Of a stretch of DNA of 64,000 nucleotides, positions 1 through 64,000 are shown one piece after another; within the stretch, counting starts at the first letter, position 1; the number at the start of each line of letters is the position of its first letter. The notes beneath the pieces are model-generated. The model saw nothing but the letters and a program-made list of their open reading frames with translations. It ran no database searches and was not told the DNA's origin. The stretch lies in assembly GCF_027923905.1 (NCBI RefSeq), contig NZ_AP026966.1, forward strand, positions 868,001 to 932,000, read 5' to 3'. The stretch is from Massilia varians. Lineage in GTDB: Bacteria > Pseudomonadota > Gammaproteobacteria > Burkholderiales > Burkholderiaceae_D. The position numbers and the translations under genes were made by a program.

Positions 1-311
<311 letters not shown>

Positions 312-421
312 GGCCGTCATGGGCGGGCGCAGTGGCGCCCGCCTGAAATCTCCGGTACACGCCTGCGGCATACGCCACAAGCACCAAAAATGCTGTACCT
401 TTACATCTGCGACAACGTTTG

Positions 422-443
422 TCCTCGCCAGCTCTGGCGAGGA
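422..443. repeat. Perfect 10-bp-arm inverted repeat (hairpin)
   Basis: TCCTCGCCAG (422-431) and CTGGCGAGGA (434-443) are exact reverse complements separated by CT. The hairpin lies 110 bp after the DUF819-like gene and about 70 bp before the presumed promoter of the TetR gene. It has no T-run, so it is not a classical terminator. It may act as a Rho-type 3' end structure or as an operator. Confidence 0.5.
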
Positions 444-514
444 ACGCTCCGCAGGCGGCTTCACCCCGCTTGCCGTTGTCCTGCATCAATAGAATCTCGC
501 CTCTAAGTTCCCGT

Positions 515-542
515 TTGACATTTCATCTCTGGTAGATAATAG
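515..542 (+). promoter_or_regulatory. Putative sigma-70 promoter of the TetR/beta-oxidation cluster
   Basis: A perfect -35 hexamer TTGACA (515-520) is followed after 16 bases by TAATAG (537-542); GATAAT at 535 is an alternative but more closely spaced -10. The stretch is AT-rich against its surroundings and ends 57 bases before the TetR ATG. The gap 312-599 holds nothing else recognisable apart from the hairpin at 422-443. Confidence 0.45.
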
Positions 543-599
543 TACGAGCGTTCGGATTTTTTCGATTCAGGGGCAGCTATCACTACTTCAGCCAAATTC

Positions 600-1217
600 A
601 TGCGCAAGGGCGAACTCACGCGGGCAGCGATCCTGGACGTGGCGCTCGAGCTGTCGAGCCGCGACGGCCTCGAAGGCCTGACCATCGGCGTGCTGGCCGA
701 CCGGATGAACATGAGCAAATCCGGGGTGTTCGCGCACTTCGGTTCGCGCGAGGACCTGCAGCTGGAGGTGGTCAAGCTGTACCACCACCGCTTCGAGCAG
801 GAAGTGTTCTTCCCGAGCGTGCGCGAGCCGCGCGGCCTGCCGCGCCTGCAGTCGATGTTCGACCGCTGGCTGGCGCGCGTGTCGGTCGAGATCGCGTCCG
901 GCTGCATCTATATCAGCGGCGCCGTCGAATACGACGATCGTCCGGGCCCGATCCGCGAGGAGCTGGTCAAGATGGTGCAGGACTGGCAGGACGCGCTGCG
1001 CCGCGCCGCGCGCCAGGCGATCGAGGTCGGCCACCTGCGTGCCGATGCCGATGCCGAGCAGCTGGTGTATGAAATGTATGGGCTGATCCTGGCCCTGCAC
1101 CACGATGCCCGCTTCCTGCGCAATGCTGGCGCGGTCGAGCGCGCGCGCCGCGGCTTCGAGCGGCTGGTCGAGAACTATCGCAATCCAACTCCGCCGCAAG
1201 GCGCCCCGGCGCAATAA
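600..1217 (+). CDS. TetR/AcrR-family transcriptional regulator, likely of fatty-acid oxidation
   Basis: The protein has 205 residues. The N-terminal ~50 residues form the TetR helix-turn-helix (ILDVALELSSRDGLEGLTIG, then MNMSKSGVFAHFGSREDL with the typical S-x-x-x-x-Y/F-x-H-F ending). The rest is the helical ligand-binding domain. It lies 45 bp upstream of an acyl-CoA dehydrogenase gene in the same direction, so it probably represses the beta-oxidation set and is released by an acyl-CoA. The ligand is an inference from context; TetR membership is clear from sequence. The ATG follows the polar stretch MRKGELTR normal for the family. Confidence 0.85.
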   Translation: MRKGELTRAAILDVALELSSRDGLEGLTIGVLADRMNMSKSGVFAHFGSREDLQLEVVKLYHHRFEQEVFFPSVREPRGLPRLQSMFDRWLARVSVEIASGCIYISGAVEYDDRPGPIREELVKMVQDWQDALRRAARQAIEVGHLRADADAEQLVYEMYGLILALHHDARFLRNAGAVERARRGFERLVENYRNPTPPQGAPAQ

Positions 1218-1262
1218 CAGCCGGACAGTCAAACAACTTTTACCTTCGTTCAGGAGAAAACC

Positions 1263-3053
1263 ATGGGTCAGTACGTCGCGCCAATCCGGGATATGCAGTT
1301 CGTTCTGCACGAATTCCTCAACGTCAGCGAAGAGTTCAAGAACCTGCCTGCCTACCAGGAGATCGACGCCGACATCATCAACCAGGTGCTCGAAGAAGGT
1401 GCGAAGTTCACGCAGGAAGTGCTGTTCCCGCTGAACCACTCGGGCGACCGCGAAGGCTGCCATTTCGACGCCGCCACCAAGGCCGTCACCACCCCGAAGG
1501 GCTTCAAGGAAGCGTATAAACAGTACGTCGAAGGCGGCTGGGCCGCACTGGCGTGCGATCCGGAATACGGCGGCCAGGGCCTGCCGGTCTCGCTGAACAA
1601 CTCGTTTTACGAGATGCTGAACTCCTCGAACCAGGCATGGACCATGTACCCGGGCCTGTCGCACGGCGCCTACGAGTGCCTGAAGGAGCACGGCACCGAC
1701 GAGCAGAAGAAGCTGTTCCTGCCGAAGCTGGTCTCGGGCGAGTGGACCGGCACCATGTGCCTGACCGAAGCGCACTGCGGCACCGACCTGGGCCTGCTGC
1801 GCACCAAGGCCGAACCGCAGGCCGACGGCAGCTATGCAATCACCGGTTCCAAGATCTTCATCTCGGCCGGCGAACACGACATGGCCGAGAACATCGTCCA
1901 CCTGGTGCTGGCACGCCTGCCGGACGCGCCCGAAGGCTCGAAAGGCATCTCGCTGTTCCTGGTGCCGAAGTTCAAGGTCAATGCCGACGGCTCGCTGGGC
2001 GAGCGCAACGGCATCGCCTGCGGCGCCATCGAAGAGAAGATGGGCATCCACGGCAACGCCACCTGCCAGATGAACCTGGACGGCGCGATCGGCACCCTGA
2101 TCGGCCAGCCGCACAAGGGCCTGCAGGCGATGTTCGTGTTCATGAACGCCGCCCGCCTGGGCGTCGGCATGCAGTCGCTGGGCCTGACCGAAGTCGCGTA
2201 CCAGAACGCGCTGGTCTACGCCAAGGAACGCATCCAGATGCGTTCGCTGTCGGGCCCGAAGGACCCTAGCAAGCCGGCCGACCCGATCATCGTGCACCCG
2301 GACGTACGCCGCATGCTGCTCACCGCTAAAGCCTTCGCCGAAGGCGCGCGCGCCCTGACCTCGTACATCGCGCTGCAGATCGACCGCGAGCTGAACCACC
2401 CGGACGAGGAAGTGCGCAAGGAAGCCGCCGGCGAAGTCGCGCTGCTGACCCCGATCGTCAAGGCCTTCATCACCGACAACGGCTGGATCGCCACCTCGGA
2501 AGCGATGCAGGTGTACGGCGGCCACGGCTACATCAGCGAGTGGGGCATGGAGCAGTACGTGCGCGACGCCCGCATCAACATGATCTACGAAGGCACCAAC
2601 ACCGTGCAGTCGCTGGACCTGCTGGGCCGTAAGATCCTGATGGACAACGGCGCCAAGCTGCGCGCCTTCGGCGAGAAGATCAAGGCCTTCGTCGAAGAGA
2701 ACGGCCTGGACGAATCGATGTCCGAGTTCGTGACCCCGCTGGGCGAGCTGGGTGAGAAGGTCACCAAGCTGACCATGGAAATCGGCATGAAGGCCTTCCA
2801 GAACCAGGACGAAGTCGGCGCCGCCGCCGTGCCTTACCTGCGCGTCGTGGGCCACCTGGTGTTCAGCTACTTCTTCGCGCAGATGGCGAAGATCGCGCTG
2901 GCCAAGCAGGATTCGGGCGACAAGTTCTACGAGGCCAAGCTGCACACCGCGCGCTTCTACTTTGCCCGCCTGTATCCGGAAACCGCGATGCTGATCCGCC
3001 AGGCACGTTCGGGTGCATCGAACCTGCTGGCCATGGACGCAGACCTGTTCTAA
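1263..3053 (+). CDS. Acyl-CoA dehydrogenase (FadE/AcdH type)
   Basis: The 596-residue flavoprotein would catalyse the first step of beta-oxidation, acyl-CoA to trans-2-enoyl-CoA, with electrons passed to ETF. The acyl-CoA dehydrogenase signatures are visible: MCLTEAHCGTDLGLLRTKA in the middle domain, QVYGGHGY and YEGTNTVQSLDLLGRK in the C-terminal domain, where the Glu of YEGTN is the expected catalytic base. At ~600 residues it belongs to the longer bacterial group with an extra C-terminal helical domain rather than the ~380-residue short-chain group. A strong RBS (AGGAG) lies 8 bases before ATG. It heads a run of four oxidation genes. Confidence 0.93.
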   Translation: MGQYVAPIRDMQFVLHEFLNVSEEFKNLPAYQEIDADIINQVLEEGAKFTQEVLFPLNHSGDREGCHFDAATKAVTTPKGFKEAYKQYVEGGWAALACDPEYGGQGLPVSLNNSFYEMLNSSNQAWTMYPGLSHGAYECLKEHGTDEQKKLFLPKLVSGEWTGTMCLTEAHCGTDLGLLRTKAEPQADGSYAITGSKIFISAGEHDMAENIVHLVLARLPDAPEGSKGISLFLVPKFKVNADGSLGERNGIACGAIEEKMGIHGNATCQMNLDGAIGTLIGQPHKGLQAMFVFMNAARLGVGMQSLGLTEVAYQNALVYAKERIQMRSLSGPKDPSKPADPIIVHPDVRRMLLTAKAFAEGARALTSYIALQIDRELNHPDEEVRKEAAGEVALLTPIVKAFITDNGWIATSEAMQVYGGHGYISEWGMEQYVRDARINMIYEGTNTVQSLDLLGRKILMDNGAKLRAFGEKIKAFVEENGLDESMSEFVTPLGELGEKVTKLTMEIGMKAFQNQDEVGAAAVPYLRVVGHLVFSYFFAQMAKIALAKQDSGDKFYEAKLHTARFYFARLYPETAMLIRQARSGASNLLAMDADLF

Positions 3054-3063
3054 CACACCATCA

Positions 3064-3094
3064 CGCGGCCTTCGCTCGAATAGCGGAGGCCGCG
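3064..3094 (+). other. Intercistronic RNA hairpin
   Basis: CGCGGCCT (3064-3071) pairs with AGGCCGCG (3087-3094), and an inner CGCT/AGCG (3073-3076/3082-3085) extends the stem to 12 pairs with single T and G mismatches and a 5-base loop. It sits in the 61-bp gap between the acyl-CoA dehydrogenase and the fusion gene. It has no T-run, so it more likely acts as an mRNA processing or stability element than as a terminator. Confidence 0.55.
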
Positions 3095-3114
3095 ACTTAT
3101 CCAAGGAAATAAGA

Positions 3115-5511
3115 ATGTCCAATTTCATCGTCAAGAAAGTCGCCGTGCTGGGCGCCGGCGTGATGGGCGCGCAGATCGCTGCGCACTGCGTGAACGCGAA
3201 GGTGCCGGTCGTGCTGTTCGACCTGCCGGCCAAGGAAGGCCCGAAAAACGGCATCGTCCTGAAGGCCATCGAAAACCTGAAAAAGCTGTCGCCGGCCCCG
3301 CTGGGCAACAAGGATGACGCTGCCCTGATCGAAGTGGCCAACTACGAGGACAACCTCGACGTGCTGGCCGGCTGCGACCTGATCATCGAAGCCATCGCCG
3401 AGCGCATGGACTGGAAGCACGACCTGTACAAGAAGGTCGCCCCGCACATCGCCCCGAACGCGATCTTCGCCTCCAACACCTCGGGCCTGTCGATCAACAA
3501 GCTGGCCGAGGGGTTTGATGACGAACTGAAGGCGCGCTTCTGCGGCGTGCACTTCTTCAACCCGCCGCGCTACATGCACCTGGTCGAACTGATCCCGACC
3601 ACCAGCACCCGCCCGGAAATCCTGGACCAGCTCGAAACCTTCCTGACCTCGACCCTGGGCAAGGGCGTGGTGCGTGCAAAAGATACCCCGAACTTCATCG
3701 CCAACCGCGTCGGCATCTTCGGCATGCTGGCCACCATCCACGAAGCGGAAAAATTCGGCCTGTCGGTGGACGTGGTCGACGACCTGACCGGCGCCAAGCT
3801 GGGCCGCGCCAAGTCCGGCACCTTCCGCACCGCCGACGTCGTGGGCCTGGACACCATGGGCCACGTGATCAAGACCATGCAGGACACCCTGCAGGACGAC
3901 CCGTTCTTCAGCCTGTACAAGACCCCGGACGTGCTGGCCAAGCTGATCGAGAAGGGCGCACTGGGCCAGAAGGCCGGCGGCGGCTTCTATAAAAAGGTCG
4001 GCAAGGAGATCCAGCGCCTCGACTTCGCCACCGGCGAATACGTGGCCAGCGGCGCCAAGGCCGCCGACATCGTCGGCCGCATCCTGAAAGAAAAGGACCC
4101 GGTCAAGAAGTTCAAGGCCATGCGCGAATCGACCAATCCGCAGGCGCAGTTCCTGTGGGCGATCTTCCGCGACGCCTTCCACTACATTGCGTTCCACCTG
4201 GAGTCGATTGCCGACAACGCGCGCGACGTCGACTTTGCGATGCGCTGGGGCTTCGGCTGGAGCGTCGGCCCGTTCGAAACCTGGCAGGCCGCCGGCTGGA
4301 CCCAGATCGCCCAGTGGGTGAAGGAAGACATCGACGCCGGCAAGGCGCTGTGCAACGCACCGCTGCCAGCCTGGGTGTTCGAAGGCCAGGTCGCCGAGAA
4401 GGGCGTGCACACCGCCGAAGGTTCGTACTCGGCCTCGAAGAACGCCTACGTGCCGGCATCCGACCTGCCGGTGTACCAGCGCCAGCAGTTCCGTGCGCCG
4501 GTGCTGGGTTCCACCACGGTTGACCCGAAGACCTTCGGCACCACCGTGTTCGAAGACGACTCGGTGCGCCTGTGGCACTCGGACGACGAAGTGCTGGTCA
4601 TCTCGCTCAAGACCAAGATGCACGTCATCGGCGAAGGCGTGGTGAAGGGCCTGCAGCGCGCCATGGCGGAAGCCGAGAAGGGCTTCAAGGGCCTGGTGAT
4701 CTGGAATACCGACGCGGCCGAAGGCGGCGCCTTCTCGGCCGGCGCCGACCTGCAGTCGGCGCTGCCGGCCTTCATGATGGGCGGCGCCAAGGCGATGGAA
4801 CCGATGGTGCGCGACCTGCAGAACGTGTTCATGCAGATGAAGTACTCGAACATCCCGGTGGTGGCCGCTGTCGCGGGCCTGGCGCTGGGCGGCGGCTGCG
4901 AGATGATGCTGCACGCTTCCAAGCGCGTGGCCTCGATCGAATCCTACATCGGCCTGGTCGAAGTCGGCGTCGGCCTGGTGCCGGCAGGCGGCGGCCTGAA
5001 GGAAGCGGCCGTGCGCGCCTTCACCGAAGCGAAAGGCAACGACATCCTGCAATTCCTGAAGACCGGCTTCACCAACGCGGCCACCGCGCAGGTGTCGAAG
5101 TCGGCCCTGGAAGCCAAGGCGATGGGCTACCTGAAGGAAGACGACGTCATCGTCTTCAACCCCTACGAACTGCTGCACGTGGCCAAGACCACCGCACGCG
5201 CCATGTTCGACGCCGGCTACCGCGCACCGATGCGCCGCCCGATTACCGTCACCGGCCGCTACGGCTGGGCGACGATCCGCGGCCAGCTGGTCAACATGCG
5301 TGACGGCGGCTTCATCTCGGCCTACGACTACCACCTGGGCGACACCATCGCCGAGATCGTGACCGGCGGCGACATCGACCAGGGCAGCGTGGTGTCCGAG
5401 CAGTGGCTGCTCGACATGGAGCGCAAGGCCTTCATCGCGCTGCTGAGCAATCCGAAGACCCAGGAGCGCATCATGGGCATGATGCAGAACGGTAAGCCGG
5501 TCCGTAACTAA
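3115..5511 (+). CDS. 3-hydroxyacyl-CoA dehydrogenase / enoyl-CoA hydratase fusion (FadN domain order)
   Basis: A protein of 798 residues carrying two consecutive steps of beta-oxidation. The N-terminal half is the NAD-binding 3-hydroxyacyl-CoA dehydrogenase, with GAGVMGAQIAAH at residues 12-23 and FFNPPRYMHLVELI. The C-terminal ~300 residues are an enoyl-CoA hydratase/isomerase fold (FSAGADLQS, ALGGGCEMMLHA). This order is the reverse of E. coli FadB/FadJ, where the hydratase comes first, and matches Bacillus FadN. ATG 3115 is chosen because AAGGAA lies 7 bases upstream; the frame stays open further upstream into the previous gene but without family-like sequence. It is co-directional with acyl-CoA dehydrogenase and thiolase. 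Confidence 0.93.
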   Translation: MSNFIVKKVAVLGAGVMGAQIAAHCVNAKVPVVLFDLPAKEGPKNGIVLKAIENLKKLSPAPLGNKDDAALIEVANYEDNLDVLAGCDLIIEAIAERMDWKHDLYKKVAPHIAPNAIFASNTSGLSINKLAEGFDDELKARFCGVHFFNPPRYMHLVELIPTTSTRPEILDQLETFLTSTLGKGVVRAKDTPNFIANRVGIFGMLATIHEAEKFGLSVDVVDDLTGAKLGRAKSGTFRTADVVGLDTMGHVIKTMQDTLQDDPFFSLYKTPDVLAKLIEKGALGQKAGGGFYKKVGKEIQRLDFATGEYVASGAKAADIVGRILKEKDPVKKFKAMRESTNPQAQFLWAIFRDAFHYIAFHLESIADNARDVDFAMRWGFGWSVGPFETWQAAGWTQIAQWVKEDIDAGKALCNAPLPAWVFEGQVAEKGVHTAEGSYSASKNAYVPASDLPVYQRQQFRAPVLGSTTVDPKTFGTTVFEDDSVRLWHSDDEVLVISLKTKMHVIGEGVVKGLQRAMAEAEKGFKGLVIWNTDAAEGGAFSAGADLQSALPAFMMGGAKAMEPMVRDLQNVFMQMKYSNIPVVAAVAGLALGGGCEMMLHASKRVASIESYIGLVEVGVGLVPAGGGLKEAAVRAFTEAKGNDILQFLKTGFTNAATAQVSKSALEAKAMGYLKEDDVIVFNPYELLHVAKTTARAMFDAGYRAPMRRPITVTGRYGWATIRGQLVNMRDGGFISAYDYHLGDTIAEIVTGGDIDQGSVVSEQWLLDMERKAFIALLSNPKTQERIMGMMQNGKPVRN

Positions 5512-5538
5512 GCGACGAACGAACAGGACGAACAAATC

Positions 5539-6735
5539 ATGAGCAAACAACTTCAAGACGCATACATCGTCGCAGCGACCCGCACCCCGATCGGCAAGGC
5601 GCCGCGCGGCTTCTTCAACAAGACCCGCCCGGACGACCTGCTGGTGCACGCCATCCGCGGCGCCATGGCCGCCGTGCCGAACCTGGACCCGGCCCTGATC
5701 GTCGACGCCATCGTCGGCTGCTCGTTCCCGGAAGCGGAGCAGGGCTTCAACGTGGCGCGTAACGCGGTGGTGCTGGCAGGCCTGCCGAACACCGTGGGCG
5801 GCGTCACCGTCAACCGCTACTGCGCCTCGGGCATCACCGCCCTGGCCATGGCGGCCGACCGCATCCGCGTGGGCGAAGCCGACGTGATGATCGCCGGCGG
5901 CGTCGAATCGATGTCGATGGTCCCGATGATGGGCCACCATCCTTCGATTAACATGGAAACGTTCAAGGACGAGAACGTGGGCCTGGCCTACGGCATGGGC
6001 CTGACCGCCGAGAAGGTGGCCGAGCAGTGGAAGATCTCGCGCGAAGACCAGGACGCCTTCGGCCTGGAATCGCACCGCCGCGCCATCGCCGCCCAGCAGG
6101 CCGGCCTGTTCAAGGACGAGATCACCCCGGTGGAAATCGTCACCCGCACCCCGAACCTGAAGACCGGCGAGGTCGACGTCAAGCGCCGCACCGTCGACCT
6201 GGACGAAGGTCCGCGCGCCGACGCCTCGATGGAAGGCATGGCCAAGCTCAAGCCGGTGTTCGCCGCCAAGGGCAGCGTGACCGCCGCGACCTCGTCGCAG
6301 ATGTCGGACGGCGCCGGCGCGCTGATCGTCGTCAGCGAAAAGATCCTGAAGGAGCACAACCTGACCCCGCTGGCCAAGTTCTCCTCCTTCGCCGTGCGCG
6401 GCGTGCCGCCGGAGATCATGGGCATCGGCCCGAAGGTCGCCATTCCTGCCGCACTGGCGGCGGCCGGTATCACCCAGGACCAGCTGGACTGGATCGAGCT
6501 GAACGAAGCCTTCGCCGCACAGGCGCTGGCCGTGATCCGCGACCTGGGCCTGGACACCAGCAAGGTCAACCCGATGGGCGGCGCGATCGCCCTGGGCCAC
6601 CCGCTGGGCGCGACCGGCGCCATCCGCGCCGCGACCGTCGTGCACGCACTGCGCCGCAACAACCTGAAGTACGGCATGGTGACGATGTGCGTCGGCGCCG
6701 GCATGGGCGCGGCCGGTATCATCGAGCGCGTTTAA
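5539..6735 (+). CDS. fadA: Acetyl-CoA C-acyltransferase (3-ketoacyl-CoA thiolase)
   Basis: The 398-residue thiolase would cleave 3-ketoacyl-CoA to acetyl-CoA and a shortened acyl-CoA. The nucleophilic Cys is in NRYCASGITALA, the GHPLGATGA His motif is near residue 355, and the second catalytic Cys is in CVGAGMGAAG near the C-terminus. Length is normal. It begins 27 bp after the fusion gene, with an AGGACGAA stretch as RBS, so the two are almost certainly co-transcribed. A biosynthetic acetyl-CoA acetyltransferase is excluded mainly by the operon context. Confidence 0.93.
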   Translation: MSKQLQDAYIVAATRTPIGKAPRGFFNKTRPDDLLVHAIRGAMAAVPNLDPALIVDAIVGCSFPEAEQGFNVARNAVVLAGLPNTVGGVTVNRYCASGITALAMAADRIRVGEADVMIAGGVESMSMVPMMGHHPSINMETFKDENVGLAYGMGLTAEKVAEQWKISREDQDAFGLESHRRAIAAQQAGLFKDEITPVEIVTRTPNLKTGEVDVKRRTVDLDEGPRADASMEGMAKLKPVFAAKGSVTAATSSQMSDGAGALIVVSEKILKEHNLTPLAKFSSFAVRGVPPEIMGIGPKVAIPAALAAAGITQDQLDWIELNEAFAAQALAVIRDLGLDTSKVNPMGGAIALGHPLGATGAIRAATVVHALRRNNLKYGMVTMCVGAGMGAAGIIERV

Positions 6736-6778
6736 TGAAAGAGGGCGGCGCGGTAACGCAGCCGCCACGTACCACCCC

Positions 6779-6835
6779 GTGGGCGGGAGGACCCGCCCAC
6801 CCTACCAATGCGGAGCTGCCGCCCACGCGTTCAAC
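6779..6835. repeat. REP-like palindromic element
   Basis: A hairpin GGGCGGG-AGGA-CCCGCCC (6781-6798) runs into CACCCTAC (6798-6805), followed by CGCGTTCAAC (6826-6835). The same two tags, GTAGGGTG/CACCCTAC and CGCGTTCAAC, flank hairpins in the element at 34435-34541, so these are members of one dispersed extragenic repeat family. It lies in the gap between thiolase and enoyl-CoA hydratase and may separate their expression. Confidence 0.6.
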
Positions 6836-6865
6836 CAGACCCAGAATAGACGGGAGACTCCAAGA

Positions 6866-7645
6866 ATGGACATGCTGATCTCGAAGGCCAACGGCCTCCT
6901 GACCATCGAATTCAACCGCCTCGAGCGCAAGAACGCGATCACTGCCGCGATGTACCAGGCTATGGCCGACGCGCTGCTGGACGCGGAAAGCGACAGCGCC
7001 GTGCGCGCCATCCTCATCGCCGGCAAGCCGGAGATCTTCACCGCCGGCAACGACCTCGACGACTTCATGAAGAACTCGGCGCCCGTGCCCGGCGTGCCGG
7101 CCGAAAACCGCCCGGTCTTCCAGTTCATGCGCGCACTGCACGGCTCGACCAAGCCCGTAGTCGCTGCCGTCGCCGGCGCCGCCATCGGCATCGGCACCAC
7201 CATGCTGATGCACTGCGACCTGGTCTACGCCGCCGACAACGCCAAATTCTCGGTCCCGTTCACCCAGCTCGGCCTGTGCCCGGAATTCGCCTCCTCGCTG
7301 CTGCTGCCGCAACTAGCCGGCTACCCGCGCGCCGCCGAGAAGCTGCTGCTGGGCGAAGCCTTCGGCGCCCAGGAAGCCTTCGAGATGGGCCTGCTGACGA
7401 AAGTGCTGCCGGCCGCCGAGCTGCGCGCCTTTGCCGAGCAGCAGGCCGCCAAGCTGGTGGCGCTGCCGGCCGCGTCGATCCGCACGACGAAAGCGCTGAT
7501 GAAGCGCCCGCGCATCGCCGACATCGAAGCGGCGATCGCCGCCGAGAACGAGCGCTTCGCCGCCATGCTGCTGGCGCCGGAAGCGAAGGAAGCGTTTACC
7601 GCCTTCTTTGAGAAGCGCAAGCCGGACTTCAGCAAGTTCGACTGA
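6866..7645 (+). CDS. Enoyl-CoA hydratase/isomerase family protein
   Basis: The 259-residue crotonase-fold protein shows the oxyanion-hole segment FTAGNDLDDF and the second one GAAIGIGTTMLMHCDLV, followed by FSVPFTQLGLCPEFASS. The second glutamate of classical hydratases is not obvious, so it could act on another enoyl substrate or as an isomerase. ATG 6866 follows a GGGAGA stretch 11 bases upstream; Met 6872 is an alternative. It is separated from thiolase by 130 bp holding a REP-like repeat, so it may be transcribed at a different level. Its stop is one base from that of the convergent porin gene. Confidence 0.88.
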   Translation: MDMLISKANGLLTIEFNRLERKNAITAAMYQAMADALLDAESDSAVRAILIAGKPEIFTAGNDLDDFMKNSAPVPGVPAENRPVFQFMRALHGSTKPVVAAVAGAAIGIGTTMLMHCDLVYAADNAKFSVPFTQLGLCPEFASSLLLPQLAGYPRAAEKLLLGEAFGAQEAFEMGLLTKVLPAAELRAFAEQQAAKLVALPAASIRTTKALMKRPRIADIEAAIAAENERFAAMLLAPEAKEAFTAFFEKRKPDFSKFD

Positions 7646-7646
7646 G

Positions 7647-8702
7647 TCAGAAGTCGACACGGATGCCGACAGCAAGGGCCTGACCGCCCTTGAAACCGGC
7701 ATCGAAATCGTCCAGCCCTCCGCGGCGCGGCGTGAGGACGGCGGTCGAGCCTTCCCGATAATATTCGGCGAACACCTTCAAGGCATCCGAGACCTGGTGG
7801 TCGACGCCGAGATGGACGATGTTGTCGCCATAGTGTTCCACCCTCGCCAGCATCAATTTGAACGTGGTCTTGCCCATCGCATAGCTGCCGAACAGGTTGA
7901 GCGCTTGGTTGCCGTCGCTCGAGAAGCTGCCGCGCTGGCGGTTCCCGGTGTCGAAACGCTCGTATTTGGCGGCCAGGTAGAGATTGCCGGCCTGGTGGCT
8001 GGCCGACAGCCCGACGATCCGGTTGCGCCCGTAACCGGCATCGCCGCGGTCGTCCACGCCGACCGCAAGGCGAGTATCGCCGCTGACATAGGTGGCGGCG
8101 GCTTGCCGGCGCGGCGCATCGATGCGCGAGGTCGAGCGTGCATTGCTACTGCGACCGGTGTAGGCAGCGCTGAACGAGAGTCCCGAGAATTCCGGCGAGG
8201 CATACGCAAGGGTTTGCGCCACCCGGAAGACGGTATAGGTCGCAAAGCCGCTGTAATAGGTGCTGAACATGTCCACCGGCGCCGCGACCGCATTGTAGTA
8301 GGGCATCCACTGCTGGCCGTAGGTGAGCGATCCGAAGCTGCCGCGCAAGCCGAGATGGGCGAGTCTGATGCGCTCCCCGTGGGGACGCTGGGCATCGCCC
8401 TGGTCGTAGGGATCGCGCATCCTGAAGTTGGCGGAATCGACGGGGAGTTCGAGTTGTCCCGTCAGCGCCAGTTCGGCGCCCAGCGGATAGTCGAACTTGA
8501 CCCCCACCCGCGAGTAGGCGTCGCGGATGCCCACATAACTGTCCAGGCGCTCGTCGCGATCCGGGCTGACCGCCTCGGCCTGGGTACGCAGCGAGGCATA
8601 GAAGTCGACGGCGGGAGTGTCCTGGGCGGCGGCAGTGGTCCCCGCCAGGCAAGCCGCCAGTCCAAGCGACAGGCTTCCCGGTATTAAACGTGTATTCAAC
8701 AT
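7647..8702 (-). CDS. Gram-negative outer-membrane porin
   Basis: The 351-residue precursor has a signal peptide ending at AAA-Q (residues ~1-26) and then a beta-rich mature protein of alternating polar and hydrophobic residues ending in the terminal Phe typical of BAM substrates (AVGIRVDF). Stretches such as LTYGQQWMPYYN and the closing strands match the trimeric porins of Burkholderiales. It is 9 bp downstream of marC and is likely co-transcribed with it. The solute cannot be told from sequence. Confidence 0.88.
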   Translation of the reverse strand: MLNTRLIPGSLSLGLAACLAGTTAAAQDTPAVDFYASLRTQAEAVSPDRDERLDSYVGIRDAYSRVGVKFDYPLGAELALTGQLELPVDSANFRMRDPYDQGDAQRPHGERIRLAHLGLRGSFGSLTYGQQWMPYYNAVAAPVDMFSTYYSGFATYTVFRVAQTLAYASPEFSGLSFSAAYTGRSSNARSTSRIDAPRRQAAATYVSGDTRLAVGVDDRGDAGYGRNRIVGLSASHQAGNLYLAAKYERFDTGNRQRGSFSSDGNQALNLFGSYAMGKTTFKLMLARVEHYGDNIVHLGVDHQVSDALKVFAEYYREGSTAVLTPRRGGLDDFDAGFKGGQALAVGIRVDF

Positions 8703-8711
8703 GTTTGCTCC

Positions 8712-9413
8712 CTAGGCTGCAACCAGGTGGGTCGGCACGCTCATGACCTCGAGCAGCAGTTCGCTGACGCCATCCCACACGATCTGCACGCCAAGGCACA
8801 GCAGGATGAAGGCGGTCAGGCGCAGGAAGACGGCGGTGCCGGCTTCGCCGATCAGGCGCAGGAAGTGTTCCCCATAGCGGAAGGCGAGATACAGCAGCAC
8901 GCCGATGAGCGCCAGCGCCAGCAGTGCCCCGCCCATCCGCGCCAGTGACAGCACCATCCGGACATCGTGCAGCGAAACGCCGACGGTGATGGCGACCGAG
9001 ATCGAGGCCGGGCCGCAGCTGATCGGAAACGTCAGCGGATAAAAGGCCTGGCGGTGCGCATGGTCGGGTGTGTAGGCTTCGGCCAGGGCGGCGCGGCTGT
9101 CGGGCGTGGACGGTGTCGCCCCCAGCAGGCGCCAGGCCACCGAGGCGAGCAGCAGGCCGCCGCCGATGCGGACGATGGGCAGCGAGATGCCGAAGAAGTC
9201 GAGCACATAAGAACCGATCAGCATCGAGCCCGTCATCAGCCAGAACATGTTGCGCGCGATACGGCGCGCCAGCAGGGTGCGGGTCGCGGCCGATGCGCCA
9301 TCGGTCATGCTGAGGAAAATCGGCGCTGTTGCTGCCGGATTCAGGATCGGCAGCATGGTTGCCAGCACAAACAGGAAGCCCTTGGCTGCCGCCAGCAATA
9401 ATTCAGTCGTCAT
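8712..9413 (-). CDS. MarC-family integral membrane protein
   Basis: A protein of 233 residues with about six hydrophobic segments. It carries the MarC/UPF0056 features: LPILNPAATAPIFLSMT near the N-terminus and FPISCGPASISVAITVG in the middle, both conserved in the family. MarC proteins are inner-membrane proteins without a proven transport substrate; the older link to multiple antibiotic resistance has not held up. It is the first gene of a probable two-gene unit with the porin. The gap 9414-9517 holds its promoter region, with no clear hexamers. Confidence 0.87.
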   Translation of the reverse strand: MTTELLLAAAKGFLFVLATMLPILNPAATAPIFLSMTDGASAATRTLLARRIARNMFWLMTGSMLIGSYVLDFFGISLPIVRIGGGLLLASVAWRLLGATPSTPDSRAALAEAYTPDHAHRQAFYPLTFPISCGPASISVAITVGVSLHDVRMVLSLARMGGALLALALIGVLLYLAFRYGEHFLRLIGEAGTAVFLRLTAFILLCLGVQIVWDGVSELLLEVMSVPTHLVAA

Positions 9414-9517
9414 GACAATCTCTGCAGTTTACGACACGGGCTGCATCGCAAGAAGGTCTGGAACGAGAGTATAGGGCCGGGGCGAAAATCCTGACGCCCC
9501 GCTGCAGGTCCGGCGGC

Positions 9518-11869
9518 TTACATCTGCTGCACCAGCCGGTCGCCGACGTACACGCGATAACGTCGGATCCGCCCCGTCACGGTGTCCGGCCCCTGGCGCG
9601 GCGTATAGCGCAGCCCGGCGATATCGACCGGTGCGCCCAGGTCGATGATCAGCCGCGCCGGCCCCGCCGGAGGAAGCCCCTTGCTGTACGCCGTATGCCA
9701 GTAGTCGCTGGCCTGACCATTGATGGCATTCAGGGCGCCGCCGTCTTCCTTGTGCGCTTCTTCGCTGCTGGCGTAGGCGATCGTCCAGGCGCTCTGGTTC
9801 ATCGGCTTGCCGTCCAGGCCGAGCAGGGCGAGTTCTGCCACGGCCGCATGCGGCTTGCCGTCGAAGCTGTCGACCACTTCGAGGCACAGCTGGCGCCCGC
9901 GCGCCGGCTGTTCGAACCTGGCTTCCTGGGTGGCGGGGCCGCTGGCGAACTGTCCGGCATGCACCGGCGCCACCCCGGTCAGGCGCGGACGCGCGGTGCT
10001 GGCCGGACGCGCCAGGTCGCGCTCGGGGTGCAGTTCATCGAGGATGGGCGTGGTGCGCCCTTCGATGCGGCTGGCGCGCGGCCCGGTGAGATCGAGCACC
10101 ACGACCTCATTACGGCCCGTCTTCATCCAGGGACCTGGCAGGTACATGGTCTGGGTCGGGCCGATGCTCCAGTAGCGGCCCAGGCAGCGGCCGTTGATCC
10201 AGACGATGCCCTGGCCCCAGCTCGACATGTCGAGGAAGGTATCGGCCTGTTCCTTCACATCGAAGCTGCCGCGCCAGAAAGCCGGGCCGGCAACGCGTTT
10301 GGCCTGCCAGCGCAGGGGCCGCAGCTCGCCGTCGTCGCCGAAATCAATGGCGCGGATCTCCCAGCCAGTGAGCGCCCGCGCGGCGCCGTCCTTCGTGCGC
10401 AGCAGCACCGGGCCCTGCAGCCCCTTGCGGTCGTGGACCTCGACGCCGAAATTCACACGCGCGATCGTGTACAGCAGGATCTCGACCCGGGTCGGCTCGG
10501 TGCGCGCCGGCAGCTCGACGCCGAAACGGCGGTGGCGCGTATCCATGGTGCCCAGCAGGCGTTCGCCGGCGTAGACCCAGGCCAGGTCGCGCGCGTTCGC
10601 GGCTTCCAGCCTGGCCGCCGGGCCGGGCGGCAGCGTGATGGTGTAGGCAACGAGGCCGCGGCTGATGTCGTACTGTTCGATGTTGCGCGGCGAAGCGTCC
10701 CGGATCACCGCACCGGGCAGGTTCGCGAACACGGGCGCGGTCTCCTTCAGGGCAAAAGCGGGGATCGCCATCACGGGAAGCTGCGCCGGCGCCTCGGGCA
10801 GGGTTTCGCCGGGTTCCAGGTGCTTGCCGAGGCATTCGCGGTAGCTGCGGAATTTCTCGCCCAGCCATCCGGCCTCGCTGATCGGGGCATCGTAGTCGTA
10901 GCTGGTCGTATCGGGACGGAAGGGGCGGTCGCAGCCGCCCCACAGGCCGAAGGTGGTGCCGCCATGCGCCATGTACAGGCTGAACGAGCCGTTCGCCTTG
11001 AGCATGGTGTCGATGTCGCGGATGGCGCGCGCATTGTCGCCGCGCTTGTGCGGCGTGCCCCAGGTGTCGAACCAGCCGGAATAGTATTCGCCGCACATCA
11101 GGGGCCCTTGCTGTACGCTGGCCAGGGCCTTGAAACCGCGCTCCGGGTCGCTGCCGAAGTTGGCCACCGAGAGCAGTTCCGGGATGTGGGTCTTGGCCAC
11201 CGCATTGGTCGGATTGCACTGGAACAGCGGGACATCGAAGCGCGCGTCGAGCAGGGCCTGGCGCATGAGGCGCATGTAGTCGCGGTCTTCGCCGAAGAAG
11301 CCATACTCGTTCTCGACCTGCACCATGAGGATCGGGCCGCCCTGGGTCAGCTGCATCGGCGCCAGCACCCGGCCGACTTCCTTCAGCCAGCGCCGCGCCG
11401 GTTCCACGAAGGCCGGGGCGCGGCTGCGCAAGAAACTGTCGCCCGGGTGCTTCAGCAGCCACCAGGGCAGGCCGCCCATTTCCCATTCCGCGCAGGCGTA
11501 AGGGCCGGGGCGCAGGATCACCCACAGGCCTTCCGCCTGCGCCATCCGGCAGAATTCGGCGGCATCGCGCTGCCCATCCCAGCGGTAGCGGCCTTCGCGC
11601 CATTCATGGTAGTTCCAGAATAGGTAGGCGCAGACCGTATTCAGGCCCATGGCCTTGATCGCTTTTAGCCGGTGCGCCCAGTATTCACGCGGGACCCGGG
11701 CGAAATGCATCTCGCCGCAGCGGATCTGCAGCGGCTTCCCGTCGAGCAGGAAATCCTTGTCGCCGATGGTGAAGCGGGGCGATGCGGCGGCAGCTCCCGG
11801 TACGTTCAATGCAAGAGCGGTGCCGGCGGCGGCGCCGAGGAAGCTGCGGCGCGATGGATGAAGGGGCAT
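9518..11869 (-). CDS. GH35 beta-galactosidase, Tat-exported
   Basis: The 783-residue protein starts with a twin-arginine signal (SRRSFLGAAAG, then a hydrophobic stretch to AAAA), so it is exported folded to the periplasm or beyond. GH35 catalytic residues are seen at E188 in VENEYG (acid/base) and E261 in GEYYSG (nucleophile). The C-terminal ~300 residues hold jelly-roll and discoidin-like beta domains. It would remove terminal beta-galactose from galactan or arabinogalactan side chains. ATG 11869 gives the shortest Tat n-region; an in-frame ATG at 11902 would add 11 residues. It is divergent from the BNR/GH105/DUF2264 operon across a 142-bp gap, which suggests joint control. Confidence 0.9.
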   Translation of the reverse strand: MPLHPSRRSFLGAAAGTALALNVPGAAAASPRFTIGDKDFLLDGKPLQIRCGEMHFARVPREYWAHRLKAIKAMGLNTVCAYLFWNYHEWREGRYRWDGQRDAAEFCRMAQAEGLWVILRPGPYACAEWEMGGLPWWLLKHPGDSFLRSRAPAFVEPARRWLKEVGRVLAPMQLTQGGPILMVQVENEYGFFGEDRDYMRLMRQALLDARFDVPLFQCNPTNAVAKTHIPELLSVANFGSDPERGFKALASVQQGPLMCGEYYSGWFDTWGTPHKRGDNARAIRDIDTMLKANGSFSLYMAHGGTTFGLWGGCDRPFRPDTTSYDYDAPISEAGWLGEKFRSYRECLGKHLEPGETLPEAPAQLPVMAIPAFALKETAPVFANLPGAVIRDASPRNIEQYDISRGLVAYTITLPPGPAARLEAANARDLAWVYAGERLLGTMDTRHRRFGVELPARTEPTRVEILLYTIARVNFGVEVHDRKGLQGPVLLRTKDGAARALTGWEIRAIDFGDDGELRPLRWQAKRVAGPAFWRGSFDVKEQADTFLDMSSWGQGIVWINGRCLGRYWSIGPTQTMYLPGPWMKTGRNEVVVLDLTGPRASRIEGRTTPILDELHPERDLARPASTARPRLTGVAPVHAGQFASGPATQEARFEQPARGRQLCLEVVDSFDGKPHAAVAELALLGLDGKPMNQSAWTIAYASSEEAHKEDGGALNAINGQASDYWHTAYSKGLPPAGPARLIIDLGAPVDIAGLRYTPRQGPDTVTGRIRRYRVYVGDRLVQQM

Positions 11870-12011
11870 GGCTGGTCCTGGACGAAGGCGGGTATGCTTC
11901 ATGGTAGAGGAACACGGCATGCCGCAGTGCGTCCCCCGCACAATACTCATCAGGATGATTCCGGCGGCGCGGATTTGCAGTGTAAGGTAGCCGGGTTCAC
12001 GTGGAGAATTG

Positions 12012-13337
12012 ATGAGAATCCTGCCGATCGGCATCGTGCTTGCCTGCTCCGTCCTGCTGTGCGCATGCGCAGGCCTGAAACAGCAGCAGGCCGTGCGCGT
12101 CGTCGAGGTGGCGGACGGCTGGGCGGCCAATTCGGTCAATGCCGTGGTGTTCCGCAAGAATTCGCTCGTCACGCACGAGGGCAGCCAGTACATCGCCTTC
12201 TACGACGCCGGCGGCAGGCTGGTGCTGGGCAAGCGCCGCCTGGGCGCCCTTGAGTGGCAGCTGGCGCCCACCCAGTACCTGGGCAAGGCCAGCGACGCCC
12301 ATAACAGCATCAGCATCATGGTCGACGGCGCAGGCTTCCTGCACGTGGCCTGGGACCACCACAATGGCCCCTTGCGCTACGCGCGCGGCACCGCGCCCGG
12401 CGTCCTGCGCCTCGGCCCGCAGCAGGCGATGACCGGGCGCGGCGAGAAGTCCGTGTCGTATCCGGAGTTCTACCGCATGCCGGACGGCGGCCTGCTGTTC
12501 CTCTACCGCGACGGCGGCTCTGGCCGCGGCAACCTGGTGATCAACCGCTACGACCCGCAAGACCAGGCCTGGCAGCGGCTGCAGGACAATCTCCTGAGCG
12601 GGGAAGGGCGGCGCAACGCCTACTGGCAGGCCTTCGTGGACAGGGCGGGGACGCTGCATCTGTCCTGGGTATGGCGCGAGTCGCCCGACGTCGCCAGCAA
12701 CCATGATCTGGCCTATGCCCGGTCGCGCGACGGCGGCCGCACCTGGGAGCGCAGCAGGGGCGGGCCTTACCGATTGCCGATCACCGCGGACACGGCGGAA
12801 GTGGCGGCGCAGGTCCCGCCAAGCAGCGAACTGATCAATCAGACCGCGATGGCCGCCGACCGCGACGGCAAGCCCGTCATTGTCAGCTACTGGCGCGATC
12901 CCGGCAGCACCGTTCCGCAATACCGCGTGGTGCGCCACGACGGCCAGGGCTGGCAAACGCAAAGCCTGGCTTTCCGGAAGACGGCGTTCTCGCTGTCGGG
13001 CCTGGGAACCAAGGCGATCCCGATCTCGCGTCCGCAGATCCTGGTCGGCAGCAGCGGGGCGGCCTGGCTTGTGTTCCGCGATGCGGAGCGGGGTCACAAG
13101 GTATCCGTGGCCTGCACGCCGGGCCTGGACCGGGGCCGCTGGCAGGTGAGCGACCTGCTCGAGCGTCCGATGGGGGCCTGGGAGCCGAGCTTCGACACCG
13201 AATTGTGGCGCGACACCGGGCAGCTCCATCTCTACCTGCAAGCGGTCCACCAGCTGGACGCCGAAGGCGTCGTGCCGAGCGGTCCGACCAGGGTCGGCGT
13301 ACTCGAATGGACGCCGGCCTGCCCACCTTCACCATGA
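12012..13337 (+). CDS. BNR-repeat (BNR_4-like) lipoprotein, probable polysaccharide-active protein
   Basis: The 441-residue protein has a lipoprotein signal (hydrophobic stretch to LLCAC, lipid Cys about residue 18 or 20), so it is membrane-anchored. The body is a beta-propeller-like sequence with an Asp-box (SRDGGRTWE) and repeated segments such as AHNSISIMVDGAGFLHVAWDHH. This type of BNR_4 protein is regularly found in pectin, ulvan and arabinogalactan loci; sialidase-like catalysis is not shown. It is first in an operon with GH105 and DUF2264 genes. Its TGA overlaps the next ATG as ATGA. ATG 12012 is preferred to the TTG three bases upstream. Confidence 0.8.
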   Translation: MRILPIGIVLACSVLLCACAGLKQQQAVRVVEVADGWAANSVNAVVFRKNSLVTHEGSQYIAFYDAGGRLVLGKRRLGALEWQLAPTQYLGKASDAHNSISIMVDGAGFLHVAWDHHNGPLRYARGTAPGVLRLGPQQAMTGRGEKSVSYPEFYRMPDGGLLFLYRDGGSGRGNLVINRYDPQDQAWQRLQDNLLSGEGRRNAYWQAFVDRAGTLHLSWVWRESPDVASNHDLAYARSRDGGRTWERSRGGPYRLPITADTAEVAAQVPPSSELINQTAMAADRDGKPVIVSYWRDPGSTVPQYRVVRHDGQGWQTQSLAFRKTAFSLSGLGTKAIPISRPQILVGSSGAAWLVFRDAERGHKVSVACTPGLDRGRWQVSDLLERPMGAWEPSFDTELWRDTGQLHLYLQAVHQLDAEGVVPSGPTRVGVLEWTPACPPSP

Positions 13338-14491
13338 ACGACATGAATCCAAAAAACATCTTCACCGGCATGCTGGCCGCGCTGGTCCTGGTCCTGGTGC
13401 TGGGCGGCTGCGCGGCGCCGCCGCCACCGGATGCCGGTGTCAAGCGCAGCGAGGTGCTCGCCATCATCGACAAGGTCAACACCCACTGGCAGGCCAGGAC
13501 GCCCGCGAAGCAATGGGCCTTCTGGGACGTGGCGGCCTACCACACCGGGAACATCGAAGCCTATCGCGTCACCGGCATCGAGCGCTACCGCCGCTATTCG
13601 GAGGTGTGGGCCGAGCACAATGCCTGGATGGGCGCGAAGTCGCCGGACAAGCGCAGGTGGAAGTACGACTATGGCGAAACCGACGAACATGTGTTGTTCG
13701 GCGACTGGCAGATCGCCTTCCAGACCTATGCCGACCTGTACCAGCTGGACAAGGACCCGCGCAAGATCGCCCGCGCCCGCGAGGTCATGGAATACCAGAT
13801 GGGCACCCCCAACAAGGATTACTGGTGGTGGGCCGACGGCCTGTACATGGTGATGCCGGTCATGACCAAGCTGTACAAGATCACCGGCAATCCCCAGTAC
13901 CTCGAGAAGCTGCACGCGTACTACACGTATGCCAACAGCATCATGTACGACCCGGAAGAAAAGCTCTACTACCGCGACGCCAAGTACGTCTATCCGAAGC
14001 ACAAGAGCGCCAGCGGCAAGAAGGATTTCTGGGCGCGCGGCGATGGCTGGGTGTTCGCGGGACTGGCCAAGGTGCTGGCCGAACTGCCGGCAAGCGATCC
14101 GCATCGCGCCGAGTACGTCGAACGCTTCCAGGCAATGGCGGCAAGCGTGGCGCGCAGCCAGCAGCCGGGGGGCTACTGGACCCGCAGCATGCTGGACCCG
14201 GCCCATGCGCCGGGACCGGAGACCAGCGGCACCGCCTTCTTCACCTACGGGATGCTATGGGGGATCAACAACGGCCTGCTGGCGCGCGGCGCCTACCTGC
14301 CGGTCGCGCAGCGCGGCTGGCATTACCTGAGCACCGTCGCCTTGCAGGCGGACGGCAGGGTCGGCTACGTCCAGCCGATCGGCGAGCGCGCGATTCCCGG
14401 GCAGGTCGTGAACCAGGACTCGACCACGCCTTTCGGCGTGGGCGCCTTCCTGCTGGCCGCGGCGGAAATGGCGCGCCTCGCCGGCCGATAA
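13334..14491 (+). CDS. GH105/GH88-type unsaturated uronyl hydrolase, lipoprotein
   Basis: The 385-residue protein begins with a lipoprotein signal (LVLVLVLGGCAA, Cys about residue 24). The body is an (alpha/alpha)6-barrel of the YteR/YesR type, with a DYGETDEHVLFGDWQ segment, the WWWADGLYMVMP motif that holds a catalytic Asp in the family, and FWARGDGWVFAGLAK. These enzymes remove the 4,5-unsaturated uronic acid left at the non-reducing end by polysaccharide lyases, typically on rhamnogalacturonan. The ATG overlaps the stop of the BNR gene (ATGA), so the pair is translationally coupled. A Met three codons later is an alternative start. Confidence 0.88.
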   Translation: MNDMNPKNIFTGMLAALVLVLVLGGCAAPPPPDAGVKRSEVLAIIDKVNTHWQARTPAKQWAFWDVAAYHTGNIEAYRVTGIERYRRYSEVWAEHNAWMGAKSPDKRRWKYDYGETDEHVLFGDWQIAFQTYADLYQLDKDPRKIARAREVMEYQMGTPNKDYWWWADGLYMVMPVMTKLYKITGNPQYLEKLHAYYTYANSIMYDPEEKLYYRDAKYVYPKHKSASGKKDFWARGDGWVFAGLAKVLAELPASDPHRAEYVERFQAMAASVARSQQPGGYWTRSMLDPAHAPGPETSGTAFFTYGMLWGINNGLLARGAYLPVAQRGWHYLSTVALQADGRVGYVQPIGERAIPGQVVNQDSTTPFGVGAFLLAAAEMARLAGR

Positions 14492-14503
14492 CGAGAGACG
14501 AAC

Positions 14504-15748
14504 ATGGAACGACGACACTTCATGGGGGCGCTGGCCGCCGCGCCGGCCCTGGGCGCAGCGGCAGCGGCGCCGGCTGCGATCCCGGCCGGCACCGAACGCG
14601 CCTACCTGCTGCGCCTGCTGCAGCGGATGGCCGAGCCGATACTGGGCCTGATGTCGAAGGGGCAACTGAAACAGAAGTTCGCGCTCGAGCTGAGCCCGAC
14701 CTGGGATGGGCGCGACCGTTCGGTGGCCTACCTCGAGTGCTTCGGCCGCCTGATGTCGGGTATCGCCCCGTGGCTGGCCCTGCCGGTCGACGCGACACCG
14801 GAAGGCAGCTTGCGCCGGCGCCTGCAGGACATGGCGCTGCAAAGCTATGCCAACGCGGTCGATCCGCGCAGCCCGGACTACCTGAAGTGGAAGGGCGAGG
14901 GCCAGGCGCTGGTCGATTCCGCCTATTTCACCAACGCCCTGCTGCGCGCGCCCAAGGTGCTGTGGGAGCCGTTGGAGGCCGCGACCAGGGCGCGCATCAT
15001 CGCGGAAATCAAGGGCCTGCGCCGGGTCGATCCCCCCAACACCAACTGGCTGCTGTTCGCCGCGATGAACGAAGCCTGGCTGCTGTCGATCGGGGAAGAG
15101 CACGACCCGATGCGCCTGAACGGCGCGATCCGCAAGATCAACGAGTGGTACGTCGGCGACGGCTGGATCAAGGATGGAAAAGATTTCCACTTCGATTACT
15201 ACAACTCCTATGTGATGTATCCGATGCTGCTGGAAGTGCTGGACGTGCTGGCGGCGAAGAAGGCGCCCTTCTGGCAGGCCAGGCCGCAGGAACTGCTGGC
15301 CCAGGCTAACAGGCGTGCGCAGCGCTATTGCGAACACCTGGAGCGCTTCGTCGGCCCGGACGGCAGCTTCCCGCCGATCGGCCGCTCGCTCACCTACCGC
15401 ACCGCGGCCTTCCAGCCGCTGGCGCTGCTGGCCTGGCGCAAGCAGCTGCCGGCTTCGCTGCCGGAAGGGCAGGTGCGCGCCGCGCTGCATGCGGTGCACC
15501 GGGCCATCTGGGATGTGCCGGGCAACTTCACGGACGCCGGTTTCCTGACCATCGGCTTTCGCGGCCACCAGCCCGAGCTGGGCGACTGGTATTCGAACAA
15601 CGGCAGCATGTACATCGCTTCCAACGGCCTGCTGGCGCTGGGCCTGCCCGCCAGCGACAGCTTCTGGAGCGCACCCGGCCAGGACTGGACCCAGAAGAAG
15701 GCCTTTGGCGGGCGCGGCTTCCCCAAGGATTATCCGGTGAGCTACTAA
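14504..15748 (+). CDS. DUF2264-domain protein, exported
   Basis: The 414-residue protein has an N-terminal RRHF signal with a short Ala-rich hydrophobic stretch, Tat-like, followed by a DUF2264 domain (SPTWDGRDRSVAYLECFGRL, GDGWIKDGKDFHFDYYNSY). As far as I recall, DUF2264 proteins have been linked to uronidase-type activity in carbohydrate loci, but catalytic residues cannot be placed from sequence alone. It is 12 bp after the GH105 gene and is the last of the three-gene operon, so a role in trimming the same polysaccharide is likely. The fold appears to be another (alpha/alpha)-barrel. Confidence 0.82.
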   Translation: MERRHFMGALAAAPALGAAAAAPAAIPAGTERAYLLRLLQRMAEPILGLMSKGQLKQKFALELSPTWDGRDRSVAYLECFGRLMSGIAPWLALPVDATPEGSLRRRLQDMALQSYANAVDPRSPDYLKWKGEGQALVDSAYFTNALLRAPKVLWEPLEAATRARIIAEIKGLRRVDPPNTNWLLFAAMNEAWLLSIGEEHDPMRLNGAIRKINEWYVGDGWIKDGKDFHFDYYNSYVMYPMLLEVLDVLAAKKAPFWQARPQELLAQANRRAQRYCEHLERFVGPDGSFPPIGRSLTYRTAAFQPLALLAWRKQLPASLPEGQVRAALHAVHRAIWDVPGNFTDAGFLTIGFRGHQPELGDWYSNNGSMYIASNGLLALGLPASDSFWSAPGQDWTQKKAFGGRGFPKDYPVSY

Positions 15749-15819
15749 TGCGAATGCGGCATCGGGCGTGACAATCCGAGCCTATTGACGCGACGGCTGG
15801 GTGCTACAGTCCGGATCGG

Positions 15820-16094
15820 GCGGCGTCTTCGCCCGCGCGACCAGCTACGACTTCGCTTCCGGCATCTAGGCCGCCCTGGCCTTCCTGCGCAGCCGTCCCG
15901 AGGCCGACGTGCCCCTCAGGCAGGCGCTGGCGGCCAATCCGCGTGCGCGGGTGGAACGCCTGGCCGGCCTGAACCACTTCTTTCAGAGCGCGCAGACCGG
16001 CGAGTTTTCCGAAGTGGCGGGCATCCGCGAAACCATGTCGCCGCGCGCGCTGGCCCTGATCGGCGGCTGGGCGCTGCAGCAGCCGGCCCGCTAG
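15820..16094 (+). pseudogene. Decayed alpha/beta-hydrolase, internally deleted
   Basis: One frame reads GVFARATSYDFASGI, a TAG stop at 15867-15869, then AALAFLRSRPEAD, and continues directly into PLRQALAANP and GLNHFFQSAQTGEFSE to a TAG at 16092-16094. The first part resembles the region before the nucleophile elbow of bacterial dienelactone-hydrolase-like proteins, and the second resembles their extreme C-terminus with the catalytic His (LNHxFQ). The middle, including the G-x-S-x-G serine, is absent. It is therefore the fused ends of a deleted gene plus an internal stop. The remainder of the gap 15749-16166 shows only an unremarkable promoter region for the next gene. Confidence 0.65.
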
Positions 16095-16166
16095 GACCGT
16101 GGCGGCCGGCGACGCGTTCCGGCCGAGCGTAGTACACTGACAAGGCTTTCCACCGTGCCTTCCCCC

Positions 16167-17372
16167 ATGTCCACATCATCTTCCCCAGCATCCGCCGCGC
16201 CGCCGTCAGTAGTGATGCAGATCCTGTTTTCGGTCGCCTTTGTCCACTTGCTGAACGACTGCGTGCAGGCGGTCCTGCCCGCCATTTATCCGCTGCTCAA
16301 GCAGGAATTCGCGCTCAGCTTCACCCAGATCGGCCTGATCACGCTGACCTTTCAGTGCACCGCCTCGCTGCTGCAGCCCTGGATCGGCCTGTATACCGAC
16401 CGGCGTCCGATCCCCTTCCTGCTGCCGGCCGGAATGTGCGTCACGCTGGGCGGCGTCGCCCTGCTGGCGACGGCCGGCAGCTTCGCCATGCTGCTGCTGG
16501 CGGCCGGCCTGATCGGCATCGGTTCCTCGACCTTCCACCCGGAGGCCTCGCGCGTGGCGCGTCTCGCATCGGGCGGGCGCTTCGGCTTCGCGCAGTCGCT
16601 GTTCCAGGTGGGCGGGAATCTAGGGTCGGCGTTCGGCCCGCTGCTGGCCGCCGCCATCATCGTGGGCCAGGGCCAGGGCAGGATCGCCTGGCTGATGCTG
16701 TTGGTGCTGCTGGCGGTCGCGGTGCTGGTCGGCGTGAGCCGCTGGTATGCGGGCCACCTGCGCACCGTGACGCGCCGGCTGGCCGTCCATGCCGGACCGG
16801 GCCTGTCGCGCGGGCGCGTCATCTGGGCCCTGACGGTGCTGGCGCTGCTGGTGTTCTCCAAGTACATCTACATGGCCAGCCTGTCGAGCTACTACACCTT
16901 CTACCTGATCAAGCGCTTCCAGGTTTCGGTGGAGGCGGCCCAGATGTACCTGTTCCTGTTCCTCGCGGCGGTGGCGGCGGGCACCTTCGCGGGCGGCCCG
17001 ATCGGCGACCGCATCGGCCGCAAGCGCGTGATCTGGTTCTCGATCCTGGGCGCCGCGCCGTTCGCGCTGGCGCTGCCCTACGCGAGCCTGTTCTGGACCG
17101 CCGTGCTGTCGGTGGTGATCGGACTGGTGATGTCGTCCGCGTTCTCGGCCATCGTGGTGTTCGCGCAGGAGCTGGTGCCGGACAAGGTGGGCATGATCGC
17201 CGGCCTGTTCTTCGGCCTGATGTTCGGCATCAGCGGCATCGGCGCCGCCGTCATGGGCGCGGTCGCCGACACCACCGGCATCGAATACGTGTACCGGATC
17301 GCCTCCTTCCTGCCGCTGCTGGGCATCTTGGCCGTGTTCCTGCCGCGCATGCCGTCGCAGCGGCGTCCCTGA
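16167..17372 (+). CDS. MFS exporter of the fosmidomycin-resistance (Fsr) type
   Basis: A protein of 401 residues with about 12 hydrophobic segments. The start region FVHLLNDCVQAVLPAIYPLL and LSFTQIGLITLTFQ closely matches Fsr proteins, as do FHPEASRVARLASGGRFGFAQSLFQVGGN and the GDRIGRKR loop in the middle. It should be a proton-driven inner-membrane drug exporter. ATG 16167 is preferred to the GTG at 16155. It converges with the arsR gene at 17383; whether it belongs functionally to the arsenic cluster is unclear. Confidence 0.88.
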   Translation: MSTSSSPASAAPPSVVMQILFSVAFVHLLNDCVQAVLPAIYPLLKQEFALSFTQIGLITLTFQCTASLLQPWIGLYTDRRPIPFLLPAGMCVTLGGVALLATAGSFAMLLLAAGLIGIGSSTFHPEASRVARLASGGRFGFAQSLFQVGGNLGSAFGPLLAAAIIVGQGQGRIAWLMLLVLLAVAVLVGVSRWYAGHLRTVTRRLAVHAGPGLSRGRVIWALTVLALLVFSKYIYMASLSSYYTFYLIKRFQVSVEAAQMYLFLFLAAVAAGTFAGGPIGDRIGRKRVIWFSILGAAPFALALPYASLFWTAVLSVVIGLVMSSAFSAIVVFAQELVPDKVGMIAGLFFGLMFGISGIGAAVMGAVADTTGIEYVYRIASFLPLLGILAVFLPRMPSQRRP

Positions 17373-17382
17373 ACGGCGGAGT

Positions 17383-17700
17383 CTACAGCGCGCCTATCAT
17401 CGCCTTGAGCTGGACCAGCCGGTCCGGCCGCACGCAGTAGCAGACGCGCTGCAGGTCGGACGAGCCTTCGATCAGGCCGGCCTCCTTCAGGATCGAGACG
17501 TGCTTCGAAATGGTGGAGGCGGCGAGCGGCAGCACGTCGGCCAGGCTGCCGAAGTAACACTCGCCATGCTTGATCAGGTGCCGCAGCAACTGCAGCCTGG
17601 CGGGATGGCCAATCGCCTTGCACAGCGCGGCGAGGTCGTCGACGTCGATGTCGGGGCGGGGTTCTGGCGTGACGGCCGGGCCGCAGCAGGAACTGGTCAT
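17383..17700 (-). CDS. arsR: ArsR/SmtB-family metalloregulator with N-terminal Cys pair
   Basis: The 105-residue winged-helix repressor has the recognition helix in LPLAASTISKHVSILKEAGLI. Candidate As(III)-binding cysteines are C5 and C6 near the N-terminus (SSCCGP) and C48 in GECYFG, with further ones in RVCYC. The N-terminal pair plus one distant Cys recalls Corynebacterium CgArsR rather than the E. coli ArsR C-x-C type; this comparison is from memory. It is the distal gene of the minus-strand arm, 65 bp after the MFS gene, so it may have its own start signal. It differs clearly from the second ArsR at 20465. Confidence 0.85.
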   Translation of the reverse strand: MTSSCCGPAVTPEPRPDIDVDDLAALCKAIGHPARLQLLRHLIKHGECYFGSLADVLPLAASTISKHVSILKEAGLIEGSSDLQRVCYCVRPDRLVQLKAMIGAL

Positions 17701-17765
17701 GGGTGCTTTCGATCTGGTATTGAGCGCTGAGGATAGAAAGCCGGCGCATTCTCGTCAAGTTCGCG

Positions 17766-18965
17766 TCAAGCGCCCGCGGTTTCCGCTGAGCTTGCTGCAA
17801 ACGGCTTGACCGCCGACAGGTAGAGCAGGAGCGAGGCCAGCGCGCAGCCGAACAGCACCAGCGGCAACATCATCGGGCCCGATGCGCCGGAGAGCAGCGC
17901 CGCCCCGACCAGCGGACCGACGGCCTTCGACAGCAGCGAAGGGGCCGCCATGGCCCCGGTGATCGCGCCGTAGTTGCGCGGCCCGAACAGCGCGCGCGGC
18001 AGGGTGCCGCGGATGATGGTCAGCACGCCGTTGCTCATCCCGTACAGCACGCAGAACAGCGCCACCGCCCAGGCACGGGTGCCCAGCAGCGCCAGCGCCA
18101 GCAGGCCGAAGGGCAGGGTGGCGAACACGAAGCACCCCACCGTCTGCGGCGCCTTGTCGCGCGCCAGCGTGCGTTCGCCGATGCGGCCGGCCACCTGCAT
18201 CGGCCCCACCAGGGCGGCCAGCAGCACGGCGCTGGCGGCGCCATGGCCGAGCGACTGCAGCAGCGGGATCAGGTTGATCGCCAGCGCCGAGAAGATGAAG
18301 ACGTTGGCCGAGAAGGCCAGCGCCAGCTTCCAGAATGCCGGATGGCCCACCGCTTCGGCCAGTGTGTGGCTGTCGCGCGGCGCGTTCGCGCACACCGGCG
18401 TGCGCGCGGCGTCGCGTCCCAGCCAGAGATGCAGCGGCAGGCAGGCGGCCAGCTGCAGGGCCGCGTAGGCCAGGTAGGTGTCGCGCCAGCCGATGCGCGC
18501 CGCGACGAACTGCGTCAGCGGCCAGAAGATGGTGCTGGCGAACCCGGCGAACAGCGTCAGGTTCGAGATGGCGCGCGGCGCGCCTACCTCGAGCTTGCGG
18601 TTGATGGTGGCGAAGGCTGCTTCATACAGCGTCAGCGCCATTGCCAGCCCGATCAGGGTCCAGGCGCCGAAATAGGAAGCGGGCGTGGTGCATTGCGACA
18701 GCCATGCCATGCCAAGGGCGCTGGCCAGCGAGCCCGCCGCCATGACCCAGCGTCCGCCATGGCGGTCGACCAGCGCGCCGACCGGCGTGGCCGCGACCCC
18801 CGCCACCAGCAGGCTCCAGGAAAACGCGGCAAACGCGGTTTCTGCGGCAATGCCGAGCTCGCGCCCGATCGCTGGCGCCAGGACGGCGAAGGCATAGTAC
18901 AGCGATCCCCACGACGTGATCTGCGTGAAGGCGAGGATGCCGATGGTCTTGCGGGCGGACGACAA
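17766..18965 (-). CDS. MFS transporter in the arsenic cluster
   Basis: A protein of 399 residues with about 12 membrane segments. Major-facilitator features include the loop after TM2 (GALVDRHGGRWVM) and a second cytoplasmic loop after the central linker. It lies 30 bp downstream of the arsO-like flavoprotein and upstream of arsR, so an organo-arsenical or oxidised-arsenical substrate is a reasonable guess. It does not obviously match ArsB, Acr3, ArsP or ArsJ, and I cannot place it as ArsK. Substrate unknown. Confidence 0.8.
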   Translation of the reverse strand: MSSARKTIGILAFTQITSWGSLYYAFAVLAPAIGRELGIAAETAFAAFSWSLLVAGVAATPVGALVDRHGGRWVMAAGSLASALGMAWLSQCTTPASYFGAWTLIGLAMALTLYEAAFATINRKLEVGAPRAISNLTLFAGFASTIFWPLTQFVAARIGWRDTYLAYAALQLAACLPLHLWLGRDAARTPVCANAPRDSHTLAEAVGHPAFWKLALAFSANVFIFSALAINLIPLLQSLGHGAASAVLLAALVGPMQVAGRIGERTLARDKAPQTVGCFVFATLPFGLLALALLGTRAWAVALFCVLYGMSNGVLTIIRGTLPRALFGPRNYGAITGAMAAPSLLSKAVGPLVGAALLSGASGPMMLPLVLFGCALASLLLYLSAVKPFAASSAETAGA

Positions 18966-18995
18966 GCTGTTCTCCTGAAACGATGCTGCGAACGC

Positions 18996-20309
18996 TCAGC
19001 AACAGGTGGCGTCGGCAGCCTTCACTGTACAGCAGGCCGTGCTTTGCTGCTGGTAGGCCGGCCGGGTATTGCAGACGCCCGTTTCCGGCAGTTCGAGCTG
19101 GACGTCGTCGGCGCTGGCGATATCGCCGGCGAGCGCCGCCACCACCGAGCGCACCTGCTCGTAGCCGGTGGCCAGCAGGAAGTTCGGCGCGCGGCCGTAG
19201 CTCTTGGCGCCGACGGCGTAGTAGTCGGTCTCGGGGTGGGCCAGCTCACGATGGCCATGCGGGCGCACCGTGCCGCAACTGTGCTCGTTCGGGTCGATCA
19301 GGGGGGCCAGCGCGTCGGTGCTCTCCAGCCACGGGTCGTGGCGCGTGCGCAGTTCGCGCGTCAGCGACAGGTCGGGCCGGGCGCCGGTGGCGCAGACAAT
19401 CTCGTCGATCCCCTCGATGCGGCGGCCGGCGACATCGATCATAGTGATGCGGCCCTCGCTTTCCACCAGGCGCACGATCGGGAAATCCTGGCGCATCTCC
19501 AGCTGTCCGGTGTCGCGCAGTGTCTGCAGACGCTGCCCCAGCCGCCCACGCGCCGGCAGGCCGTCGGCATCGCCGCCGCCGAACACGCGCGCCAGCCGGC
19601 TGCCGCGCGTCGCCCACACCAGTTGCGTGCCAGGATGTTCGGCAGCGAGCTGGGCCAGCGCCAGCAGGGTGCCGGCGGCGGAGTGGCCAGCCCCCGCCAC
19701 CAGCACACGCCGGCCTGCATAACGGGCGCGTCCACTGCCCAGCACGTCCGGCATGCCGTAGGCGATGCGCGCCGCCAGCGCCGCTTCGCCGAGCGCCGGA
19801 ATGCCGCTGGCGCCGAGCGGGTTCGGCTGCGACCAGGTGCCGGTGGCGTCGATCACGGCGCGTGCGGCGAACTCGCGCGGGCCGTCCGGCGTATCGGCGC
19901 GGATCAGGAAGGGCGCGTCCTCGCGTCCGCGGGTTTTTACCTTGTCGGTGCCGGCGCGGGTGATCGCGGTGGCGCGATGCTGCAGGCGCAGGGCGCCGGC
20001 GATGCAGGACAGGGCAGCCAGCGGCGCCAGGTAGGCGTCGCGCAGGGCGCCGGCGGTGGGCAGGGCTTGCGGGTCCGGCATGGTCCAGCCCGCGCCTTCG
20101 AGTAGGCGGCGCGCGGCCTTGTCGACGTTGTACTGCCAGGGCGAGAACAGCTGCACGTGACGATAGCTGTCGAGGTTGGCGCCGACGGCGGCGCCGGCTT
20201 CCAGCAGCAGGGGCGTCATGCCGCGTTCACGCAGGTGCGCGGCGGCGGCAAGTCCGACGGGGCCGGCGCCAAGCACGGCGACGGGCAGGGTGACATCGAT
20301 CTGGTTCAT
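18996..20309 (-). CDS. ArsO-like FAD/NAD(P)-dependent flavoprotein
   Basis: The 437-residue protein has an N-terminal FAD-binding motif (VAVLGAGPVGLAAAAHL), a second dinucleotide motif near residue 190 (VLVAGAGHSAAGTLLAL) and an ATGxRPD segment, the layout of flavin-containing monooxygenases and thioredoxin-reductase-like enzymes. It leads the minus-strand arm of the ars cluster, where such genes are usually called arsO; the reaction of ArsO is not established. The C-terminus is unusual: a ~25-residue tail with five cysteines in two CC pairs and one single, suggesting As(III) binding. ATG 20309 was chosen because it begins the conserved region and is preceded by AGGAGAG. Confidence 0.8.
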   Translation of the reverse strand: MNQIDVTLPVAVLGAGPVGLAAAAHLRERGMTPLLLEAGAAVGANLDSYRHVQLFSPWQYNVDKAARRLLEGAGWTMPDPQALPTAGALRDAYLAPLAALSCIAGALRLQHRATAITRAGTDKVKTRGREDAPFLIRADTPDGPREFAARAVIDATGTWSQPNPLGASGIPALGEAALAARIAYGMPDVLGSGRARYAGRRVLVAGAGHSAAGTLLALAQLAAEHPGTQLVWATRGSRLARVFGGGDADGLPARGRLGQRLQTLRDTGQLEMRQDFPIVRLVESEGRITMIDVAGRRIEGIDEIVCATGARPDLSLTRELRTRHDPWLESTDALAPLIDPNEHSCGTVRPHGHRELAHPETDYYAVGAKSYGRAPNFLLATGYEQVRSVVAALAGDIASADDVQLELPETGVCNTRPAYQQQSTACCTVKAADATCC

Positions 20310-20464
20310 GGCAGCTCTCTCCTGTTCGTTATTCGTTATTCGTAATTTGACGAAATAAGAATAGTGCGATGTCATGAAGCTGTCAAATTATTTCGATAAT
20401 ATTCGAAGGGTTCGCCAAGCTTCGCTATAATTCGATAACCATGGAAACGATCAAGGGAGTGCGC
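20310..20464. promoter_or_regulatory. Divergent ars control region with ArsR-type operators
   Basis: On the minus strand TTGACA (20381-20386) and TATTCT (20358-20363) are 17 bp apart, a good sigma-70 promoter for the arsO arm. On the plus strand TATAAT (20426-20431) should serve arsR-arsC-arsB-arsH. Repeated TTCG/CGAA half-sites fill the AT-rich stretch: TTCGTTA direct repeats at 20324-20346, TTCG-N8-CGAA at 20339-20354, and TTCGA-N6-TCGAA at 20392-20407. The spacing places an operator at each promoter, fitting autorepression by ArsR. Which of the two ArsRs binds is not known. Confidence 0.65.
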
Positions 20465-20782
20465 ATGGATACCAAGTCCGCCACCGTCGCGCTGGCCGCA
20501 CTGGCCCAGGAAACCCGGCTGGCCACGTTCCGGCTGCTGGTGCAGGCGGGGCCTGCCGGCATGGCGGCCAGCAGGATCGCCGAGGCGCTCGGCGTGCCGG
20601 CGTCCTCGCTGTCCTTCCATCTGAAGGAACTGAACCACGCGGGCCTGATCACGGCGCGCCAGGAGGGGCGCTTCATCATCTACGCAGCGCAGTTCGACAC
20701 CATGAACGGCCTGCTGGCCTTCCTGGTCGAGAACTGCTGCGGCGGCAATCCATGCACGCCCGTGTGCGGCACCAAGACTTGA
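20465..20782 (+). CDS. arsR: ArsR-family As(III)-responsive repressor with C-terminal Cys cluster
   Basis: A 105-residue winged-helix protein. The recognition helix is in LGVPASSLSFHLKELNHAGLI, where the usual ELCVCDL metal motif of E. coli ArsR is missing (here AGPAGMAASRIAEA). Instead the C-terminus carries a CC-x4-C-x3-C cluster (NCCGGNPCTPVC), close to the C-terminal site of Acidithiobacillus AfArsR. ATG 20465 is chosen because AAGGGAG lies 6 bases upstream; ATG 20441 would add eight residues without an RBS. It is the first gene of the arsRCBH arm and is probably autoregulated through the preceding region. Confidence 0.9.
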   Translation: MDTKSATVALAALAQETRLATFRLLVQAGPAGMAASRIAEALGVPASSLSFHLKELNHAGLITARQEGRFIIYAAQFDTMNGLLAFLVENCCGGNPCTPVCGTKT

Positions 20783-20788
20783 AATACC

Positions 20789-21271
20789 ATGAACGTGCTC
20801 TTCCTTTGTACCGGCAATTCCTGCCGCTCCCTGATCGGCGAAGCCGTCTTCAACCACCTTGCCGTGCCGGGATGGAAAGCGCTGAGCGCCGGCAGCCAGC
20901 CGACTGGCCGCCTGAACGCGCGCGCCCTGCAGCTGCTGGCGGAAAAGGGCATCCCGACCGAGGGCTACTACAGCAAGTCCTGGGATGCGCTGCCGGCGGC
21001 GCCCGACATCGTCGTCACCGTCTGCGCCAGCGCGGCCGGCGAGACCTGTCCCGCCTACCTCGGCCCGGTCCTGCGCACGCACTGGGGCGTCGATGACCCC
21101 AGCCATGCCGAAGGCACGCCGGAAGAGATCACTGCTGCCTTCGAGCGCGCCTATGCCATCCTGTACGCCCGCATCGAGGCCTTCCTCGCGCTTCCCCTCG
21201 ATGAACTGGTGCAGGACCGTGCCCGCCTCAAGACGGCGCTGGACCGCATCGGCAGCCTGTTGCCGCGCTGA
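20789..21271 (+). CDS. arsC: Arsenate reductase, LMW-phosphatase (thioredoxin-coupled) type
   Basis: The 160-residue protein opens with NVLFLCTGNSCRS, the C-x5-R P-loop shared by low-molecular-weight phosphatases and ArsC of the thioredoxin clade. The general-acid loop (DDPSHAEG) follows near residue 105, and further cysteines lie in VTVCASAAGETC, which could supply the disulfide cascade. It would reduce As(V) to As(III) for export by ArsB. It begins 6 bp after arsR and is translated from the same message. The glutaredoxin-type ArsC of E. coli is an unrelated fold. Confidence 0.92.
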   Translation: MNVLFLCTGNSCRSLIGEAVFNHLAVPGWKALSAGSQPTGRLNARALQLLAEKGIPTEGYYSKSWDALPAAPDIVVTVCASAAGETCPAYLGPVLRTHWGVDDPSHAEGTPEEITAAFERAYAILYARIEAFLALPLDELVQDRARLKTALDRIGSLLPR

Positions 21272-21283
21272 GGAGGAACGCGC

Positions 21284-22564
21284 TTGCTGCCCGCCTTCCT
21301 GATCTTCCTCGCCACCCTCATCCTCGTCATCTGGCAACCGCGCGGCCTCGGCATCGGCTGGAGCGCGTCCGCCGGCGCGCTCGCCGCGCTGCTGGCCGGG
21401 GTGATCCAGTTATCCGACATCCCGGTCGTCTGGAACATCGTCTGGAACGCCACCGGGGCCTTTGTTGCCGTGATCATCATCAGCCTGCTGCTGGACAAGG
21501 CCGGCTTCTTCGAATGGGCCGCCCTGCACGTGGCCCGCTGGGGCGGGGGCAAGGGCCGGCGCCTGTTCATCCTGCTCGTGCTGCTGGGGGCGGCCGTGGC
21601 CGCACTGTTCGCGAACGACGGCGCCGCGCTGATCCTGACGCCGATCGTGATCGCGATGCTCGCCGCCCTGCGCTTCTCCGCGCGCGCCACGCTCGCTTTC
21701 GTGATGGCGGCCGGCTTCATTGCCGATACCGCCAGCCTGCCGCTGGTGGTATCGAACCTCGTGAACATCGTGTCCGCCGACTACTTCGGCATCGGCTTCG
21801 CGCGCTATGCCGCCGTCATGGTGCCCGTCAACCTGGTGTCGGTGGCCGCCACGCTCGCCGCCCTGGTCTGGTTCTTCCACAAGGACATCCCGACCGATTA
21901 CGACCTGGCCCAGCTCAGGCCTCCAGGTGAAGCGATCCATGACCGCGCCACCTTCGTGACCGGCTGGTGGGTGCTCGCGATGCTGTTGGTCGGCTTTTTC
22001 TGGCTGGACGACGTCGGCATTCCCATCAGTGCGGTCGCAGCGGCGGGCGCGGGCCTGCTGCTGGCCGTGGCCGCACGCGGCCACCGGATCTCGACGCGCG
22101 AGGTGCTGCGCGGCGCGCCCTGGCAGGTCGTGGTGTTTTCGCTGGGGATGTACCTGGTGGTCTATGGACTGCGCAATGCCGGACTGCTCGCCTACCTGAC
22201 GGCGCTGCTGGAGCGTTGCGCCGGATATGGCGTATGGGGCGCCGCACTCGGCACTGGTTTCATCACGGCGATCCTGTCCTCCATCATGAACAACATGCCG
22301 ACCGTGCTGGTGGGGGCGCTGGCGATCGACGCCACCGCGACGACGGGCGTGGTGCGCGAAGCCATGGTGTACGCCAACGTGATCGGCGCCGACCTGGGAC
22401 CGAAGATCACGCCGATCGGCAGTCTGGCCACGCTGTTGTGGCTGCACGTGCTGGCATCGAAGAACATCCAGGTCTCCTGGAGGTACTATTTCCGGGTCGG
22501 CGTCGTGCTGACGCTGCCGATCCTGCTGGTCACCCTGTGTGCGCTGGCGCTTCGTCTAAGCTGA
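21284..22564 (+). CDS. arsB: Arsenite efflux pump ArsB
   Basis: A 426-residue inner-membrane protein with about 12 hydrophobic segments, exporting As(III) and Sb(III) by proton exchange. It resembles E. coli ArsB along its length, including [53 protein letters not shown] and [17 protein letters not shown]. Translation most likely starts at TTG 21284, which places LPAFLIF where family members begin and has GAGGAGGAA at the right distance; no ATG or GTG upstream in frame fits. It is 12 bp after arsC. No arsA-type ATPase gene is present in the window. Confidence 0.95.
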
Positions 22565-22572
22565 GAAAGATC

Positions 22573-23289
22573 ATGGAACGCATACCGGAACTCCCGAACA
22601 TCCACCCTGAGCAGTTCGACATGCCGAGCATGGAGAAGCTCGCCCCCGTCGGCGACATGGACCATCCGCCGCGCATCCTGATGTTGTACGGCTCGCTGCG
22701 CGAGTGTTCCTTCAGCCGCTTCCTCACCTGGGAGGCGGCACGCATCCTCGAGCATTTCGGCGCGGAGGTGAAGATATTCGACCCCATGGAGCTGCCGATG
22801 GCCGGCAGCGTCCCCGAGACACATCCGAAGGTGGTGGAGTTGCGCGAGCTGTCGCTGTGGTCGGAAGGGCAGGTATGGTGCTGCCCCGAGCGCCATGGGG
22901 CGATCACGGCGGTGATGAAGAACCAGATCGACTGGATCCCGCTGGAGCAGGGCGCGCTGCGGCCGAGCCAGGGGCGCACGCTCGCGGTGATGCAGGTGTG
23001 CGGCGGGTCGCAGTCCTTCAACGTGGTCAACACGATGCGGCTGCTGGGACGCTGGATGCGCATGTTCACGATCCCGAACCAGTCCTCGGTGCCGATGGCG
23101 TATAAAGAGTTTGACGAGGCGGGGCGGATGCGCCCCTCGGCCTATTACGACCGGGTGGTGGACGTGATGGAGGAGCTCTTCAAGATCACCCTGCTCATGC
23201 GCGGGCGCACCGACTACCTGACCGACCGGTATAGTGAGCGCAGCGAGCGCGCATTGCGCAAGATCGACGCGCAGATCGCGAAACTATAA
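22573..23289 (+). CDS. arsH: ArsH NADPH-dependent FMN reductase / organoarsenical oxidase
   Basis: The 238-residue protein has the flavodoxin-like NADPH-FMN reductase fold, with [24 protein letters not shown] (FMN phosphate loop) and [20 protein letters not shown], both hallmarks of ArsH. In characterised bacteria ArsH oxidises trivalent methylated and aromatic arsenicals to the less toxic pentavalent forms. It starts 8 bp after arsB and closes the core arsRCBH arm. Length and motifs are standard. Confidence 0.94.
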
Positions 23290-23297
23290 GGAAGGAA

Positions 23298-23627
23298 ATG
23301 AAACCGGTACGCGTCCAACTGAGCAGGAAGAAGGGCTGGAAGCTGCCGCCGGACACGGTGTCGGTGGCGCGCCCCGGGCGCTGGGGCAATCCGTTCTCGG
23401 TGGTGCCGGACGCGGTGCCGGGCACGCCGGTGGGTAGCCGGTATACGGCGATGCCGAGCGTGGCGGAGGCGGTGGCGGCCTACCGGCGCTGGTTAGAAAC
23501 CAGTCCGGAAGGGCAGCAACTGGCCGCCGAGGCGCGCGCAGCGCTGCGCGGCAAGAACCTGGCCTGCTGGTGCCCGCTCGACGGTCCCTGCCATGCCGAG
23601 GTCCTATTGGAGATCGCCAACCGCTGA
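23298..23627 (+). CDS. DUF4326-domain protein
   Basis: A 109-residue protein with the DUF4326 pattern: VQLSRKKGWKLPPDTVSVARPGRWGNPF at the N-terminus and LACWCPLDGPCHAEVLLEIAN at the C-terminus, where two closely placed Cys and a His could bind a metal. DUF4326 is often phage-associated and has no assigned reaction. It follows arsH by 8 bp with its own AAGGAA site, so it is probably co-transcribed with the ars genes. Whether this reflects a role or a chance insertion at the operon end is open. Confidence 0.75.
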   Translation: MKPVRVQLSRKKGWKLPPDTVSVARPGRWGNPFSVVPDAVPGTPVGSRYTAMPSVAEAVAAYRRWLETSPEGQQLAAEARAALRGKNLACWCPLDGPCHAEVLLEIANR

Positions 23628-23632
23628 GCGGC

Positions 23633-24256
23633 TTACTTGGCCGCCACCACGCTGCCGATGCCCGACACCGACTTGTTCACCACGCGCGGGTTGCCGTAAT
23701 AGGTGAGGTTGCCCATGCCGCGCACGTTGGCGTTCAGCTTGTCCCTGGCATAGATGTTCACCGAGCCGATGCCTTCGAAGCTGACGTTGGCGTCCTGCGC
23801 CACCAGTGCCTTGGTATCGACTTCGCCCACGCCCTGGGCGGACAGGCGCAGTTCACGCACTTCGCCGTCGATGGCCAGGCGGCCGGCGCCGCGGTAATTG
23901 ACGTCCAGGCGCTCGCCGCGCACATTGGTCAGGCGCATCTCCCCGGCGCCTTCACCCTTGAAGGTCTGTAGCGAGGGCAAGGTCACGACCACGCGGTCGC
24001 TGCTTTTCAGGCTGTTGCGCGTGCTGTCCTTCATGTCCAGGCGCAGTTCGCCGTCCACCACTTCACTGGTGACGCGTTCGATGAAGCGCGGGTCGCCCTG
24101 CACCCTGAGCGAATACGATTTACCGGCTTCCACCACCAGGCTGACCGGGCCGTGCACGGCGATGCCCTTGAATGGGCTCACGCTGCGCACTTGCTCATCG
24201 GCATTGGCCGTGACCGAAACGAGGGACAGGACGGCGGCGAGGATCAGGGCTTTCAT
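23633..24256 (-). CDS. Exported head-GIN/DUF2807-domain protein
   Basis: A 207-residue precursor with a signal peptide (residues 1-20, cleavage after ANA). The mature part is a repetitive right-handed beta structure typical of the putative auto-transporter adhesin head-GIN domain (FKGIAVHGPVSLVVEAG, GAGEMRLTNVRGERLDVNYRGAG, ending VSGIGSVVAAK). Such proteins are periplasmic or surface-exposed with unknown ligands. ATG 24256 starts the signal peptide; the longer frame upstream has no signal-like sequence. It converges with the DUF4326 gene, leaving 5 bp. Confidence 0.85.
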   Translation of the reverse strand: MKALILAAVLSLVSVTANADEQVRSVSPFKGIAVHGPVSLVVEAGKSYSLRVQGDPRFIERVTSEVVDGELRLDMKDSTRNSLKSSDRVVVTLPSLQTFKGEGAGEMRLTNVRGERLDVNYRGAGRLAIDGEVRELRLSAQGVGEVDTKALVAQDANVSFEGIGSVNIYARDKLNANVRGMGNLTYYGNPRVVNKSVSGIGSVVAAK

Positions 24257-24465
24257 GTTGGTCTCCGGTAAGTGGTTATGAATCCATTGTAGGGAGACGA
24301 AGGGCGTCCGGGTGCCGTTTGCGACGAACTGCAAAAATGCGAGGCTGGACGGTGGCAAAGGCGGTATGTATGTACTGTGCGCGCCCGGCGTCAATACCCC
24401 TGTGTGCGCTGTTGCACATACGTCCTGCCAGAACACGAAAAATAGGTGCGCACGATTGCGTCCGT

Positions 24466-24496
24466 GACAATATTGTCGAGGAGTTAAGGCTATAAT
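24466..24496 (+). promoter_or_regulatory. Operator-like palindrome and -10 element
   Basis: GACAATATTGTC (24466-24477) is a perfect 12-bp palindrome. TATAAT (24491-24496) follows 13 bases later, which places the palindrome over the expected -35 region of a promoter for the GyrI-like gene. No good -35 hexamer is seen, as expected for a regulated promoter. The remainder of the gap 24257-24525 shows nothing else I can name. Confidence 0.5.
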
Positions 24497-24525
24497 TTTC
24501 TTCGTCCACTTGCGTAGCCGATACC

Positions 24526-24993
24526 ATGCACATCTCGACTGTTACCTTACCTGAAATGAAACTCGCCGGGCTGCCGCTTGCGGGTCCGCTCTCGGAACTG
24601 GAAGCGGACATGCCGGACATCTGGAGCACCTTCCTGGAGCGCGAAAGCGAACTGGGCGACACCAACGGGCTGCGCTACGGCGTGAGCCTGCAAGACAAGC
24701 AGGGAGTGCGCATCGAGTGCATCGCCGCCGAGGTCAGCGACCTCAATGCACTGCCGCCGGGCATGATCGGTATCCGCATCCCGGAGCGCCGCTACGCGAT
24801 GCTGACGCACCGCGGGCCGGTGACGCGCGTGCAGGCCACCTACCTGACCGGCCACGCCGCCATCGAGCAGCTGGGCATGGTGCAGGACGAGGAAGGCTGG
24901 CGCATCGAGCGTTACGACCGCCGCTACACCCCGACGCTCCATGACGGCAACCGTCCGGACAACGCTTACGACATCCTGATCCCGCTGTTGTAA
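24526..24993 (+). CDS. GyrI-like (AraC effector-binding type) small-molecule-binding protein
   Basis: The 155-residue protein consists of one GyrI-like/BacR effector-binding domain with the usual order: strand VTLPEMKLAGLPLAGP, IWSTFLERESEL, YGVSLQD, GIRIPERRYAMLTHRGPV and the closing YDILIPL. Such stand-alone domains bind hydrophobic or cationic compounds and may serve as sensors or sequestering proteins; no DNA-binding domain is attached. Monocistronic, with a TATAAT promoter and palindrome upstream. Confidence 0.82.
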   Translation: MHISTVTLPEMKLAGLPLAGPLSELEADMPDIWSTFLERESELGDTNGLRYGVSLQDKQGVRIECIAAEVSDLNALPPGMIGIRIPERRYAMLTHRGPVTRVQATYLTGHAAIEQLGMVQDEEGWRIERYDRRYTPTLHDGNRPDNAYDILIPLL

Positions 24994-25000
24994 TGGTGGC

Positions 25001-25029
25001 GCCCTGCGTGTGCGACACGGCCGCAGGGC
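25001..25029. terminator. Stem-loop after the GyrI-like gene
   Basis: GCCCTGCG (25001-25008) pairs with CGCAGGGC (25022-25029) across a 13-base loop, 8 bases after the stop. There is no U-tract, so termination efficiency is uncertain. The remaining gap to 25345 contains a REP-like hairpin at 25070-25090 and no further gene. Confidence 0.35.
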
Positions 25030-25069
25030 GACGAATTGGTGCCGGTATATTTCCCGACCGCCGGCGCCG

Positions 25070-25090
25070 GTAGGGCGGCTTGCGCCGCCG
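25070..25090. repeat. Possible REP-like hairpin
   Basis: GTAGGG runs into GGCGGC-TTGC-GCCGCC (25074-25089). The GTAGGG tag followed by a GC-rich hairpin resembles the elements at 6779-6835 and 34435-34541, but the CGCGTTCAAC tag is missing, so membership is weak. Confidence 0.3.
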
Positions 25091-25345
25091 AGATCCCTTC
25101 CCAAGGACAAGCGTATTCTGCCTGCCGAATGTGACAGGCGTTTGACGTGGGTGTCCCGTTTTGGTTCTCCGAACCGGTTCCTGTGACGCCTGTATGAGCG
25201 CGCAATTGCTATACGGCTAACGTGCGCTACCCGTGAATACGCGGCGCTACACTCAAACGCGCTCGACATCGCCAGAGGTCGGAAGGAGACGCCCGCCCGG
25301 CGTTCCGGAGCGGCAGCCCCACCCATCGAATAACAGGAGAACGTC

Positions 25346-26152
25346 ATGCAAAAGAAACAGATCCTCAAGCAGTTGCTCGCAGTTGGTGTCGTGGCCGCCA
25401 TGTTCGGCGCCGCCGGCGTACAGGCCCAGACCACTGGCCAGAGCGCCCAGTCGATGAGCAACCAGAGCGCGACCGGCAACCCTAACCTGACCGGCAAAAC
25501 CGCCGCCGACGGCACCGTCAACAACACCAGCAGCCAGGGCATGGAAGACCGCAGCGCGCAGGCCGGCGCGCATGGCAGCTCCGGCAGCCAGGGCACCACC
25601 CGGGCCGAAGGCGCCAAGTCGCACACGTCCGGGTCCATGCAGTCGACCTCGGGCGCGTCGGGCGCCGCCGGCGCCACCGGTTCCGGTACGGCCAAGCTGA
25701 GCAATGCCGACAAGAAGGCGATGACCGACATGGCGATCGCCAACATGGCCGAGGTCGAAACCGGCAAGCTGGCGCTGAGCAAGAGCCAGAACGCCGAAGT
25801 GAAGACCTTCGCCCAGCAGATGATCGATGACCACGGCAAGGCCTTGTCCGAACTGCAGACCCTGGCCCAGGCCAAGGGCGTGACCCTGCCGACCGAACTC
25901 GACGCCAAGCACAAGTCGATGGCGGCCAAGCTGGAAAAGCTCAGCGGCGATGCCTTCGACAAGCAATACATGAAGATGGCCGGCCTGAAAGACCACAAGG
26001 ACACCCACGCCAAGCTGCAGAAGATCAGCAAGAGCGCCAAGGATCCTGACGTCAAGGCCGCCGCCGAGAAGACCATCCCGACGGTCGAGCAGCACCTGAA
26101 GGCGGCCCAGCAGATGTCCATGGCCAAGTCCGGCACGACCTCGGGCAAGTAA
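25346..26152 (+). CDS. Exported DUF4142-domain protein with long low-complexity linker
   Basis: The 268-residue precursor has a signal peptide (residues 1-27, ...GVQAQ), then about 90 residues rich in Gly, Ser, Thr, Gln and Asn, and finally a DUF4142 domain (MTDMAIANMAEVETGKLAL, VKTFAQQMIDDHGKAL), a four-helix ferritin-like bundle. The family is widespread in the periplasm of Proteobacteria with no proven activity. A clear AGGAG RBS precedes ATG. It is followed 99 bp later by a paralog lacking the linker, so the pair arose by tandem duplication. Confidence 0.88.
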   Translation: MQKKQILKQLLAVGVVAAMFGAAGVQAQTTGQSAQSMSNQSATGNPNLTGKTAADGTVNNTSSQGMEDRSAQAGAHGSSGSQGTTRAEGAKSHTSGSMQSTSGASGAAGATGSGTAKLSNADKKAMTDMAIANMAEVETGKLALSKSQNAEVKTFAQQMIDDHGKALSELQTLAQAKGVTLPTELDAKHKSMAAKLEKLSGDAFDKQYMKMAGLKDHKDTHAKLQKISKSAKDPDVKAAAEKTIPTVEQHLKAAQQMSMAKSGTTSGK

Positions 26153-26166
26153 GCAGCAAGTACGCG

Positions 26167-26184
26167 GGCTGCCGGCCGGCAGCC
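26167..26184. repeat. 18-bp perfect palindrome between DUF4142 paralogs
   Basis: GGCTGCCGGCCGGCAGCC is its own reverse complement. It lies 15 bases after the stop of the first DUF4142 gene and before the RBS of the second; as RNA it would form an uninterrupted stem. It may act as a partial terminator or mRNA stabiliser, or as a site for a dimeric protein. Confidence 0.5.
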
Positions 26185-26251
26185 ACGCTTCACCCGCCGG
26201 CGGCCGTGCAGTGCGTCCGCCGCTTACACGCAAGTGTCAAGGAGAACCCCC

Positions 26252-26914
26252 ATGCAGAAAACACTGCGTATCCACCGTGTACTGGCGCTGTCGATCGCGG
26301 GCGCCCTGTTCGCCGCCGGCGCAGCCCAGGCCCAGGCGGCCAGCCAGGCGACGGTGCCGGCCGCTGCGGCGGCTCCGGCAAGCACCGCGAGCAAGCTGGA
26401 CCGTTCAGACCGCAAGCTGCTCGAAATGATGGCCGAGTCCAATATCGCCGAAATCAATGCCGGCAAGCTGGCCTTGACCAAGGCAAGCAATCCCGAGGTC
26501 AAGGCCTACGCCCGGCGCATGGTCGACGAGCACAGCAAGTCCCTGGCCGAAGTGCAGACCCTGGCCCGGGCCAAGGGCGTCGAGTTGCCGAAAGAGTCGA
26601 ACGTCAAGCACAAGGCCAAGGAATCGATGCTCTCGGCGCTGAGCGGCGACATCTTCGACCGCACCTATGTGAAGCAGTCGGGCCGGCGCGACCACCGCGT
26701 CACGCACGAGCACCTGCGCGACAACATGGACAAGATCAAGGATCCGGACATCAAGGCGCTGGCCATGAAGATGCGGCCGATCGTCGAGCAGCACCTGCTG
26801 GCGGCGGACGAGCTCATCGCCAAGACGGCGCGCGGCGCCACCGGCACTGCGGGCACGCCGGGCAACGATACCAGCACCGCGACCGGCAAGGAGCCGATCC
26901 CGAACAAGAAGTAA
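26252..26914 (+). CDS. Exported DUF4142-domain protein (second copy)
   Basis: A 220-residue precursor with a signal peptide to about residue 28 (AAQAQA), a short Ala-rich linker and the DUF4142 domain (LLEMMAESNIAEINAGKLAL, VKAYARRMVDEHSKSLAEVQTLA). It parallels the upstream protein closely in the domain but lacks the Gly/Ser/Thr linker. ATG 26252 has AAGGAG 8 bases upstream; the frame extends to a GTG at 26234 with no merit. The C-terminal TGTAGTPGNDTSTATG tail is disordered. Probably a two-gene unit with its neighbour. Confidence 0.88.
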   Translation: MQKTLRIHRVLALSIAGALFAAGAAQAQAASQATVPAAAAAPASTASKLDRSDRKLLEMMAESNIAEINAGKLALTKASNPEVKAYARRMVDEHSKSLAEVQTLARAKGVELPKESNVKHKAKESMLSALSGDIFDRTYVKQSGRRDHRVTHEHLRDNMDKIKDPDIKALAMKMRPIVEQHLLAADELIAKTARGATGTAGTPGNDTSTATGKEPIPNKK

Positions 26915-26973
26915 GTGCGCTCCGGTCCGCCGGACCAGATCGCCTGGTCCACCGGACCGGATCGCTTCCGCGC

Positions 26974-27510
26974 TCAGCGCTGCGGAGTGCCTTTCCACTT
27001 CCCTTCGATGCGCTTGACGTCGATCTCGATGCCGACGATCGCCTTGAGCATCCCGTCGATATAGCTGCGCGGCGCATCGGCCACCGACCATGGTTGCGGC
27101 TGGCCCGCTTCGTGGTGCCGCGTCTGCGCATGCAGGACGTCCAGCAGCCAGGCCGGCTCCTCGATCGCACGCAGGGGCCCGTACACGTGCACGACATGGT
27201 AGTCCCAGGTCGGCACCACCTTGCCGCCGCTGGCGGCTTTTTCCTGCGGGTCGGGCGGCACGTAGCCGGCGGGGCCGCGAAAGACCGCCAGCACCTGCTG
27301 GCCGGCGCGGCGCCATACCGGGTTGGCGCGGGCCACGTGGGCGCGCAGCAGACCCAGGCCGCCGGCGCCGCCTTCGACGAACTCGAAGGGCAGGTGGTCG
27401 GCGTCGGGCAGTTCCCCATTGCGCGTGACCAGCATGCCCAGGGCATGCTCCCTGATGAGCGAGCGCATGGCTTGCGGGTCCTGCTGGCGGTGTCGGGTCG
27501 GCAGGTACAT
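26974..27510 (-). CDS. PaiB-family FMN-binding protein, short C-terminus
   Basis: The 178-residue protein has the PaiB split-barrel pattern: N-terminal MYLPTRHR, LGMLVTRNGELPDADHLPF, PGYVPPD, VPTWDYHVVHVYG and KAIVGIEIDVKRIEGKWKG. Bacillus PaiB was described as a negative regulator of sporulation and protease genes, but the fold resembles pyridoxamine-phosphate oxidase-like FMN proteins. Family members run on ~25 residues past KWK with a conserved QNR; here translation stops at KWKGTPQR, so the end is truncated. It is divergent from the MocR gene 27648. Confidence 0.82.
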   Translation of the reverse strand: MYLPTRHRQQDPQAMRSLIREHALGMLVTRNGELPDADHLPFEFVEGGAGGLGLLRAHVARANPVWRRAGQQVLAVFRGPAGYVPPDPQEKAASGGKVVPTWDYHVVHVYGPLRAIEEPAWLLDVLHAQTRHHEAGQPQPWSVADAPRSYIDGMLKAIVGIEIDVKRIEGKWKGTPQR

Positions 27511-27617
27511 CAGCGCACCCCCAGGGGCAGCGACAGGGACACCCTTGCCTCGAACTCGTTCATGCTTCCTCCGTGATGGTCTGGCCCCATCTTACGTGGC
27601 CACTTGGCTTGCCCAAA

Positions 27618-27649
27618 GTACCAATCGGCGCGAAGATGGGCGTACCAAT
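27618..27649 (+). promoter_or_regulatory. Direct repeat at the mocR start, possible autoregulatory site
   Basis: GTACCAAT occurs at 27618-27625 and again at 27642-27649, 24 bp apart; the second copy includes the first two bases of the chosen ATG (27648). MocR/PdxR-type regulators commonly bind pairs of direct repeats in the divergent region they control. The location between mocR and the paiB-like gene fits, but there are only two copies and no experimental link. Confidence 0.4.
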
Positions 27650-29123
27650 GCACATCGACGACCTGATCGCCGCCGCCCCGCTCGAGCGCGCCGCCACGAC
27701 CCCGCTGTTCCGCCAGCTCTATGCGCGGCTGAAGGACGCCATCCTGCACGGACGCCTGGCGCCCGGCACGCGCCTGCCGGCCACCCGCGAGCTGGCGCGG
27801 CAGTTGCGGGTGTCGCGCCAGACCGTGCTGGCCGCCTACGAGCAGCTGACGGCCGAGGGCTACCTGCGCGGCGGGGTGGGGCGGGGCACCTTCGTGGACG
27901 CCAGCCTGCCCGCCGCGCGCCCGGCGCCAGATCCTGGCGGCGCGCCTGGCATGCCGCGGCCGCTGCCGGCACGCGGCCTGGCGCTGGCGTCCGGCATGGC
28001 GCGGGTCAGGCCGCACCAGGGCCCGCTGCGCGCCTTCAGGCCGAGCATGCCGGGCCTGGACCTGTTTCCCTTCGAGGTCTGGCGCAAGCTGGAAGCGCAT
28101 CACTGGCGCCGCCGCGAGCTGCCGCTGGGTTACGGCGGCGCCGCCGGCCTTCCGCTGCTGCGCGAGCTGCTGTGCGCCTACCTGAACGCGTCGCGCGGGG
28201 TGCGCTGCACGCCCGAACAGATCATCGTCACCAGCGGCTCGCAGCAGGCCCTCTACCTGCTGGCGCAGCTGTTGCTGGCGCCGGGCGAGGGCGTGTGGCT
28301 GGAGTCGCCCGGCTACCAGGGCGCGGCCGCGCCTTTCGAGGCGGCCGGTGCGCGCATGTGCCTGGTGCCGGTCGACGCCGAAGGCATGGACGTCGGCCAT
28401 GCCGCCGTCCACCATCCGGATGCGGCGCTGGTGTTCGCCACCCCGTCGCACCAGCTGCCCCTGGGCGTAACCATGAGCCTGGGCCGGCGCCTGGCGCTGC
28501 TGCGCTGGGCCGAGGCGAACCGCGCCTGGGTCGTCGAAGACGACTACGACAGCGAATACCGCTACACCGGCCCGCCCCTGGCCTCGCTGCAGAGCCTCGA
28601 CCGCGCCGGCTGCGTGATCTATGTCGGCACCCTGTCCAAGGTGCTGTTCCCGGGCCTGCGCCTGGGCTATGTGGTGGCGCCGCCGGCCCTGGTCGAACCC
28701 TTGACGCAGGCCAAAGCGGTGGCCGATCGCCACAGCCCGGTCGTGCCACAGGCGGTGCTGGCCGACTTCATCCGGCAGGGCCATTTTGCACGCCACATCC
28801 GGCGCACCCGCGACGCTTATGCCGAACGCCGCGGCGTCATGCTGGAGGCGCTGCAAAGCCGCCTGGGCGGCATGCTGGCCTGCGGGCCGACGGACACCGG
28901 CCTGGATGTCTGCGCGCGCATCACCGGCCCCCTGGACGAAGCCGAGGCCGCGGCGCGTGCCCTGGCCGCCGGCGTCGACCTGCGTCCACTGTCCTACTAC
29001 GTGCATCCGCAGGCCGGCCCGGCATGCGCGGCGCCGCCCGGGATGCTGCTGGGCTTTTCGGCGTTCACGCCGGCCGAGATCCGCACCGGCGCAGCCCGTC
29101 TCGAACAGGCCCTGGTGCCCTGA
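27648..29123 (+). CDS. MocR/PdxR-type regulator (GntR HTH + class I aminotransferase domain)
   Basis: The 491-residue protein has an N-terminal GntR winged helix (residues ~15-85; LPATRELARQLRVSRQTVLAAYEQL) followed by a fold-type I aminotransferase domain. The PLP lysine is in GTLSKVLFPGLRLGYVV, with VVEDDYDSEYRY upstream providing the PLP-pyridine Asp. MocR proteins sense PLP or amino-containing metabolites and usually control a neighbouring gene, here plausibly the divergent paiB-like gene. ATG 27648 begins MHIDDLI; ATG 27636 four codons earlier is possible. Confidence 0.88.
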   Translation: MHIDDLIAAAPLERAATTPLFRQLYARLKDAILHGRLAPGTRLPATRELARQLRVSRQTVLAAYEQLTAEGYLRGGVGRGTFVDASLPAARPAPDPGGAPGMPRPLPARGLALASGMARVRPHQGPLRAFRPSMPGLDLFPFEVWRKLEAHHWRRRELPLGYGGAAGLPLLRELLCAYLNASRGVRCTPEQIIVTSGSQQALYLLAQLLLAPGEGVWLESPGYQGAAAPFEAAGARMCLVPVDAEGMDVGHAAVHHPDAALVFATPSHQLPLGVTMSLGRRLALLRWAEANRAWVVEDDYDSEYRYTGPPLASLQSLDRAGCVIYVGTLSKVLFPGLRLGYVVAPPALVEPLTQAKAVADRHSPVVPQAVLADFIRQGHFARHIRRTRDAYAERRGVMLEALQSRLGGMLACGPTDTGLDVCARITGPLDEAEAAARALAAGVDLRPLSYYVHPQAGPACAAPPGMLLGFSAFTPAEIRTGAARLEQALVP

Positions 29124-29129
29124 GCGCTA

Positions 29130-29927
29130 ATGGCATTTAAGGAAACATTGCCTTTTGATCAGCTAGAATTGCCGTTTTGCTTGAACACGAGAGTCATATG
29201 GCGACGCAGGGCGAATACGAGTTTCAAGAGGATCGGCGAAGCGGGCATGCAGCACTCGACCCACAAGCCCTGGTCCGACGCCCATTGCGGCCTGTACATG
29301 ATGGAGCTGGGCGCCATGCTCGGCCTGATGCCGGAGGGGGGACGCCTGCTCGACATGGGCTGCGGCACCGGATGGACCAGCGTGCTGTTCGCCAAGCGCG
29401 GCTACGACGTGACCGGCACCGACCTGGTGCCGGAAGCCATCGATGCCGGACGCCGGCTCCGGGACAAGGAAGGACTGGCGAACCTCGACTTCGTGGTCGG
29501 CGACTACGAGTCGCTGTCCTTCCGCGAAGAGTTCGACGTGGTGGTGTTCTTCGACTGCCTGCACCATGCGGTGGACGAGGTCAGCGCCCTGCAGAGCGCC
29601 TGGCGCGCCCTGAAACCGGGCGGCATCTGCATCACCTCGGAGCCCGGCCTGGGCCACGCGCGCCGCTCGGCCGCCGTCATGGCGGAATTCGGCACGACCG
29701 AGCGCGACATGCATCCCGCGAAGATCATCCGCGCTGGCAAGAAAGTGGGCTTCCGCGCCTTCAGCGTGCATCCGCACGCCTCCTACCTCTACATTGCCCT
29801 GTACCGCAGGCACGCCAACAACCTGGTGGGCAAGCTGCTGCGCATTCCCGGCATGCGCGCCCTGGCGGGCCTGGCCACCGTGCTGTTCTCGAAGCATCAG
29901 GCCGGCATCGTCGTGCTGCGCAAATAA
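29130..29927 (+). CDS. Class I SAM-dependent methyltransferase
   Basis: The 265-residue frame has the Rossmann methyltransferase motifs: LLDMGCGTGWTSVLFAKRGYDVTGTDL (motif I plus the acidic residue), DFVVGDYESLSF, FDVVVFFDCLHHAVDEV and ALKPGGICITSEP. A C-terminal hydrophobic stretch near 235-260 may be membrane-associated. The start is uncertain: ATG 29130 lacks an RBS, and TTG at 29148 or 29181 in the same frame would give MNTRVIWRRRAN, which looks more like a family beginning. The next two genes are glycosyltransferases, so a surface-glycan substrate is possible. Confidence 0.82.
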   Translation: MAFKETLPFDQLELPFCLNTRVIWRRRANTSFKRIGEAGMQHSTHKPWSDAHCGLYMMELGAMLGLMPEGGRLLDMGCGTGWTSVLFAKRGYDVTGTDLVPEAIDAGRRLRDKEGLANLDFVVGDYESLSFREEFDVVVFFDCLHHAVDEVSALQSAWRALKPGGICITSEPGLGHARRSAAVMAEFGTTERDMHPAKIIRAGKKVGFRAFSVHPHASYLYIALYRRHANNLVGKLLRIPGMRALAGLATVLFSKHQAGIVVLRK

Positions 29928-30089
29928 GCGCGCCTAAGGCTTTAAGCTGTTGTCTTTCGTATTCCAACGGTTGTGTTGCAGGCAAGAACATGTAAAGATG
30001 GGCCGGAATCCAGCAGTTGTGAATAAATAAGGGGAGCCCTGGCGCGACCAGGCCGGGGACTCCCTCAAGATTTTTCGGAAATCCGGTTC

Positions 30090-31136
30090 ATGCATTCTGC
30101 CTTGTCTCGCATCCTTATCTGCCGCACGGATAACATCGGCGACGTCGTCCTCACCCTGCCGCTGGCCGGCTTCCTGAAGCAGGCGATCCCGGGCGTCCAG
30201 GTCGACATGGTGTGCCGCGCCTATGCCGCGCCGGTGGTGCGCTGCTGCCGCCACATCGACCGCGTGCTGGCGCTGGAAGAACTGGACATCGAGCGCCTGT
30301 TCCGCGACCGGGACTACGACACCGTCATCTTCGCCTTCCCGCACCGGGCCATCGGCCGCGCGGCACGGCGCGCCCACGTGCCGAACCGCGTGGGAAGCAG
30401 CCACCGGCTGCACCACTGGATCAGCTGCAACCGGCTGGCGCACTTCAGCCGGGCGCGTTCGAACCTGCACGAAGCCCAGCTGAATTTCGCCCTGCTCAAG
30501 CCGCTCGGCATCGACCACCAGCCGGCCCTGGACGCGCTCTGGCCCCTGTACGGCATGGGGGCGCCGGTGGATGCCGGCGTGGTCGATCTCTTCGATCCGG
30601 CCCGCTTGAACCTGATCCTGCATCCCAAGTCCAACGGCAACGGCCGCGAGTGGCCGCTGGCGCGCTACACCGAACTAGCCGCGCTGCTGCAGGACGATCC
30701 CAGCATCGCGCTCTGGGTCACGGGCAGCCGCGCCGAGGGCGAACTGCTGGCGCGCGAGGCGCCGGCGCTCCTGGCCAGCCCGAACGTACGCAACCTGTGC
30801 GGCCAGGTGGACCTGAACGGACTGGTGGCGCTGATCGGCATGGCGGACGGCCTGGTCGCCAGCGGCACCGGACCGCTGCATATCGCGGCGGCGCTGGGAC
30901 GGCCGACGCTCGGCCTGTTCCCGCCGATCAAACCGATCGACATCGCCCGCTGGGGCGCGCTGGGCCGGCATGCCCGGTCGCTCTGCGGCGCGCAGGCCTG
31001 CGGCAGCTGCAGCGACGCGCGCCACTGCCGCTGCATGGAGGCGATCGGCGCGTCCCAGGTGGCGCAGGTGGTCGCCGGGTGGCGCGCCACGCAAGCGCAG
31101 CAGCGCGCCGAACGCATGGAAGAAGCCGCAGCGTGA
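30090..31136 (+). CDS. Glycosyltransferase family 9 (heptosyltransferase-like)
   Basis: The 348-residue protein has the GT9 GT-B fold. ILICRTDNIGDVVLTLPLAGFLK is the typical N-terminal acceptor-site region, NLILHPKSNGNGREWPLARYTELA opens the C-terminal domain, and GLVASGTGPLHIAAALGRPTLGLF is the donor-binding motif (SGTGPxH). GT9 enzymes add heptose or related sugars to the LPS core. A Cys-rich tail (CGAQACGSCSDARHCRC) may bind a metal. The 162-bp gap 29928-30089 before it contains no gene, only a likely promoter. The stop overlaps the start of the next gene as GTGA. Confidence 0.88.
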   Translation: MHSALSRILICRTDNIGDVVLTLPLAGFLKQAIPGVQVDMVCRAYAAPVVRCCRHIDRVLALEELDIERLFRDRDYDTVIFAFPHRAIGRAARRAHVPNRVGSSHRLHHWISCNRLAHFSRARSNLHEAQLNFALLKPLGIDHQPALDALWPLYGMGAPVDAGVVDLFDPARLNLILHPKSNGNGREWPLARYTELAALLQDDPSIALWVTGSRAEGELLAREAPALLASPNVRNLCGQVDLNGLVALIGMADGLVASGTGPLHIAAALGRPTLGLFPPIKPIDIARWGALGRHARSLCGAQACGSCSDARHCRCMEAIGASQVAQVVAGWRATQAQQRAERMEEAAA

Positions 31137-32182
31137 GGCCGAGGGTCCTGGTCACGCTCGATTCCATGCGTTTCGAGAATACCGGCCTGCACACTTTCGG
31201 CCACAGCCTGGCGAGCGAGCTGGCCAGGCAGGGACAGGGCAGCGTCGATCTGAGCGCCTACACCTACCCCGCGCAGCACGGCTTCCTGGGCGACCAGGTC
31301 TCCTACGTCGGGCACCGTGGCTTCCACCGCTGGCTGTTTCCGCGCAAGCGCGAGTTCGACGTGGTCCACTTCGCCGACCAGTACTGCCGCTTCGGCCCGG
31401 AGCGGGTGCGCGCCAGGACCGTGATGACGGTCCACGACCTCAACCAGGTACACGAACGCACGCCGGGCACGGCGAAATACCAGCGCTACCTACGCAGAAT
31501 GCGCCGCAAGATCCGCGGCGTCGACCGCATCGTGGCGATCTCCGAATTCGTGAAGAGCGACATCCTGCGCTTCTTCCCGGAAGCGCGGGACAAGATCTCG
31601 GTCATCTACAACGGCACCACGCCGAGCCATGCGCCCGCAGGGCACCGGCCGCGCTTCGTGCCGCCCGGCCGCTTCCTGTTCGCGGTCGGGATGGTCTGCC
31701 CGAAGAAGAATTTCCACGTGCTCGTGCCCCTGCTGCGCGCGAACGACGCCACCCTGGTGATCGCCGGCGTGGTCAAGGAGCCCTACCGCGACAGGATCAT
31801 GCAGGAAGCGGCGCGCTTCGGCGTGGCCGAGCGGGTAGTGGTGACCGGGCCGGTCAGCCAGTTCGACAAGGACTGGTACTACGCGCATTGCGAGGCCTTC
31901 CTGTTCCCCTCGCTCGCCGAAGGCTTCGGCCTGCCGGTGCTGGAGGCGATGCACCACGGCCGCCCGGTGTTCCTGTCGCGCTTCACCAGCCTGCCGGAAG
32001 TGGGCGGCGACGCCGCCTTCTATTTCGACAATTTCGATCCGGACCACATGAACGAGGTCCTGGCGACGGGCCTGGCTCGCTTCGCCCGCGAGGACGGCGC
32101 CGAACGCGCACGCGCCCATGCGCGCCGCTTCAGCTGGGAACAGGCGGGGGCGGCCTACCTGGCGCTGTACCGGCAGCTCTGA
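31133..32182 (+). CDS. Glycosyltransferase family 4 (GT-B, retaining)
   Basis: The 349-residue protein has the group-1 glycosyltransferase signature: FVVHDLNQVH-type acceptor domain (VMTVHDLNQVHERTPG), VAISEFVKSDILRFFPEA, then the donor domain FLFAVGMVCPKKNF and the E-x7-E motif in SLAEGFGLPVLEAMHHGRP. Substrates are probably a nucleotide sugar and an LPS-core or exopolysaccharide acceptor. It starts at GTG 31133, which overlaps the TGA of the GT9 gene, so the two are translationally coupled. No ATG in this frame fits a better start. Confidence 0.87.
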   Translation: MRPRVLVTLDSMRFENTGLHTFGHSLASELARQGQGSVDLSAYTYPAQHGFLGDQVSYVGHRGFHRWLFPRKREFDVVHFADQYCRFGPERVRARTVMTVHDLNQVHERTPGTAKYQRYLRRMRRKIRGVDRIVAISEFVKSDILRFFPEARDKISVIYNGTTPSHAPAGHRPRFVPPGRFLFAVGMVCPKKNFHVLVPLLRANDATLVIAGVVKEPYRDRIMQEAARFGVAERVVVTGPVSQFDKDWYYAHCEAFLFPSLAEGFGLPVLEAMHHGRPVFLSRFTSLPEVGGDAAFYFDNFDPDHMNEVLATGLARFAREDGAERARAHARRFSWEQAGAAYLALYRQL

Positions 32183-32206
32183 GCCGGCCAGGTTTATACT
32201 GCCGGC

Positions 32207-32770
32207 ATGAACCAGACGCGCTGCTCCTGGGCCAACATGGCCAATCCCCGCTACATCGCCTACCACGACCACGAGTGGGGCGTGCCTTGCCATGACGAGA
32301 CGACCTTGTTCGAGATGCTGAACCTGGAGGGGGCGCAGGCCGGCCTGTCGTGGGAGACCATCCTGAACAAGCGCGACAGCTACCGTGCGGCTTTCGATCA
32401 CTGGGATGCGCAAAAAATCGCCGCCTACGACGCCGCCAAGGTGGCCGAGCTGCTGGCCAACCCGGGCATCGTGCGCAACCGCCTGAAGGTGGCGGCGGCG
32501 ATCGGCAATGCGAAAGCCTACCTGGCGATGCGCGAACAGGGGCTCACGCTGGACGCCTACCTGTGGGGCTGGGTCGACGGCAAGCCGCTCGTCAACGACT
32601 GGCCGGATGGCTCCCGTCCCGCCAGGACGGCGCTGTCGGACCGCATCTCGAAGGACCTGTCCAAACGCGGCTTCAAGTTCGTCGGCTCGACCATCATCTA
32701 TGCCTACCTGCAGGGCGTCGGCGTCGTCAACGACCACGACAAGGCCTGCTTCCGTTTCGCGGGAGCTTGA
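32207..32770 (+). CDS. tag: DNA-3-methyladenine glycosylase I
   Basis: A 187-residue base-excision enzyme that removes 3-methyladenine. The zinc ligands and active site of Tag are visible: C near residue 4 (RCSW), H in YHDHEWGVP, EGAQAGLSWETIL with the catalytic Glu, and H and C near the end (VNDHDKACF). The length equals the family norm. The upstream GT4 gene ends 24 bp before, and mnmC starts one base after. Confidence 0.94.
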   Translation: MNQTRCSWANMANPRYIAYHDHEWGVPCHDETTLFEMLNLEGAQAGLSWETILNKRDSYRAAFDHWDAQKIAAYDAAKVAELLANPGIVRNRLKVAAAIGNAKAYLAMREQGLTLDAYLWGWVDGKPLVNDWPDGSRPARTALSDRISKDLSKRGFKFVGSTIIYAYLQGVGVVNDHDKACFRFAGA

Positions 32771-32771
32771 C

Positions 32772-34427
32772 GTGGACCTGCGCGCGCACTGGCGCGGCCG
32801 CGCACGCTACACCGTGTTCGACACCCGCTACGGCGACGGCGCCCGGGTGCGCGCCTGGCAGGAAGCCTGGCGCGCCGACCCGGAAGCGCCGGCGCGGCTG
32901 CACGTCGTGGCCCTGGCCGACGGCCTGCTGCCGGGATTTCACCGCATTCCCCAAGATGACCCGCGGCTGACCCTGACCCTGCTGGCGGCGCCGTTCGAGG
33001 TTGCCCTCGCGCAGCTGGGCGCGCAGCCAGATTATGTGTATCTGGATGCCGTCGCGGGCGCCGGTTTCGCCCGGCCGTTGGCGCGTATCGCAGGGAGCGG
33101 GGCACGCCTGCATGCGGCGGCTCTGGACGCGGAGCAGCGCGCGGCGCTGCAGGCGCAGGGCTTCATCTTCGAGGGCGACGGTGCGGTCTTCGCGAGCCGC
33201 AAGCCGCGCCTGCCGCAGCCCCCGGTGCTGGCGCAGGAGCACAAGCGCGCCCTGGTCATCGGCGCGGGACTGGCCGGCTCCGCCGCCTGCGCCAGCCTGT
33301 GCGCGCGCGGCTGGCAGGTCACGCTGGTCGAGCGCCATGCGGCGCCGGCGATGGAAGCCTCGGGCAACCTGGCCGGCATCTTCATGCCGCTGCTGTCGCG
33401 CGACGACAATATCCCGACCCGCCTGACCCGCGCCGCCTACCTGTACGCGCTGCGCGCCTGGCGCGCGCTGGGCGGCATCGGCGCGGCCATCGAAGGGCAG
33501 GCCTGCGGCGTGCTGCAATTGGCACGCGATGCCGGCCATGCCGAGGTCTCGCGCAGCATCGCGCGCGACGCGCATTACCCGCCCGAATACGCACGCTGGC
33601 TGGAAGCGCGCGAGGCCGAGGCCCTGCTCGGGTTGCCGGCGCCCAGCGGCGGCTGGCTGTTCCCGCAAGGCGGCTGGGCGCGTCCCGGCAGCGTGTGCGA
33701 GGCGATGCTGCGCTCCTGCGGCGAGCGGCTTGCAACGCGCTTCGGCGCCGGCAGCATCAGCCTGGAGCGCGACGGCGACGAATGGCTGGCGCGCGCCGAG
33801 GACGGCAGGGTGGTCGCGCAGGCGCCGACCGTGGTGCTGGCGAGCGGCGCCGGCGCGCGCAGCCTGGCCCAATCGCGCGCGCTGCCGCTGGCGGCCCTGC
33901 GCGGGCAGGTCAGCCACCTGGACAGCAGCAAGCTGCCCGCCTTGCCCCTGGTGCTGTGCCGCGAAGCCTACCTGACCCCGGCGGCGGGCGGCATCGCCTG
34001 CGCCGGCGCCACCTACGACCTCGACGCCGACCCGCAGCTGCGCCTGTCGAGCCACGACGAGAACCTCGAACGCCTGCGCGGCCTCCTGTCCGACCCGCTG
34101 GCTGCGGCAGGGGCGCCGCTGGCCGGCCGCGTGGGGTTCCGCTGCGTGGCCCCGGACCGCCTGCCGCTGGTCGGCCGCCTGCCGGACTTCGGCGCCGCCG
34201 GCGCCACCGAACGCCTGCGCGACGTGCCGCGCCACCCCGGCCTGCACGCGCTGCTCGGCTATGCGTCGCGCGGCCTGATCTGGGCGCCCCTGGCGGCGGA
34301 GCTGCTGGCAGCCCAGCTCGAGGGCGAGCCGCTGCCGCTGGAGACCAGTCTGGTCGATGCACTCGACCCGGCGCGCTTCGTCCTGCGTGCCCGCCGCGCG
34401 CCTCGCGGGCCCGGTATTGAGCCTTGA
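32772..34427 (+). CDS. mnmC: MnmC with eroded N-terminal methyltransferase domain
   Basis: MnmC modifies the wobble uridine of tRNAs; the C-terminal FAD-dependent half removes the carboxymethyl group of cmnm5s2U34 and the N-terminal half methylates nm5s2U34. Here the oxidase half is intact (residues ~158-540; ALVIGAGLAGSAACA and GYASRGLIWAPLAAELLAAQL). The N-terminal 150 residues keep pieces of the methyltransferase (WRGRARYTVFDTRYGDGARVRAW, LDAVAGAGFARP) but the SAM glycine motif is degraded, and roughly 80 residues in the middle appear lost. Total length is 551 against ~670 in E. coli. The methyl transfer is therefore probably lost or done by another enzyme. Start GTG 32772 is one base after tag. 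Confidence 0.82.
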   Translation: MDLRAHWRGRARYTVFDTRYGDGARVRAWQEAWRADPEAPARLHVVALADGLLPGFHRIPQDDPRLTLTLLAAPFEVALAQLGAQPDYVYLDAVAGAGFARPLARIAGSGARLHAAALDAEQRAALQAQGFIFEGDGAVFASRKPRLPQPPVLAQEHKRALVIGAGLAGSAACASLCARGWQVTLVERHAAPAMEASGNLAGIFMPLLSRDDNIPTRLTRAAYLYALRAWRALGGIGAAIEGQACGVLQLARDAGHAEVSRSIARDAHYPPEYARWLEAREAEALLGLPAPSGGWLFPQGGWARPGSVCEAMLRSCGERLATRFGAGSISLERDGDEWLARAEDGRVVAQAPTVVLASGAGARSLAQSRALPLAALRGQVSHLDSSKLPALPLVLCREAYLTPAAGGIACAGATYDLDADPQLRLSSHDENLERLRGLLSDPLAAAGAPLAGRVGFRCVAPDRLPLVGRLPDFGAAGATERLRDVPRHPGLHALLGYASRGLIWAPLAAELLAAQLEGEPLPLETSLVDALDPARFVLRARRAPRGPGIEP

Positions 34428-34434
34428 GCAAGCT

Positions 34435-34541
34435 GTAGGGTGGCCGGCTCTGCCGGCCGCGCGTTCAACCAGCAGATGAACTGCCAATGCGTCTGATCTT
34501 GGCGGAGTTGAACGCGCGTTCGGCATAGCCGAACACCCTAC
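34435..34541. repeat. Paired inverted REP element (BIME-like)
   Basis: Two REP units face each other. The left one is GTAGGGTG (34435-34442), hairpin GGCCGGC-TCT-GCCGGCC, CGCGCGTTCAAC (34458-34469). The right one is the mirror: GTTGAACGCGCG (34507-34518), hairpin TTCGGC-ATA-GCCGAA, CACCCTAC (34534-34541). Arms are conserved while the hairpin sequences differ but keep pairing. It shares its tags with 6779-6835. Such elements are usually moved by RAYT transposases, none of which is in the window. Confidence 0.75.
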
Positions 34542-34645
34542 GTGTTGGGTTAGCGCAATAAGTTACATTCCGCCGGAAAGTGTCAAATCGCCGGCGGTAT
34601 AATTGACTGACGGTAACTTTTTTAGGCTGGAAGCCGGCCACTCCG

Positions 34646-35347
34646 ATGGAAGACCCCCACTCACCCCTGTCCATGTTCCTCGCGTCGACCGCGCACGACA
34701 TGAAGAATTCGATCAGCGTCCTGTCCGGCACGCTCGAGCGCCTGCTCGACGACGCCTCGCCCGAGACCGAGAAGGCCTATCCGCAGATGGCGCAGATGCT
34801 GTACCAGACGCGCCGCCTGAACGACAGCCTGATGCAGCTGTTGGCGCTGTACAAGCACGTCGGCACGCCCGCGTATCCCTTCGACGTGCAGCCGCTCGAA
34901 GTCGGCCAGCTGGCCGAGCAGGTGGTCGCTCTGGAGCGGGTGCTGCTGGAGTCGCGCGGCATCGGGCTCGAACTCGACATCGATCCCGAGCTGGTATGGC
35001 ATTTCGACGAGGACCTGATCGTCGGCGTGGTCTCGCATGCCGTCAACAACGCCGTGCACTACACGCGCGACCGCATCTTGCTGGGCGCGCGCGAACGCGA
35101 CGGCTGGCTCGAGATCCGCGTCGAAGACAATGGCGCCGGCTTCCCGGCAGCCTTGCTCGAGGCGGGCGGCGCGGCCATGAACGGCATGGCATCCGGCGTC
35201 AACTTCCTGACCAACAGCGCCGGCCTGGGACTGCATTTTTCGCGCGAAGTGGCGCGCATGCACCGCCACCGTGAGCGCAGCGGCGCCGTGCGCCTCGAAA
35301 ACGGCGGCCGGCTGGGCGGCGGCTGCTTCATCCTGACCCTGCCATGA
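34646..35347 (+). CDS. Soluble histidine kinase lacking an obvious sensor domain
   Basis: The 233-residue protein has a dimerisation/phosphoacceptor helix with His in STAHDMKNSISVLSG and an HATPase domain (N-box VSHAVNNAVHYT, G1 VEDNGAGF, G2 AGLGLHFSREVARMH). It has no membrane segment, PAS or GAF domain, so input must come from a partner. Its TGA overlaps the ATG of the REC-TPR gene (ATGA, 35344-35347), which identifies the cognate partner. The HDMKN form of the H-box is typical of kinases that accompany TPR response regulators; that link is from general knowledge. Confidence 0.85.
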   Translation: MEDPHSPLSMFLASTAHDMKNSISVLSGTLERLLDDASPETEKAYPQMAQMLYQTRRLNDSLMQLLALYKHVGTPAYPFDVQPLEVGQLAEQVVALERVLLESRGIGLELDIDPELVWHFDEDLIVGVVSHAVNNAVHYTRDRILLGARERDGWLEIRVEDNGAGFPAALLEAGGAAMNGMASGVNFLTNSAGLGLHFSREVARMHRHRERSGAVRLENGGRLGGGCFILTLP

Positions 35348-37041
35348 ACGCCGTCATCAACAGCCTGGTGGCGCCCGGCGCCGAGCAGGTGGACTGGGCA
35401 GCCAAGACCTACCTGGTGGTCGACGATTTCATCGGCGTGCGCCAGCTGCTGCGCGAGGCGCTGCGCAGCCTGGGCGCGCGCAACATCGACCAGGCCTCCA
35501 GCGGCGGTGAGGCCATGGGCCTGCTCAACAAGACGCGCTACGACGTGGTGCTGTGCGACTTCAACCTCGGCGAGGGCAAGAACGGCCAGCAGGTGCTGGA
35601 AGAAGCGCGCATGCGCAACCTGCTGCTGCCCTCGAGCGTGTTCCTGATGGTGTCGGCCGAGAAGAGCGTGGAGTCGGTGATGGGGGCGGCCGAGCACCAG
35701 CCGGACGCCTACCTGGTCAAGCCGATCACCGAAGGCGTGCTGCTCAGCCGCCTGAACCGGGTGTGGCGCAAGAAGCAGGTGTTCAGCCTGATCGACCAGG
35801 CCTATGCCGAGAAGGACTACCTGCGCGCCGCCCGCCTGTGCGACGAGCAGATCGCGGTGAGCAAGGCGCACGAGATCGACCTGCTGCGCATGAAGGCGCG
35901 CCTGATGGAGAAAAGCGGCGAGCCGGCCAAGGCGCGCGAGACCTACGAGCGCGTGCTGGCCCAGCACGAGTACCAGTGGGCGCGCTCCGGCCTGGCCAAG
36001 ATCCGCATGGCCGACGGCGACTACGAGCAGGCGCGCCAGATGTTCCAGACCGTGATCGCCGAGAACCGCTATTACATCGACGCCTACGACCAGCTGGCGC
36101 TGGCCTGGCAGAACATGGGCAAGCACGAGGAAGCGCTGAACGTGCTGGAGCGCGCGGCCAAGCTGTCGCCGAATTCCGTGCCGCGCCAGCGCAACCTCGG
36201 CCAGGCTAGCCTGAAGCTGGGCAACGTCGGCATGGCCGAGAAGGCCTTCCGCAAATGCATCTCGATCGGCGAGTACTCGATCCGCAAGACGCCCGATGCC
36301 TACCTCGGGCTGGCGCGCGTGTGTGGCCTGAAGAACGATCCGAAGGAAGCGCTGCAGCTCTTGATCGCGGCGCAGCGCGAGTTCGGCGCCGACCACCCGG
36401 ACATGGAACTGCGCGCCAAGATCACCGAAGGCCTGGTGTACCACGAGAGCGGCGACTACCGCCGCGCGCGCAAGGCCGGCGACGAACTCGAAGCGCTGCT
36501 GCAGGCGAGCACGGAGCGTCCCGACGTGCCGACCTGCCTCGAGATGGCGACCCTGCTGTTCGCGGTGGGCGTCAAGGAAGCGCCGGTCGACCTGCTGTGC
36601 TACGTGGTTCGCAACAACCACGACAACAGCTTCCTGCAGGACGAGGTGCAGCAGATCTTCGAGAAGGCGCGCATGGGCGAGGAGGGCGAAAAGCTGATCC
36701 GCGGCGCGCGCAAGGAAGCGATCGACCTGATGAACCAGGGCGTGCTGCTGTGGAAGACCAACAAGCTGGCCGAAGCCGTGGAGTGGATGCGCAATGCCAG
36801 GGCAGCGCTGCCGCACAACGTGCGGATCCTGTTCAACTCGGCGCAGATCCTGATCTCGCACATGCAGCAGCGCGGCTACAGCGCCGAGCTGATGGAAGAG
36901 GCGCACGGGGTGCTGGCCCACGTCGACCGGGTGCAGCCCGGGCAGCAGCGCTTTGCCCAGCTGATGGAGCAGTTGCTGGCGCTGGTGCCGAAGGTGGAAG
37001 CGCAAGCCCCGAAGGAGGCGGCCGGCCAGGCCGCAGCCTGA
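35344..37041 (+). CDS. Response regulator with C-terminal TPR array
   Basis: The 565-residue protein has a receiver domain (residues ~18-140: TYLVVDDFIGVRQLLREAL, phosphoacceptor Asp in VVLCDFNLGEGKNG, Thr/Ser and Lys in LMVSAEK and YLVKPI). The remaining ~400 residues are helical repeats of TPR type (EKSGEPAKARETYERVL, MADGDYEQARQMFQTV, GKHEEALNVLERAAKLSPN). There is no DNA-binding or enzymatic output, so it probably acts through protein contacts. It is translationally coupled to the kinase gene. Confidence 0.88.
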   Translation: MNAVINSLVAPGAEQVDWAAKTYLVVDDFIGVRQLLREALRSLGARNIDQASSGGEAMGLLNKTRYDVVLCDFNLGEGKNGQQVLEEARMRNLLLPSSVFLMVSAEKSVESVMGAAEHQPDAYLVKPITEGVLLSRLNRVWRKKQVFSLIDQAYAEKDYLRAARLCDEQIAVSKAHEIDLLRMKARLMEKSGEPAKARETYERVLAQHEYQWARSGLAKIRMADGDYEQARQMFQTVIAENRYYIDAYDQLALAWQNMGKHEEALNVLERAAKLSPNSVPRQRNLGQASLKLGNVGMAEKAFRKCISIGEYSIRKTPDAYLGLARVCGLKNDPKEALQLLIAAQREFGADHPDMELRAKITEGLVYHESGDYRRARKAGDELEALLQASTERPDVPTCLEMATLLFAVGVKEAPVDLLCYVVRNNHDNSFLQDEVQQIFEKARMGEEGEKLIRGARKEAIDLMNQGVLLWKTNKLAEAVEWMRNARAALPHNVRILFNSAQILISHMQQRGYSAELMEEAHGVLAHVDRVQPGQQRFAQLMEQLLALVPKVEAQAPKEAAGQAAA

Positions 37042-37042
37042 G

Positions 37043-40000
37043 TCAGCGCCAGCTCCCCCGCACGTCCTCGCAGCGCTGTCCCTGCGCGGCCTGGCCGTGC
37101 CGCCGCGCCAGCTCCGCGCACAAGAGCCCGACGTCGAGCCCGCCGTCGCGGGTGCGCGCCGCCTCCATCGCCCCGTCCAGCGCGCATTCGCCGATGTACT
37201 GCCCCAGCGCCCGGTAGCTCTCGAACTGAGTCTCGTCGAACCACTGGTCGACCGAGCTCTCGTGCGGATAGGCCGGGTGCACCTTGCGGTAGTTGAGCAG
37301 GTCGGCGTTCTCGCGGCCGACGATGGCGGGCTTGATGTACAGCAGCGTGCCGTCCACGCCGCCGTGGTCCACCTGACTGTAGCGCAGCGTGCCGACCGCG
37401 CAGCTGGCGCCGCACAGGCCGCCGCCGCCCAGCTGCGCCAGCTTCGAGACGTCGAGGTCGATGCGCACGTGCAGGTCGGTGCCGACCTTGCGGATCGCAT
37501 TGCCGAGGTCGGCGAAGGCCAGGTCGCCATCGCTGGCCACGTCCACCGCGATGATCAGGCGGCAGCGCCGCCGCACCAGCTCGTAGATGCCGAGGTTGTC
37601 GAAATGCCCGCCGTCGGACAGGTAGACGTAGGTGGCGTCGGCATTGGTCAGGCCGAACAGCTCGGCCAGCAGGCTGAACAGGCCGAGACGCGGCGAGGAT
37701 TGCTGCCAGGCCGCCTTGCGCGGATTGGGACACCAGCGGCCCAGGCGCACGTTGAACATCGTCATCAGGAAGTTCAGCGGCGGCGAGGAGTGCGCGCCCA
37801 TGTTCGGGCTGGCCGCCGCGCCGGAGACCGCGACCGCCATCCCGAGCCGCACGCCGGCATCGTCGTCGGCCCCGGCGCCCGCGCGCGAGCCGTAGGCGCC
37901 GGTCGGGCGGTAGCAGCCGCGCGCGGCATCCAGGGACTGGGCGCTGCCGGCCACGCCGTGCACGGCGGCGCTGCCCACCGATCCGGGCGGCAGCTCGAAG
38001 CCGCAGTAGCGCGGCGTGAAGGTGAACGAGGCCGCCTTGCGGGTGCGCCAGGCCAGCTCCTCGCCGCCGACCAGGTTGAGCGAGGTATTGATGATGTGAC
38101 AGGGGCGCTGCTGCTTCAGGTCCGCCAGCAGCGGGTCGTCGCCGGGGTCGAAGCCGGTGAAGGGGTGGGGCTTGCGTGCGCGGCTGCTGGCGCCGAAGTA
38201 GGCGCGCACCAGGCGGTTCCGGTACAGCATGTAGAGCGAGAACTTGTTGATGTCCACGCGCCATCCGAGCAGCAGCGCGGCGCCCAGGAAAATCGCGAAC
38301 GCCCACGCCAGCCGGCTGCCGCTGGTGGCCAGGGTGGCGCTGGCGTGGGCGCCGTAGACACAGGTGAGCGTGACCGGCTCGGGACAGGCGATGCGCGGCG
38401 GCGCCACCGCGGCCTGCACCAGCGCGCTCAGCAGGGCGAACACGCCGGCGGTGAACACGTAGGGCGCGAGCCGCGCCGCCACCTCGAAGCGCGTGTCGCC
38501 CGCGCGCAGGCCGCCGGCCCAGGTGCCGGTCCTGCTGCCGCTGCCGGCCTTCAGGCCAAACCAGGTCATGAGCAGCCAGCCGGCGGCGGTGGTGATGTGC
38601 GACCACACGTTCAGGGTCAGCCAGGCCCAGTGCAGCAGCGGGGCCAGGAAGAAGGAGACGCCGAACATCGAGACCCAGGCCAGCGCGAAGATCCAGGTCC
38701 AGGCGCCCTGGCGGCTCCACCATTCGCGGCTGGCGTCGCTGTACAGGCGGCCGATCAGGCCGATCATCAGCGTCATGGTGCCGGCGAACAGCGCCATCAT
38801 CAGCGGCATGCCGAAGGTGGTGAGGGCGATCGCGTTGTTCAGCACCGGGTGCGTCTTCGGATCGGGCAGCATCGACAGCCCGGCCAGCAGCAGCAGGGTG
38901 CCGATCCCGAGGGCGCCGAGGGCGCAGGCCAGGTGCGACAGGCCTTCGATCATCTCGGCGCGCGTCAGGTCGGCCGAGGGCGGATGCGGATGCAGCAGGC
39001 GCGGCACCACAGCGAGGGCGCTGGCCACCATGAGCAGCACCACGAACAGGGCCACCAGGCCGTTGACCAGCAGGTCGCAGGCGTCCCGTGCCATGAAGCG
39101 CACCATGGTTTCCGGCGCGAAGGCGCGCGCCGCCGCGCACAGCACCGCCAGCACGGCCACGAAGGACGCCCCGCAGACCATGTAGCCGGCGCGCCGGTAG
39201 ATGCTGGTGCGGTCGTGCGCCAGGTACCAGCCGCAGGCCCACACCACGAAGTAGGCGAAGCCCGGCGCCAGCAGCCAGAGTTCGCGTCCCGCCAGCTGCG
39301 CCGGCAGCGCGGTCCATTCCCAGAAAGGCGTTTCGCCGCCGTGCCGCCACAGGCCCAGGCTGCCGAGGAAGCCCGCCAGCAGCAGCGGCAGGTTGATCCA
39401 CCAGAGCACCGCGCCCTGCGACAGCGGGAAGCGGCGCCGTCCGCGCGAACCGGTCGGCTTGCTGGACACGCTCAGGGCGATGCAGAACACGGCGAACAGG
39501 AACAGCAGCACGCCGGCCATCCAGGCCAGGTCGGCATACATGGCCCACGGTCCGCCGGGGTCGACGGTGCGGTGCACGGCCCATACGGCGGCGCGCGGCA
39601 GCAGGAGCAGGGCGCACAGCCAGGCCACCAGCATCGTCAGGTTCAGGCCGGTGTTGCGGGCGTAGCTGCCGATCAGGGTCCAGGTGTCGGCGCTGAACAT
39701 GCCGCCGTGCGGGGACAGGTAGTTGCAGTACTGGCGCAGGAAGCGGATCGCGGGCGCCTCGGCGCTGCCGGCCGCACTGGCGCTCTTGCGCGCCAACATC
39801 TCTTCGACCAGGCGCACGTCGCCGCCCTGTTCGTGGATGCACTTGGACAGCCAGCCGCCGATGAAGCCGCCGCCGGAGACGGTCGACAGGTAGTCGAGGT
39901 GGCGCAGCAGCCGCTGGTCCGCCATGGCCTGCAGCACGCCGAGGCCGAAGGTGGCGCTGCGCACGCCGCCGCCGGACAGCGCCAGCCCGATCATGCCGGC

Positions 40001-40312
40001 CTTGTGGGCGCGGGCGGCGAGATCGGCGCCGGGGGCGGCCTCGGGGTCCGGGCGCAGCAGCTCGAGTTCGTCGCGGAAGACGTCCTGGAAGGTCGCGCCG
40101 CTGACCTCGTTCAGGCGCTGCAGGGTTGCGTCGTCGAGCACGCCGCGTCCGGCGATGCCCTCGCGCCGGCGGAATTCGACGATCGCCTCGGCCAACTCGT
40201 CCAGCGTGCAGGCATGGGCCGGCGGGCGGCAGCCGGCCGCCTCCAGTTTGCGGCGCAGGTCGGCGATGTGCACCGGAGCCAGGCTGGCGGGGGCGAACGA
40301 GGACACGGGCAC
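37043..40312 (-). CDS. Large membrane-embedded patatin-like phospholipase
   Basis: The 1089-residue protein has a patatin-like acyl hydrolase domain split by a long membrane region. N-terminal parts: oxyanion loop LSGGGVRSATFGLGVL (residues 112-127) and nucleophile Ser146 in STVSGGGFIGGW. About ten hydrophobic segments follow between residues ~210 and ~660. The catalytic Asp returns near residue 900 in SDGGHFDNLGIYELV. The serine lies in V-S-G-G-G rather than G-x-S-x-G, as in related bacterial proteins. It would hydrolyse lipid acyl chains at the inner membrane. Its target and partner genes are not clear; it ends one base past the REC-TPR gene, in convergent orientation. Confidence 0.85.
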   Translation of the reverse strand: MPVSSFAPASLAPVHIADLRRKLEAAGCRPPAHACTLDELAEAIVEFRRREGIAGRGVLDDATLQRLNEVSGATFQDVFRDELELLRPDPEAAPGADLAARAHKAGMIGLALSGGGVRSATFGLGVLQAMADQRLLRHLDYLSTVSGGGFIGGWLSKCIHEQGGDVRLVEEMLARKSASAAGSAEAPAIRFLRQYCNYLSPHGGMFSADTWTLIGSYARNTGLNLTMLVAWLCALLLLPRAAVWAVHRTVDPGGPWAMYADLAWMAGVLLFLFAVFCIALSVSSKPTGSRGRRRFPLSQGAVLWWINLPLLLAGFLGSLGLWRHGGETPFWEWTALPAQLAGRELWLLAPGFAYFVVWACGWYLAHDRTSIYRRAGYMVCGASFVAVLAVLCAAARAFAPETMVRFMARDACDLLVNGLVALFVVLLMVASALAVVPRLLHPHPPSADLTRAEMIEGLSHLACALGALGIGTLLLLAGLSMLPDPKTHPVLNNAIALTTFGMPLMMALFAGTMTLMIGLIGRLYSDASREWWSRQGAWTWIFALAWVSMFGVSFFLAPLLHWAWLTLNVWSHITTAAGWLLMTWFGLKAGSGSRTGTWAGGLRAGDTRFEVAARLAPYVFTAGVFALLSALVQAAVAPPRIACPEPVTLTCVYGAHASATLATSGSRLAWAFAIFLGAALLLGWRVDINKFSLYMLYRNRLVRAYFGASSRARKPHPFTGFDPGDDPLLADLKQQRPCHIINTSLNLVGGEELAWRTRKAASFTFTPRYCGFELPPGSVGSAAVHGVAGSAQSLDAARGCYRPTGAYGSRAGAGADDDAGVRLGMAVAVSGAAASPNMGAHSSPPLNFLMTMFNVRLGRWCPNPRKAAWQQSSPRLGLFSLLAELFGLTNADATYVYLSDGGHFDNLGIYELVRRRCRLIIAVDVASDGDLAFADLGNAIRKVGTDLHVRIDLDVSKLAQLGGGGLCGASCAVGTLRYSQVDHGGVDGTLLYIKPAIVGRENADLLNYRKVHPAYPHESSVDQWFDETQFESYRALGQYIGECALDGAMEAARTRDGGLDVGLLCAELARRHGQAAQGQRCEDVRGSWR

Positions 40313-40494
40313 TCCTCATGATGACGGGCGGGCAGGTACATCCCGACCCGCTAAGTCCAGTTCAGCACGCCGGGAAAGCGGACGCTACCGAATGGATCAA
40401 GAGTGCGCCCTCCAATCAGTCTGGTAGTCTTGCTGATGGTGAAGGCAGCCCCATGCCTGCTTTTTTTGTCGCGACGTGTATTGTGGAAAAGCTA

Positions 40495-40788
40495 ATGACC
40501 AAGATATTTCTCCTGATCGGCGTGCTGTTCTCGGGCGTCGCCGCCTTGCTCTACTTCGCGCCCAGGCTCAGGCTCCTGAACTTCGTCGACTAAGACGCGC
40601 CTTCATCGGTCGTGCGCATCAACCGCTACGCGGCGCCGCGACTGCTGCTTCCCGTCGGCGTGAGCGCCGGGTGCGCCTATCTCGCCGGGATGTGGCCGGA
40701 ACTGGCCTTGCCGCTCCTGTTCCCGGTCATGATTTCGATCCTGGCCGCGGTAGTCTGGATTTCTGCCGGCCTCAGTCGTCTGAAATGA
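40495..40788 (+). pseudogene. Small membrane protein gene interrupted by an in-frame TAA
   Basis: From ATG 40495 the frame reads MTKIFLLIGVLFSGVAALLY and on to LLNFVD, TAA at 40591-40593, then in the same frame DAPSSVVRINRYAAPRLLLP and two further hydrophobic stretches to TGA 40786-40788. The 97-codon whole makes a sensible three-segment membrane protein; D-stop-D could have been D-K-D with AAA to TAA. Alternatively the first 32 codons are a real small peptide and the rest a relic. The family is not recognised. The 182-bp gap 40313-40494 before it is the divergent promoter region shared with the patatin gene. Confidence 0.6.
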
Positions 40789-41093
40789 GCCGCAAGTGTG
40801 GCAAGCCGGGAATCGTTCCGACAAGAATTTTACCTTGTTGGCATAGTGCAATATCGAATTTGTCGGGAATATTTACAGGTAAAACGCGATTGTTCGGGAC
40901 TTATTCACAGATTTGGGTAGGATTGTCATCAAATTCATCATTTCATCGCAAATTGTTATTGCGAGGAAAAAGTAGACTTGGTTTTCACTGCAATGGAGAA
41001 AGAATCGTCGGAACTTTTTCCAGATTTTATTTAACTTTCATAAAATCGGGCCTAAGTCATTGAATTTTTTGAGTATTTGCATCTGGCACATTC

Positions 41094-41108
41094 GTTGCTT
41101 TTCAGTGA
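41094..41108 (+). promoter_or_regulatory. Sigma-54 (RpoN) promoter of the PEP-CTERM gene
   Basis: TGGCAC-N5-TTGC (41094-41108) matches the -24/-12 consensus exactly, with GG and GC the correct 10 bases apart. It lies 39 bp before the ATG at 41148. The preceding 300 bases are strikingly AT-rich for this genome, as expected for a region that bends and binds an enhancer protein. PEP-CTERM genes under RpoN with the PrsK/PrsR pair are known in related floc-forming bacteria. The stretch 40789-41093 contains no gene. Confidence 0.75.
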
Positions 41109-41147
41109 CATGCTGTTCCCCATGTCATCATCTGAAAGAGACGAAAA

Positions 41148-41804
41148 ATGAAAATCAAACAGTTCTTCCTGGGTCTGGTCGCTGCAAGCTGCCTGGCCGT
41201 GCCCGCATTTGCTGCACCGATTCCATTCCAGATCAACACCATCACCTTGACGCCCGGCTCTGGCTACGGTCCTGGAAACGGCAACCAGGAACAGCTCGAC
41301 GTCGTCTTCCAAGCGTTCGCCGCACCGGCCGCTTTCGGCCTCGACGTCGGTCAATCCTTCACGTTCAACGTTGCCAACGTCATTCTGAGCGAGGCGTGCA
41401 TCAATCCGGGCGGCTGCCCTGCCAGTGGCAACGGCCCGAATGACGAAACCGATGGTCTCAATCTCGGGGTCAAGTTCAATTTCACCAATCCGTTTAGCGG
41501 AGTTCAGGATCTGCTGATGATCGGTACCGCCTATCCGGGCCCCGTCAACGATGCGGATGAGGATTACAAGCTCGTGTTCGCCCCGAAGGAAGTCACCTTC
41601 GGTAACGGCGGCCGCTTCAGCCTCGACCTGCTGGACCTGAGCTTTACCAATGTCGGCACGAAGAACCTGACCGCCACCCTCACCCTGCTGAACGCACCCG
41701 CCAGCGAAGGCGGCGGCAACGAGGTGCCCGAGCCTGCCAGCCTGGCATTGATCGGCCTCGGCCTTGCCGGTCTGCGTATCGGCGTCAAGCGCCGCAAGGC
41801 CTGA
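41148..41804 (+). CDS. PEP-CTERM sorting-domain secreted protein
   Basis: The 218-residue precursor has a signal peptide (residues 1-22, ...PAFAA), a beta-rich mature part with GNGPNDETDGLNLGVKFNF, and the C-terminal sorting signal: VPEPASLALIGLGLAGLRIG followed by the basic KRRKA. Exosortase would cut at the PEP motif; the exosortase gene is not in this window. The product is expected on the surface or in the extracellular matrix, linked to exopolysaccharide. A strong RBS (AGAGACG) and a sigma-54 promoter precede it. Confidence 0.93.
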   Translation: MKIKQFFLGLVAASCLAVPAFAAPIPFQINTITLTPGSGYGPGNGNQEQLDVVFQAFAAPAAFGLDVGQSFTFNVANVILSEACINPGGCPASGNGPNDETDGLNLGVKFNFTNPFSGVQDLLMIGTAYPGPVNDADEDYKLVFAPKEVTFGNGGRFSLDLLDLSFTNVGTKNLTATLTLLNAPASEGGGNEVPEPASLALIGLGLAGLRIGVKRRKA

Positions 41805-41829
41805 GCTTCGGCCAAGCCCCAGCAGACAG

Positions 41830-41852
41830 CGCCCCCCTTGCGGGGGCGTTGT
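41830..41852 (+). terminator. Intrinsic terminator after the PEP-CTERM gene
   Basis: CGCCCCC (41830-41836) pairs with GGGGGCG (41842-41848) around a 5-base loop and is followed by TTGT. It is 26 bases after the stop codon, so the PEP-CTERM gene is most likely a single-gene unit. It also lies downstream of the convergent phaM-like gene. Confidence 0.65.
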
Positions 41853-41905
41853 CATATGCGCTGTCAGCTTCAGGCCGCCGCCGCTGAAGCGCCGTGACGC
41901 GGCCC

Positions 41906-42619
41906 TCAGCCCTTGTCGGCCTTGACGCGCGGATTGCGGCCCACCCGGCCGGAACCGCCCGGGCTGGCTGGCGACGCGGGTTGCGCGCCGCCGGACACGT
42001 CCAGCGGCGAGCCGCCGCGCGCTTTCGGGTTGGCCGGGGCCGGCCTGGCCGCGCCATCGTTGGCGCCGGCGGGTGCTTCCGCCGCGGTGCCGGCCGCCGG
42101 CATGGCGCTGCTGACGGCCTGACGGAATTGATCCTGCAACAAATTCCACCACGCGACGGCCGCCGGCATGGCGCTGTTCGCGGCCGCCTGGCCGGACGAC
42201 TCCGCCTGACCGGACGGGGGGGCGGCCTGCTCGGCCTGCGCTTCCGGCGCCGGTGGCGGGGGAGGGGTGGGGGCGCCGGCCGCCTGTGCGAAGAACTGCG
42301 TGAAGGGCGCCGCCATGGCCGGGTCGCTGCCGGCGCGCTGCATGGCCTGCGCCATGCTGTCGCCCATGGCTTTCAGGGTGGCGAGGGTGCCGCGCTGGAC
42401 TTCGAGCGCCTGGATGGTCCCGCGCAGCATGCCCAGGTTCAGGTTGAGCCAGGATTCGACCGCCTTGAGGTCGGCGATCTTTTTGTCCAGCTCGTCCACG
42501 GACAGGCTGGAGCCGGTCATGCCCGGCACGCCGACGCCGGGGATGTTCATGCTTCCCCAGAGGTTCTTGACGAATTCGAGCGTATCGGGCATTCCGGCAG
42601 CGTTGGGCGGCTTGAGCAT
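41906..42619 (-). CDS. phaM: PhaM-like PHA granule-associated protein
   Basis: The 237-residue protein has the PhaM core: DTLEFVKNLWGSMNIPG, then LDKKIADLKAVESWLNLNLGMLRGTIQALEVQRGTLATLK, a conserved amphipathic helix pair. The C-terminal half is Pro/Ala-rich and ends in a basic tail (SGRVGRNPRVKADKG), which in Ralstonia PhaM binds DNA so that PHA granules attach to the nucleoid; the tail here is shorter. PhaM also activates PHA synthase PhaC. Function is by family resemblance. Transcribed alone, convergent with the PEP-CTERM gene. Confidence 0.85.
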   Translation of the reverse strand: MLKPPNAAGMPDTLEFVKNLWGSMNIPGVGVPGMTGSSLSVDELDKKIADLKAVESWLNLNLGMLRGTIQALEVQRGTLATLKAMGDSMAQAMQRAGSDPAMAAPFTQFFAQAAGAPTPPPPPAPEAQAEQAAPPSGQAESSGQAAANSAMPAAVAWWNLLQDQFRQAVSSAMPAAGTAAEAPAGANDGAARPAPANPKARGGSPLDVSGGAQPASPASPGGSGRVGRNPRVKADKG

Positions 42620-42744
42620 CGGTCTTCTCCTTGGCTAGAAGCTTCAAGCGTAGCAGATAAATAACACGCGACAAAGCTTGCACGGCAAACGCGCCAATGT
42701 GCCGCGTCCCTGCGCCCCGGCGGCGCTCAGGCTACACTAGCAGC

Positions 42745-43851
42745 ATGAGTTCCGCTTTTCCTCCTCAGCGGCTGCGCGCCCTGGTGCTGGGCACGCTCAT
42801 CGTGCTGCTGCACTGGCTGGTGCTGGGCTGGCTCACCGCGGGCACGCAGGGCATCGCGCTGCCGGCGCGCGAGGGCGAAGCCTCAATCAGCCTGGCGCAG
42901 CTGCTGCCGCCGGCGCCGTTCGACGCGCCGGCGACCGAATCCGTGCCGCCGCCGGCGCCGAAGCTGGTGCAGCCGCCCTTGCCGGACTTCGGACCGCTAC
43001 CCACGATCGCGGTGACCGAGGAGGCGGTAGGGGAGCCGGTGCGCCCCGGTCCGCCGGCGCAGGCGACCACGCTACCGGCCGAGCCCGCTGCCGCGGCGCC
43101 GGTGGCCATCCAAGCCGAACCGGCCGCGGCCGAACCCGAGCCCGGTCCGGCGCCGCTCGTGCACACGGTGCGGCGCTACCAGGTGGACGTGCCGCCGCCG
43201 GCCGAGCTCAGCTACAAGGTGGCGCGCACCGACGCCGACGGCACCACCTGGAGCGGCCAGGCTTTGCTGTCCTGGAAGCGCAACGACCAGGCTTACCGGA
43301 TGCGCTTCGAAGCCGGCATCAAGATCGTGTTCGCGCGCGTGAACCTGGCGGTGCTCACCAGCGAAGGCCATCTCGGCAACACCGGCCTGGCGCCGGTGAA
43401 GATGACCGAAAAGCGCCGCGGCCGGGCGCTGACGGCGACCCATTTCGACTGGCCCGCCAACAAGCTGAGCTTCTCTGCTTCGGAGGGCAGCTACGCCTTG
43501 CAGCCAGGCGCGCAGGACAAGGCCACGGTGCCGCTGCAGCTGGCTGCCATCGCGCGCGGCGACCCGGCCCAGCTGAGCGGCGACATCGACATCTTCGTCG
43601 GCGAAGAGCGCTGGGGCGCCATGTACACCTTCAAGGTGACGGGACCGGAGGACATCGACACCCCGCTGGGCCGTTTGCAGACCGTGCGCATCACGCGCCC
43701 GCCGAAGCCGGGTTCGTACAAGTCGCGGCTGGACATCTGGCTCTCGCCCGCGCATGGCTGGCTGCCGGTGCAGATCCGCAGCAGCGAAGCCAACGGCGCG
43801 GTAACCACGCAAACGGCGAGTGACATCGCCATGACCCAACCAGGATTCTAG
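42745..43851 (+). CDS. DUF3108 protein with TM anchor and Pro-rich linker
   Basis: The 368-residue protein has an N-terminal membrane anchor (residues ~10-35), a Pro/Ala-rich stretch to about residue 145 that resembles the periplasm-spanning part of TonB-like proteins, and a C-terminal DUF3108 domain (YKVARTDADGTTWSGQALLSWKR, DIFVGEERWGAMYTFKVTGPE). DUF3108 is a periplasmic beta domain of unknown role common in Burkholderiales. ATG 42745 starts just before the anchor. It ends 2 bp before the second DUF3108 gene. Confidence 0.83.
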   Translation: MSSAFPPQRLRALVLGTLIVLLHWLVLGWLTAGTQGIALPAREGEASISLAQLLPPAPFDAPATESVPPPAPKLVQPPLPDFGPLPTIAVTEEAVGEPVRPGPPAQATTLPAEPAAAAPVAIQAEPAAAEPEPGPAPLVHTVRRYQVDVPPPAELSYKVARTDADGTTWSGQALLSWKRNDQAYRMRFEAGIKIVFARVNLAVLTSEGHLGNTGLAPVKMTEKRRGRALTATHFDWPANKLSFSASEGSYALQPGAQDKATVPLQLAAIARGDPAQLSGDIDIFVGEERWGAMYTFKVTGPEDIDTPLGRLQTVRITRPPKPGSYKSRLDIWLSPAHGWLPVQIRSSEANGAVTTQTASDIAMTQPGF

Positions 43852-43853
43852 AT

Positions 43854-44606
43854 ATGCAAAACTCTGCCCTACGACATGCCGGCTGCGGCCTGCTGCTGGC
43901 GCTTACCCTGGGCACTGCCGCCGCACAGGATGCCCCGGCCGCCATCAAGCGCAAGTTCGAATTGCCGCCTTCGGCCGATCTCCACTACGAATTGCAGGCC
44001 CGCCAGCGCGGCTTCGGCCTGAAGGGCGAAGCCATCGTCAGCTGGCGCGCCGGCGACGGCAAGTACACCGTGAGCGCCGAATCGAAGGTGCCGCTGCTGG
44101 GCACCATCACCCAGGACCGCAGCAGCGGCACGATCGACGCCTTCGGCCTGGCCCCCGCCGAATTCGTCGAAAAACGCATGCGCAAGGACCCGACCACGGC
44201 CACCTTCGACCGCGAGGCGAAAGCGCTGCGCTTCAGCGAAAGCAAGCAGGTCTATCCGCTCAAGGGCGGCGAACAGGACCGCGTCTCGATCACCTGGCAG
44301 CTGGCCGCCGTGGCGCGCGGCGCCGGCGAGCGCTTCAAGCCGGGTTCCGAGTGGCCCTTTTTCGTGGCCGGCCGCCGCGATGCGGAAACCTGGGTGTTCA
44401 AGGTGATCAGGCGCGAAAAAGTGCGCACCGGCCTGGGCGAGGTCGAGGCCGTCCTGGTGGCGCGCCAGCCGGTGGCCGACAAGAAGGACCAGGTGCTCGA
44501 GGTGTGGCTGGCGCCGCAGCAGGAGTGGTACCCGGTCAAGCTGCGCTATGCCGACGGCGACAAGGAACAGATCGAACAGACCCTCAAAACTGTGACGAAA
44601 CCCTGA
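43854..44606 (+). CDS. DUF3108 protein, secreted
   Basis: A 250-residue precursor with a signal peptide (residues ~1-25, ...AAAQDAPA) and one DUF3108 domain (LHYELQARQRGFGLKGEAIVSWR, FFVAGRRDAETWVFKVIRREKV, LEVWLAPQQEWYPVKLRY). It parallels the preceding protein, which suggests tandem duplication with loss of the anchor and linker here. It is 2 bp after that gene, so the two form one operon. No activity is known. Confidence 0.84.
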   Translation: MQNSALRHAGCGLLLALTLGTAAAQDAPAAIKRKFELPPSADLHYELQARQRGFGLKGEAIVSWRAGDGKYTVSAESKVPLLGTITQDRSSGTIDAFGLAPAEFVEKRMRKDPTTATFDREAKALRFSESKQVYPLKGGEQDRVSITWQLAAVARGAGERFKPGSEWPFFVAGRRDAETWVFKVIRREKVRTGLGEVEAVLVARQPVADKKDQVLEVWLAPQQEWYPVKLRYADGDKEQIEQTLKTVTKP

Positions 44607-44714
44607 ATTGGATTTCACAAAATGCAATATTGTCTTGTTTTTAAGGCAATGGATAGGTGTGTCTTTCCTGCAATCGCGGGCCCCCGCAGCCGCTAGTTGC
44701 CGATCCTAAACTGT

Positions 44715-44752
44715 TATACTGGCGCCCCCGCGGACCGGTTGAGCCGGTCCGC
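44715..44752 (+). promoter_or_regulatory. -10 element and 5'-proximal hairpin of the SMC operon
   Basis: TATACT (44715-44720) looks like a -10 element, with only a weak CTAGTT at 44693-44698 as -35. Ten bases later GCGGACCGG (44730-44738) pairs with CCGGTCCGC (44744-44752) over a 5-base loop, a perfect 9-bp stem. The message would thus begin with a stable hairpin 19 bases ahead of the ATG. The gap 44607-44771 has no other feature. Confidence 0.5.
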
Positions 44753-44771
44753 GCCAGAGAACGGTACTTAT

Positions 44772-46142
44772 ATGATCGACCACCTTGGCGGCGCGGCGCT
44801 CGCCGTAGAATCCCTTTCGACTCCACTGGAAGACGACCCCCTGCAGGCGCACTTCCAGGACGGCGTCGCGCCCGACGAGATCGAGCAGGTTTACCACCTC
44901 AAGCGCGCCCAGCCCATGCTGTCAGCCTTCACGGCGCTGTTCCACGGCACCCAGGACGGCGTGCTGGTGCGCCTCCTGGTGCTGCGCGAGCTGGCCAGCG
45001 ACACTGGCGCATCAAGCTTCTCGCGTGCCGACATCAACAACAAGCTGGCCTACCTGACCGCGGAAAGCCTGGAGACGGTCCTGAACCGCCTGCGCAGCCA
45101 CGGCCTGCTGGCCTGGGACGGCCCCAGCGCCGTCTACCGCATCACGCCGCTGGCGCGCAACGTGCTGTCCGCGCTCGACACCCTGATCGCGCTGGCCAAG
45201 CCGGAAGAAGACGATGCCGAGATGGGCTTCCTGCTGTCGCAGGTGGCCGGCGCCCAGGCCGTGGGCGGGGTCACCGTGGAGCAGCTGCGCCACCTGCTGG
45301 GACGCCTGGTCGAACTCACCGAGGAGTTCCGCGACGCCATCGCTTCTGGTTCCGAATTCCGCCTGCGCACCTCGCAGGCGAAGTGGCACATGGCCTGCGA
45401 CTGGGTCGAGAAGGGCTCGGTCATCCTGCGCGCCATCCTCCAGGACCCGGCCGCCGACGCGGCCACCCACAAGGCGGCGCAGGCCATCGGCCGCGCCCAG
45501 AGCGCGCTGCTGAACATGCAGGGCATGTTCTCGCGCGCCCTGAACCAGATCGAGCGCCAGCGCGTGCACCTGGGCCAGTCCGGCCTGTCGACCACCGACG
45601 TGAAACGCTGGCTGCTGGCCCACGAGGACCTGGCCAGCCTGGCCGAGGACGCGATCGACCGTCCGGTGGTGCCGCTGTTCGGCACCCCGGCCGAGATGAT
45701 CGACGTGGCCGAGACCGAGCTGCTGCTCGAGCGCGTGACCTCGACCGGCCCGAAAGGCCTGCCGACCGGTACCGACGCACCCTTGACCGTCAACGACAAC
45801 CCGGCGATGCAGGCCGAACTGAACGACTGGATCAACAAGCTGGCCGACTTCGCCAACCTCGGCAACTTCCCCGAGTTCTCGGACAGCGGCCCGAAGAAGG
45901 TGGCGCTGCACGAGTCGCTGCTGCCGGCCAGCTTCGCCGTTGCGTCCTACCGGGCGTCGCTGCTGCCCCTGCTGGGCGATGCGTCCGAGGCCAGCCTGCA
46001 GGGCGCGACCGCCGAGCTGGCGCGCCTGCCCGTGAAATTCGAACCGACCGACGAGATGATCCAGCTCGACGACCCGGAAGTGGCGGCGATGTCGATCGCC
46101 TCCCTCTCACTGAATCTTGAAAGCGGTAACCCCGATGAATGA
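44772..46142 (+). CDS. Kleisin-like subunit of an SMC complex (MksF/JetA-like)
   Basis: The 456-residue protein opens with a winged-helix-like domain (residues ~30-135; RLLVLRELASDTGASSFSRADINNKLAYL, LRSHGLLAWDGPSAVYRITPLARNVLS), then a long helical region and another small C-terminal domain. This is the build of MukF/MksF/JetA kleisins, which close the SMC ring. The family cannot be named with certainty; assignment rests on position: it is first of three tightly packed genes whose last encodes an SMC ATPase. Its end overlaps the second gene by 8 bp. ATG 44772 is preferred; the frame is open 25 codons further upstream. Confidence 0.75.
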   Translation: MIDHLGGAALAVESLSTPLEDDPLQAHFQDGVAPDEIEQVYHLKRAQPMLSAFTALFHGTQDGVLVRLLVLRELASDTGASSFSRADINNKLAYLTAESLETVLNRLRSHGLLAWDGPSAVYRITPLARNVLSALDTLIALAKPEEDDAEMGFLLSQVAGAQAVGGVTVEQLRHLLGRLVELTEEFRDAIASGSEFRLRTSQAKWHMACDWVEKGSVILRAILQDPAADAATHKAAQAIGRAQSALLNMQGMFSRALNQIERQRVHLGQSGLSTTDVKRWLLAHEDLASLAEDAIDRPVVPLFGTPAEMIDVAETELLLERVTSTGPKGLPTGTDAPLTVNDNPAMQAELNDWINKLADFANLGNFPEFSDSGPKKVALHESLLPASFAVASYRASLLPLLGDASEASLQGATAELARLPVKFEPTDEMIQLDDPEVAAMSIASLSLNLESGNPDE

Positions 46143-46839
46143 CGACGCACAAATCCTGATCGCGCGCCTGCTGACGCACCAGACCCTGCGCCGCGACGAC
46201 AAGATGGTCAAGCGCGCGCTGTCGGACGAGCAGTTCCGCCAGGAGGTGGACAAGCGCCTGCTGGAATGCGGCCTGAAGCTGCTCGACAACGTCTACGCCG
46301 ACCACGTGACGATCGCCCTGCACCGTAACGTCGAGCCGAAGATCTTCGGCGCCAAGGACATCTGGCAGAACAACAACTTCGGCCTGACCCGCGACGGCGT
46401 GGCCCTCCTGGTGGTGCTGTGGGCGCAGATCATCCTCCCGAAGCGCGAGCGCCAGGAAACCCACACCACGGTGGCGGACGACCAGACCGACATGTTCGGG
46501 CAGGACACGCCGATCCCGCGTGCCGAGGATACCTCGATCGGCATCTCCTACACCGCGCTGCTGTCCGACTTCGGCGACAAGCTGGGCAAGAAGACCCGCA
46601 TGGACATGAACCTGGGCGTGCTGTCCAAGCTCGGCTTCATCGAGCGCCGCGGCGACGTGATCCTGGAAGGCCCGCTGCTGGACCTGATGATGGACACCGA
46701 CCTGCTGAAGGAGCGCATCATCAACGGCGCCCTGGCCGAGGTGTTCAAGCGCGCGCCGCTGGCCGCCGCCCCGCGCAAGATCGATGCCGCCAACGATGCG
46801 GTCGTCGAAGCCGCCGCTGACGAAGAAACTCCGAACTAA
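46135..46839 (+). CDS. KITE-like winged-helix subunit of an SMC complex (MksE/JetB-like)
   Basis: The 234-residue protein is mostly winged helix: DEQFRQEVDKRLLECGLKLLDN, DGVALLVVLWAQIILPKRE, MDMNLGVLSKLGFIERRGDVI with an acidic tail. MukE/MksE/JetB proteins have tandem winged helices, bind the kleisin and load DNA, and lie between the kleisin and SMC genes, exactly as here. ATG 46135 overlaps the previous gene by 8 bp; an upstream ATG at 46117 is less likely. It ends 9 bp before the ATPase gene. The function is inferred from the operon. Confidence 0.75.
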   Translation: MNDDAQILIARLLTHQTLRRDDKMVKRALSDEQFRQEVDKRLLECGLKLLDNVYADHVTIALHRNVEPKIFGAKDIWQNNNFGLTRDGVALLVVLWAQIILPKRERQETHTTVADDQTDMFGQDTPIPRAEDTSIGISYTALLSDFGDKLGKKTRMDMNLGVLSKLGFIERRGDVILEGPLLDLMMDTDLLKERIINGALAEVFKRAPLAAAPRKIDAANDAVVEAAADEETPN

Positions 46840-46848
46840 GGTAAGCCC

Positions 46849-49671
46849 ATGTTCCACATCAAATCACTCGAACTGGTCCACTGGGATTACTGGCAGCGGA
46901 TCAAGAACATCCCGCTGGACGCCAAGATCATCACGATCGCCGGCCAGAACGGCTCCGGCAAGACCACGCTGCTCGACGCGCTGCGCACCCTGTTCGGCCT
47001 GGACTGCTCGATGGGCCGCACCTATAAACACTATGCGCGCCACTCGGGCCAGCAGAGTGCCTGGCTGCGCGCCGTGGTCGACAACAAGCCGTCCGGCCGC
47101 CAGCTGTCGAACCGCCCGTTCCGCCATTCCGGCTTCTTCGCCGACGACGAAGTGACCCTGTTCTGCCAGGTGCAGAAGAACGGCGGCGACTGGAAGCGCC
47201 AGTACCTGATGCGCCCAGGGAACGTCGAGATCGAGGAAGTCACCGACGCCACCGACTGGCTGGGCGTGGAGAACTACAAGAAGCGCCTGGCCTCGGCCGG
47301 CCTGTCGCCGGCGATGTCGAAGGTGCTGGCGCTGGAGCAGGGCGAGACCGACAAGCTGTGCGAATACGCGCCGCGCCAGCTGCTGGATCTGGTGTTCCAG
47401 GTCTTCGGCGACAAGGAAGTGCTGGACGCCTACGACGAAGCCAAGCGCCACCAGCGCGATACCGAGACGGAACTGAAGCGCTTCGAGGCCGAACTGGAAA
47501 CCTCGCGCATCAACCTGGAAGGCCTGCGCCTGCGCGTGGCCAACTACCACCAGTGGGAAGACCTGCACAAGGAAAAGCGCGAACTGCAGGAAGAGGTGCT
47601 GCCGGCGCTCGAATACATTGAAGCGCGCGAAAAGGCCGCCTTCACCAGCCGCAACCTCAAGGAAGCCCGCAAGCCGCTGTTGCAGGCCGATTCGATCCTG
47701 GCCGAGAAGCGCCAGCAGCTGGCAGCCCAGCAGCGCGCGCTCACCGAAGCGCAGAAGCAGGAAACCCAGCTGGAACAGGAAGCCACCGAGCTGGCCAGCC
47801 GCCTCACCCAGGTCAACCAGAAGCTCAAGCCGCTGGAAAGCCTGCTGGAACAGAAGGAGCGCCTGCAGAAGCTGTCGCTGGATGCCGGCGCCGACCTGGC
47901 GGAAGTCGCCAACCAGCTGAACGAAAAAGAAGCGGAACTCGCCAAGCAAAAAGCAACGCGCGACAACATCGCCGCAAAAATCGCCGGCGAGCTGGCCACC
48001 ATCTCGGCGCTGCAGGGCAAGAGCGCGATGCCGGAGCCGGAAGCCCAGCGCCAGATGCGCCGTGCGCTGCGCGACGAGGGCATCGCCCATGCCATGCTGT
48101 CGGACATCGTCGAAGTGACCGATCCGAAGTGGCAGGGCGCGGTCGAGGGCGTGCTGGGCGGCTACGCCTCGGTGGTGCTGCTTGAAAAAGCCAAGGATGC
48201 GCCGGCGGCCTACCGCCTGGCCGAGAAGGAGCGCTATCGCCACTTCATCGTGCCCGACTGCGTCGAGGCGCCGGTGGTCAAGGATGCCAGCCTGCTGTCG
48301 GTGGTGCGTTTTTCCGGCAAGGCGCCGGGCTGGCTGATCGACCAGCTGGAACGCATCGAGCGCGTGGATTCGGTGGACGCCGGCTTCAAGTCGGATTGCG
48401 ACGAATGGATCACCCCGGACGCCTACCACCGCGAACGCCGCGGCGGACGCTCGCTGTTCGTGGAACCTTCGCGCTACCGCTTCGGCTCCGCCGGCAAGAC
48501 CCAGCGCCTGGAAGCGATCCAGAAGTCGCTCCCGGCACTGGAAGCGCAGGAAGACGCGCTGACCCTGGCGATCAGCAAGCTCGCCGCCGAGGTAGGCGCC
48601 TTGAAGGGCCGCATCGCCGGCGTCGACGCCGCCAAGGAACTGGCCGCGCGCCAGGCCGAGTTCGAGGAAGTCGCACGCGCGCTGGCCCCGCTCAAGGCCG
48701 AGCGCCTGGAAGTGGGCGCGCGCCTGGGCGAACTGTCGTTGCTGACCAAGAACGCGACGGTGGCGCGCACCCGCGCCGACACCGTGTGGCAGAACGCGCG
48801 CATGGCCCTGTCCGAAGCCGAAGCCGGCATGCGCCTGAACAACCGCCGCACGATCGAGCAGCGCCTTGAGCATGCCAAAGCGCTGCTGGCGCTGCGCAAG
48901 AGCTGGCGCGACGTGCCGAAGAACTGGAAGAACGCCGGCTGGCGCGGCGACCTGGTGGCCAAGCACCAGAACGCGCACCAGGTCAACCTGCGCCTGTCCT
49001 CGCTCGAGCACGCCCTGGCACGCGACGACTGGGAACAGGACAACACCGTCATCGACCAGTACGCGCGCCTGAACGACCAGCTCAGTGGCCGTCAATCCGA
49101 AACCGAGGAGCGCCGCTACCAGAACAACCGCGCGATCGAGGCCACCGCCAACGCGCGCGGCGCCTACATCGAGCGCCTGCGCTACACCATCAAGACCTAC
49201 TCCAAGAACATCAAGGAGCTGGGCGAGCTGGCGGGCATCGACGTGCAGGCCGATCCGGTGCGCCTGGAGAACGACGACGTGCAGCTGGCCCAGGCCGGCC
49301 TGCACGTGCGCTTCAAGTTCGACGGCAAGGACCAGATCGGCATGAACGACGGCGAGGCCTCTGGCGGCCAGCAGGTGATGAAGTCGCTGGTGCTCTTGAT
49401 CGGCCTGCTGAAGTCGGAAGAAGGCTCGGGCGGCTTCGTGTTCATCGACGAACCCTTCGCCCACCTGGATATCCGCAACATCCAGCTGGTCGGCGAGTTC
49501 CTGAAGAACACCGACGCCCAGTACCTGATGACCACGCCGCTGACGCACAACACCGACGTGTACGACCCGTCGGAGCTGACGCTCATCACCAGCAAGAAGA
49601 AGAAGGACGTGCAGTGGGCGCAGCCGATCTTCGTGCTGCAGCGAAGGAAGGACGAGGCGAAGGCCGCGTAA
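46849..49671 (+). CDS. Short SMC-type ATPase (MksB/JetC-like)
   Basis: The 940-residue protein has Walker A at residues 32-40 (GQNGSGKTT), coiled-coil ~190-390, an SMC-hinge-like region ~400-535 (DEGIAHAMLSDIVEVTDPKW, VEGVLGGYASVVLLEKAKDA), returning coil ~545-790, ABC signature near 836-845 (EASGGQQVMKSL) and Walker B with the catalytic Glu near 862-873 (GFVFIDEPFAHLD). It is a genuine SMC layout with arms of ~200 residues, shorter than Smc or MukB. It should form the ring with the two upstream subunits and extrude or bind DNA. RBS AAGGTAAG precedes ATG. Whether it serves chromosome folding or defence is not shown. Confidence 0.88.
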   Translation: MFHIKSLELVHWDYWQRIKNIPLDAKIITIAGQNGSGKTTLLDALRTLFGLDCSMGRTYKHYARHSGQQSAWLRAVVDNKPSGRQLSNRPFRHSGFFADDEVTLFCQVQKNGGDWKRQYLMRPGNVEIEEVTDATDWLGVENYKKRLASAGLSPAMSKVLALEQGETDKLCEYAPRQLLDLVFQVFGDKEVLDAYDEAKRHQRDTETELKRFEAELETSRINLEGLRLRVANYHQWEDLHKEKRELQEEVLPALEYIEAREKAAFTSRNLKEARKPLLQADSILAEKRQQLAAQQRALTEAQKQETQLEQEATELASRLTQVNQKLKPLESLLEQKERLQKLSLDAGADLAEVANQLNEKEAELAKQKATRDNIAAKIAGELATISALQGKSAMPEPEAQRQMRRALRDEGIAHAMLSDIVEVTDPKWQGAVEGVLGGYASVVLLEKAKDAPAAYRLAEKERYRHFIVPDCVEAPVVKDASLLSVVRFSGKAPGWLIDQLERIERVDSVDAGFKSDCDEWITPDAYHRERRGGRSLFVEPSRYRFGSAGKTQRLEAIQKSLPALEAQEDALTLAISKLAAEVGALKGRIAGVDAAKELAARQAEFEEVARALAPLKAERLEVGARLGELSLLTKNATVARTRADTVWQNARMALSEAEAGMRLNNRRTIEQRLEHAKALLALRKSWRDVPKNWKNAGWRGDLVAKHQNAHQVNLRLSSLEHALARDDWEQDNTVIDQYARLNDQLSGRQSETEERRYQNNRAIEATANARGAYIERLRYTIKTYSKNIKELGELAGIDVQADPVRLENDDVQLAQAGLHVRFKFDGKDQIGMNDGEASGGQQVMKSLVLLIGLLKSEEGSGGFVFIDEPFAHLDIRNIQLVGEFLKNTDAQYLMTTPLTHNTDVYDPSELTLITSKKKKDVQWAQPIFVLQRRKDEAKAA

Positions 49672-49674
49672 GCG

Positions 49675-49705
49675 AAGGGGAGCCTGGCCGGTTCCCCTTT
49701 TTATT
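49675..49705 (+). terminator. Intrinsic terminator of the SMC operon
   Basis: AAGGGGA (49675-49681) pairs with TCCCCTT (49693-49699) around an 11-base loop, followed by a T-rich stretch TTTTATT to about 49705. It starts 4 bases after the stop of the ATPase gene. The operon therefore ends here, ahead of the inserted element. Confidence 0.75.
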
Positions 49706-49735
49706 GTTGGCTTAGAACGTCATCCCCGCACTCCG

Positions 49736-49745
49736 GGGTCAGGTC
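49736..49745. repeat. Left stub of palindromic element cut by the insertion
   Basis: GGGTCAGGTC is the first part of the 17-base terminal repeat GGGTCAGGTCTGACATT. Bases 49737-49745 (GGTCAGGTC) recur at 51082-51090 as the target duplication of the insertion sequence. Joining 49745 to 51091 restores the intact element. Confidence 0.65.
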
Positions 49746-51081
49746 CTGACCCTTCCCCTCAAATTTTCACTACCTGCACCAGATTGATCAGTGTAAGTAG
49801 GGCGAGCTGGAAGGCGTGCCGATCTAGCCGAGGTCGCACGCAATCGGTCAAGTAATGACGTGCCAGGGTAAGTATCGAGAGCGTTGGCCCTGACTTCTTC
49901 GTGTTGCCATAGTTGATTTGGTAGCCAGCATTTGCTGCCGCCAAGCCGATCAGCCAGAGGGCATAGCTGATCAATGCTCCAAGCATCAAGAGCACTTCCA
50001 GGCGTTGGGGCGCGCGCGTCTGGCTTTCTGTTAATGCCATTCCCCATTGCGCATTTTTTAAATCCCGGAAGGTTTGCTCGATCTGCATCCGGCCAGCGTA
50101 GATCTCTACTACCTGTCTCGCACTCAATGCTTCCAAGTCCGAGGAGACGGCGAGTAACCAGGGTTCAACTTGGGCAGCCCTGTTCTTCTTGCTGTTGGAG
50201 CTCATTGTCTTCTTGCCGAAGCTGGTGCGGTGATGACGCCCTTGCGGTGCCTTTTTGTACAGCACCAGCTGGCATGGTGTCGCGTTGGCGCGTGCATACT
50301 GAAAACGGCCAAGACAGCGTGGCTTGGCTGTCGCTCCGGCATACCAAGTCTTGCATCCATCCCACTGTCCGGATCCTTCGGCACATACCATGTCACGGTT
50401 CCGGATACGCCCAACCCACGAAATGTGCATTCCCGTGGCCAGCTTGAACCACGTTGCCCGGAATCCGGCATCCGTGACCAGTATCGGCCGGCATTGATCG
50501 GGCAATAGCGAGCATAGCGTCTCGAGGAAGCAGCGGTGTACTTTTGAAGAACCCAGGTCGGATTCCTCGTGCACCTCTTCGTAAAGAACGAAGGCACGTC
50601 CCTTGACGGTGACCGCAGCACGCAAGAGATGCAAGCTTCCATCAGGCACCAAAACGGACCAGTCGACAGTAATGGCAATGTGCCGATGACCAGCCAGAAC
50701 GGCTTCGTCCAGAGCATGAAAAATCGTTAGCCGCTCAGACAACAGATGACGATTACTCAGCAGACGATCACAGCACTTGATGCGATGACGAATGCTCGTC
50801 TTCGCCTCTAGAGAGCGCCCCATCTTGACAACGCCAAGCCCGCCGATTCTGCCGGCCTCAGCCACTTTCGCGATGCAGCAGCGGCGCTTGGCATGGATCT
50901 GGGAACACTTCGTGTCCAACAGATTTTGTATGATGCGGTGTGCGTGCATGGTTGCTTCTCCTTCGCAGTTTGGTCGCTACGAAAGAGAGGGCTAACACAG
51001 CCATGCATGCACCAGCTTTTTTCACAGGAAGCTAACAGCAACCCCATCCACCTACAAGAAAAATATGTGGGGAAGGGTCAG
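49746..51081 (-). mobile_element. IS4-family insertion sequence, complete
   Basis: The 1336-bp element has terminal inverted repeats starting CTGACCCTTCCCC; the two ends match at 20 of the first 22 positions (left 49746-49767, right 51060-51081). It is flanked by the 9-bp direct repeat GGTCAGGTC (49737-49745 and 51082-51090), a length normal for IS4-family elements. It carries one transposase gene on the minus strand. The element is inserted within an older palindromic repeat, 75 bp after the SMC ATPase gene, and appears recent because both ends and the duplication are intact. Confidence 0.85.
49759..50949 (-). CDS. IS4-family DDE transposase
   Basis: The 396-residue transposase has the IS4-family YREK signature in YAGRMQIEQTFRDLK (Y-x2-R-x3-E-x6-K), with the catalytic Glu inside it. 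The other two acids are probably in ITVDWSVL and LVTDAGF. The reading frame is open throughout and begins with AAGGAG 11 bases before ATG, so the enzyme may be active. Its TGA overlaps the left terminal repeat. It is the only gene in the element. Confidence 0.92.
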   Translation of the reverse strand: MHAHRIIQNLLDTKCSQIHAKRRCCIAKVAEAGRIGGLGVVKMGRSLEAKTSIRHRIKCCDRLLSNRHLLSERLTIFHALDEAVLAGHRHIAITVDWSVLVPDGSLHLLRAAVTVKGRAFVLYEEVHEESDLGSSKVHRCFLETLCSLLPDQCRPILVTDAGFRATWFKLATGMHISWVGRIRNRDMVCAEGSGQWDGCKTWYAGATAKPRCLGRFQYARANATPCQLVLYKKAPQGRHHRTSFGKKTMSSNSKKNRAAQVEPWLLAVSSDLEALSARQVVEIYAGRMQIEQTFRDLKNAQWGMALTESQTRAPQRLEVLLMLGALISYALWLIGLAAANAGYQINYGNTKKSGPTLSILTLARHYLTDCVRPRLDRHAFQLALLTLINLVQVVKI

Positions 51082-51164
51082 GGTCAGGTCTGACATTCGG
51101 ACACGGACTGAGCAATACAATCAAAGTAATGCTCGAGCTCGTGTCTAAATGTCAGACCTGACCC
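51082..51164. repeat. Palindromic MITE/REP-like element, right remainder
   Basis: GGTCAGGTCTGACATT (51082-51097) mirrors AATGTCAGACCTGACC (51148-51163). With the G at 51081 and C at 51164 the arms are 17 bp, exact, and the match extends to GACACG/CGTGTC with two mismatches, 25 bp in all. The interior is short, about 34 bases, and non-coding. It has the size and arms of a MITE or a REP doublet. The insertion sequence lies in its left arm. Confidence 0.7.
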
Positions 51165-51194
51165 TCATAAAGGAATGGGGCCGGTAGCCCATTT

Positions 51195-51716
51195 TCATCC
51201 GAGGTCGATCGCCTTGCGCAGCTTGCGCCGCCACAGCAACAGGCCGGCCGAGTAGCGTTCGAAATAGCCCGCGGTCAGCCCAACGCACAGCATGCTCAGC
51301 ATGTCGTCCGTCAGCTTCGGCGCCGGGATGCCCTTGCCTTGGTTGGCATAGATCTCGACCCCGAGGTAGAGGATGCGCGCCACCAGAATCATCGCGAACA
51401 GGATGCCCAGCTGCGCCGGCGGCGTGAAGTAGTAGCCCTGTTCGGTGTCCTCGAAGCGGGTGCGCGTCAAGGCGTAATGGCCCCAGCCGAGACCGAAGGC
51501 CGAACCGGCCAGCAGCGCAGCCAGCTGGGTCGGCCGGTCGAACAGCTGCGCCAGCGGCACCAGAATCATGGCGCCGAATACCAGCACGCCGGTGTAGTGG
51601 CGCGAGACGATCGAGCGCTGGCGGAGCATGCGGGCCTTGATGCGCTGGTAGACGCGCCAGACCAGCAGCGGGGTCAGGATGAGCAGGGCGAGGGTGGTAA
51701 TCGAAAGTTCTTGCAT
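51195..51716 (-). CDS. Small inner-membrane protein, unrecognised
   Basis: The 173-residue protein has about five hydrophobic segments with an N-terminal anchor (MQELSITTLALLILTPLLVWRV) and a basic patch after it (RRIKARMLRQRS-like). The order of segments resembles CcdC/DUF1453-type membrane proteins, but the match is weak. ATG 51716 starts the first hydrophobic segment; the frame is open a little further. It lies just after the palindromic element and is transcribed away from the SapG-like small gene at 51839. Function unknown. Confidence 0.7.
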   Translation of the reverse strand: MQELSITTLALLILTPLLVWRVYQRIKARMLRQRSIVSRHYTGVLVFGAMILVPLAQLFDRPTQLAALLAGSAFGLGWGHYALTRTRFEDTEQGYYFTPPAQLGILFAMILVARILYLGVEIYANQGKGIPAPKLTDDMLSMLCVGLTAGYFERYSAGLLLWRRKLRKAIDLG

Positions 51717-51838
51717 GGCGGGATGAGTTGGTTCAAGCCTGCCATTGTAGCCGCCCCGCACGGAAGACGGCAGCGAACGGCGGCCCGCAGGCCATCATGG
51801 TAAGGTGTCCGCTCCGCTTTGACGAGGAGATTCCCGCC

Positions 51839-52024
51839 ATGAATGCAGAGCCGTTCGCCCATGTTCCCCTGAGGGCGCACCGCGCGCCGGACCCGGCCCC
51901 GATCGAGGAACCGGCGCCCGATCCCTTCGATACGCCCCATCCGCACCACCAGCCCGGCCACCCGCATCTGCCGCAGGGCGAGGAGGAACCGGTGCCCGAT
52001 CCCAAGCCCAGCCTGTTTTCCTGA
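51839..52024 (+). CDS. Tiny Pro/His/Asp-rich protein
   Basis: A 61-residue protein made largely of Pro, His, Asp and Glu (PAPDPFDTPHPHHQPGHPHLP), with no hydrophobic segment. GAGGAG lies 9 bases before the ATG, which supports translation. The His-rich stretch could bind metal, and the sequence is predicted to be disordered. It is divergent from the membrane-protein gene 51195-51716 and converges with the permease gene 4 bp away. No family recognised. Confidence 0.55.
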   Translation: MNAEPFAHVPLRAHRAPDPAPIEEPAPDPFDTPHPHHQPGHPHLPQGEEEPVPDPKPSLFS

Positions 52025-52028
52025 AGCT

Positions 52029-53027
52029 TTACAGCACCGCGCCGGCTACCCAGGCATAGGCAGGAATGCCCAGCAGGATGTTCAGGGGGAAGGTGACCCC
52101 GAGCGACATGCTGAAGTACACCGACGGGTTGGCTTCCGGGATCGCATAGCGCAGCGCCGCCGGGACGGCGATGTACGAGGCGCTGCCGGCCAGCACCATC
52201 AGCAGGGTGGCGTTGCCCACCGATAGGCCGAGCAGGGCGGCCAGGCAGAGGGCCAGGCTGGCATGCACCACCGGCGCACCGGCCGCGTAGGCCAGCAGCC
52301 AGCGCGACTGGTTGCGCAGCTTGCCCAGGTTGCGTGCGGTGTGCAAGCCCATGTCGAGCAGGAAGAAGGCCAGCATGCCCTTGAACAGGTCGATCGAGAA
52401 GGGCGCCATGGCGGCCTTGCCGGCTTCGCCCGTCAGCAGGCCCACTGCCATGGCGCCGATCAGCAGCAGCTGGGTGCCGTCGGTAAATGACTCGTGCAGG
52501 ATCTTGCCGAGGCCGACGCGCGGTCCCGGCGCGCCCAGCGTGGCGCTGCCGTTCGCGCCCGGCAGCACGGCCGGCGCCCCGGCCTGGCGCAGCGAATTGG
52601 CCAGCACCACGGCAATCACGATGGCGGGCGACTCCATCAGGGCCATCGCCGCCGCCATGTGGCCGCCATAGGCGATCCCGTGGACGTCCAGGTATTGGGT
52701 CGCCGTGATGAAGGTGACCGCGCTGACCGAACCGTAGGTGGCCGCGACCGCGGCCGCGTCGAAGCCGGACACGAAACGCTTCAGCAAGGGATAGGCGGCC
52801 AGCGGGATGGCGACCGCCAGCAGCACGGCGGCGCCGAGGCTGGCCGCGATTTCCGCGGTCAGGCCGGATTGGGCGAGGGCGAAACCGCCTTTCAGGCCGA
52901 GCGCCATCAGGAGGTAGAGCGACAGGAAGCGCGCGATCGGCTGGGGAATCTCGAGGTTCGATTTCACGCAGCCGGCCAGGATGCCGAAGGCAAAAAACAG
53001 GATGGCAGGGTCGAGGAAGTTGTTCAT
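52029..53027 (-). CDS. SbtA-type sodium-dependent bicarbonate permease
   Basis: The 332-residue membrane protein has about ten hydrophobic segments and the SbtA/DUF897 pattern: LDPAILFFAFGILAG at the start, LYLLMALGLKGGFALA, YGSVSAVTFITATQYL, and the C-terminal GNATLLMVLAGSASYIAVPAALRYAIPEANPS. SbtA in cyanobacteria imports bicarbonate with sodium; the heterotrophic homologs may supply carboxylases. The divergent LysR gene across 92 bp probably controls it. No SbtB PII-like gene is adjacent. Confidence 0.87.
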   Translation of the reverse strand: MNNFLDPAILFFAFGILAGCVKSNLEIPQPIARFLSLYLLMALGLKGGFALAQSGLTAEIAASLGAAVLLAVAIPLAAYPLLKRFVSGFDAAAVAATYGSVSAVTFITATQYLDVHGIAYGGHMAAAMALMESPAIVIAVVLANSLRQAGAPAVLPGANGSATLGAPGPRVGLGKILHESFTDGTQLLLIGAMAVGLLTGEAGKAAMAPFSIDLFKGMLAFFLLDMGLHTARNLGKLRNQSRWLLAYAAGAPVVHASLALCLAALLGLSVGNATLLMVLAGSASYIAVPAALRYAIPEANPSVYFSMSLGVTFPLNILLGIPAYAWVAGAVL

Positions 53028-53119
53028 GTGTTCGGACTCAACAGAAGGTCCTGCATCCTAAGCGCTGCCGGCAATAAAGAAAAATCGATTATTATGATGC
53101 GTGGTATAGATAAATCTCT

Positions 53120-54022
53120 ATGAACGCGACCTTTCGCCAGCTGCGCCTCTTTCTTGCCTTTGCCGAACACCTGAGTGTGACGGCGGCCGCCCGCGCCTGC
53201 CATGTAACGCAGCCGACCGCGTCGATGCAGCTGCGCGAGCTGGCCGACGGGATCGGCATGCCGCTCTATGAGCAGGTGGGCAAGCGCTTGTACCTGACCG
53301 CGGCCGGGGAGGCCCTGGCGCGCACGGCGCGCGCCATGATGGACGAGTGGACGGCCTTCGAACAGCACATGGACGGCATCCAGGGCATGACCCGCGGCCG
53401 CCTGCGGCTGTCGGTGGTCAGTACGGCAAGATACTTCGTGCCCCGTCTTCTCGGAACCTTTTGCGCGGCCTTTCCGGATATCGACATCGCGCTCGAAGTG
53501 CTCAACCGCGACGGTGTGCTCAAGCGCCTGCGCGACAACCTCGACGACCTCTACATCATGTCGATGCCGCCGGGCGACCTGGAACTCGAGCGCCACGCCT
53601 TCCTGTCCAATCCCCTCGACGTGATCGCCTCGGCCTCGCATCCGCTGGTCGGGCGCGAGCGCATCGCCTTGGCCGAGTTGGCGCCGCTGCGCTTCATCCT
53701 GCGCGAAAAGGGATCGGGAACCCGGCTGGCCTGCGACCGGCATTTCAAGGCGCTGGGATTCCGGCCGGACGTGCGCATGGAGCTGGGCAGCAACGAAGCG
53801 ATCATGCAGGCAGTGGCGGCCAGCCTGGGCCTGGGTGTGATCTCGCGCCATGCGCTGGGCGAGCGTCCGGCCGAGGAGCATCTGGTGTCGCTCCCGGTGG
53901 AAGGATTTCCGGTGCAGTCGAACTGGTGGACGCTGTACCGGAAAGGCAAGAAGCTGTCACCGGTGGCCGCGGCCTTCCTGCATCACCTCGAGCATGCCGG
54001 CCGGGCGGGGAAGCATTCCTAG
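53120..54022 (+). CDS. LysR-family regulator, divergent from the bicarbonate permease
   Basis: The 300-residue protein has an N-terminal HTH (FRQLRLFLAFAEHLSVTAAARACHVTQPTASMQLRELAD) and a LysR effector-binding domain with DIALEVLNRDGVLKRL and a serine/acid pocket. It resembles CbbR/CmpR-type regulators that govern carbon-fixation or bicarbonate genes; with sbtA beside it this is a reasonable guess. The 92-bp gap 53028-53119 is AT-rich and should hold its operators. Its TAG shares the CTAG with the convergent gene's stop. Confidence 0.87.
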   Translation: MNATFRQLRLFLAFAEHLSVTAAARACHVTQPTASMQLRELADGIGMPLYEQVGKRLYLTAAGEALARTARAMMDEWTAFEQHMDGIQGMTRGRLRLSVVSTARYFVPRLLGTFCAAFPDIDIALEVLNRDGVLKRLRDNLDDLYIMSMPPGDLELERHAFLSNPLDVIASASHPLVGRERIALAELAPLRFILREKGSGTRLACDRHFKALGFRPDVRMELGSNEAIMQAVAASLGLGVISRHALGERPAEEHLVSLPVEGFPVQSNWWTLYRKGKKLSPVAAAFLHHLEHAGRAGKHS

Positions 54023-54390
54023 TTGCGCCGCAGCGGGCAGCGGTAGCGCACCAGCGGCGGCGTGCTCCTGAGGTCGGTCAGGCTGCGCCCGTCGCGCGCC
54101 AGCTGGAAGTGGGCGGCATGCAGACGCGTTTCTCCTTCCCCCTTCAGTTCGGCGATCAGGACGAGTTCCCGCTCGCGCGCCACCGCGGCCCGCACCGGGC
54201 CGGTGCTCTCGAAGTAGGCTAGCTGGTTGCCATGCAGGCGCAGCACCGAGTCGTTGCGCGATGTGCCGCAGTCCTTCAGGTGCATGTTCCATTCGCCTTG
54301 ATAAGCGCGCGGGATCTTCTGCTGGGGCTGGGCAGCGCCGTCGAGGCTGGCGAGCAGCAGCAGCAGGGGCACGAACTGTTCTGTCATCAT
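54019..54390 (-). CDS. Small exported protein, unrecognised
   Basis: The 123-residue precursor has a signal peptide (residues ~1-20, ...DGAAQ) and a mature part of about 100 residues with beta-strand character (YQGEWNMHLKDCGTSRNDSVLRLHGNQLAYFES) and two Cys that could pair. GGAGG lies a few bases before the two tandem ATGs (54390 and 54387). It converges with the LysR gene; both end on the palindrome CTAG at 54019-54022. No family recognised. Confidence 0.68.
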   Translation of the reverse strand: MMTEQFVPLLLLLASLDGAAQPQQKIPRAYQGEWNMHLKDCGTSRNDSVLRLHGNQLAYFESTGPVRAAVARERELVLIAELKGEGETRLHAAHFQLARDGRSLTDLRSTPPLVRYRCPLRRN

Positions 54391-54415
54391 CTCTGCCTCC
54401 GGAGGGCCAGGCGGA

Positions 54416-57400
54416 TTAATCGAAGGCCCAGGCGTACAGCACGTCCAGCGCGGTATTGGTGCCGGTCTGGAACTGCAGCGTGATGCGCGGGGTCCATTTG
54501 TAGCGCAGGCGTACCAGGCTCGAGGCCGTGGTCGCGCCCTGCTCGAAGCTGAGGTAGGTGCGCGACGAGATGCGCTTGCCCACCGTCACTACCGTGTCCG
54601 CCAGGCCGCCGTTGCCGCCGTTCGCCTGCTTCAGGCCCAGTTCGTCCACGCCGAGCGAGGTCGCCAGCTTCTGCGTGATGCCGCCGGTGCCGCCCTTGCC
54701 GCCGAGCAGGGCGGCGGCCGCGGCGGCCAGCACGTCCTTCTCGTTGCCGCTGGTGCCTTCCATGCCGTGGCCGAGCACCAGCCAGGACAGTTTCTCGCTG
54801 TCCGGCACGTTCGGCGTCGATACCAGCCGCGCTTCCGGCGCCTGGGCGGTGCCGCGTACCTGCACGCCAGCTTCCACATTGGTTTCGGTCAGCTGCTCGC
54901 CCTCGGGCCGCGCGCGCACTGCCAGCACGTCGAGCGCCGGGTTGTCGTAGGGACCGCTGAAGGTGATGACGGCGCGCCGGATCTCCAGCCGCTGTCCATA
55001 GGCCGCATAATCGCCTTCGACCGCGCGGATGGTCCCGTTCACGCGCGGCGCGCCGGCGCCGACCTTGCGCATGCGCACGTTGCCGGCCAGGGTGGCGTCG
55101 ATGCCCAGGCCGCGCAGTCGGAACTCGTCGCCCAGGTCGGCGCGCAGGTCGATGGTGAGCGGCAGTTCTTCTTTCTTGTTCGAGGGCTGCGGCCTGGTGC
55201 CGCCCTGGCCCAGCACGATGACGTCGTCCGACATGGTCGGCCGGCCCTGCGGCGCGAATTCGATCAGGGCGCGGTCGGCGCGCACGTTGCCTTCGATCGC
55301 GAAGCGCTCGGCGTCGCGCACCAGCGAGGCCTTGCCGCTGAGGACCACGGTGCGGTCCGGGCGCGACAGCGCTTCGAGCTTGTCCAGCGTCAGACGCAGG
55401 TCGGCCGCGGCCAGGCCGCTGGAAAAGCGCAGGAAGCCGTCGGCCGAGGCGCTGCCCTGGCGGCCCTGGAAGTAGAGGCGCTGCAGCTGCAGCCGGTCGC
55501 CGGCCAGGCTGGCGCGCAGCTCGCCGTTCTGCAGGCGCAGGCCCTGTTCGGGCCAGCGCACCGCCAGCTTGTCGCCCTGCACGCTGCCGTCCAGGCGCGG
55601 CGTGCCGATCGTGCCGGTTCCTGTCAGGGCCAGGCGCAGCGCGCCGTCCAGCTCGAGCCCGGACTGGCCGGCGAACGAGGCCAGCCAGGCGATCGAGCCG
55701 ATGTCGGCCCTGGCCGTCATGCGCAGCGGGCTGTCGCCGTCCAGGCGGCCCTGCAGCAGCTGGGCGGTGGCGTCGACCTCGACGCTGCCGGTGCGGGCGC
55801 CGTCGAGGTCGAGGCCGACCTTCAGCGAGCTGCCGACGACGTCGGCGCGCGCCTCGAAAGTGCGCAGGCCGAGCGGCACCGGGCGGTCGCCGCCGGCGAT
55901 CACGTCGCCCTTTTCGCGGAACACGTGGACCATGCCGTCCAGCGCCGGTGCGCCGCCGGTGGCGGTCGCGGTGCGCAGGTCGAGCTCCCATTTCGCGCCC
56001 AGGGTCAGGTCGCCGCGCGCGTTGTCGCGGATGGTGGGCGAGAACTGCGACAGGTAGGTGAGCGGCACGTTGTCGGCATGGCCGCGGCTGGCCCAGCGCG
56101 GGCCGTTCTTGACCAGCGAGTCGACCGTGATGCTGCCGGCCGGCAGGCGAATGACGGCGCCGTTGAAGGCGATGCTTTGCGGCTTGGCCAGGCCCATGAA
56201 TCCGCTGCCGGGCGCGCCGCTGATGCGCAGCGGCACCGGTGCCTGCAGCGTCATCGCGTAGCGGCCGCGGTTCTGCAAGGCGGCCAGGGTACCGCTCCAG
56301 GTGTCGCGCGCGAAGCCGCCGCGCACCTCGAGGTTGGCATCGAAAGCGTCGCCGACCGCGGCCGCGCGCAGGGTATGGGCGCCGCGCGTGCCTTCCGTTT
56401 TCAGGCTGGCAGAAGCGACGCGGGTGTCGCCGCTGGCGTACTCGGTGACCTGGATGTCGGTCGCCAGTGCGTCGTTGGCGCCGCGACCGGAGCCGAGCTT
56501 GGCGCTGGCGCGCAGCGCGCGGATGCTGTGGACGCCGAGCAGGCGCAGGTTCTGGCCTTCCAGCGCGGCGCCGAACGAGGGCGCATCCATGGTGCCGGAA
56601 AGAAGGCCCTGGCCGCGCAGCACGCCGGCGAAGTCGGGGCCGAGCGCGGCCAGCTGCGGGGCGTCGATGCGCCAGTCAAGTTGATCCTTGCCCGCGCCGA
56701 AGCTGCCCTTGGCGGCCAGCACGTTGGCGCCCACGTGCAGGTCGACGTCGGCATGCGAGATGTGGCGGCGGTCGGCCGTGAGTTTGGCGTGGCCCCACAG
56801 CGGCGAATTCGACAGAAGCGAGTCTTGCACCCGCAGGTCGACCGCGCCGCGCCAGTCGGCCCCGCTACGGCCGCTGGCGTCGAACGCGCCGTTGATCGAG
56901 CCGGCCAGGGGCGAACCGAAGGCGGCGGGATTAAAGCGCTGCATCGCGCCGCTCATCTTCGCTTCGACGAAGCGCGCGCCTTCGCCCCCGGCCAGCCAGG
57001 CTTCGCCGCTGGCGCGCAGGCTGCCGCCCGCATTCTTGCGCTGGGCGGCGACCCAGCCCAGGCCATTGGCATTGACTTCGAAAGTGGTGCGCGGCGCCGC
57101 CATGCTGCCGGTGGCGACGCCGCTTGCCGTGACGGCGCCGTACAAGTCGCTGCGCAGCGCCGACAGCTGGCGTCCGTCGACGCGCCATTGCAGGCGGTCG
57201 CCCGCGCCGCCGAAGGCGCCCCTCAAGGCCACCGTGTTCTGGCCCAGCGCCAGGTCGGCATCGATGCCGCTGATGCGCTTGGCGTCAGCGTGCAGCTTGC
57301 CCTGGCCGGACAGCGCCTGGTTCATCAGGCGGCTACGGCGCACCGCGAAGTCGGCATCCACGCGCCAGGCCGGGGCGAGCGCGCCGGCCGCATTGACGCT

Positions 57401-58855
57401 GGCGTTGATGTCGGCTTGCGGGAAGTCGCCGAAATCGGCCGGGTTGAAGCGGCTGGCGCTGGCGCTGGCCTTGAAGGCCTTGTCTTCCAGCAGGTTCATG
57501 CTGCCGCTGAGGTCTACCCGGCTGCTGCCGCTGGACAGGCGCGCTTCGCGCACCGTGACCACGTTGTTCTGCAGCGTCGCCAGCGCGGCCAGGCGCAGCG
57601 CCTTGTCGGCCAGGTTGGCCTGCAGGGTTTGCGTGTCGCCGGCATTCGTCACCTGGATGTCGCCGCGGATCGCGGTGGGCTTCATGGCGGAATGGATGCC
57701 CTTCAGGTCGAAGCGGTCGGTGTGCAGGGTGAAGCGCGCGGTGCCGAGACCTTCCTCGTTCTTGTCGCGCTGCACGCCGCCGGTGCCCGTGAAGCGGCCG
57801 GCGGCGCCGAAATCCATCAGCACGTCGGACACCTGCAGGGCGTCCAGGTTGCCGCCCAGCTGGCCGCGCATGAGGCGCAGCGGCAGGCGCTGCTGGTCGA
57901 TGGTGCCTTCCGGCCCGTCGTTGCTGATGTCGACGCGGCCGCTGATATTGCGTTTGTCGTCCAGCTTGCCGGCGATGGCGAAAGTCAGGTCGGCGGTCGG
58001 CAGCGACGGGTTGAAGAAGCCCGGGTCGACGTTGCGGCCGTTGATGCGCATTTCGCGCAGCGGAATCTCGGCATAGGGCGAGAGCACGAAGCGGGCGTCG
58101 CCCACCGCGCGGCCGGCCTGGCCATTGGCGTCGACCAGGGTGGTCTCCAGGTCGCCGCCGAGCTTCAAGCGCAGCTGGGCGGCTCTGGCGCCGGCCTTGG
58201 CCTGCGACTGGGTCAGGCTGGCGGTGGCGTCGAGCTTGAAGGGGCGCTGGGCGCCGATGCTGCCGTTGGCGGCCACCTCGCCCCAGGGCGTCACGGCGGC
58301 GGCGTCGCGTAGCTGCCAGCGCTGCTTGCTGCCCTCCACGCGCAGGCGGATGTTGTCGATGTGGGTTTCCGCGCCCTGGTTGACGAAGGTGGCCCGGTTC
58401 AGGCGCGCGTCGTCGATCGAGACCGTGAACGGCGGCGCCAGCGTCGCCGGCATCGGCGAGCGCTCCTCGCTTTCCTTGAGGGTCTCGACCCGCAGGTTGG
58501 CCGCGTGCAGCTTGTCCACCAGGATGCCGCGCGAGACGATCTGCCCCGGCGACCAGTGCAGGTTGATCTTGTTGGCGATGACCAGCTGCTCGTCGGTGCG
58601 CCACACCGCGCGTTCGATGGTCATGGTGCCGTACAGGGAGCCGCGCACGCCGGTCAGGGTGAGCTTGCCGCCGGTGGACGCGGCCACCTTCTGCGCGATC
58701 ATCTGCAGCGTGGTCTCGCGCCCCAGGTACCAGAGCGTGCCGCCGACGATCACGCCCGTGACGACGACGCCGATGGCGACGCGGCGCGGCCAGCGCCGCG
58801 GCTTGGGCTGCGCCGCGGGCGTAGCCTGGTCGGTGGAGGTGTCGTTCGTGTCCAT
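54416..58855 (-). CDS. tamB: TamB, translocation and assembly module inner-membrane subunit
   Basis: The 1479-residue protein has an N-terminal signal anchor (residues ~25-48, basic PRRVAIG before it), a very long repetitive beta region typical of AsmA-like/TamB beta-taco proteins that make a hydrophobic groove across the periplasm, and the C-terminal DUF490 domain ending RITLQFQTGTNTALDVLYAWAFD. With TamA it inserts some outer-membrane proteins and probably carries phospholipids outward. Its ATG overlaps the tamA stop by one base (TGATG shared A), so translation is coupled. The length is slightly above E. coli TamB. Confidence 0.93.
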   Translation of the reverse strand: MDTNDTSTDQATPAAQPKPRRWPRRVAIGVVVTGVIVGGTLWYLGRETTLQMIAQKVAASTGGKLTLTGVRGSLYGTMTIERAVWRTDEQLVIANKINLHWSPGQIVSRGILVDKLHAANLRVETLKESEERSPMPATLAPPFTVSIDDARLNRATFVNQGAETHIDNIRLRVEGSKQRWQLRDAAAVTPWGEVAANGSIGAQRPFKLDATASLTQSQAKAGARAAQLRLKLGGDLETTLVDANGQAGRAVGDARFVLSPYAEIPLREMRINGRNVDPGFFNPSLPTADLTFAIAGKLDDKRNISGRVDISNDGPEGTIDQQRLPLRLMRGQLGGNLDALQVSDVLMDFGAAGRFTGTGGVQRDKNEEGLGTARFTLHTDRFDLKGIHSAMKPTAIRGDIQVTNAGDTQTLQANLADKALRLAALATLQNNVVTVREARLSSGSSRVDLSGSMNLLEDKAFKASASASRFNPADFGDFPQADINASVNAAGALAPAWRVDADFAVRRSRLMNQALSGQGKLHADAKRISGIDADLALGQNTVALRGAFGGAGDRLQWRVDGRQLSALRSDLYGAVTASGVATGSMAAPRTTFEVNANGLGWVAAQRKNAGGSLRASGEAWLAGGEGARFVEAKMSGAMQRFNPAAFGSPLAGSINGAFDASGRSGADWRGAVDLRVQDSLLSNSPLWGHAKLTADRRHISHADVDLHVGANVLAAKGSFGAGKDQLDWRIDAPQLAALGPDFAGVLRGQGLLSGTMDAPSFGAALEGQNLRLLGVHSIRALRASAKLGSGRGANDALATDIQVTEYASGDTRVASASLKTEGTRGAHTLRAAAVGDAFDANLEVRGGFARDTWSGTLAALQNRGRYAMTLQAPVPLRISGAPGSGFMGLAKPQSIAFNGAVIRLPAGSITVDSLVKNGPRWASRGHADNVPLTYLSQFSPTIRDNARGDLTLGAKWELDLRTATATGGAPALDGMVHVFREKGDVIAGGDRPVPLGLRTFEARADVVGSSLKVGLDLDGARTGSVEVDATAQLLQGRLDGDSPLRMTARADIGSIAWLASFAGQSGLELDGALRLALTGTGTIGTPRLDGSVQGDKLAVRWPEQGLRLQNGELRASLAGDRLQLQRLYFQGRQGSASADGFLRFSSGLAAADLRLTLDKLEALSRPDRTVVLSGKASLVRDAERFAIEGNVRADRALIEFAPQGRPTMSDDVIVLGQGGTRPQPSNKKEELPLTIDLRADLGDEFRLRGLGIDATLAGNVRMRKVGAGAPRVNGTIRAVEGDYAAYGQRLEIRRAVITFSGPYDNPALDVLAVRARPEGEQLTETNVEAGVQVRGTAQAPEARLVSTPNVPDSEKLSWLVLGHGMEGTSGNEKDVLAAAAAALLGGKGGTGGITQKLATSLGVDELGLKQANGGNGGLADTVVTVGKRISSRTYLSFEQGATTASSLVRLRYKWTPRITLQFQTGTNTALDVLYAWAFD

Positions 58856-60705
58856 CAGAAGGTGAATCCCAGGGAGAAGTGCAGGCGCGCCTTTTTCACG
58901 GCATGGCCATAGGCCAGGTCGACGTTGATCGGGCCCACCGGGCTGCGCCAGCGCGCGCCGACGCCGAAGCCGGATTTCGGTTTCAGGTCGCCGACCTTGT
59001 CGGCGGCATTGCCGACGTCATAGAACACGGCCACGCCCCAGGGCGGGCGGAAGAAATACTGGTATTCGGCGCTCGCGGTGAGCAGGTACTTGCCGCCGAC
59101 GATGGCGCCGTTCTCGCGCACGCCCAGTTCGCGGTAGCCGTAGCCGCGCACCGACTGGTCGCCGCCGGCGCGGAACAGGAAGGTCGACGGCACGCCCAGC
59201 TTTTCCTTGGCCGCCACCGCGCCGAATTCTCCGCGCAGCACCAGGGTGCCGGCTTCGCCCAGCGGCTTGAACATCTGGCCGCGCAGGTAGAGGCGCAGGA
59301 ATTTTTCGTCGGTCAGGATCGGCAGCAGGGCGCCGCCCAGCTGGCCCTGCAGCACGTAGCCGTTGGTAGGCTGGATCAGGCTGTCGAGCTTGCGCTTGGT
59401 GATGGCGTAGGTAAGCGGCACGCTGCGCGCGGTGGTCGGCTCGCTCGGCGGCACTTCGCGTCGTTCGATCAGCGCTTCGAGCGTCAGGCTGCGCTCGAGC
59501 AGGGGCGAGCCCCAGGAACGGCGCGCCGCGACCGTGGCCAGGGTGGTGATCTCGCCGCGCACGTCGTTGCGCTCGACGCCGGCGCCGACGCTGTCGTTGT
59601 AGCCCTTGGGCGTGGTCGGCCAGAAGAAGTCGACGCGCGCGGTCTGGCGCCGCTGTTCGTAGATCAGGTCGCTCTTCATGCGCTTGCCGAACACGTTCAG
59701 GTCGTCGTAGCTGGCCTGGGCACGCGCGCCGGTATCGGTCGAGAAGCCGAGGCCGACCTCGACGTTCTTGCGCTTGTTCTCGACCACGCGCACCAGCACC
59801 GGCAGCACGGTCGGGCCGGTCGGCGGTTCCGGCGTGGCAGGGTTGGCGTCGGCGTCGCCGTCGCCTTCCTTCAGTTCCTGCAGCTCGGCGTTGAGCACCT
59901 GGCGCATGTCGGCGCTGACCTCGACGCTGCTGAAGTAGCCGGTGTCCTGCAGGCGCGATTGCAGGGCGGTCAGCGCCGCCTCGCTGTACTGGTCGCCCGG
60001 ATTGATCTTGTTCAGGTTGGTGATGACCTCGCGCGGATAGCGTTTCAGGCCGCGGATGCGCAGCTCGCCGAAGCGCATCTCCGGGCCGCTGTCGATGACC
60101 ACGCGCAGCAAGGCGCGGCGCTCTTCCGGATCGACGGTGGCGCTGGTTTCCACCAGGCGCGCACGCGGGAAGCGCGTCTGCGCCACTTCGCGCAGCAGGC
60201 CGCGCTTGGCCGCTTCCCAGTCCTCCTGGCGGAAGCGCGCCCCCACCGGCAGCGACCAGCGCTGGCGCAGGGCGCCGGCGTCGAACGGCGCGCTGCCCTC
60301 GTCGATCGGGGCGAAGCCCTGCAGCACCAGGTCGACGTCGCCGACCACGGTGGCCGGACCTGGATCGACGATGACGCGCGCCACCGGCCGGCCGCCGCTG
60401 GTATCCAGGCCGGCCGAGATCTTGGGCGAGTAATAGCCCTCGGTGGCGATGAAGGTCCTGGCCTGTTCCGGGGCTTCCTTGACCAGGCGCTGCAGCTGCT
60501 CCATGTCCACGCGCGGGTTGCCGCGCCAGCGCATCAGGTCGAGGTTTTCCTCGAGCATGTTCTCGATCTGGCGCGGGGCGTCGATGCGGACCTGGTAATC
60601 GATTCCCTGTGCGTGCAATGCCGTTGCAAATAGCAATGCGCCCATGCCGGCCAGGAGACGGGGCAGGGGGCGCAAACGGCGCGGGATCGATCTTGCAGGA
60701 AACAT
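58855..60705 (-). CDS. tamA: TamA, outer-membrane Omp85-family assembly protein
   Basis: The 616-residue precursor has a signal peptide (residues ~18-32, ALHAQG), POTRA domains (residues ~35-290; YPREVITNLNKINPGDQYSEAAL) and a 16-strand BamA-like barrel with GGDQSVRGYGYRELG (the Omp85 VRGY motif) and terminal Phe (LHFSLGFTF). It works with TamB in outer-membrane biogenesis. A longer-than-usual linker with EGDGDADANPATPEPPTGP lies between the POTRAs and barrel. It is first of the two-gene operon. Confidence 0.93.
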   Translation of the reverse strand: MFPARSIPRRLRPLPRLLAGMGALLFATALHAQGIDYQVRIDAPRQIENMLEENLDLMRWRGNPRVDMEQLQRLVKEAPEQARTFIATEGYYSPKISAGLDTSGGRPVARVIVDPGPATVVGDVDLVLQGFAPIDEGSAPFDAGALRQRWSLPVGARFRQEDWEAAKRGLLREVAQTRFPRARLVETSATVDPEERRALLRVVIDSGPEMRFGELRIRGLKRYPREVITNLNKINPGDQYSEAALTALQSRLQDTGYFSSVEVSADMRQVLNAELQELKEGDGDADANPATPEPPTGPTVLPVLVRVVENKRKNVEVGLGFSTDTGARAQASYDDLNVFGKRMKSDLIYEQRRQTARVDFFWPTTPKGYNDSVGAGVERNDVRGEITTLATVAARRSWGSPLLERSLTLEALIERREVPPSEPTTARSVPLTYAITKRKLDSLIQPTNGYVLQGQLGGALLPILTDEKFLRLYLRGQMFKPLGEAGTLVLRGEFGAVAAKEKLGVPSTFLFRAGGDQSVRGYGYRELGVRENGAIVGGKYLLTASAEYQYFFRPPWGVAVFYDVGNAADKVGDLKPKSGFGVGARWRSPVGPINVDLAYGHAVKKARLHFSLGFTF

Positions 60706-60853
60706 AAGACTCCACAGATAAAATTCATGGCAATCTTAACGGATTGGCAAAAATGATGACGAACTCTTCGCCCAGCAGTGCGCTTGCCGCGGCGCACGCA
60801 TGCCCCTGTTTTATGCCAGAATTCGCGCTTTCTTCCGTTCACGGACCTCGATC

Positions 60854-61564
60854 ATGCACACCAACGACACCGCCCTCGTCCTGTTCAGCGGCGGCCAGGA
60901 TTCCACCACTTGCCTCGCGTGGGCGCTGCAGCGCTATGCGCGCGTGGAGACCATCGGCTTCGACTATGGCCAGCGCCACGCCATCGAGCTGGACGTGCGC
61001 CTGCCGCTGCTGGCGAAGATGCGCGCACTGCGGCCGGACTGGGACGCGCGCCTGGGCGAGGACCACCTGATCGACCTGTCCCTGATCGGCAAGATCTCGG
61101 ATACCGCCCTGACCAGCAATGTGGCGATCGCGATGCAGGAAAACGGCTTGCCGAACACCTTCGTGCCGGGCCGTAACCTGATGTTCATGATGGTGGCGGC
61201 CACGGTGGCCTACCGGCGCGGCCTGAACGTGCTGGTGGGCGGCATGTGCGAGACCGATTTCTCGGGCTACCCGGACTGCCGCGACGACACCATGAAGGCG
61301 CTGCAGGTGGCCCTGAACCTCGGCATGGCCACGCGCCTGAAGGTCGAGACGCCGCTGATGTGGATCGACAAAGCCGAGACCTGGCAGCTGGCCCAGGACT
61401 GCGGCGGCGAGGCGCTGGTGGACCTGATCCGCTTCGACACCCATACCTGCTACCTGGGCGAGCGCGGGGAGGCCCATGCCTGGGGGCATGGCTGCGGGAC
61501 CTGCCCGGCCTGCGCGCTGCGGGCGCGCGGCTACCAGCAGTACGTGGCGCGCAAGGGCGCTTGA
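60854..61564 (+). CDS. queC: 7-cyano-7-deazaguanine (preQ0) synthase
   Basis: The 236-residue enzyme converts 7-carboxy-7-deazaguanine to preQ0 in queuosine biosynthesis using ATP and ammonia. The PP-loop [16 protein letters not shown] opens the protein, VPGRNLMFM and [17 protein letters not shown] are family hallmarks, and the zinc site CYLGERG...[12 protein letters not shown] is complete near the C-terminus. Length is normal. The other que genes are not in this window. A preQ1 riboswitch was looked for before it and not found. Confidence 0.95.
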
Positions 61565-62084
61565 TTAAGGGCTGTTGCGCAAGAACTCCGCTTCCTGCCC
61601 GCCGTCCATCAGCTGCTGTTCCGGAATACGGCTGACCCTGAGGATTCTGCCCTCTTTAGCGTAGACGAGAAAGGTCTGACCGACGTCTTTCTCCCTTGGG
61701 CAAGCTGTCCTGGATGTTGCTGTGGCAATTGACCACGACCAGGGTCTGGTTGGTCCGGAAGCCCAGCGCCAGGCCCGTCGGGTACTTGCCTTTGATTTCA
61801 GTGGGGTTGAGGAAGCTTGCCTGGTGTGCCCGCATGACGGTGGGAGAAGCGGACCCGGCATCGACGGTCATGTCATGGTAGGTCAGTTTCTGCAGGTAGC
61901 CGACAAACACCAGGTCCGCTTCGTCCCTGAGCGCCAGGACCTTCGCCTGCATCGTGCGCAGGGCTGCCTCGCGTCCGCGGCCGACTTCCTCCGGGGAGTA
62001 GAGCCGGCATGCCGATGCCGGGATGGCCGCGCTACCGGCCAGGAGGAGCAATACGGCAACGAAGGTCGGTATCGAAGCAGGCAT
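61565..62084 (-). pseudogene. Frameshifted gene for a small exported protein
   Basis: From ATG 62084 the first frame gives a signal peptide (PASIPTFVAVLLLLAGSAAI, then PASACR) and YSPEEVGRGREAALRTMQAK, ALRDEADLVFVGYLQKLTYH, down to NCHSNIQDSLPKGE, after which it turns into RRRSDLSRLR and stops. A second frame continues the sense: KDVGQTFLVYAKEGRILRVS to a TAA at 61565-61567. The shift falls in the run CCCAAGGGAGAAAG around 61690-61705 and looks like a 1- or 2-base change. The parts join to a ~165-residue exported protein of unknown family. A sequencing error cannot be excluded. It converges with queC with no gap. Confidence 0.68.
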
Positions 62085-62173
62085 GGGATGAACGATGGCG
62101 AGTGGTATGTCGCCATCATGCCCGATTCCGTGCGGCCGAAAATGCGCGAAAGCTCACATCGCCGGCCTGCGCC

Positions 62174-62566
62174 TCATTCCGGTACCCGGGCGATCGCCTT
62201 GATCTCGAACTGGAAGCCGTACAGCCAGGTCACCCCCACCGCCGTGATATTGGGGTAGGGCGCCTCGCCCCAGTATTCGCGCGCCACCTCCCAGATACGC
62301 TCGAATGTCGACTCCGGATCGACGATGAACACGGTCACGTCGACCACGTCCCCAAACGTGCAGCCGGCCGCATCCAGCACGGCATTCAGGTTCTGGAAGG
62401 CGCGCCGCACCTGGGCATCGAGTTCCGGTTCGGGCGAGCCATCCTCGCGGCTGCCGACCTGGCCGGACACGAACAGGAAGCCGCCGGAACGTACGGCGGG
62501 CGAATAGCGGTTCTGTTCATACAGGGCCTGGCGGCCGGCCGGGAAAACGACATCACGGATAGTCAT
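62174..62566 (-). CDS. RidA (YjgF/UK114)-family protein
   Basis: The 130-residue protein shows the family core: YSPAVRSGGFLFVSGQVGSR, then QVRRAFQNLNAVLDAAGCTFGDVVDVTVFIVD and the closing YPNITAVGVTWL. The arginine expected near the C-terminus of true RidA deaminases (IE/ARxxL) is replaced, with AVGVTWLYGFQFEIKAIAR instead, so it may belong to a Rid subfamily without imine deaminase activity. It is divergent from the LysR gene across 118 bp, which suggests control by it. Confidence 0.87.
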   Translation of the reverse strand: MTIRDVVFPAGRQALYEQNRYSPAVRSGGFLFVSGQVGSREDGSPEPELDAQVRRAFQNLNAVLDAAGCTFGDVVDVTVFIVDPESTFERIWEVAREYWGEAPYPNITAVGVTWLYGFQFEIKAIARVPE

Positions 62567-62684
62567 GGGTGCACTCCTTGCTGTTGGTGGATGCTCGCAC
62601 TGTAGCGCTCCGATTTGCCCAGATAAACCACCAAATGACGTCAAGACTGTTTGTATAATCCACACAATCGATAGCGGAGGCCTG

Positions 62685-63659
62685 ATGGACAGATTTGACG
62701 GCATGCGGGCATTCGTCCGGGTGGTCGAGGCGGGCAGCTTTACCCGGGCGGCCGAGACGCTCGGCATGAGCCGCACCAGCGTGACCCAGCTGGTGCAGCA
62801 GCTGGAAGCCCACCTGCGCCTCAAGCTGCTCAACCGCACCACCCGCAAGGTGAACGTCACCGCCGACGGCGCCGCCTACTACGAGCGCGTGGTGCGCCTG
62901 CTGGCCGAGCTGCACGACATCGAGAACAATCTTCCCGGCTCTTCAAACGCGCCGCGCGGCCTGTTGCGGGTGGACGTGCCCAGTCCGTTTGCGAACATGA
63001 TCCTGGTGCCGGCGCTGCCGGCCTTCCACGCGCGCTACCCCGAGATCCAGTTCGACCTCGGCGCCAGCGACCGCAAGGTCGACCTGATCGGCGAGAACGT
63101 CGACTGCGTGGTGCGCGGCGGCCAGGTGTCCGACCTGTCGCTGGTGGCGCGCCACGTCGGCGATCTGCAGCTGGGCGTCTATGCGGCGCCTTCCTACCTG
63201 GCCCAGGCCGGCACGCCGCTGCACCCCAATGATCTGCAGGACCCGCGCCACCGCATCGTGCGCTTCCGCTGGGCCAACGGCCTGCCTTACGCCATGCACA
63301 GGAGCGGCGAGACGGTGAAGATCGGCGGGCGCTACGTACTGGCGATCGACGACGGCAACGCCTACCTGACGGCGGGCCTGGCCGGATTGGGCGTGCTGTG
63401 GCTGCCCGACTACATGGCGCGCGAGCATGCGGCCAAGGGGGCCTTGGTGCGCCTGTTCGCGGATTGGGAGATCGACCCGATGCCGCTCTACGTGGCCTAT
63501 CCGCCCAACCGCTACCTGGGCAAGGCGCTGCGGGTGTTCATCGACTGGATCGTGGAGTTGATGGGGCAGCATGCGCCGCTGGCGGCGAAGCTTCCTACTG
63601 GTGCGGCTGCCCGTTCGACGCCATCAGGCCCGCATCCACCGGCAGGTTCACCCCCGTGA
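62685..63659 (+). CDS. LysR-family regulator
   Basis: The 324-residue protein has the LysR HTH (FVRVVEAGSFTRAAETLGMSRTSVTQLVQQLE) and substrate-binding domain, similar to the Crg/PA-type group that often regulates a divergent oxidoreductase. TATAAT at 62654-62659 is a probable -10. The last ~25 residues are Ala/Pro/Ser-rich and read over the stop of the convergent SDR gene, so an ancestral stop was probably lost and the true domain ends near residue 300. It may control the divergent RidA gene or the SDR gene. Confidence 0.88.
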   Translation: MDRFDGMRAFVRVVEAGSFTRAAETLGMSRTSVTQLVQQLEAHLRLKLLNRTTRKVNVTADGAAYYERVVRLLAELHDIENNLPGSSNAPRGLLRVDVPSPFANMILVPALPAFHARYPEIQFDLGASDRKVDLIGENVDCVVRGGQVSDLSLVARHVGDLQLGVYAAPSYLAQAGTPLHPNDLQDPRHRIVRFRWANGLPYAMHRSGETVKIGGRYVLAIDDGNAYLTAGLAGLGVLWLPDYMAREHAAKGALVRLFADWEIDPMPLYVAYPPNRYLGKALRVFIDWIVELMGQHAPLAAKLPTGAAARSTPSGPHPPAGSPP

Positions 63660-64000
63660 TCAGGCGCGCATCCTCGCTCGCCAGGAACACCATCGCCGCC
63701 GCAACGCCCTCCGGATCCTCGGGCGCGCCGAGAGGCATGCGCTTGTTGAATTCGGCGACCAGCTCCGGATCGTTCACCATGTCCTCGGTCATCCGGGTAA
63801 CCGTGAAGCTCGGATTGACGGCGTTCACCCGCACGCCATCCTTGGCCGCATCCATCGCCATCGCGCGCACCATGTTGCTGACGGCGCCCTTCGAGGTGTT
63901 GTAGGCGAACAGCTCCCAGTCGCCGCCCAGCCCCGACACGGAAGAGGTCATGACGATCGAACCGCGGGTCTTCACCAGCTCGGGCATCGCCGCCTTGGCC
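63595..64000 (-). CDS. Short-chain dehydrogenase/reductase (SDR), C-terminal part
   Basis: The frame is open at the right edge of the window, so the N-terminal half with the NAD(P) motif is missing. The visible ~135 residues have the SDR catalytic site, Ser in VMTSSVSG and Y-x3-K in YNTSKGAV, then NAVNPSFTVTRMTEDMV and AAMVFLASEDARLITGVNLPVDAGL, the end typical of classical SDRs. It would be a NAD(P)-dependent alcohol/ketone oxidoreductase; the substrate cannot be told. Its last 65 bp overlap the convergent LysR gene. Confidence 0.9.
   Translation of the reverse strand, partial: AKAAMPELVKTRGSIVMTSSVSGLGGDWELFAYNTSKGAVSNMVRAMAMDAAKDGVRVNAVNPSFTVTRMTEDMVNDPELVAEFNKRMPLGAPEDPEGVAAAMVFLASEDARLITGVNLPVDAGLMASNGQPHQ

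Follow-up and report, generated by a model that had tools for sequence, protein, structure and literature searches.

The origin of the Wadjet plasmid-defence system and its relationship to MukBEF and MksBEF have been described as not resolved, with nuclease loss a suggested route between them (PMC10586767). Nuclease-less members of this MukBEF/MksBEF/Wadjet group are already in print (PMC7617805, PMC10586767); among them, MksBEF of Pseudomonas aeruginosa is described as contributing to chromosome organization and segregation and as having probably arisen via loss of JetD (PMC10586767, PMC7485682). Here we analyse a 64,000-nt window of the Massilia varians genome (GCF_027923905.1, NZ_AP026966.1, forward strand 868,001–932,000), which encodes a three-gene operon of this group, mksFEB. 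We consider it probably a nuclease-less MksFEB descended from Wadjet, whose most likely role would be that of an auxiliary chromosome condensin beside Smc–ScpAB.

By published description, P. aeruginosa MksBEF shares with the window operon a kleisin–KITE–SMC composition, a JetD thought to have been lost and a coexisting Smc. Wadjet (JetABCD or MksBEFG, types I and II) has the same gene order, an alignable hinge region and predicted MksE/JetB and MksF/JetA fold likeness, and a fourth gene of JetD type is found in some of the window operon's relatives; the window locus differs in having no JetD/MksG, a shorter ATPase, F and E proteins that fall below detection by JetA/JetB models, and an MksB that JetC models match only partly. 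Escherichia coli MukBEF is likewise ordered F–E–B, has no nuclease and shares predicted N-terminal and middle domains with MksF, but its MukB is far longer (1,486 residues), and the MksFEB host retains Smc and ScpA. Smc–ScpAB, too, is built from an SMC ATPase, a kleisin and KITE subunits; the host, however, encodes its own Smc and ScpA elsewhere in the genome, and MksB scores 66.5 bits against an Smc cut-off of 567.

The mksFEB operon and its products

The three genes lie on the + strand, overlapping or tightly spaced as originally predicted: mksF (44772..46142, 456 residues), mksE (46135..46839, 234 residues), whose ATG sits inside the mksF 3′ end (8-nt overlap), and mksB (46849..49671, 940 residues). 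A TTG at 44697 is a possible, less likely, alternative start for mksF. That these are real genes follows from the conservation of mksB (97% full-length identity to its counterpart in the closest relative sampled), an F–E–B order identical in 20/20 relatives first examined, and low dN/dS against relative locus L053 (0.17, 0.15 and 0.09 for F, E and B). Three nucleotides past mksB, a terminator-like hairpin (49674..49700, + strand) of 11 pairs and a T-rich tail closes the operon after three genes; it has the most pairs of the eight such sites on both strands (5.1 expected from shuffles) and stands at the expected place. The claim that no JetD/MksG follows holds: an MksG profile matched no frame of the window, even at E 10, and a search of the whole host genome returned no MksG of the MksFEB family at E 1e-5.

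MksB bears the predicted ATPase features, with Walker A (GQNGSGKTT) at around residues 32–40 and the signature (EASGGQQ) and Walker B (FVFIDEPF) at around 835–875. We place the hinge at approximately 395–560, and hhalign pairs residues 371–635 with the host JetC (E 2.7e-10). Pfam SMC_N matches (2.9e-13), SMC_hinge does so weakly, and NCBIfam SMC_prok_B gives the below-cut-off score above at an SMC E value of 1e-18. An MksB profile retrieves JetC from the PDB (8dk2_C, 4.4e-10), PADLOC JetC models cover the protein in part (best 5.3e-17), and E. coli MukB aligns in its C-terminal part alone (E 1.5e-5). The original prediction took the arms to be shorter than in related families. Judged by total length, MksB is indeed shortened relative to MukB and to the host JetC (approximately 1,110–1,160 residues), and the places of the head motifs and hinge make arms of about 200 residues each plausible, although short coiled coils are reported for MksB in general (PMC4255302).

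The partner proteins are more divergent, with no Pfam, NCBIfam or PADLOC model matching either the window's F or its E; DUF4194, a Pfam family of JetB/MksE type, weakly matches 15/36 members of the MksE family, the window's own not among them. Nor did hhalign find a significant match of either protein to single sequences of the host JetA/JetB or of MukF/MukE. An AlphaFold model of MksE (pLDDT 71, pTM 0.44) has JetABC entries as its top three FoldSeek matches (8as8_C, 1.4e-5; 8dk1_F, 1.6e-5; 8dk1_E, 4.1e-5), pointing to a JetB/MukE-like KITE subunit encoded between the kleisin and SMC genes. MksF is recognized by its predicted fold alone, an N-terminal winged helix and a helical middle domain as in MukF, consistent with a kleisin of MukF/JetA type encoded upstream. 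FoldSeek returned nothing for this fold at E 1e-3 or better; superposing its C-terminal part on JetA/MukF chains leaves a large RMSD, and in VIA-align equally high scores go to unrelated winged-helix proteins. For F and E, structure searches gave no full-length, low-RMSD superposition, and the likeness is at the domain level. Together, the profiles (MksB) and predicted folds (MksF and MksE) place the complex in the MukBEF/MksBEF/Wadjet group, in line with the proposed kleisin–KITE–SMC order and Mks/Wadjet affinity.

Relatives of the operon and their nuclease genes

MksB has a core-like distribution, being present in 27/27 sampled genomes of the genus and in 167/294 of the family; it was not found in the other 127 family genomes and is thus dispensable within the family. 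At least 488 candidate MksFEB loci were seen, of which 80 were kept. F, E and B were all found at 102/104 loci, the two misses sitting at a contig edge. In none of the nine nuclease-less pairs tested does the dN/dS of F, E or B exceed 0.23, and nuclease-less members keep the ATPase motifs (Walker A in 84/84, signature in 83/84 and Walker B in 83/84). In L115, a nuclease-less relative, the mksB frame is shortened, and in a few genomes a stop codon falls within the MksB match. No other fourth gene was found to be fixed in the window's lineage: the best-shared neighbour, a DUF3108 gene, is matched at 7/104 loci. Clustering of neighbouring ORFs, inflated by wrong-frame ORFs and used for the MksG lead only, also gave a match at 9/104 loci for a gene 13 kb from the operon.

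With one duplicate dropped, a JetD-type nuclease gene follows mksB at 17/103 relative loci, at 16 of these within 330 nt. Mapped onto the MksB tree, nuclease presence and absence require at least 16 changes, 14 of them forced by well-supported branches, and the nuclease tree tracks the MksB tree in part. One genome retains the 5′ relic of a lost nuclease gene adjoining an intact mksFEB. As a scan of nuclease-less loci found a relic in just 1/84 downstream stretches (0 in a reversed-sequence control), direct proof of loss comes from that one genome. Where the L201 query matched mksB at four loci, the matches were disregarded, because the query frame extends out of mksB. The window's own lineage holds no trace of the gene, and there, too, loss would be a better account than ancestral lack. 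Of six MksG proteins of the family that were scanned, JetD_C reached just one, at E 0.17. Guided by the IFDR motif described for JetB (PMC10586767), we compared by eye the MksE N terminus, a possible nuclease-contact region, between 23 MksG-bearing rows and 25/84 others, and saw no difference tracking MksG.

It is an even call whether the MksFEB family represents a series of repeated conversions from Wadjet to nuclease-free condensin. Such a series would comprise at least 14 MksG switches, mostly losses, with active-looking MksG, MksG lacking the Toprim acidic residues, a 5′ relic and complete absence coexisting in one family whose MksFEB is under purifying selection; the selected function of the motor would be independent of cutting even in nuclease-bearing lineages. 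Nuclease-less members and short MksB arms were already known; the repeated switches between nuclease presence and absence in relatives are new. Because close four-gene and three-gene operons occur inside one genus, the change is directly testable.

Possible roles of MksFEB

We infer that the kleisin MksF and a dimer of the KITE subunit MksE connect the ATPase heads of an MksB dimer, and that the complex would entrap DNA and extrude loops with ATP. Its ancestor would have been a four-gene, Wadjet-like mksFEBG that then lost the Toprim nuclease MksG/JetD. Since a DNA-cutting subunit is missing, chromosome organization is the most likely role, and the cutter-free complex would organize and segregate the chromosome beside Smc–ScpAB, as MksBEF does in P. 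aeruginosa. Of the two roles first proposed, the better reading is the divergent Mks condensin that works on the chromosome; a reduced Wadjet is apt as family ancestry, given the nuclease in some relatives and the single relic, but a present anti-plasmid role is unsupported.

A version of that role in which MksFEB still acts against plasmids but leaves them uncut, for instance through compaction or silencing of small DNA circles, is unlikely. Its kinship with nuclease-bearing operons speaks for it, and there is precedent in published accounts that Wadjet senses small circular DNA and that Smc5/6 may restrict DNA via compaction without cutting (PMC10586767). A defence gene would, however, be expected to be patchy, as JetD is (8/27 genus genomes, one a partial match), whereas MksB occurs in every genus genome sampled; nor is any adjacent gene kept across the window's lineage.

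Plasmid cutting could also persist if MksFEB used a JetD in trans, which we judge very improbable. The host does have a separate, complete type I Wadjet beyond the window (JetABCD, C1:1055758-1062497), of which its sole PF09983 JetD is a member, and JetD is commoner in genomes with the trio (42/167 versus 13/127; Fisher p 0.0014, kinship ignored), an excess not expected of a purely housekeeping complex. Yet PF09983 JetD is missing from 125/167 MksB-positive genomes, and in 116/167 neither JetD nor MksG is detectable, which means that MksFEB need not borrow a nuclease, and the near-absence of JetD_C similarity in the family's own MksG argues the same way. The host, with Smc, a full Wadjet and MksFEB together, is well suited to studying the division of labour among related loop extruders.

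The suggestion of a possibly new condensin type, with a mechanism unlike those of MukBEF, MksBEF and Wadjet, draws on the lack of model matches for F and E but retains only a slim chance: the predicted folds, hinge, gene order and JetD-type fourth gene of its kin belong to the Mks/Wadjet group, published examples of which already lack the nuclease. Least credible of all is a repair ATPase of the Rad50/SbcC or RecN kind with unrelated neighbours, for although Rad50 head domains are the first matches in a single-sequence PDB search, the SbcC model reaches MksB at E 0.013 only, against the SMC_prok_B match, the SMC-type hinge that aligns with JetC and the conserved kleisin and KITE partners, and the profile comparison places the ATPase in SMC rather than in RecN/SbcC.

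Organization and spread of the mksFEB operon

The window operon is compact, comprising mksF (44772–46142), mksE (46135–46839) and mksB (46849–49671), all on the forward strand, with mksE overlapping mksF and mksB beginning 9 nt after mksE. It looks closed after three genes, because a terminator-like hairpin (49674–49700, +) lies 3 nt past the mksB stop. An insertion sequence (49745–51082; 23-nt inverted repeats at 49745–49767 and 51060–51082) starts about 45 nt beyond the hairpin and encodes a DDE_Tnp_1 transposase on the reverse strand (49759–50949). Directly upstream of mksF are two consecutive DUF3108 genes (42697–44606), the first of which has a match in 7/104 relative loci. At 37043–40312 is a gene for a 1,089-residue protein; a patatin-like domain sits close to the N terminus, and the long rest of the chain has no Pfam match.

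The operon is real, well conserved and of a known kind, a nuclease-less MksFEB. The original prediction of a possible new condensin type therefore falls away: several nuclease-less members of the Wadjet group are already described in the text of PMC7617805, and a shorter coiled coil is attributed to MksB in that of PMC4255302.

MksB is present in 167 of 294 sampled family genomes (E 1e-20 or better), including 27/27 of the window's genus (the window's own counted), and is rare in the class (1/274 genomes; single-sequence search, E limit 1e-30) and the phylum (6/398; profile search, E 1e-20). Named genomes gave at least 488 confirmed relatives, the best 80 of which were studied; these include Lysobacter, Luteimonas, Pseudoxanthomonas, Dyella, Luteibacter, Solimonas and others, along with Thauera, Methyloversatilis, Chromobacterium, Vogesella and Geomesophilobacter. 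Together with 20 near and 4 distant loci they make 104 (L088 duplicating L084). All three genes were detected in 102/104 loci, both misses lying at contig edges, and a between-gene gap exceeds 60 nt in 14 of these 102. Some Rhodocyclaceae have an extra gene between mksE and mksB, in one case a 6-kb cassette. The single inserted gene of four loci from Thauera and kin (L145, L149, L151 and L158) we take to be tRNA (uracil-5-)-methyltransferase-like (trmA-like); the L163 insert is presumably a sigma factor/FecR/TonB-receptor cassette in its place.

Interrupted matches were also seen. A few family genomes have a stop inside the MksB match (for example, G290, G292 and G315), and in G511 (48% complete) the match is split into five pieces. 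Genome G028, of the same class, carries a kleisin relative in several pieces (L031, G028:C71:4703–5766; longest piece 49% identical at best) with no MksB detected, perhaps a decayed copy. Two large Variovorax plasmids (NZ_LR594690.1 and NZ_LR594663.1) bear half-length MksB-like fragments; in the one inspected, NZ_LR594690.1, the fragment is flanked on both sides by transposase genes.

MksG, a mosaic fourth gene

Neighbour-gene clustering over the relative loci revealed, in some, an extra gene directly after mksB. A profile of this gene matches 18/104 loci; in 17 it lies on the mksB strand, no more than 330 nt past that gene, and in L167 the match lies 5.4 kb from mksB. Minus the duplicate L088, these counts become 17/103 and 16. 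Judged by sequence, the gene encodes a JetD/MksG homologue: the best PADLOC match is JetD1 for 6/6 proteins scanned (1e-8 to 2.5e-14), one of which reaches DUF2399 (4.7e-5) and JetD_C (0.17) in Pfam. A glutamate and a D-x-D stretch, which we read as a Toprim-like motif from general Toprim anatomy, are retained in 22/24 MksG proteins (that of L202, missed by pattern, was read by eye). Both Crenobacter proteins (L156 and L165; dN/dS 0.22 between them) lack the glutamate and second aspartate and are possibly inactive nucleases.

Within the family, MksG occurs in 10/294 genomes. Nine belong to two genera, where it adjoins the mksB of a divergent lineage (MksB 44–46% identical to the window's in four members compared, two MksG-bearing); the tenth (G529) has a weak match distant from mksB.

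MksG presence and absence were mapped on a quick MksB tree with 113 rows, of which 23 carry MksG, 84 lack it and six are unscored (L167 and five with short flanks). The pattern requires at least 16 changes, and branches with support ≥95 force 14 of them; shuffled labels give a mean of 21. The sample is non-random (L197–L203, n = 7, chosen for MksG; L195 and L196 for its absence), some placements are uncertain owing to several long branches, and the MksG search in named genomes covered the mksB neighbourhood only. The topology of the MksG tree agrees in part with that of the MksB tree: 12/21 splits are shared, and the distance correlation is 0.82 (as high in 0/2,000 permutations). The two disagree within genus g247, for L131 and in deeper forks, leaving room for some MksG transfer. 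Given this partial tracking, most changes are better read as losses, gain being possible for individual ones.

Genome G299 offers a direct case of loss. About 20 nt past its intact mksB lies a remnant of the mksG 5′ end (L070:11201–11330), 77.7% identical over 130 nt to mksG of congener G542 (E 3.3e-24); mksFEB is intact, G299 has no MksG elsewhere in the genome and seven sampled members of the genus retain a whole mksG. Repeat-looking sequence, judged by eye, follows the remnant. Congeners G489, G374 and G480 have no MksG genome-wide, and the stretch searched in each shows no relic either. When 84 nuclease-less downstream stretches were compared with 24 MksG proteins, the G299 locus was the sole match (reversed controls, 0). 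The window's own lineage (the window and 16 tree rows) has neither MksG nor a relic, in keeping with the original observation that no JetD/MksG gene follows mksB; loss there is thus old, or MksG was never present. The interest lies in this mosaic nuclease across the mksFEB family rather than in the operon as a new type. Neither this particular family nor repeated nuclease loss inside a single family was found in the article texts searched, and we make no claim of priority.

Constraint and probable role of the motor

Constraint on MksFEB is strong with and without the nuclease, as dN/dS is low in both pair sets: 0.09–0.23 for MksF, 0–0.22 for MksE and 0.06–0.15 for MksB in nine nuclease-less pairs (two including the window), and 0.04–0.12, 0.05–0.22 and 0.03–0.12, respectively, in five nuclease-bearing pairs, whose MksG gives 0.09–0.26. 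It is perhaps slightly weaker without the nuclease. Nuclease-less MksB proteins keep Walker A (84/84), signature (83/84) and Walker B (83/84, the sole miss being the short frame of L115), and nuclease-bearing ones 23/23, 20/23 and 23/23; by these motifs, the motor is retained without the cutter.

The window MksFEB is most likely an auxiliary chromosome condensin from a Wadjet-like ancestor; of the original choice between an Mks condensin and a reduced Wadjet, the chromosome role is the best reading and the Wadjet-like origin is supported as ancestry for the family. Pseudomonas aeruginosa MksBEF, described as contributing to the organization and segregation of the chromosome, likewise probably arose by losing JetD (PMC10586767 and PMC7485682). 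Its cycle is likely as for MukBEF and Wadjet, on which published work (relevant parts of PMC7617805, PMC10512200 and PMC10586767) we draw: ATP binding would engage the MksB heads, a neck gate would capture DNA so that it becomes entrapped, and hydrolysis would power the extrusion of loops. Wadjet recognizes a small circle, which JetD then cuts (same sources); without JetD, extruded loops would persist as chromosome structure.

The host chromosome also encodes canonical Smc (1,108 bits) and ScpA. A type I Wadjet, complete with JetA–JetB–JetC–JetD (L083, G000:C1:1055758–1062497), lies downstream of mksB at a distance of about 138 kb. JetD (PF09983) occurs in 55/294 family genomes: 42 have MksB and JetD, 125 MksB only, 13 JetD only and 114 neither. 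This association is above chance (Fisher p 0.0014, uncorrected for phylogeny), which counts against a pure housekeeping reading of mksFEB. Neither JetD nor MksG is found in 116/167 MksB-positive family genomes, absence counts being upper bounds because some genomes are incomplete (261/294 are ≥90% complete and ≤5% contaminated). In the window's genus, JetD is present in 8/27 genomes (one a partial hit), versus 27/27 for MksB.
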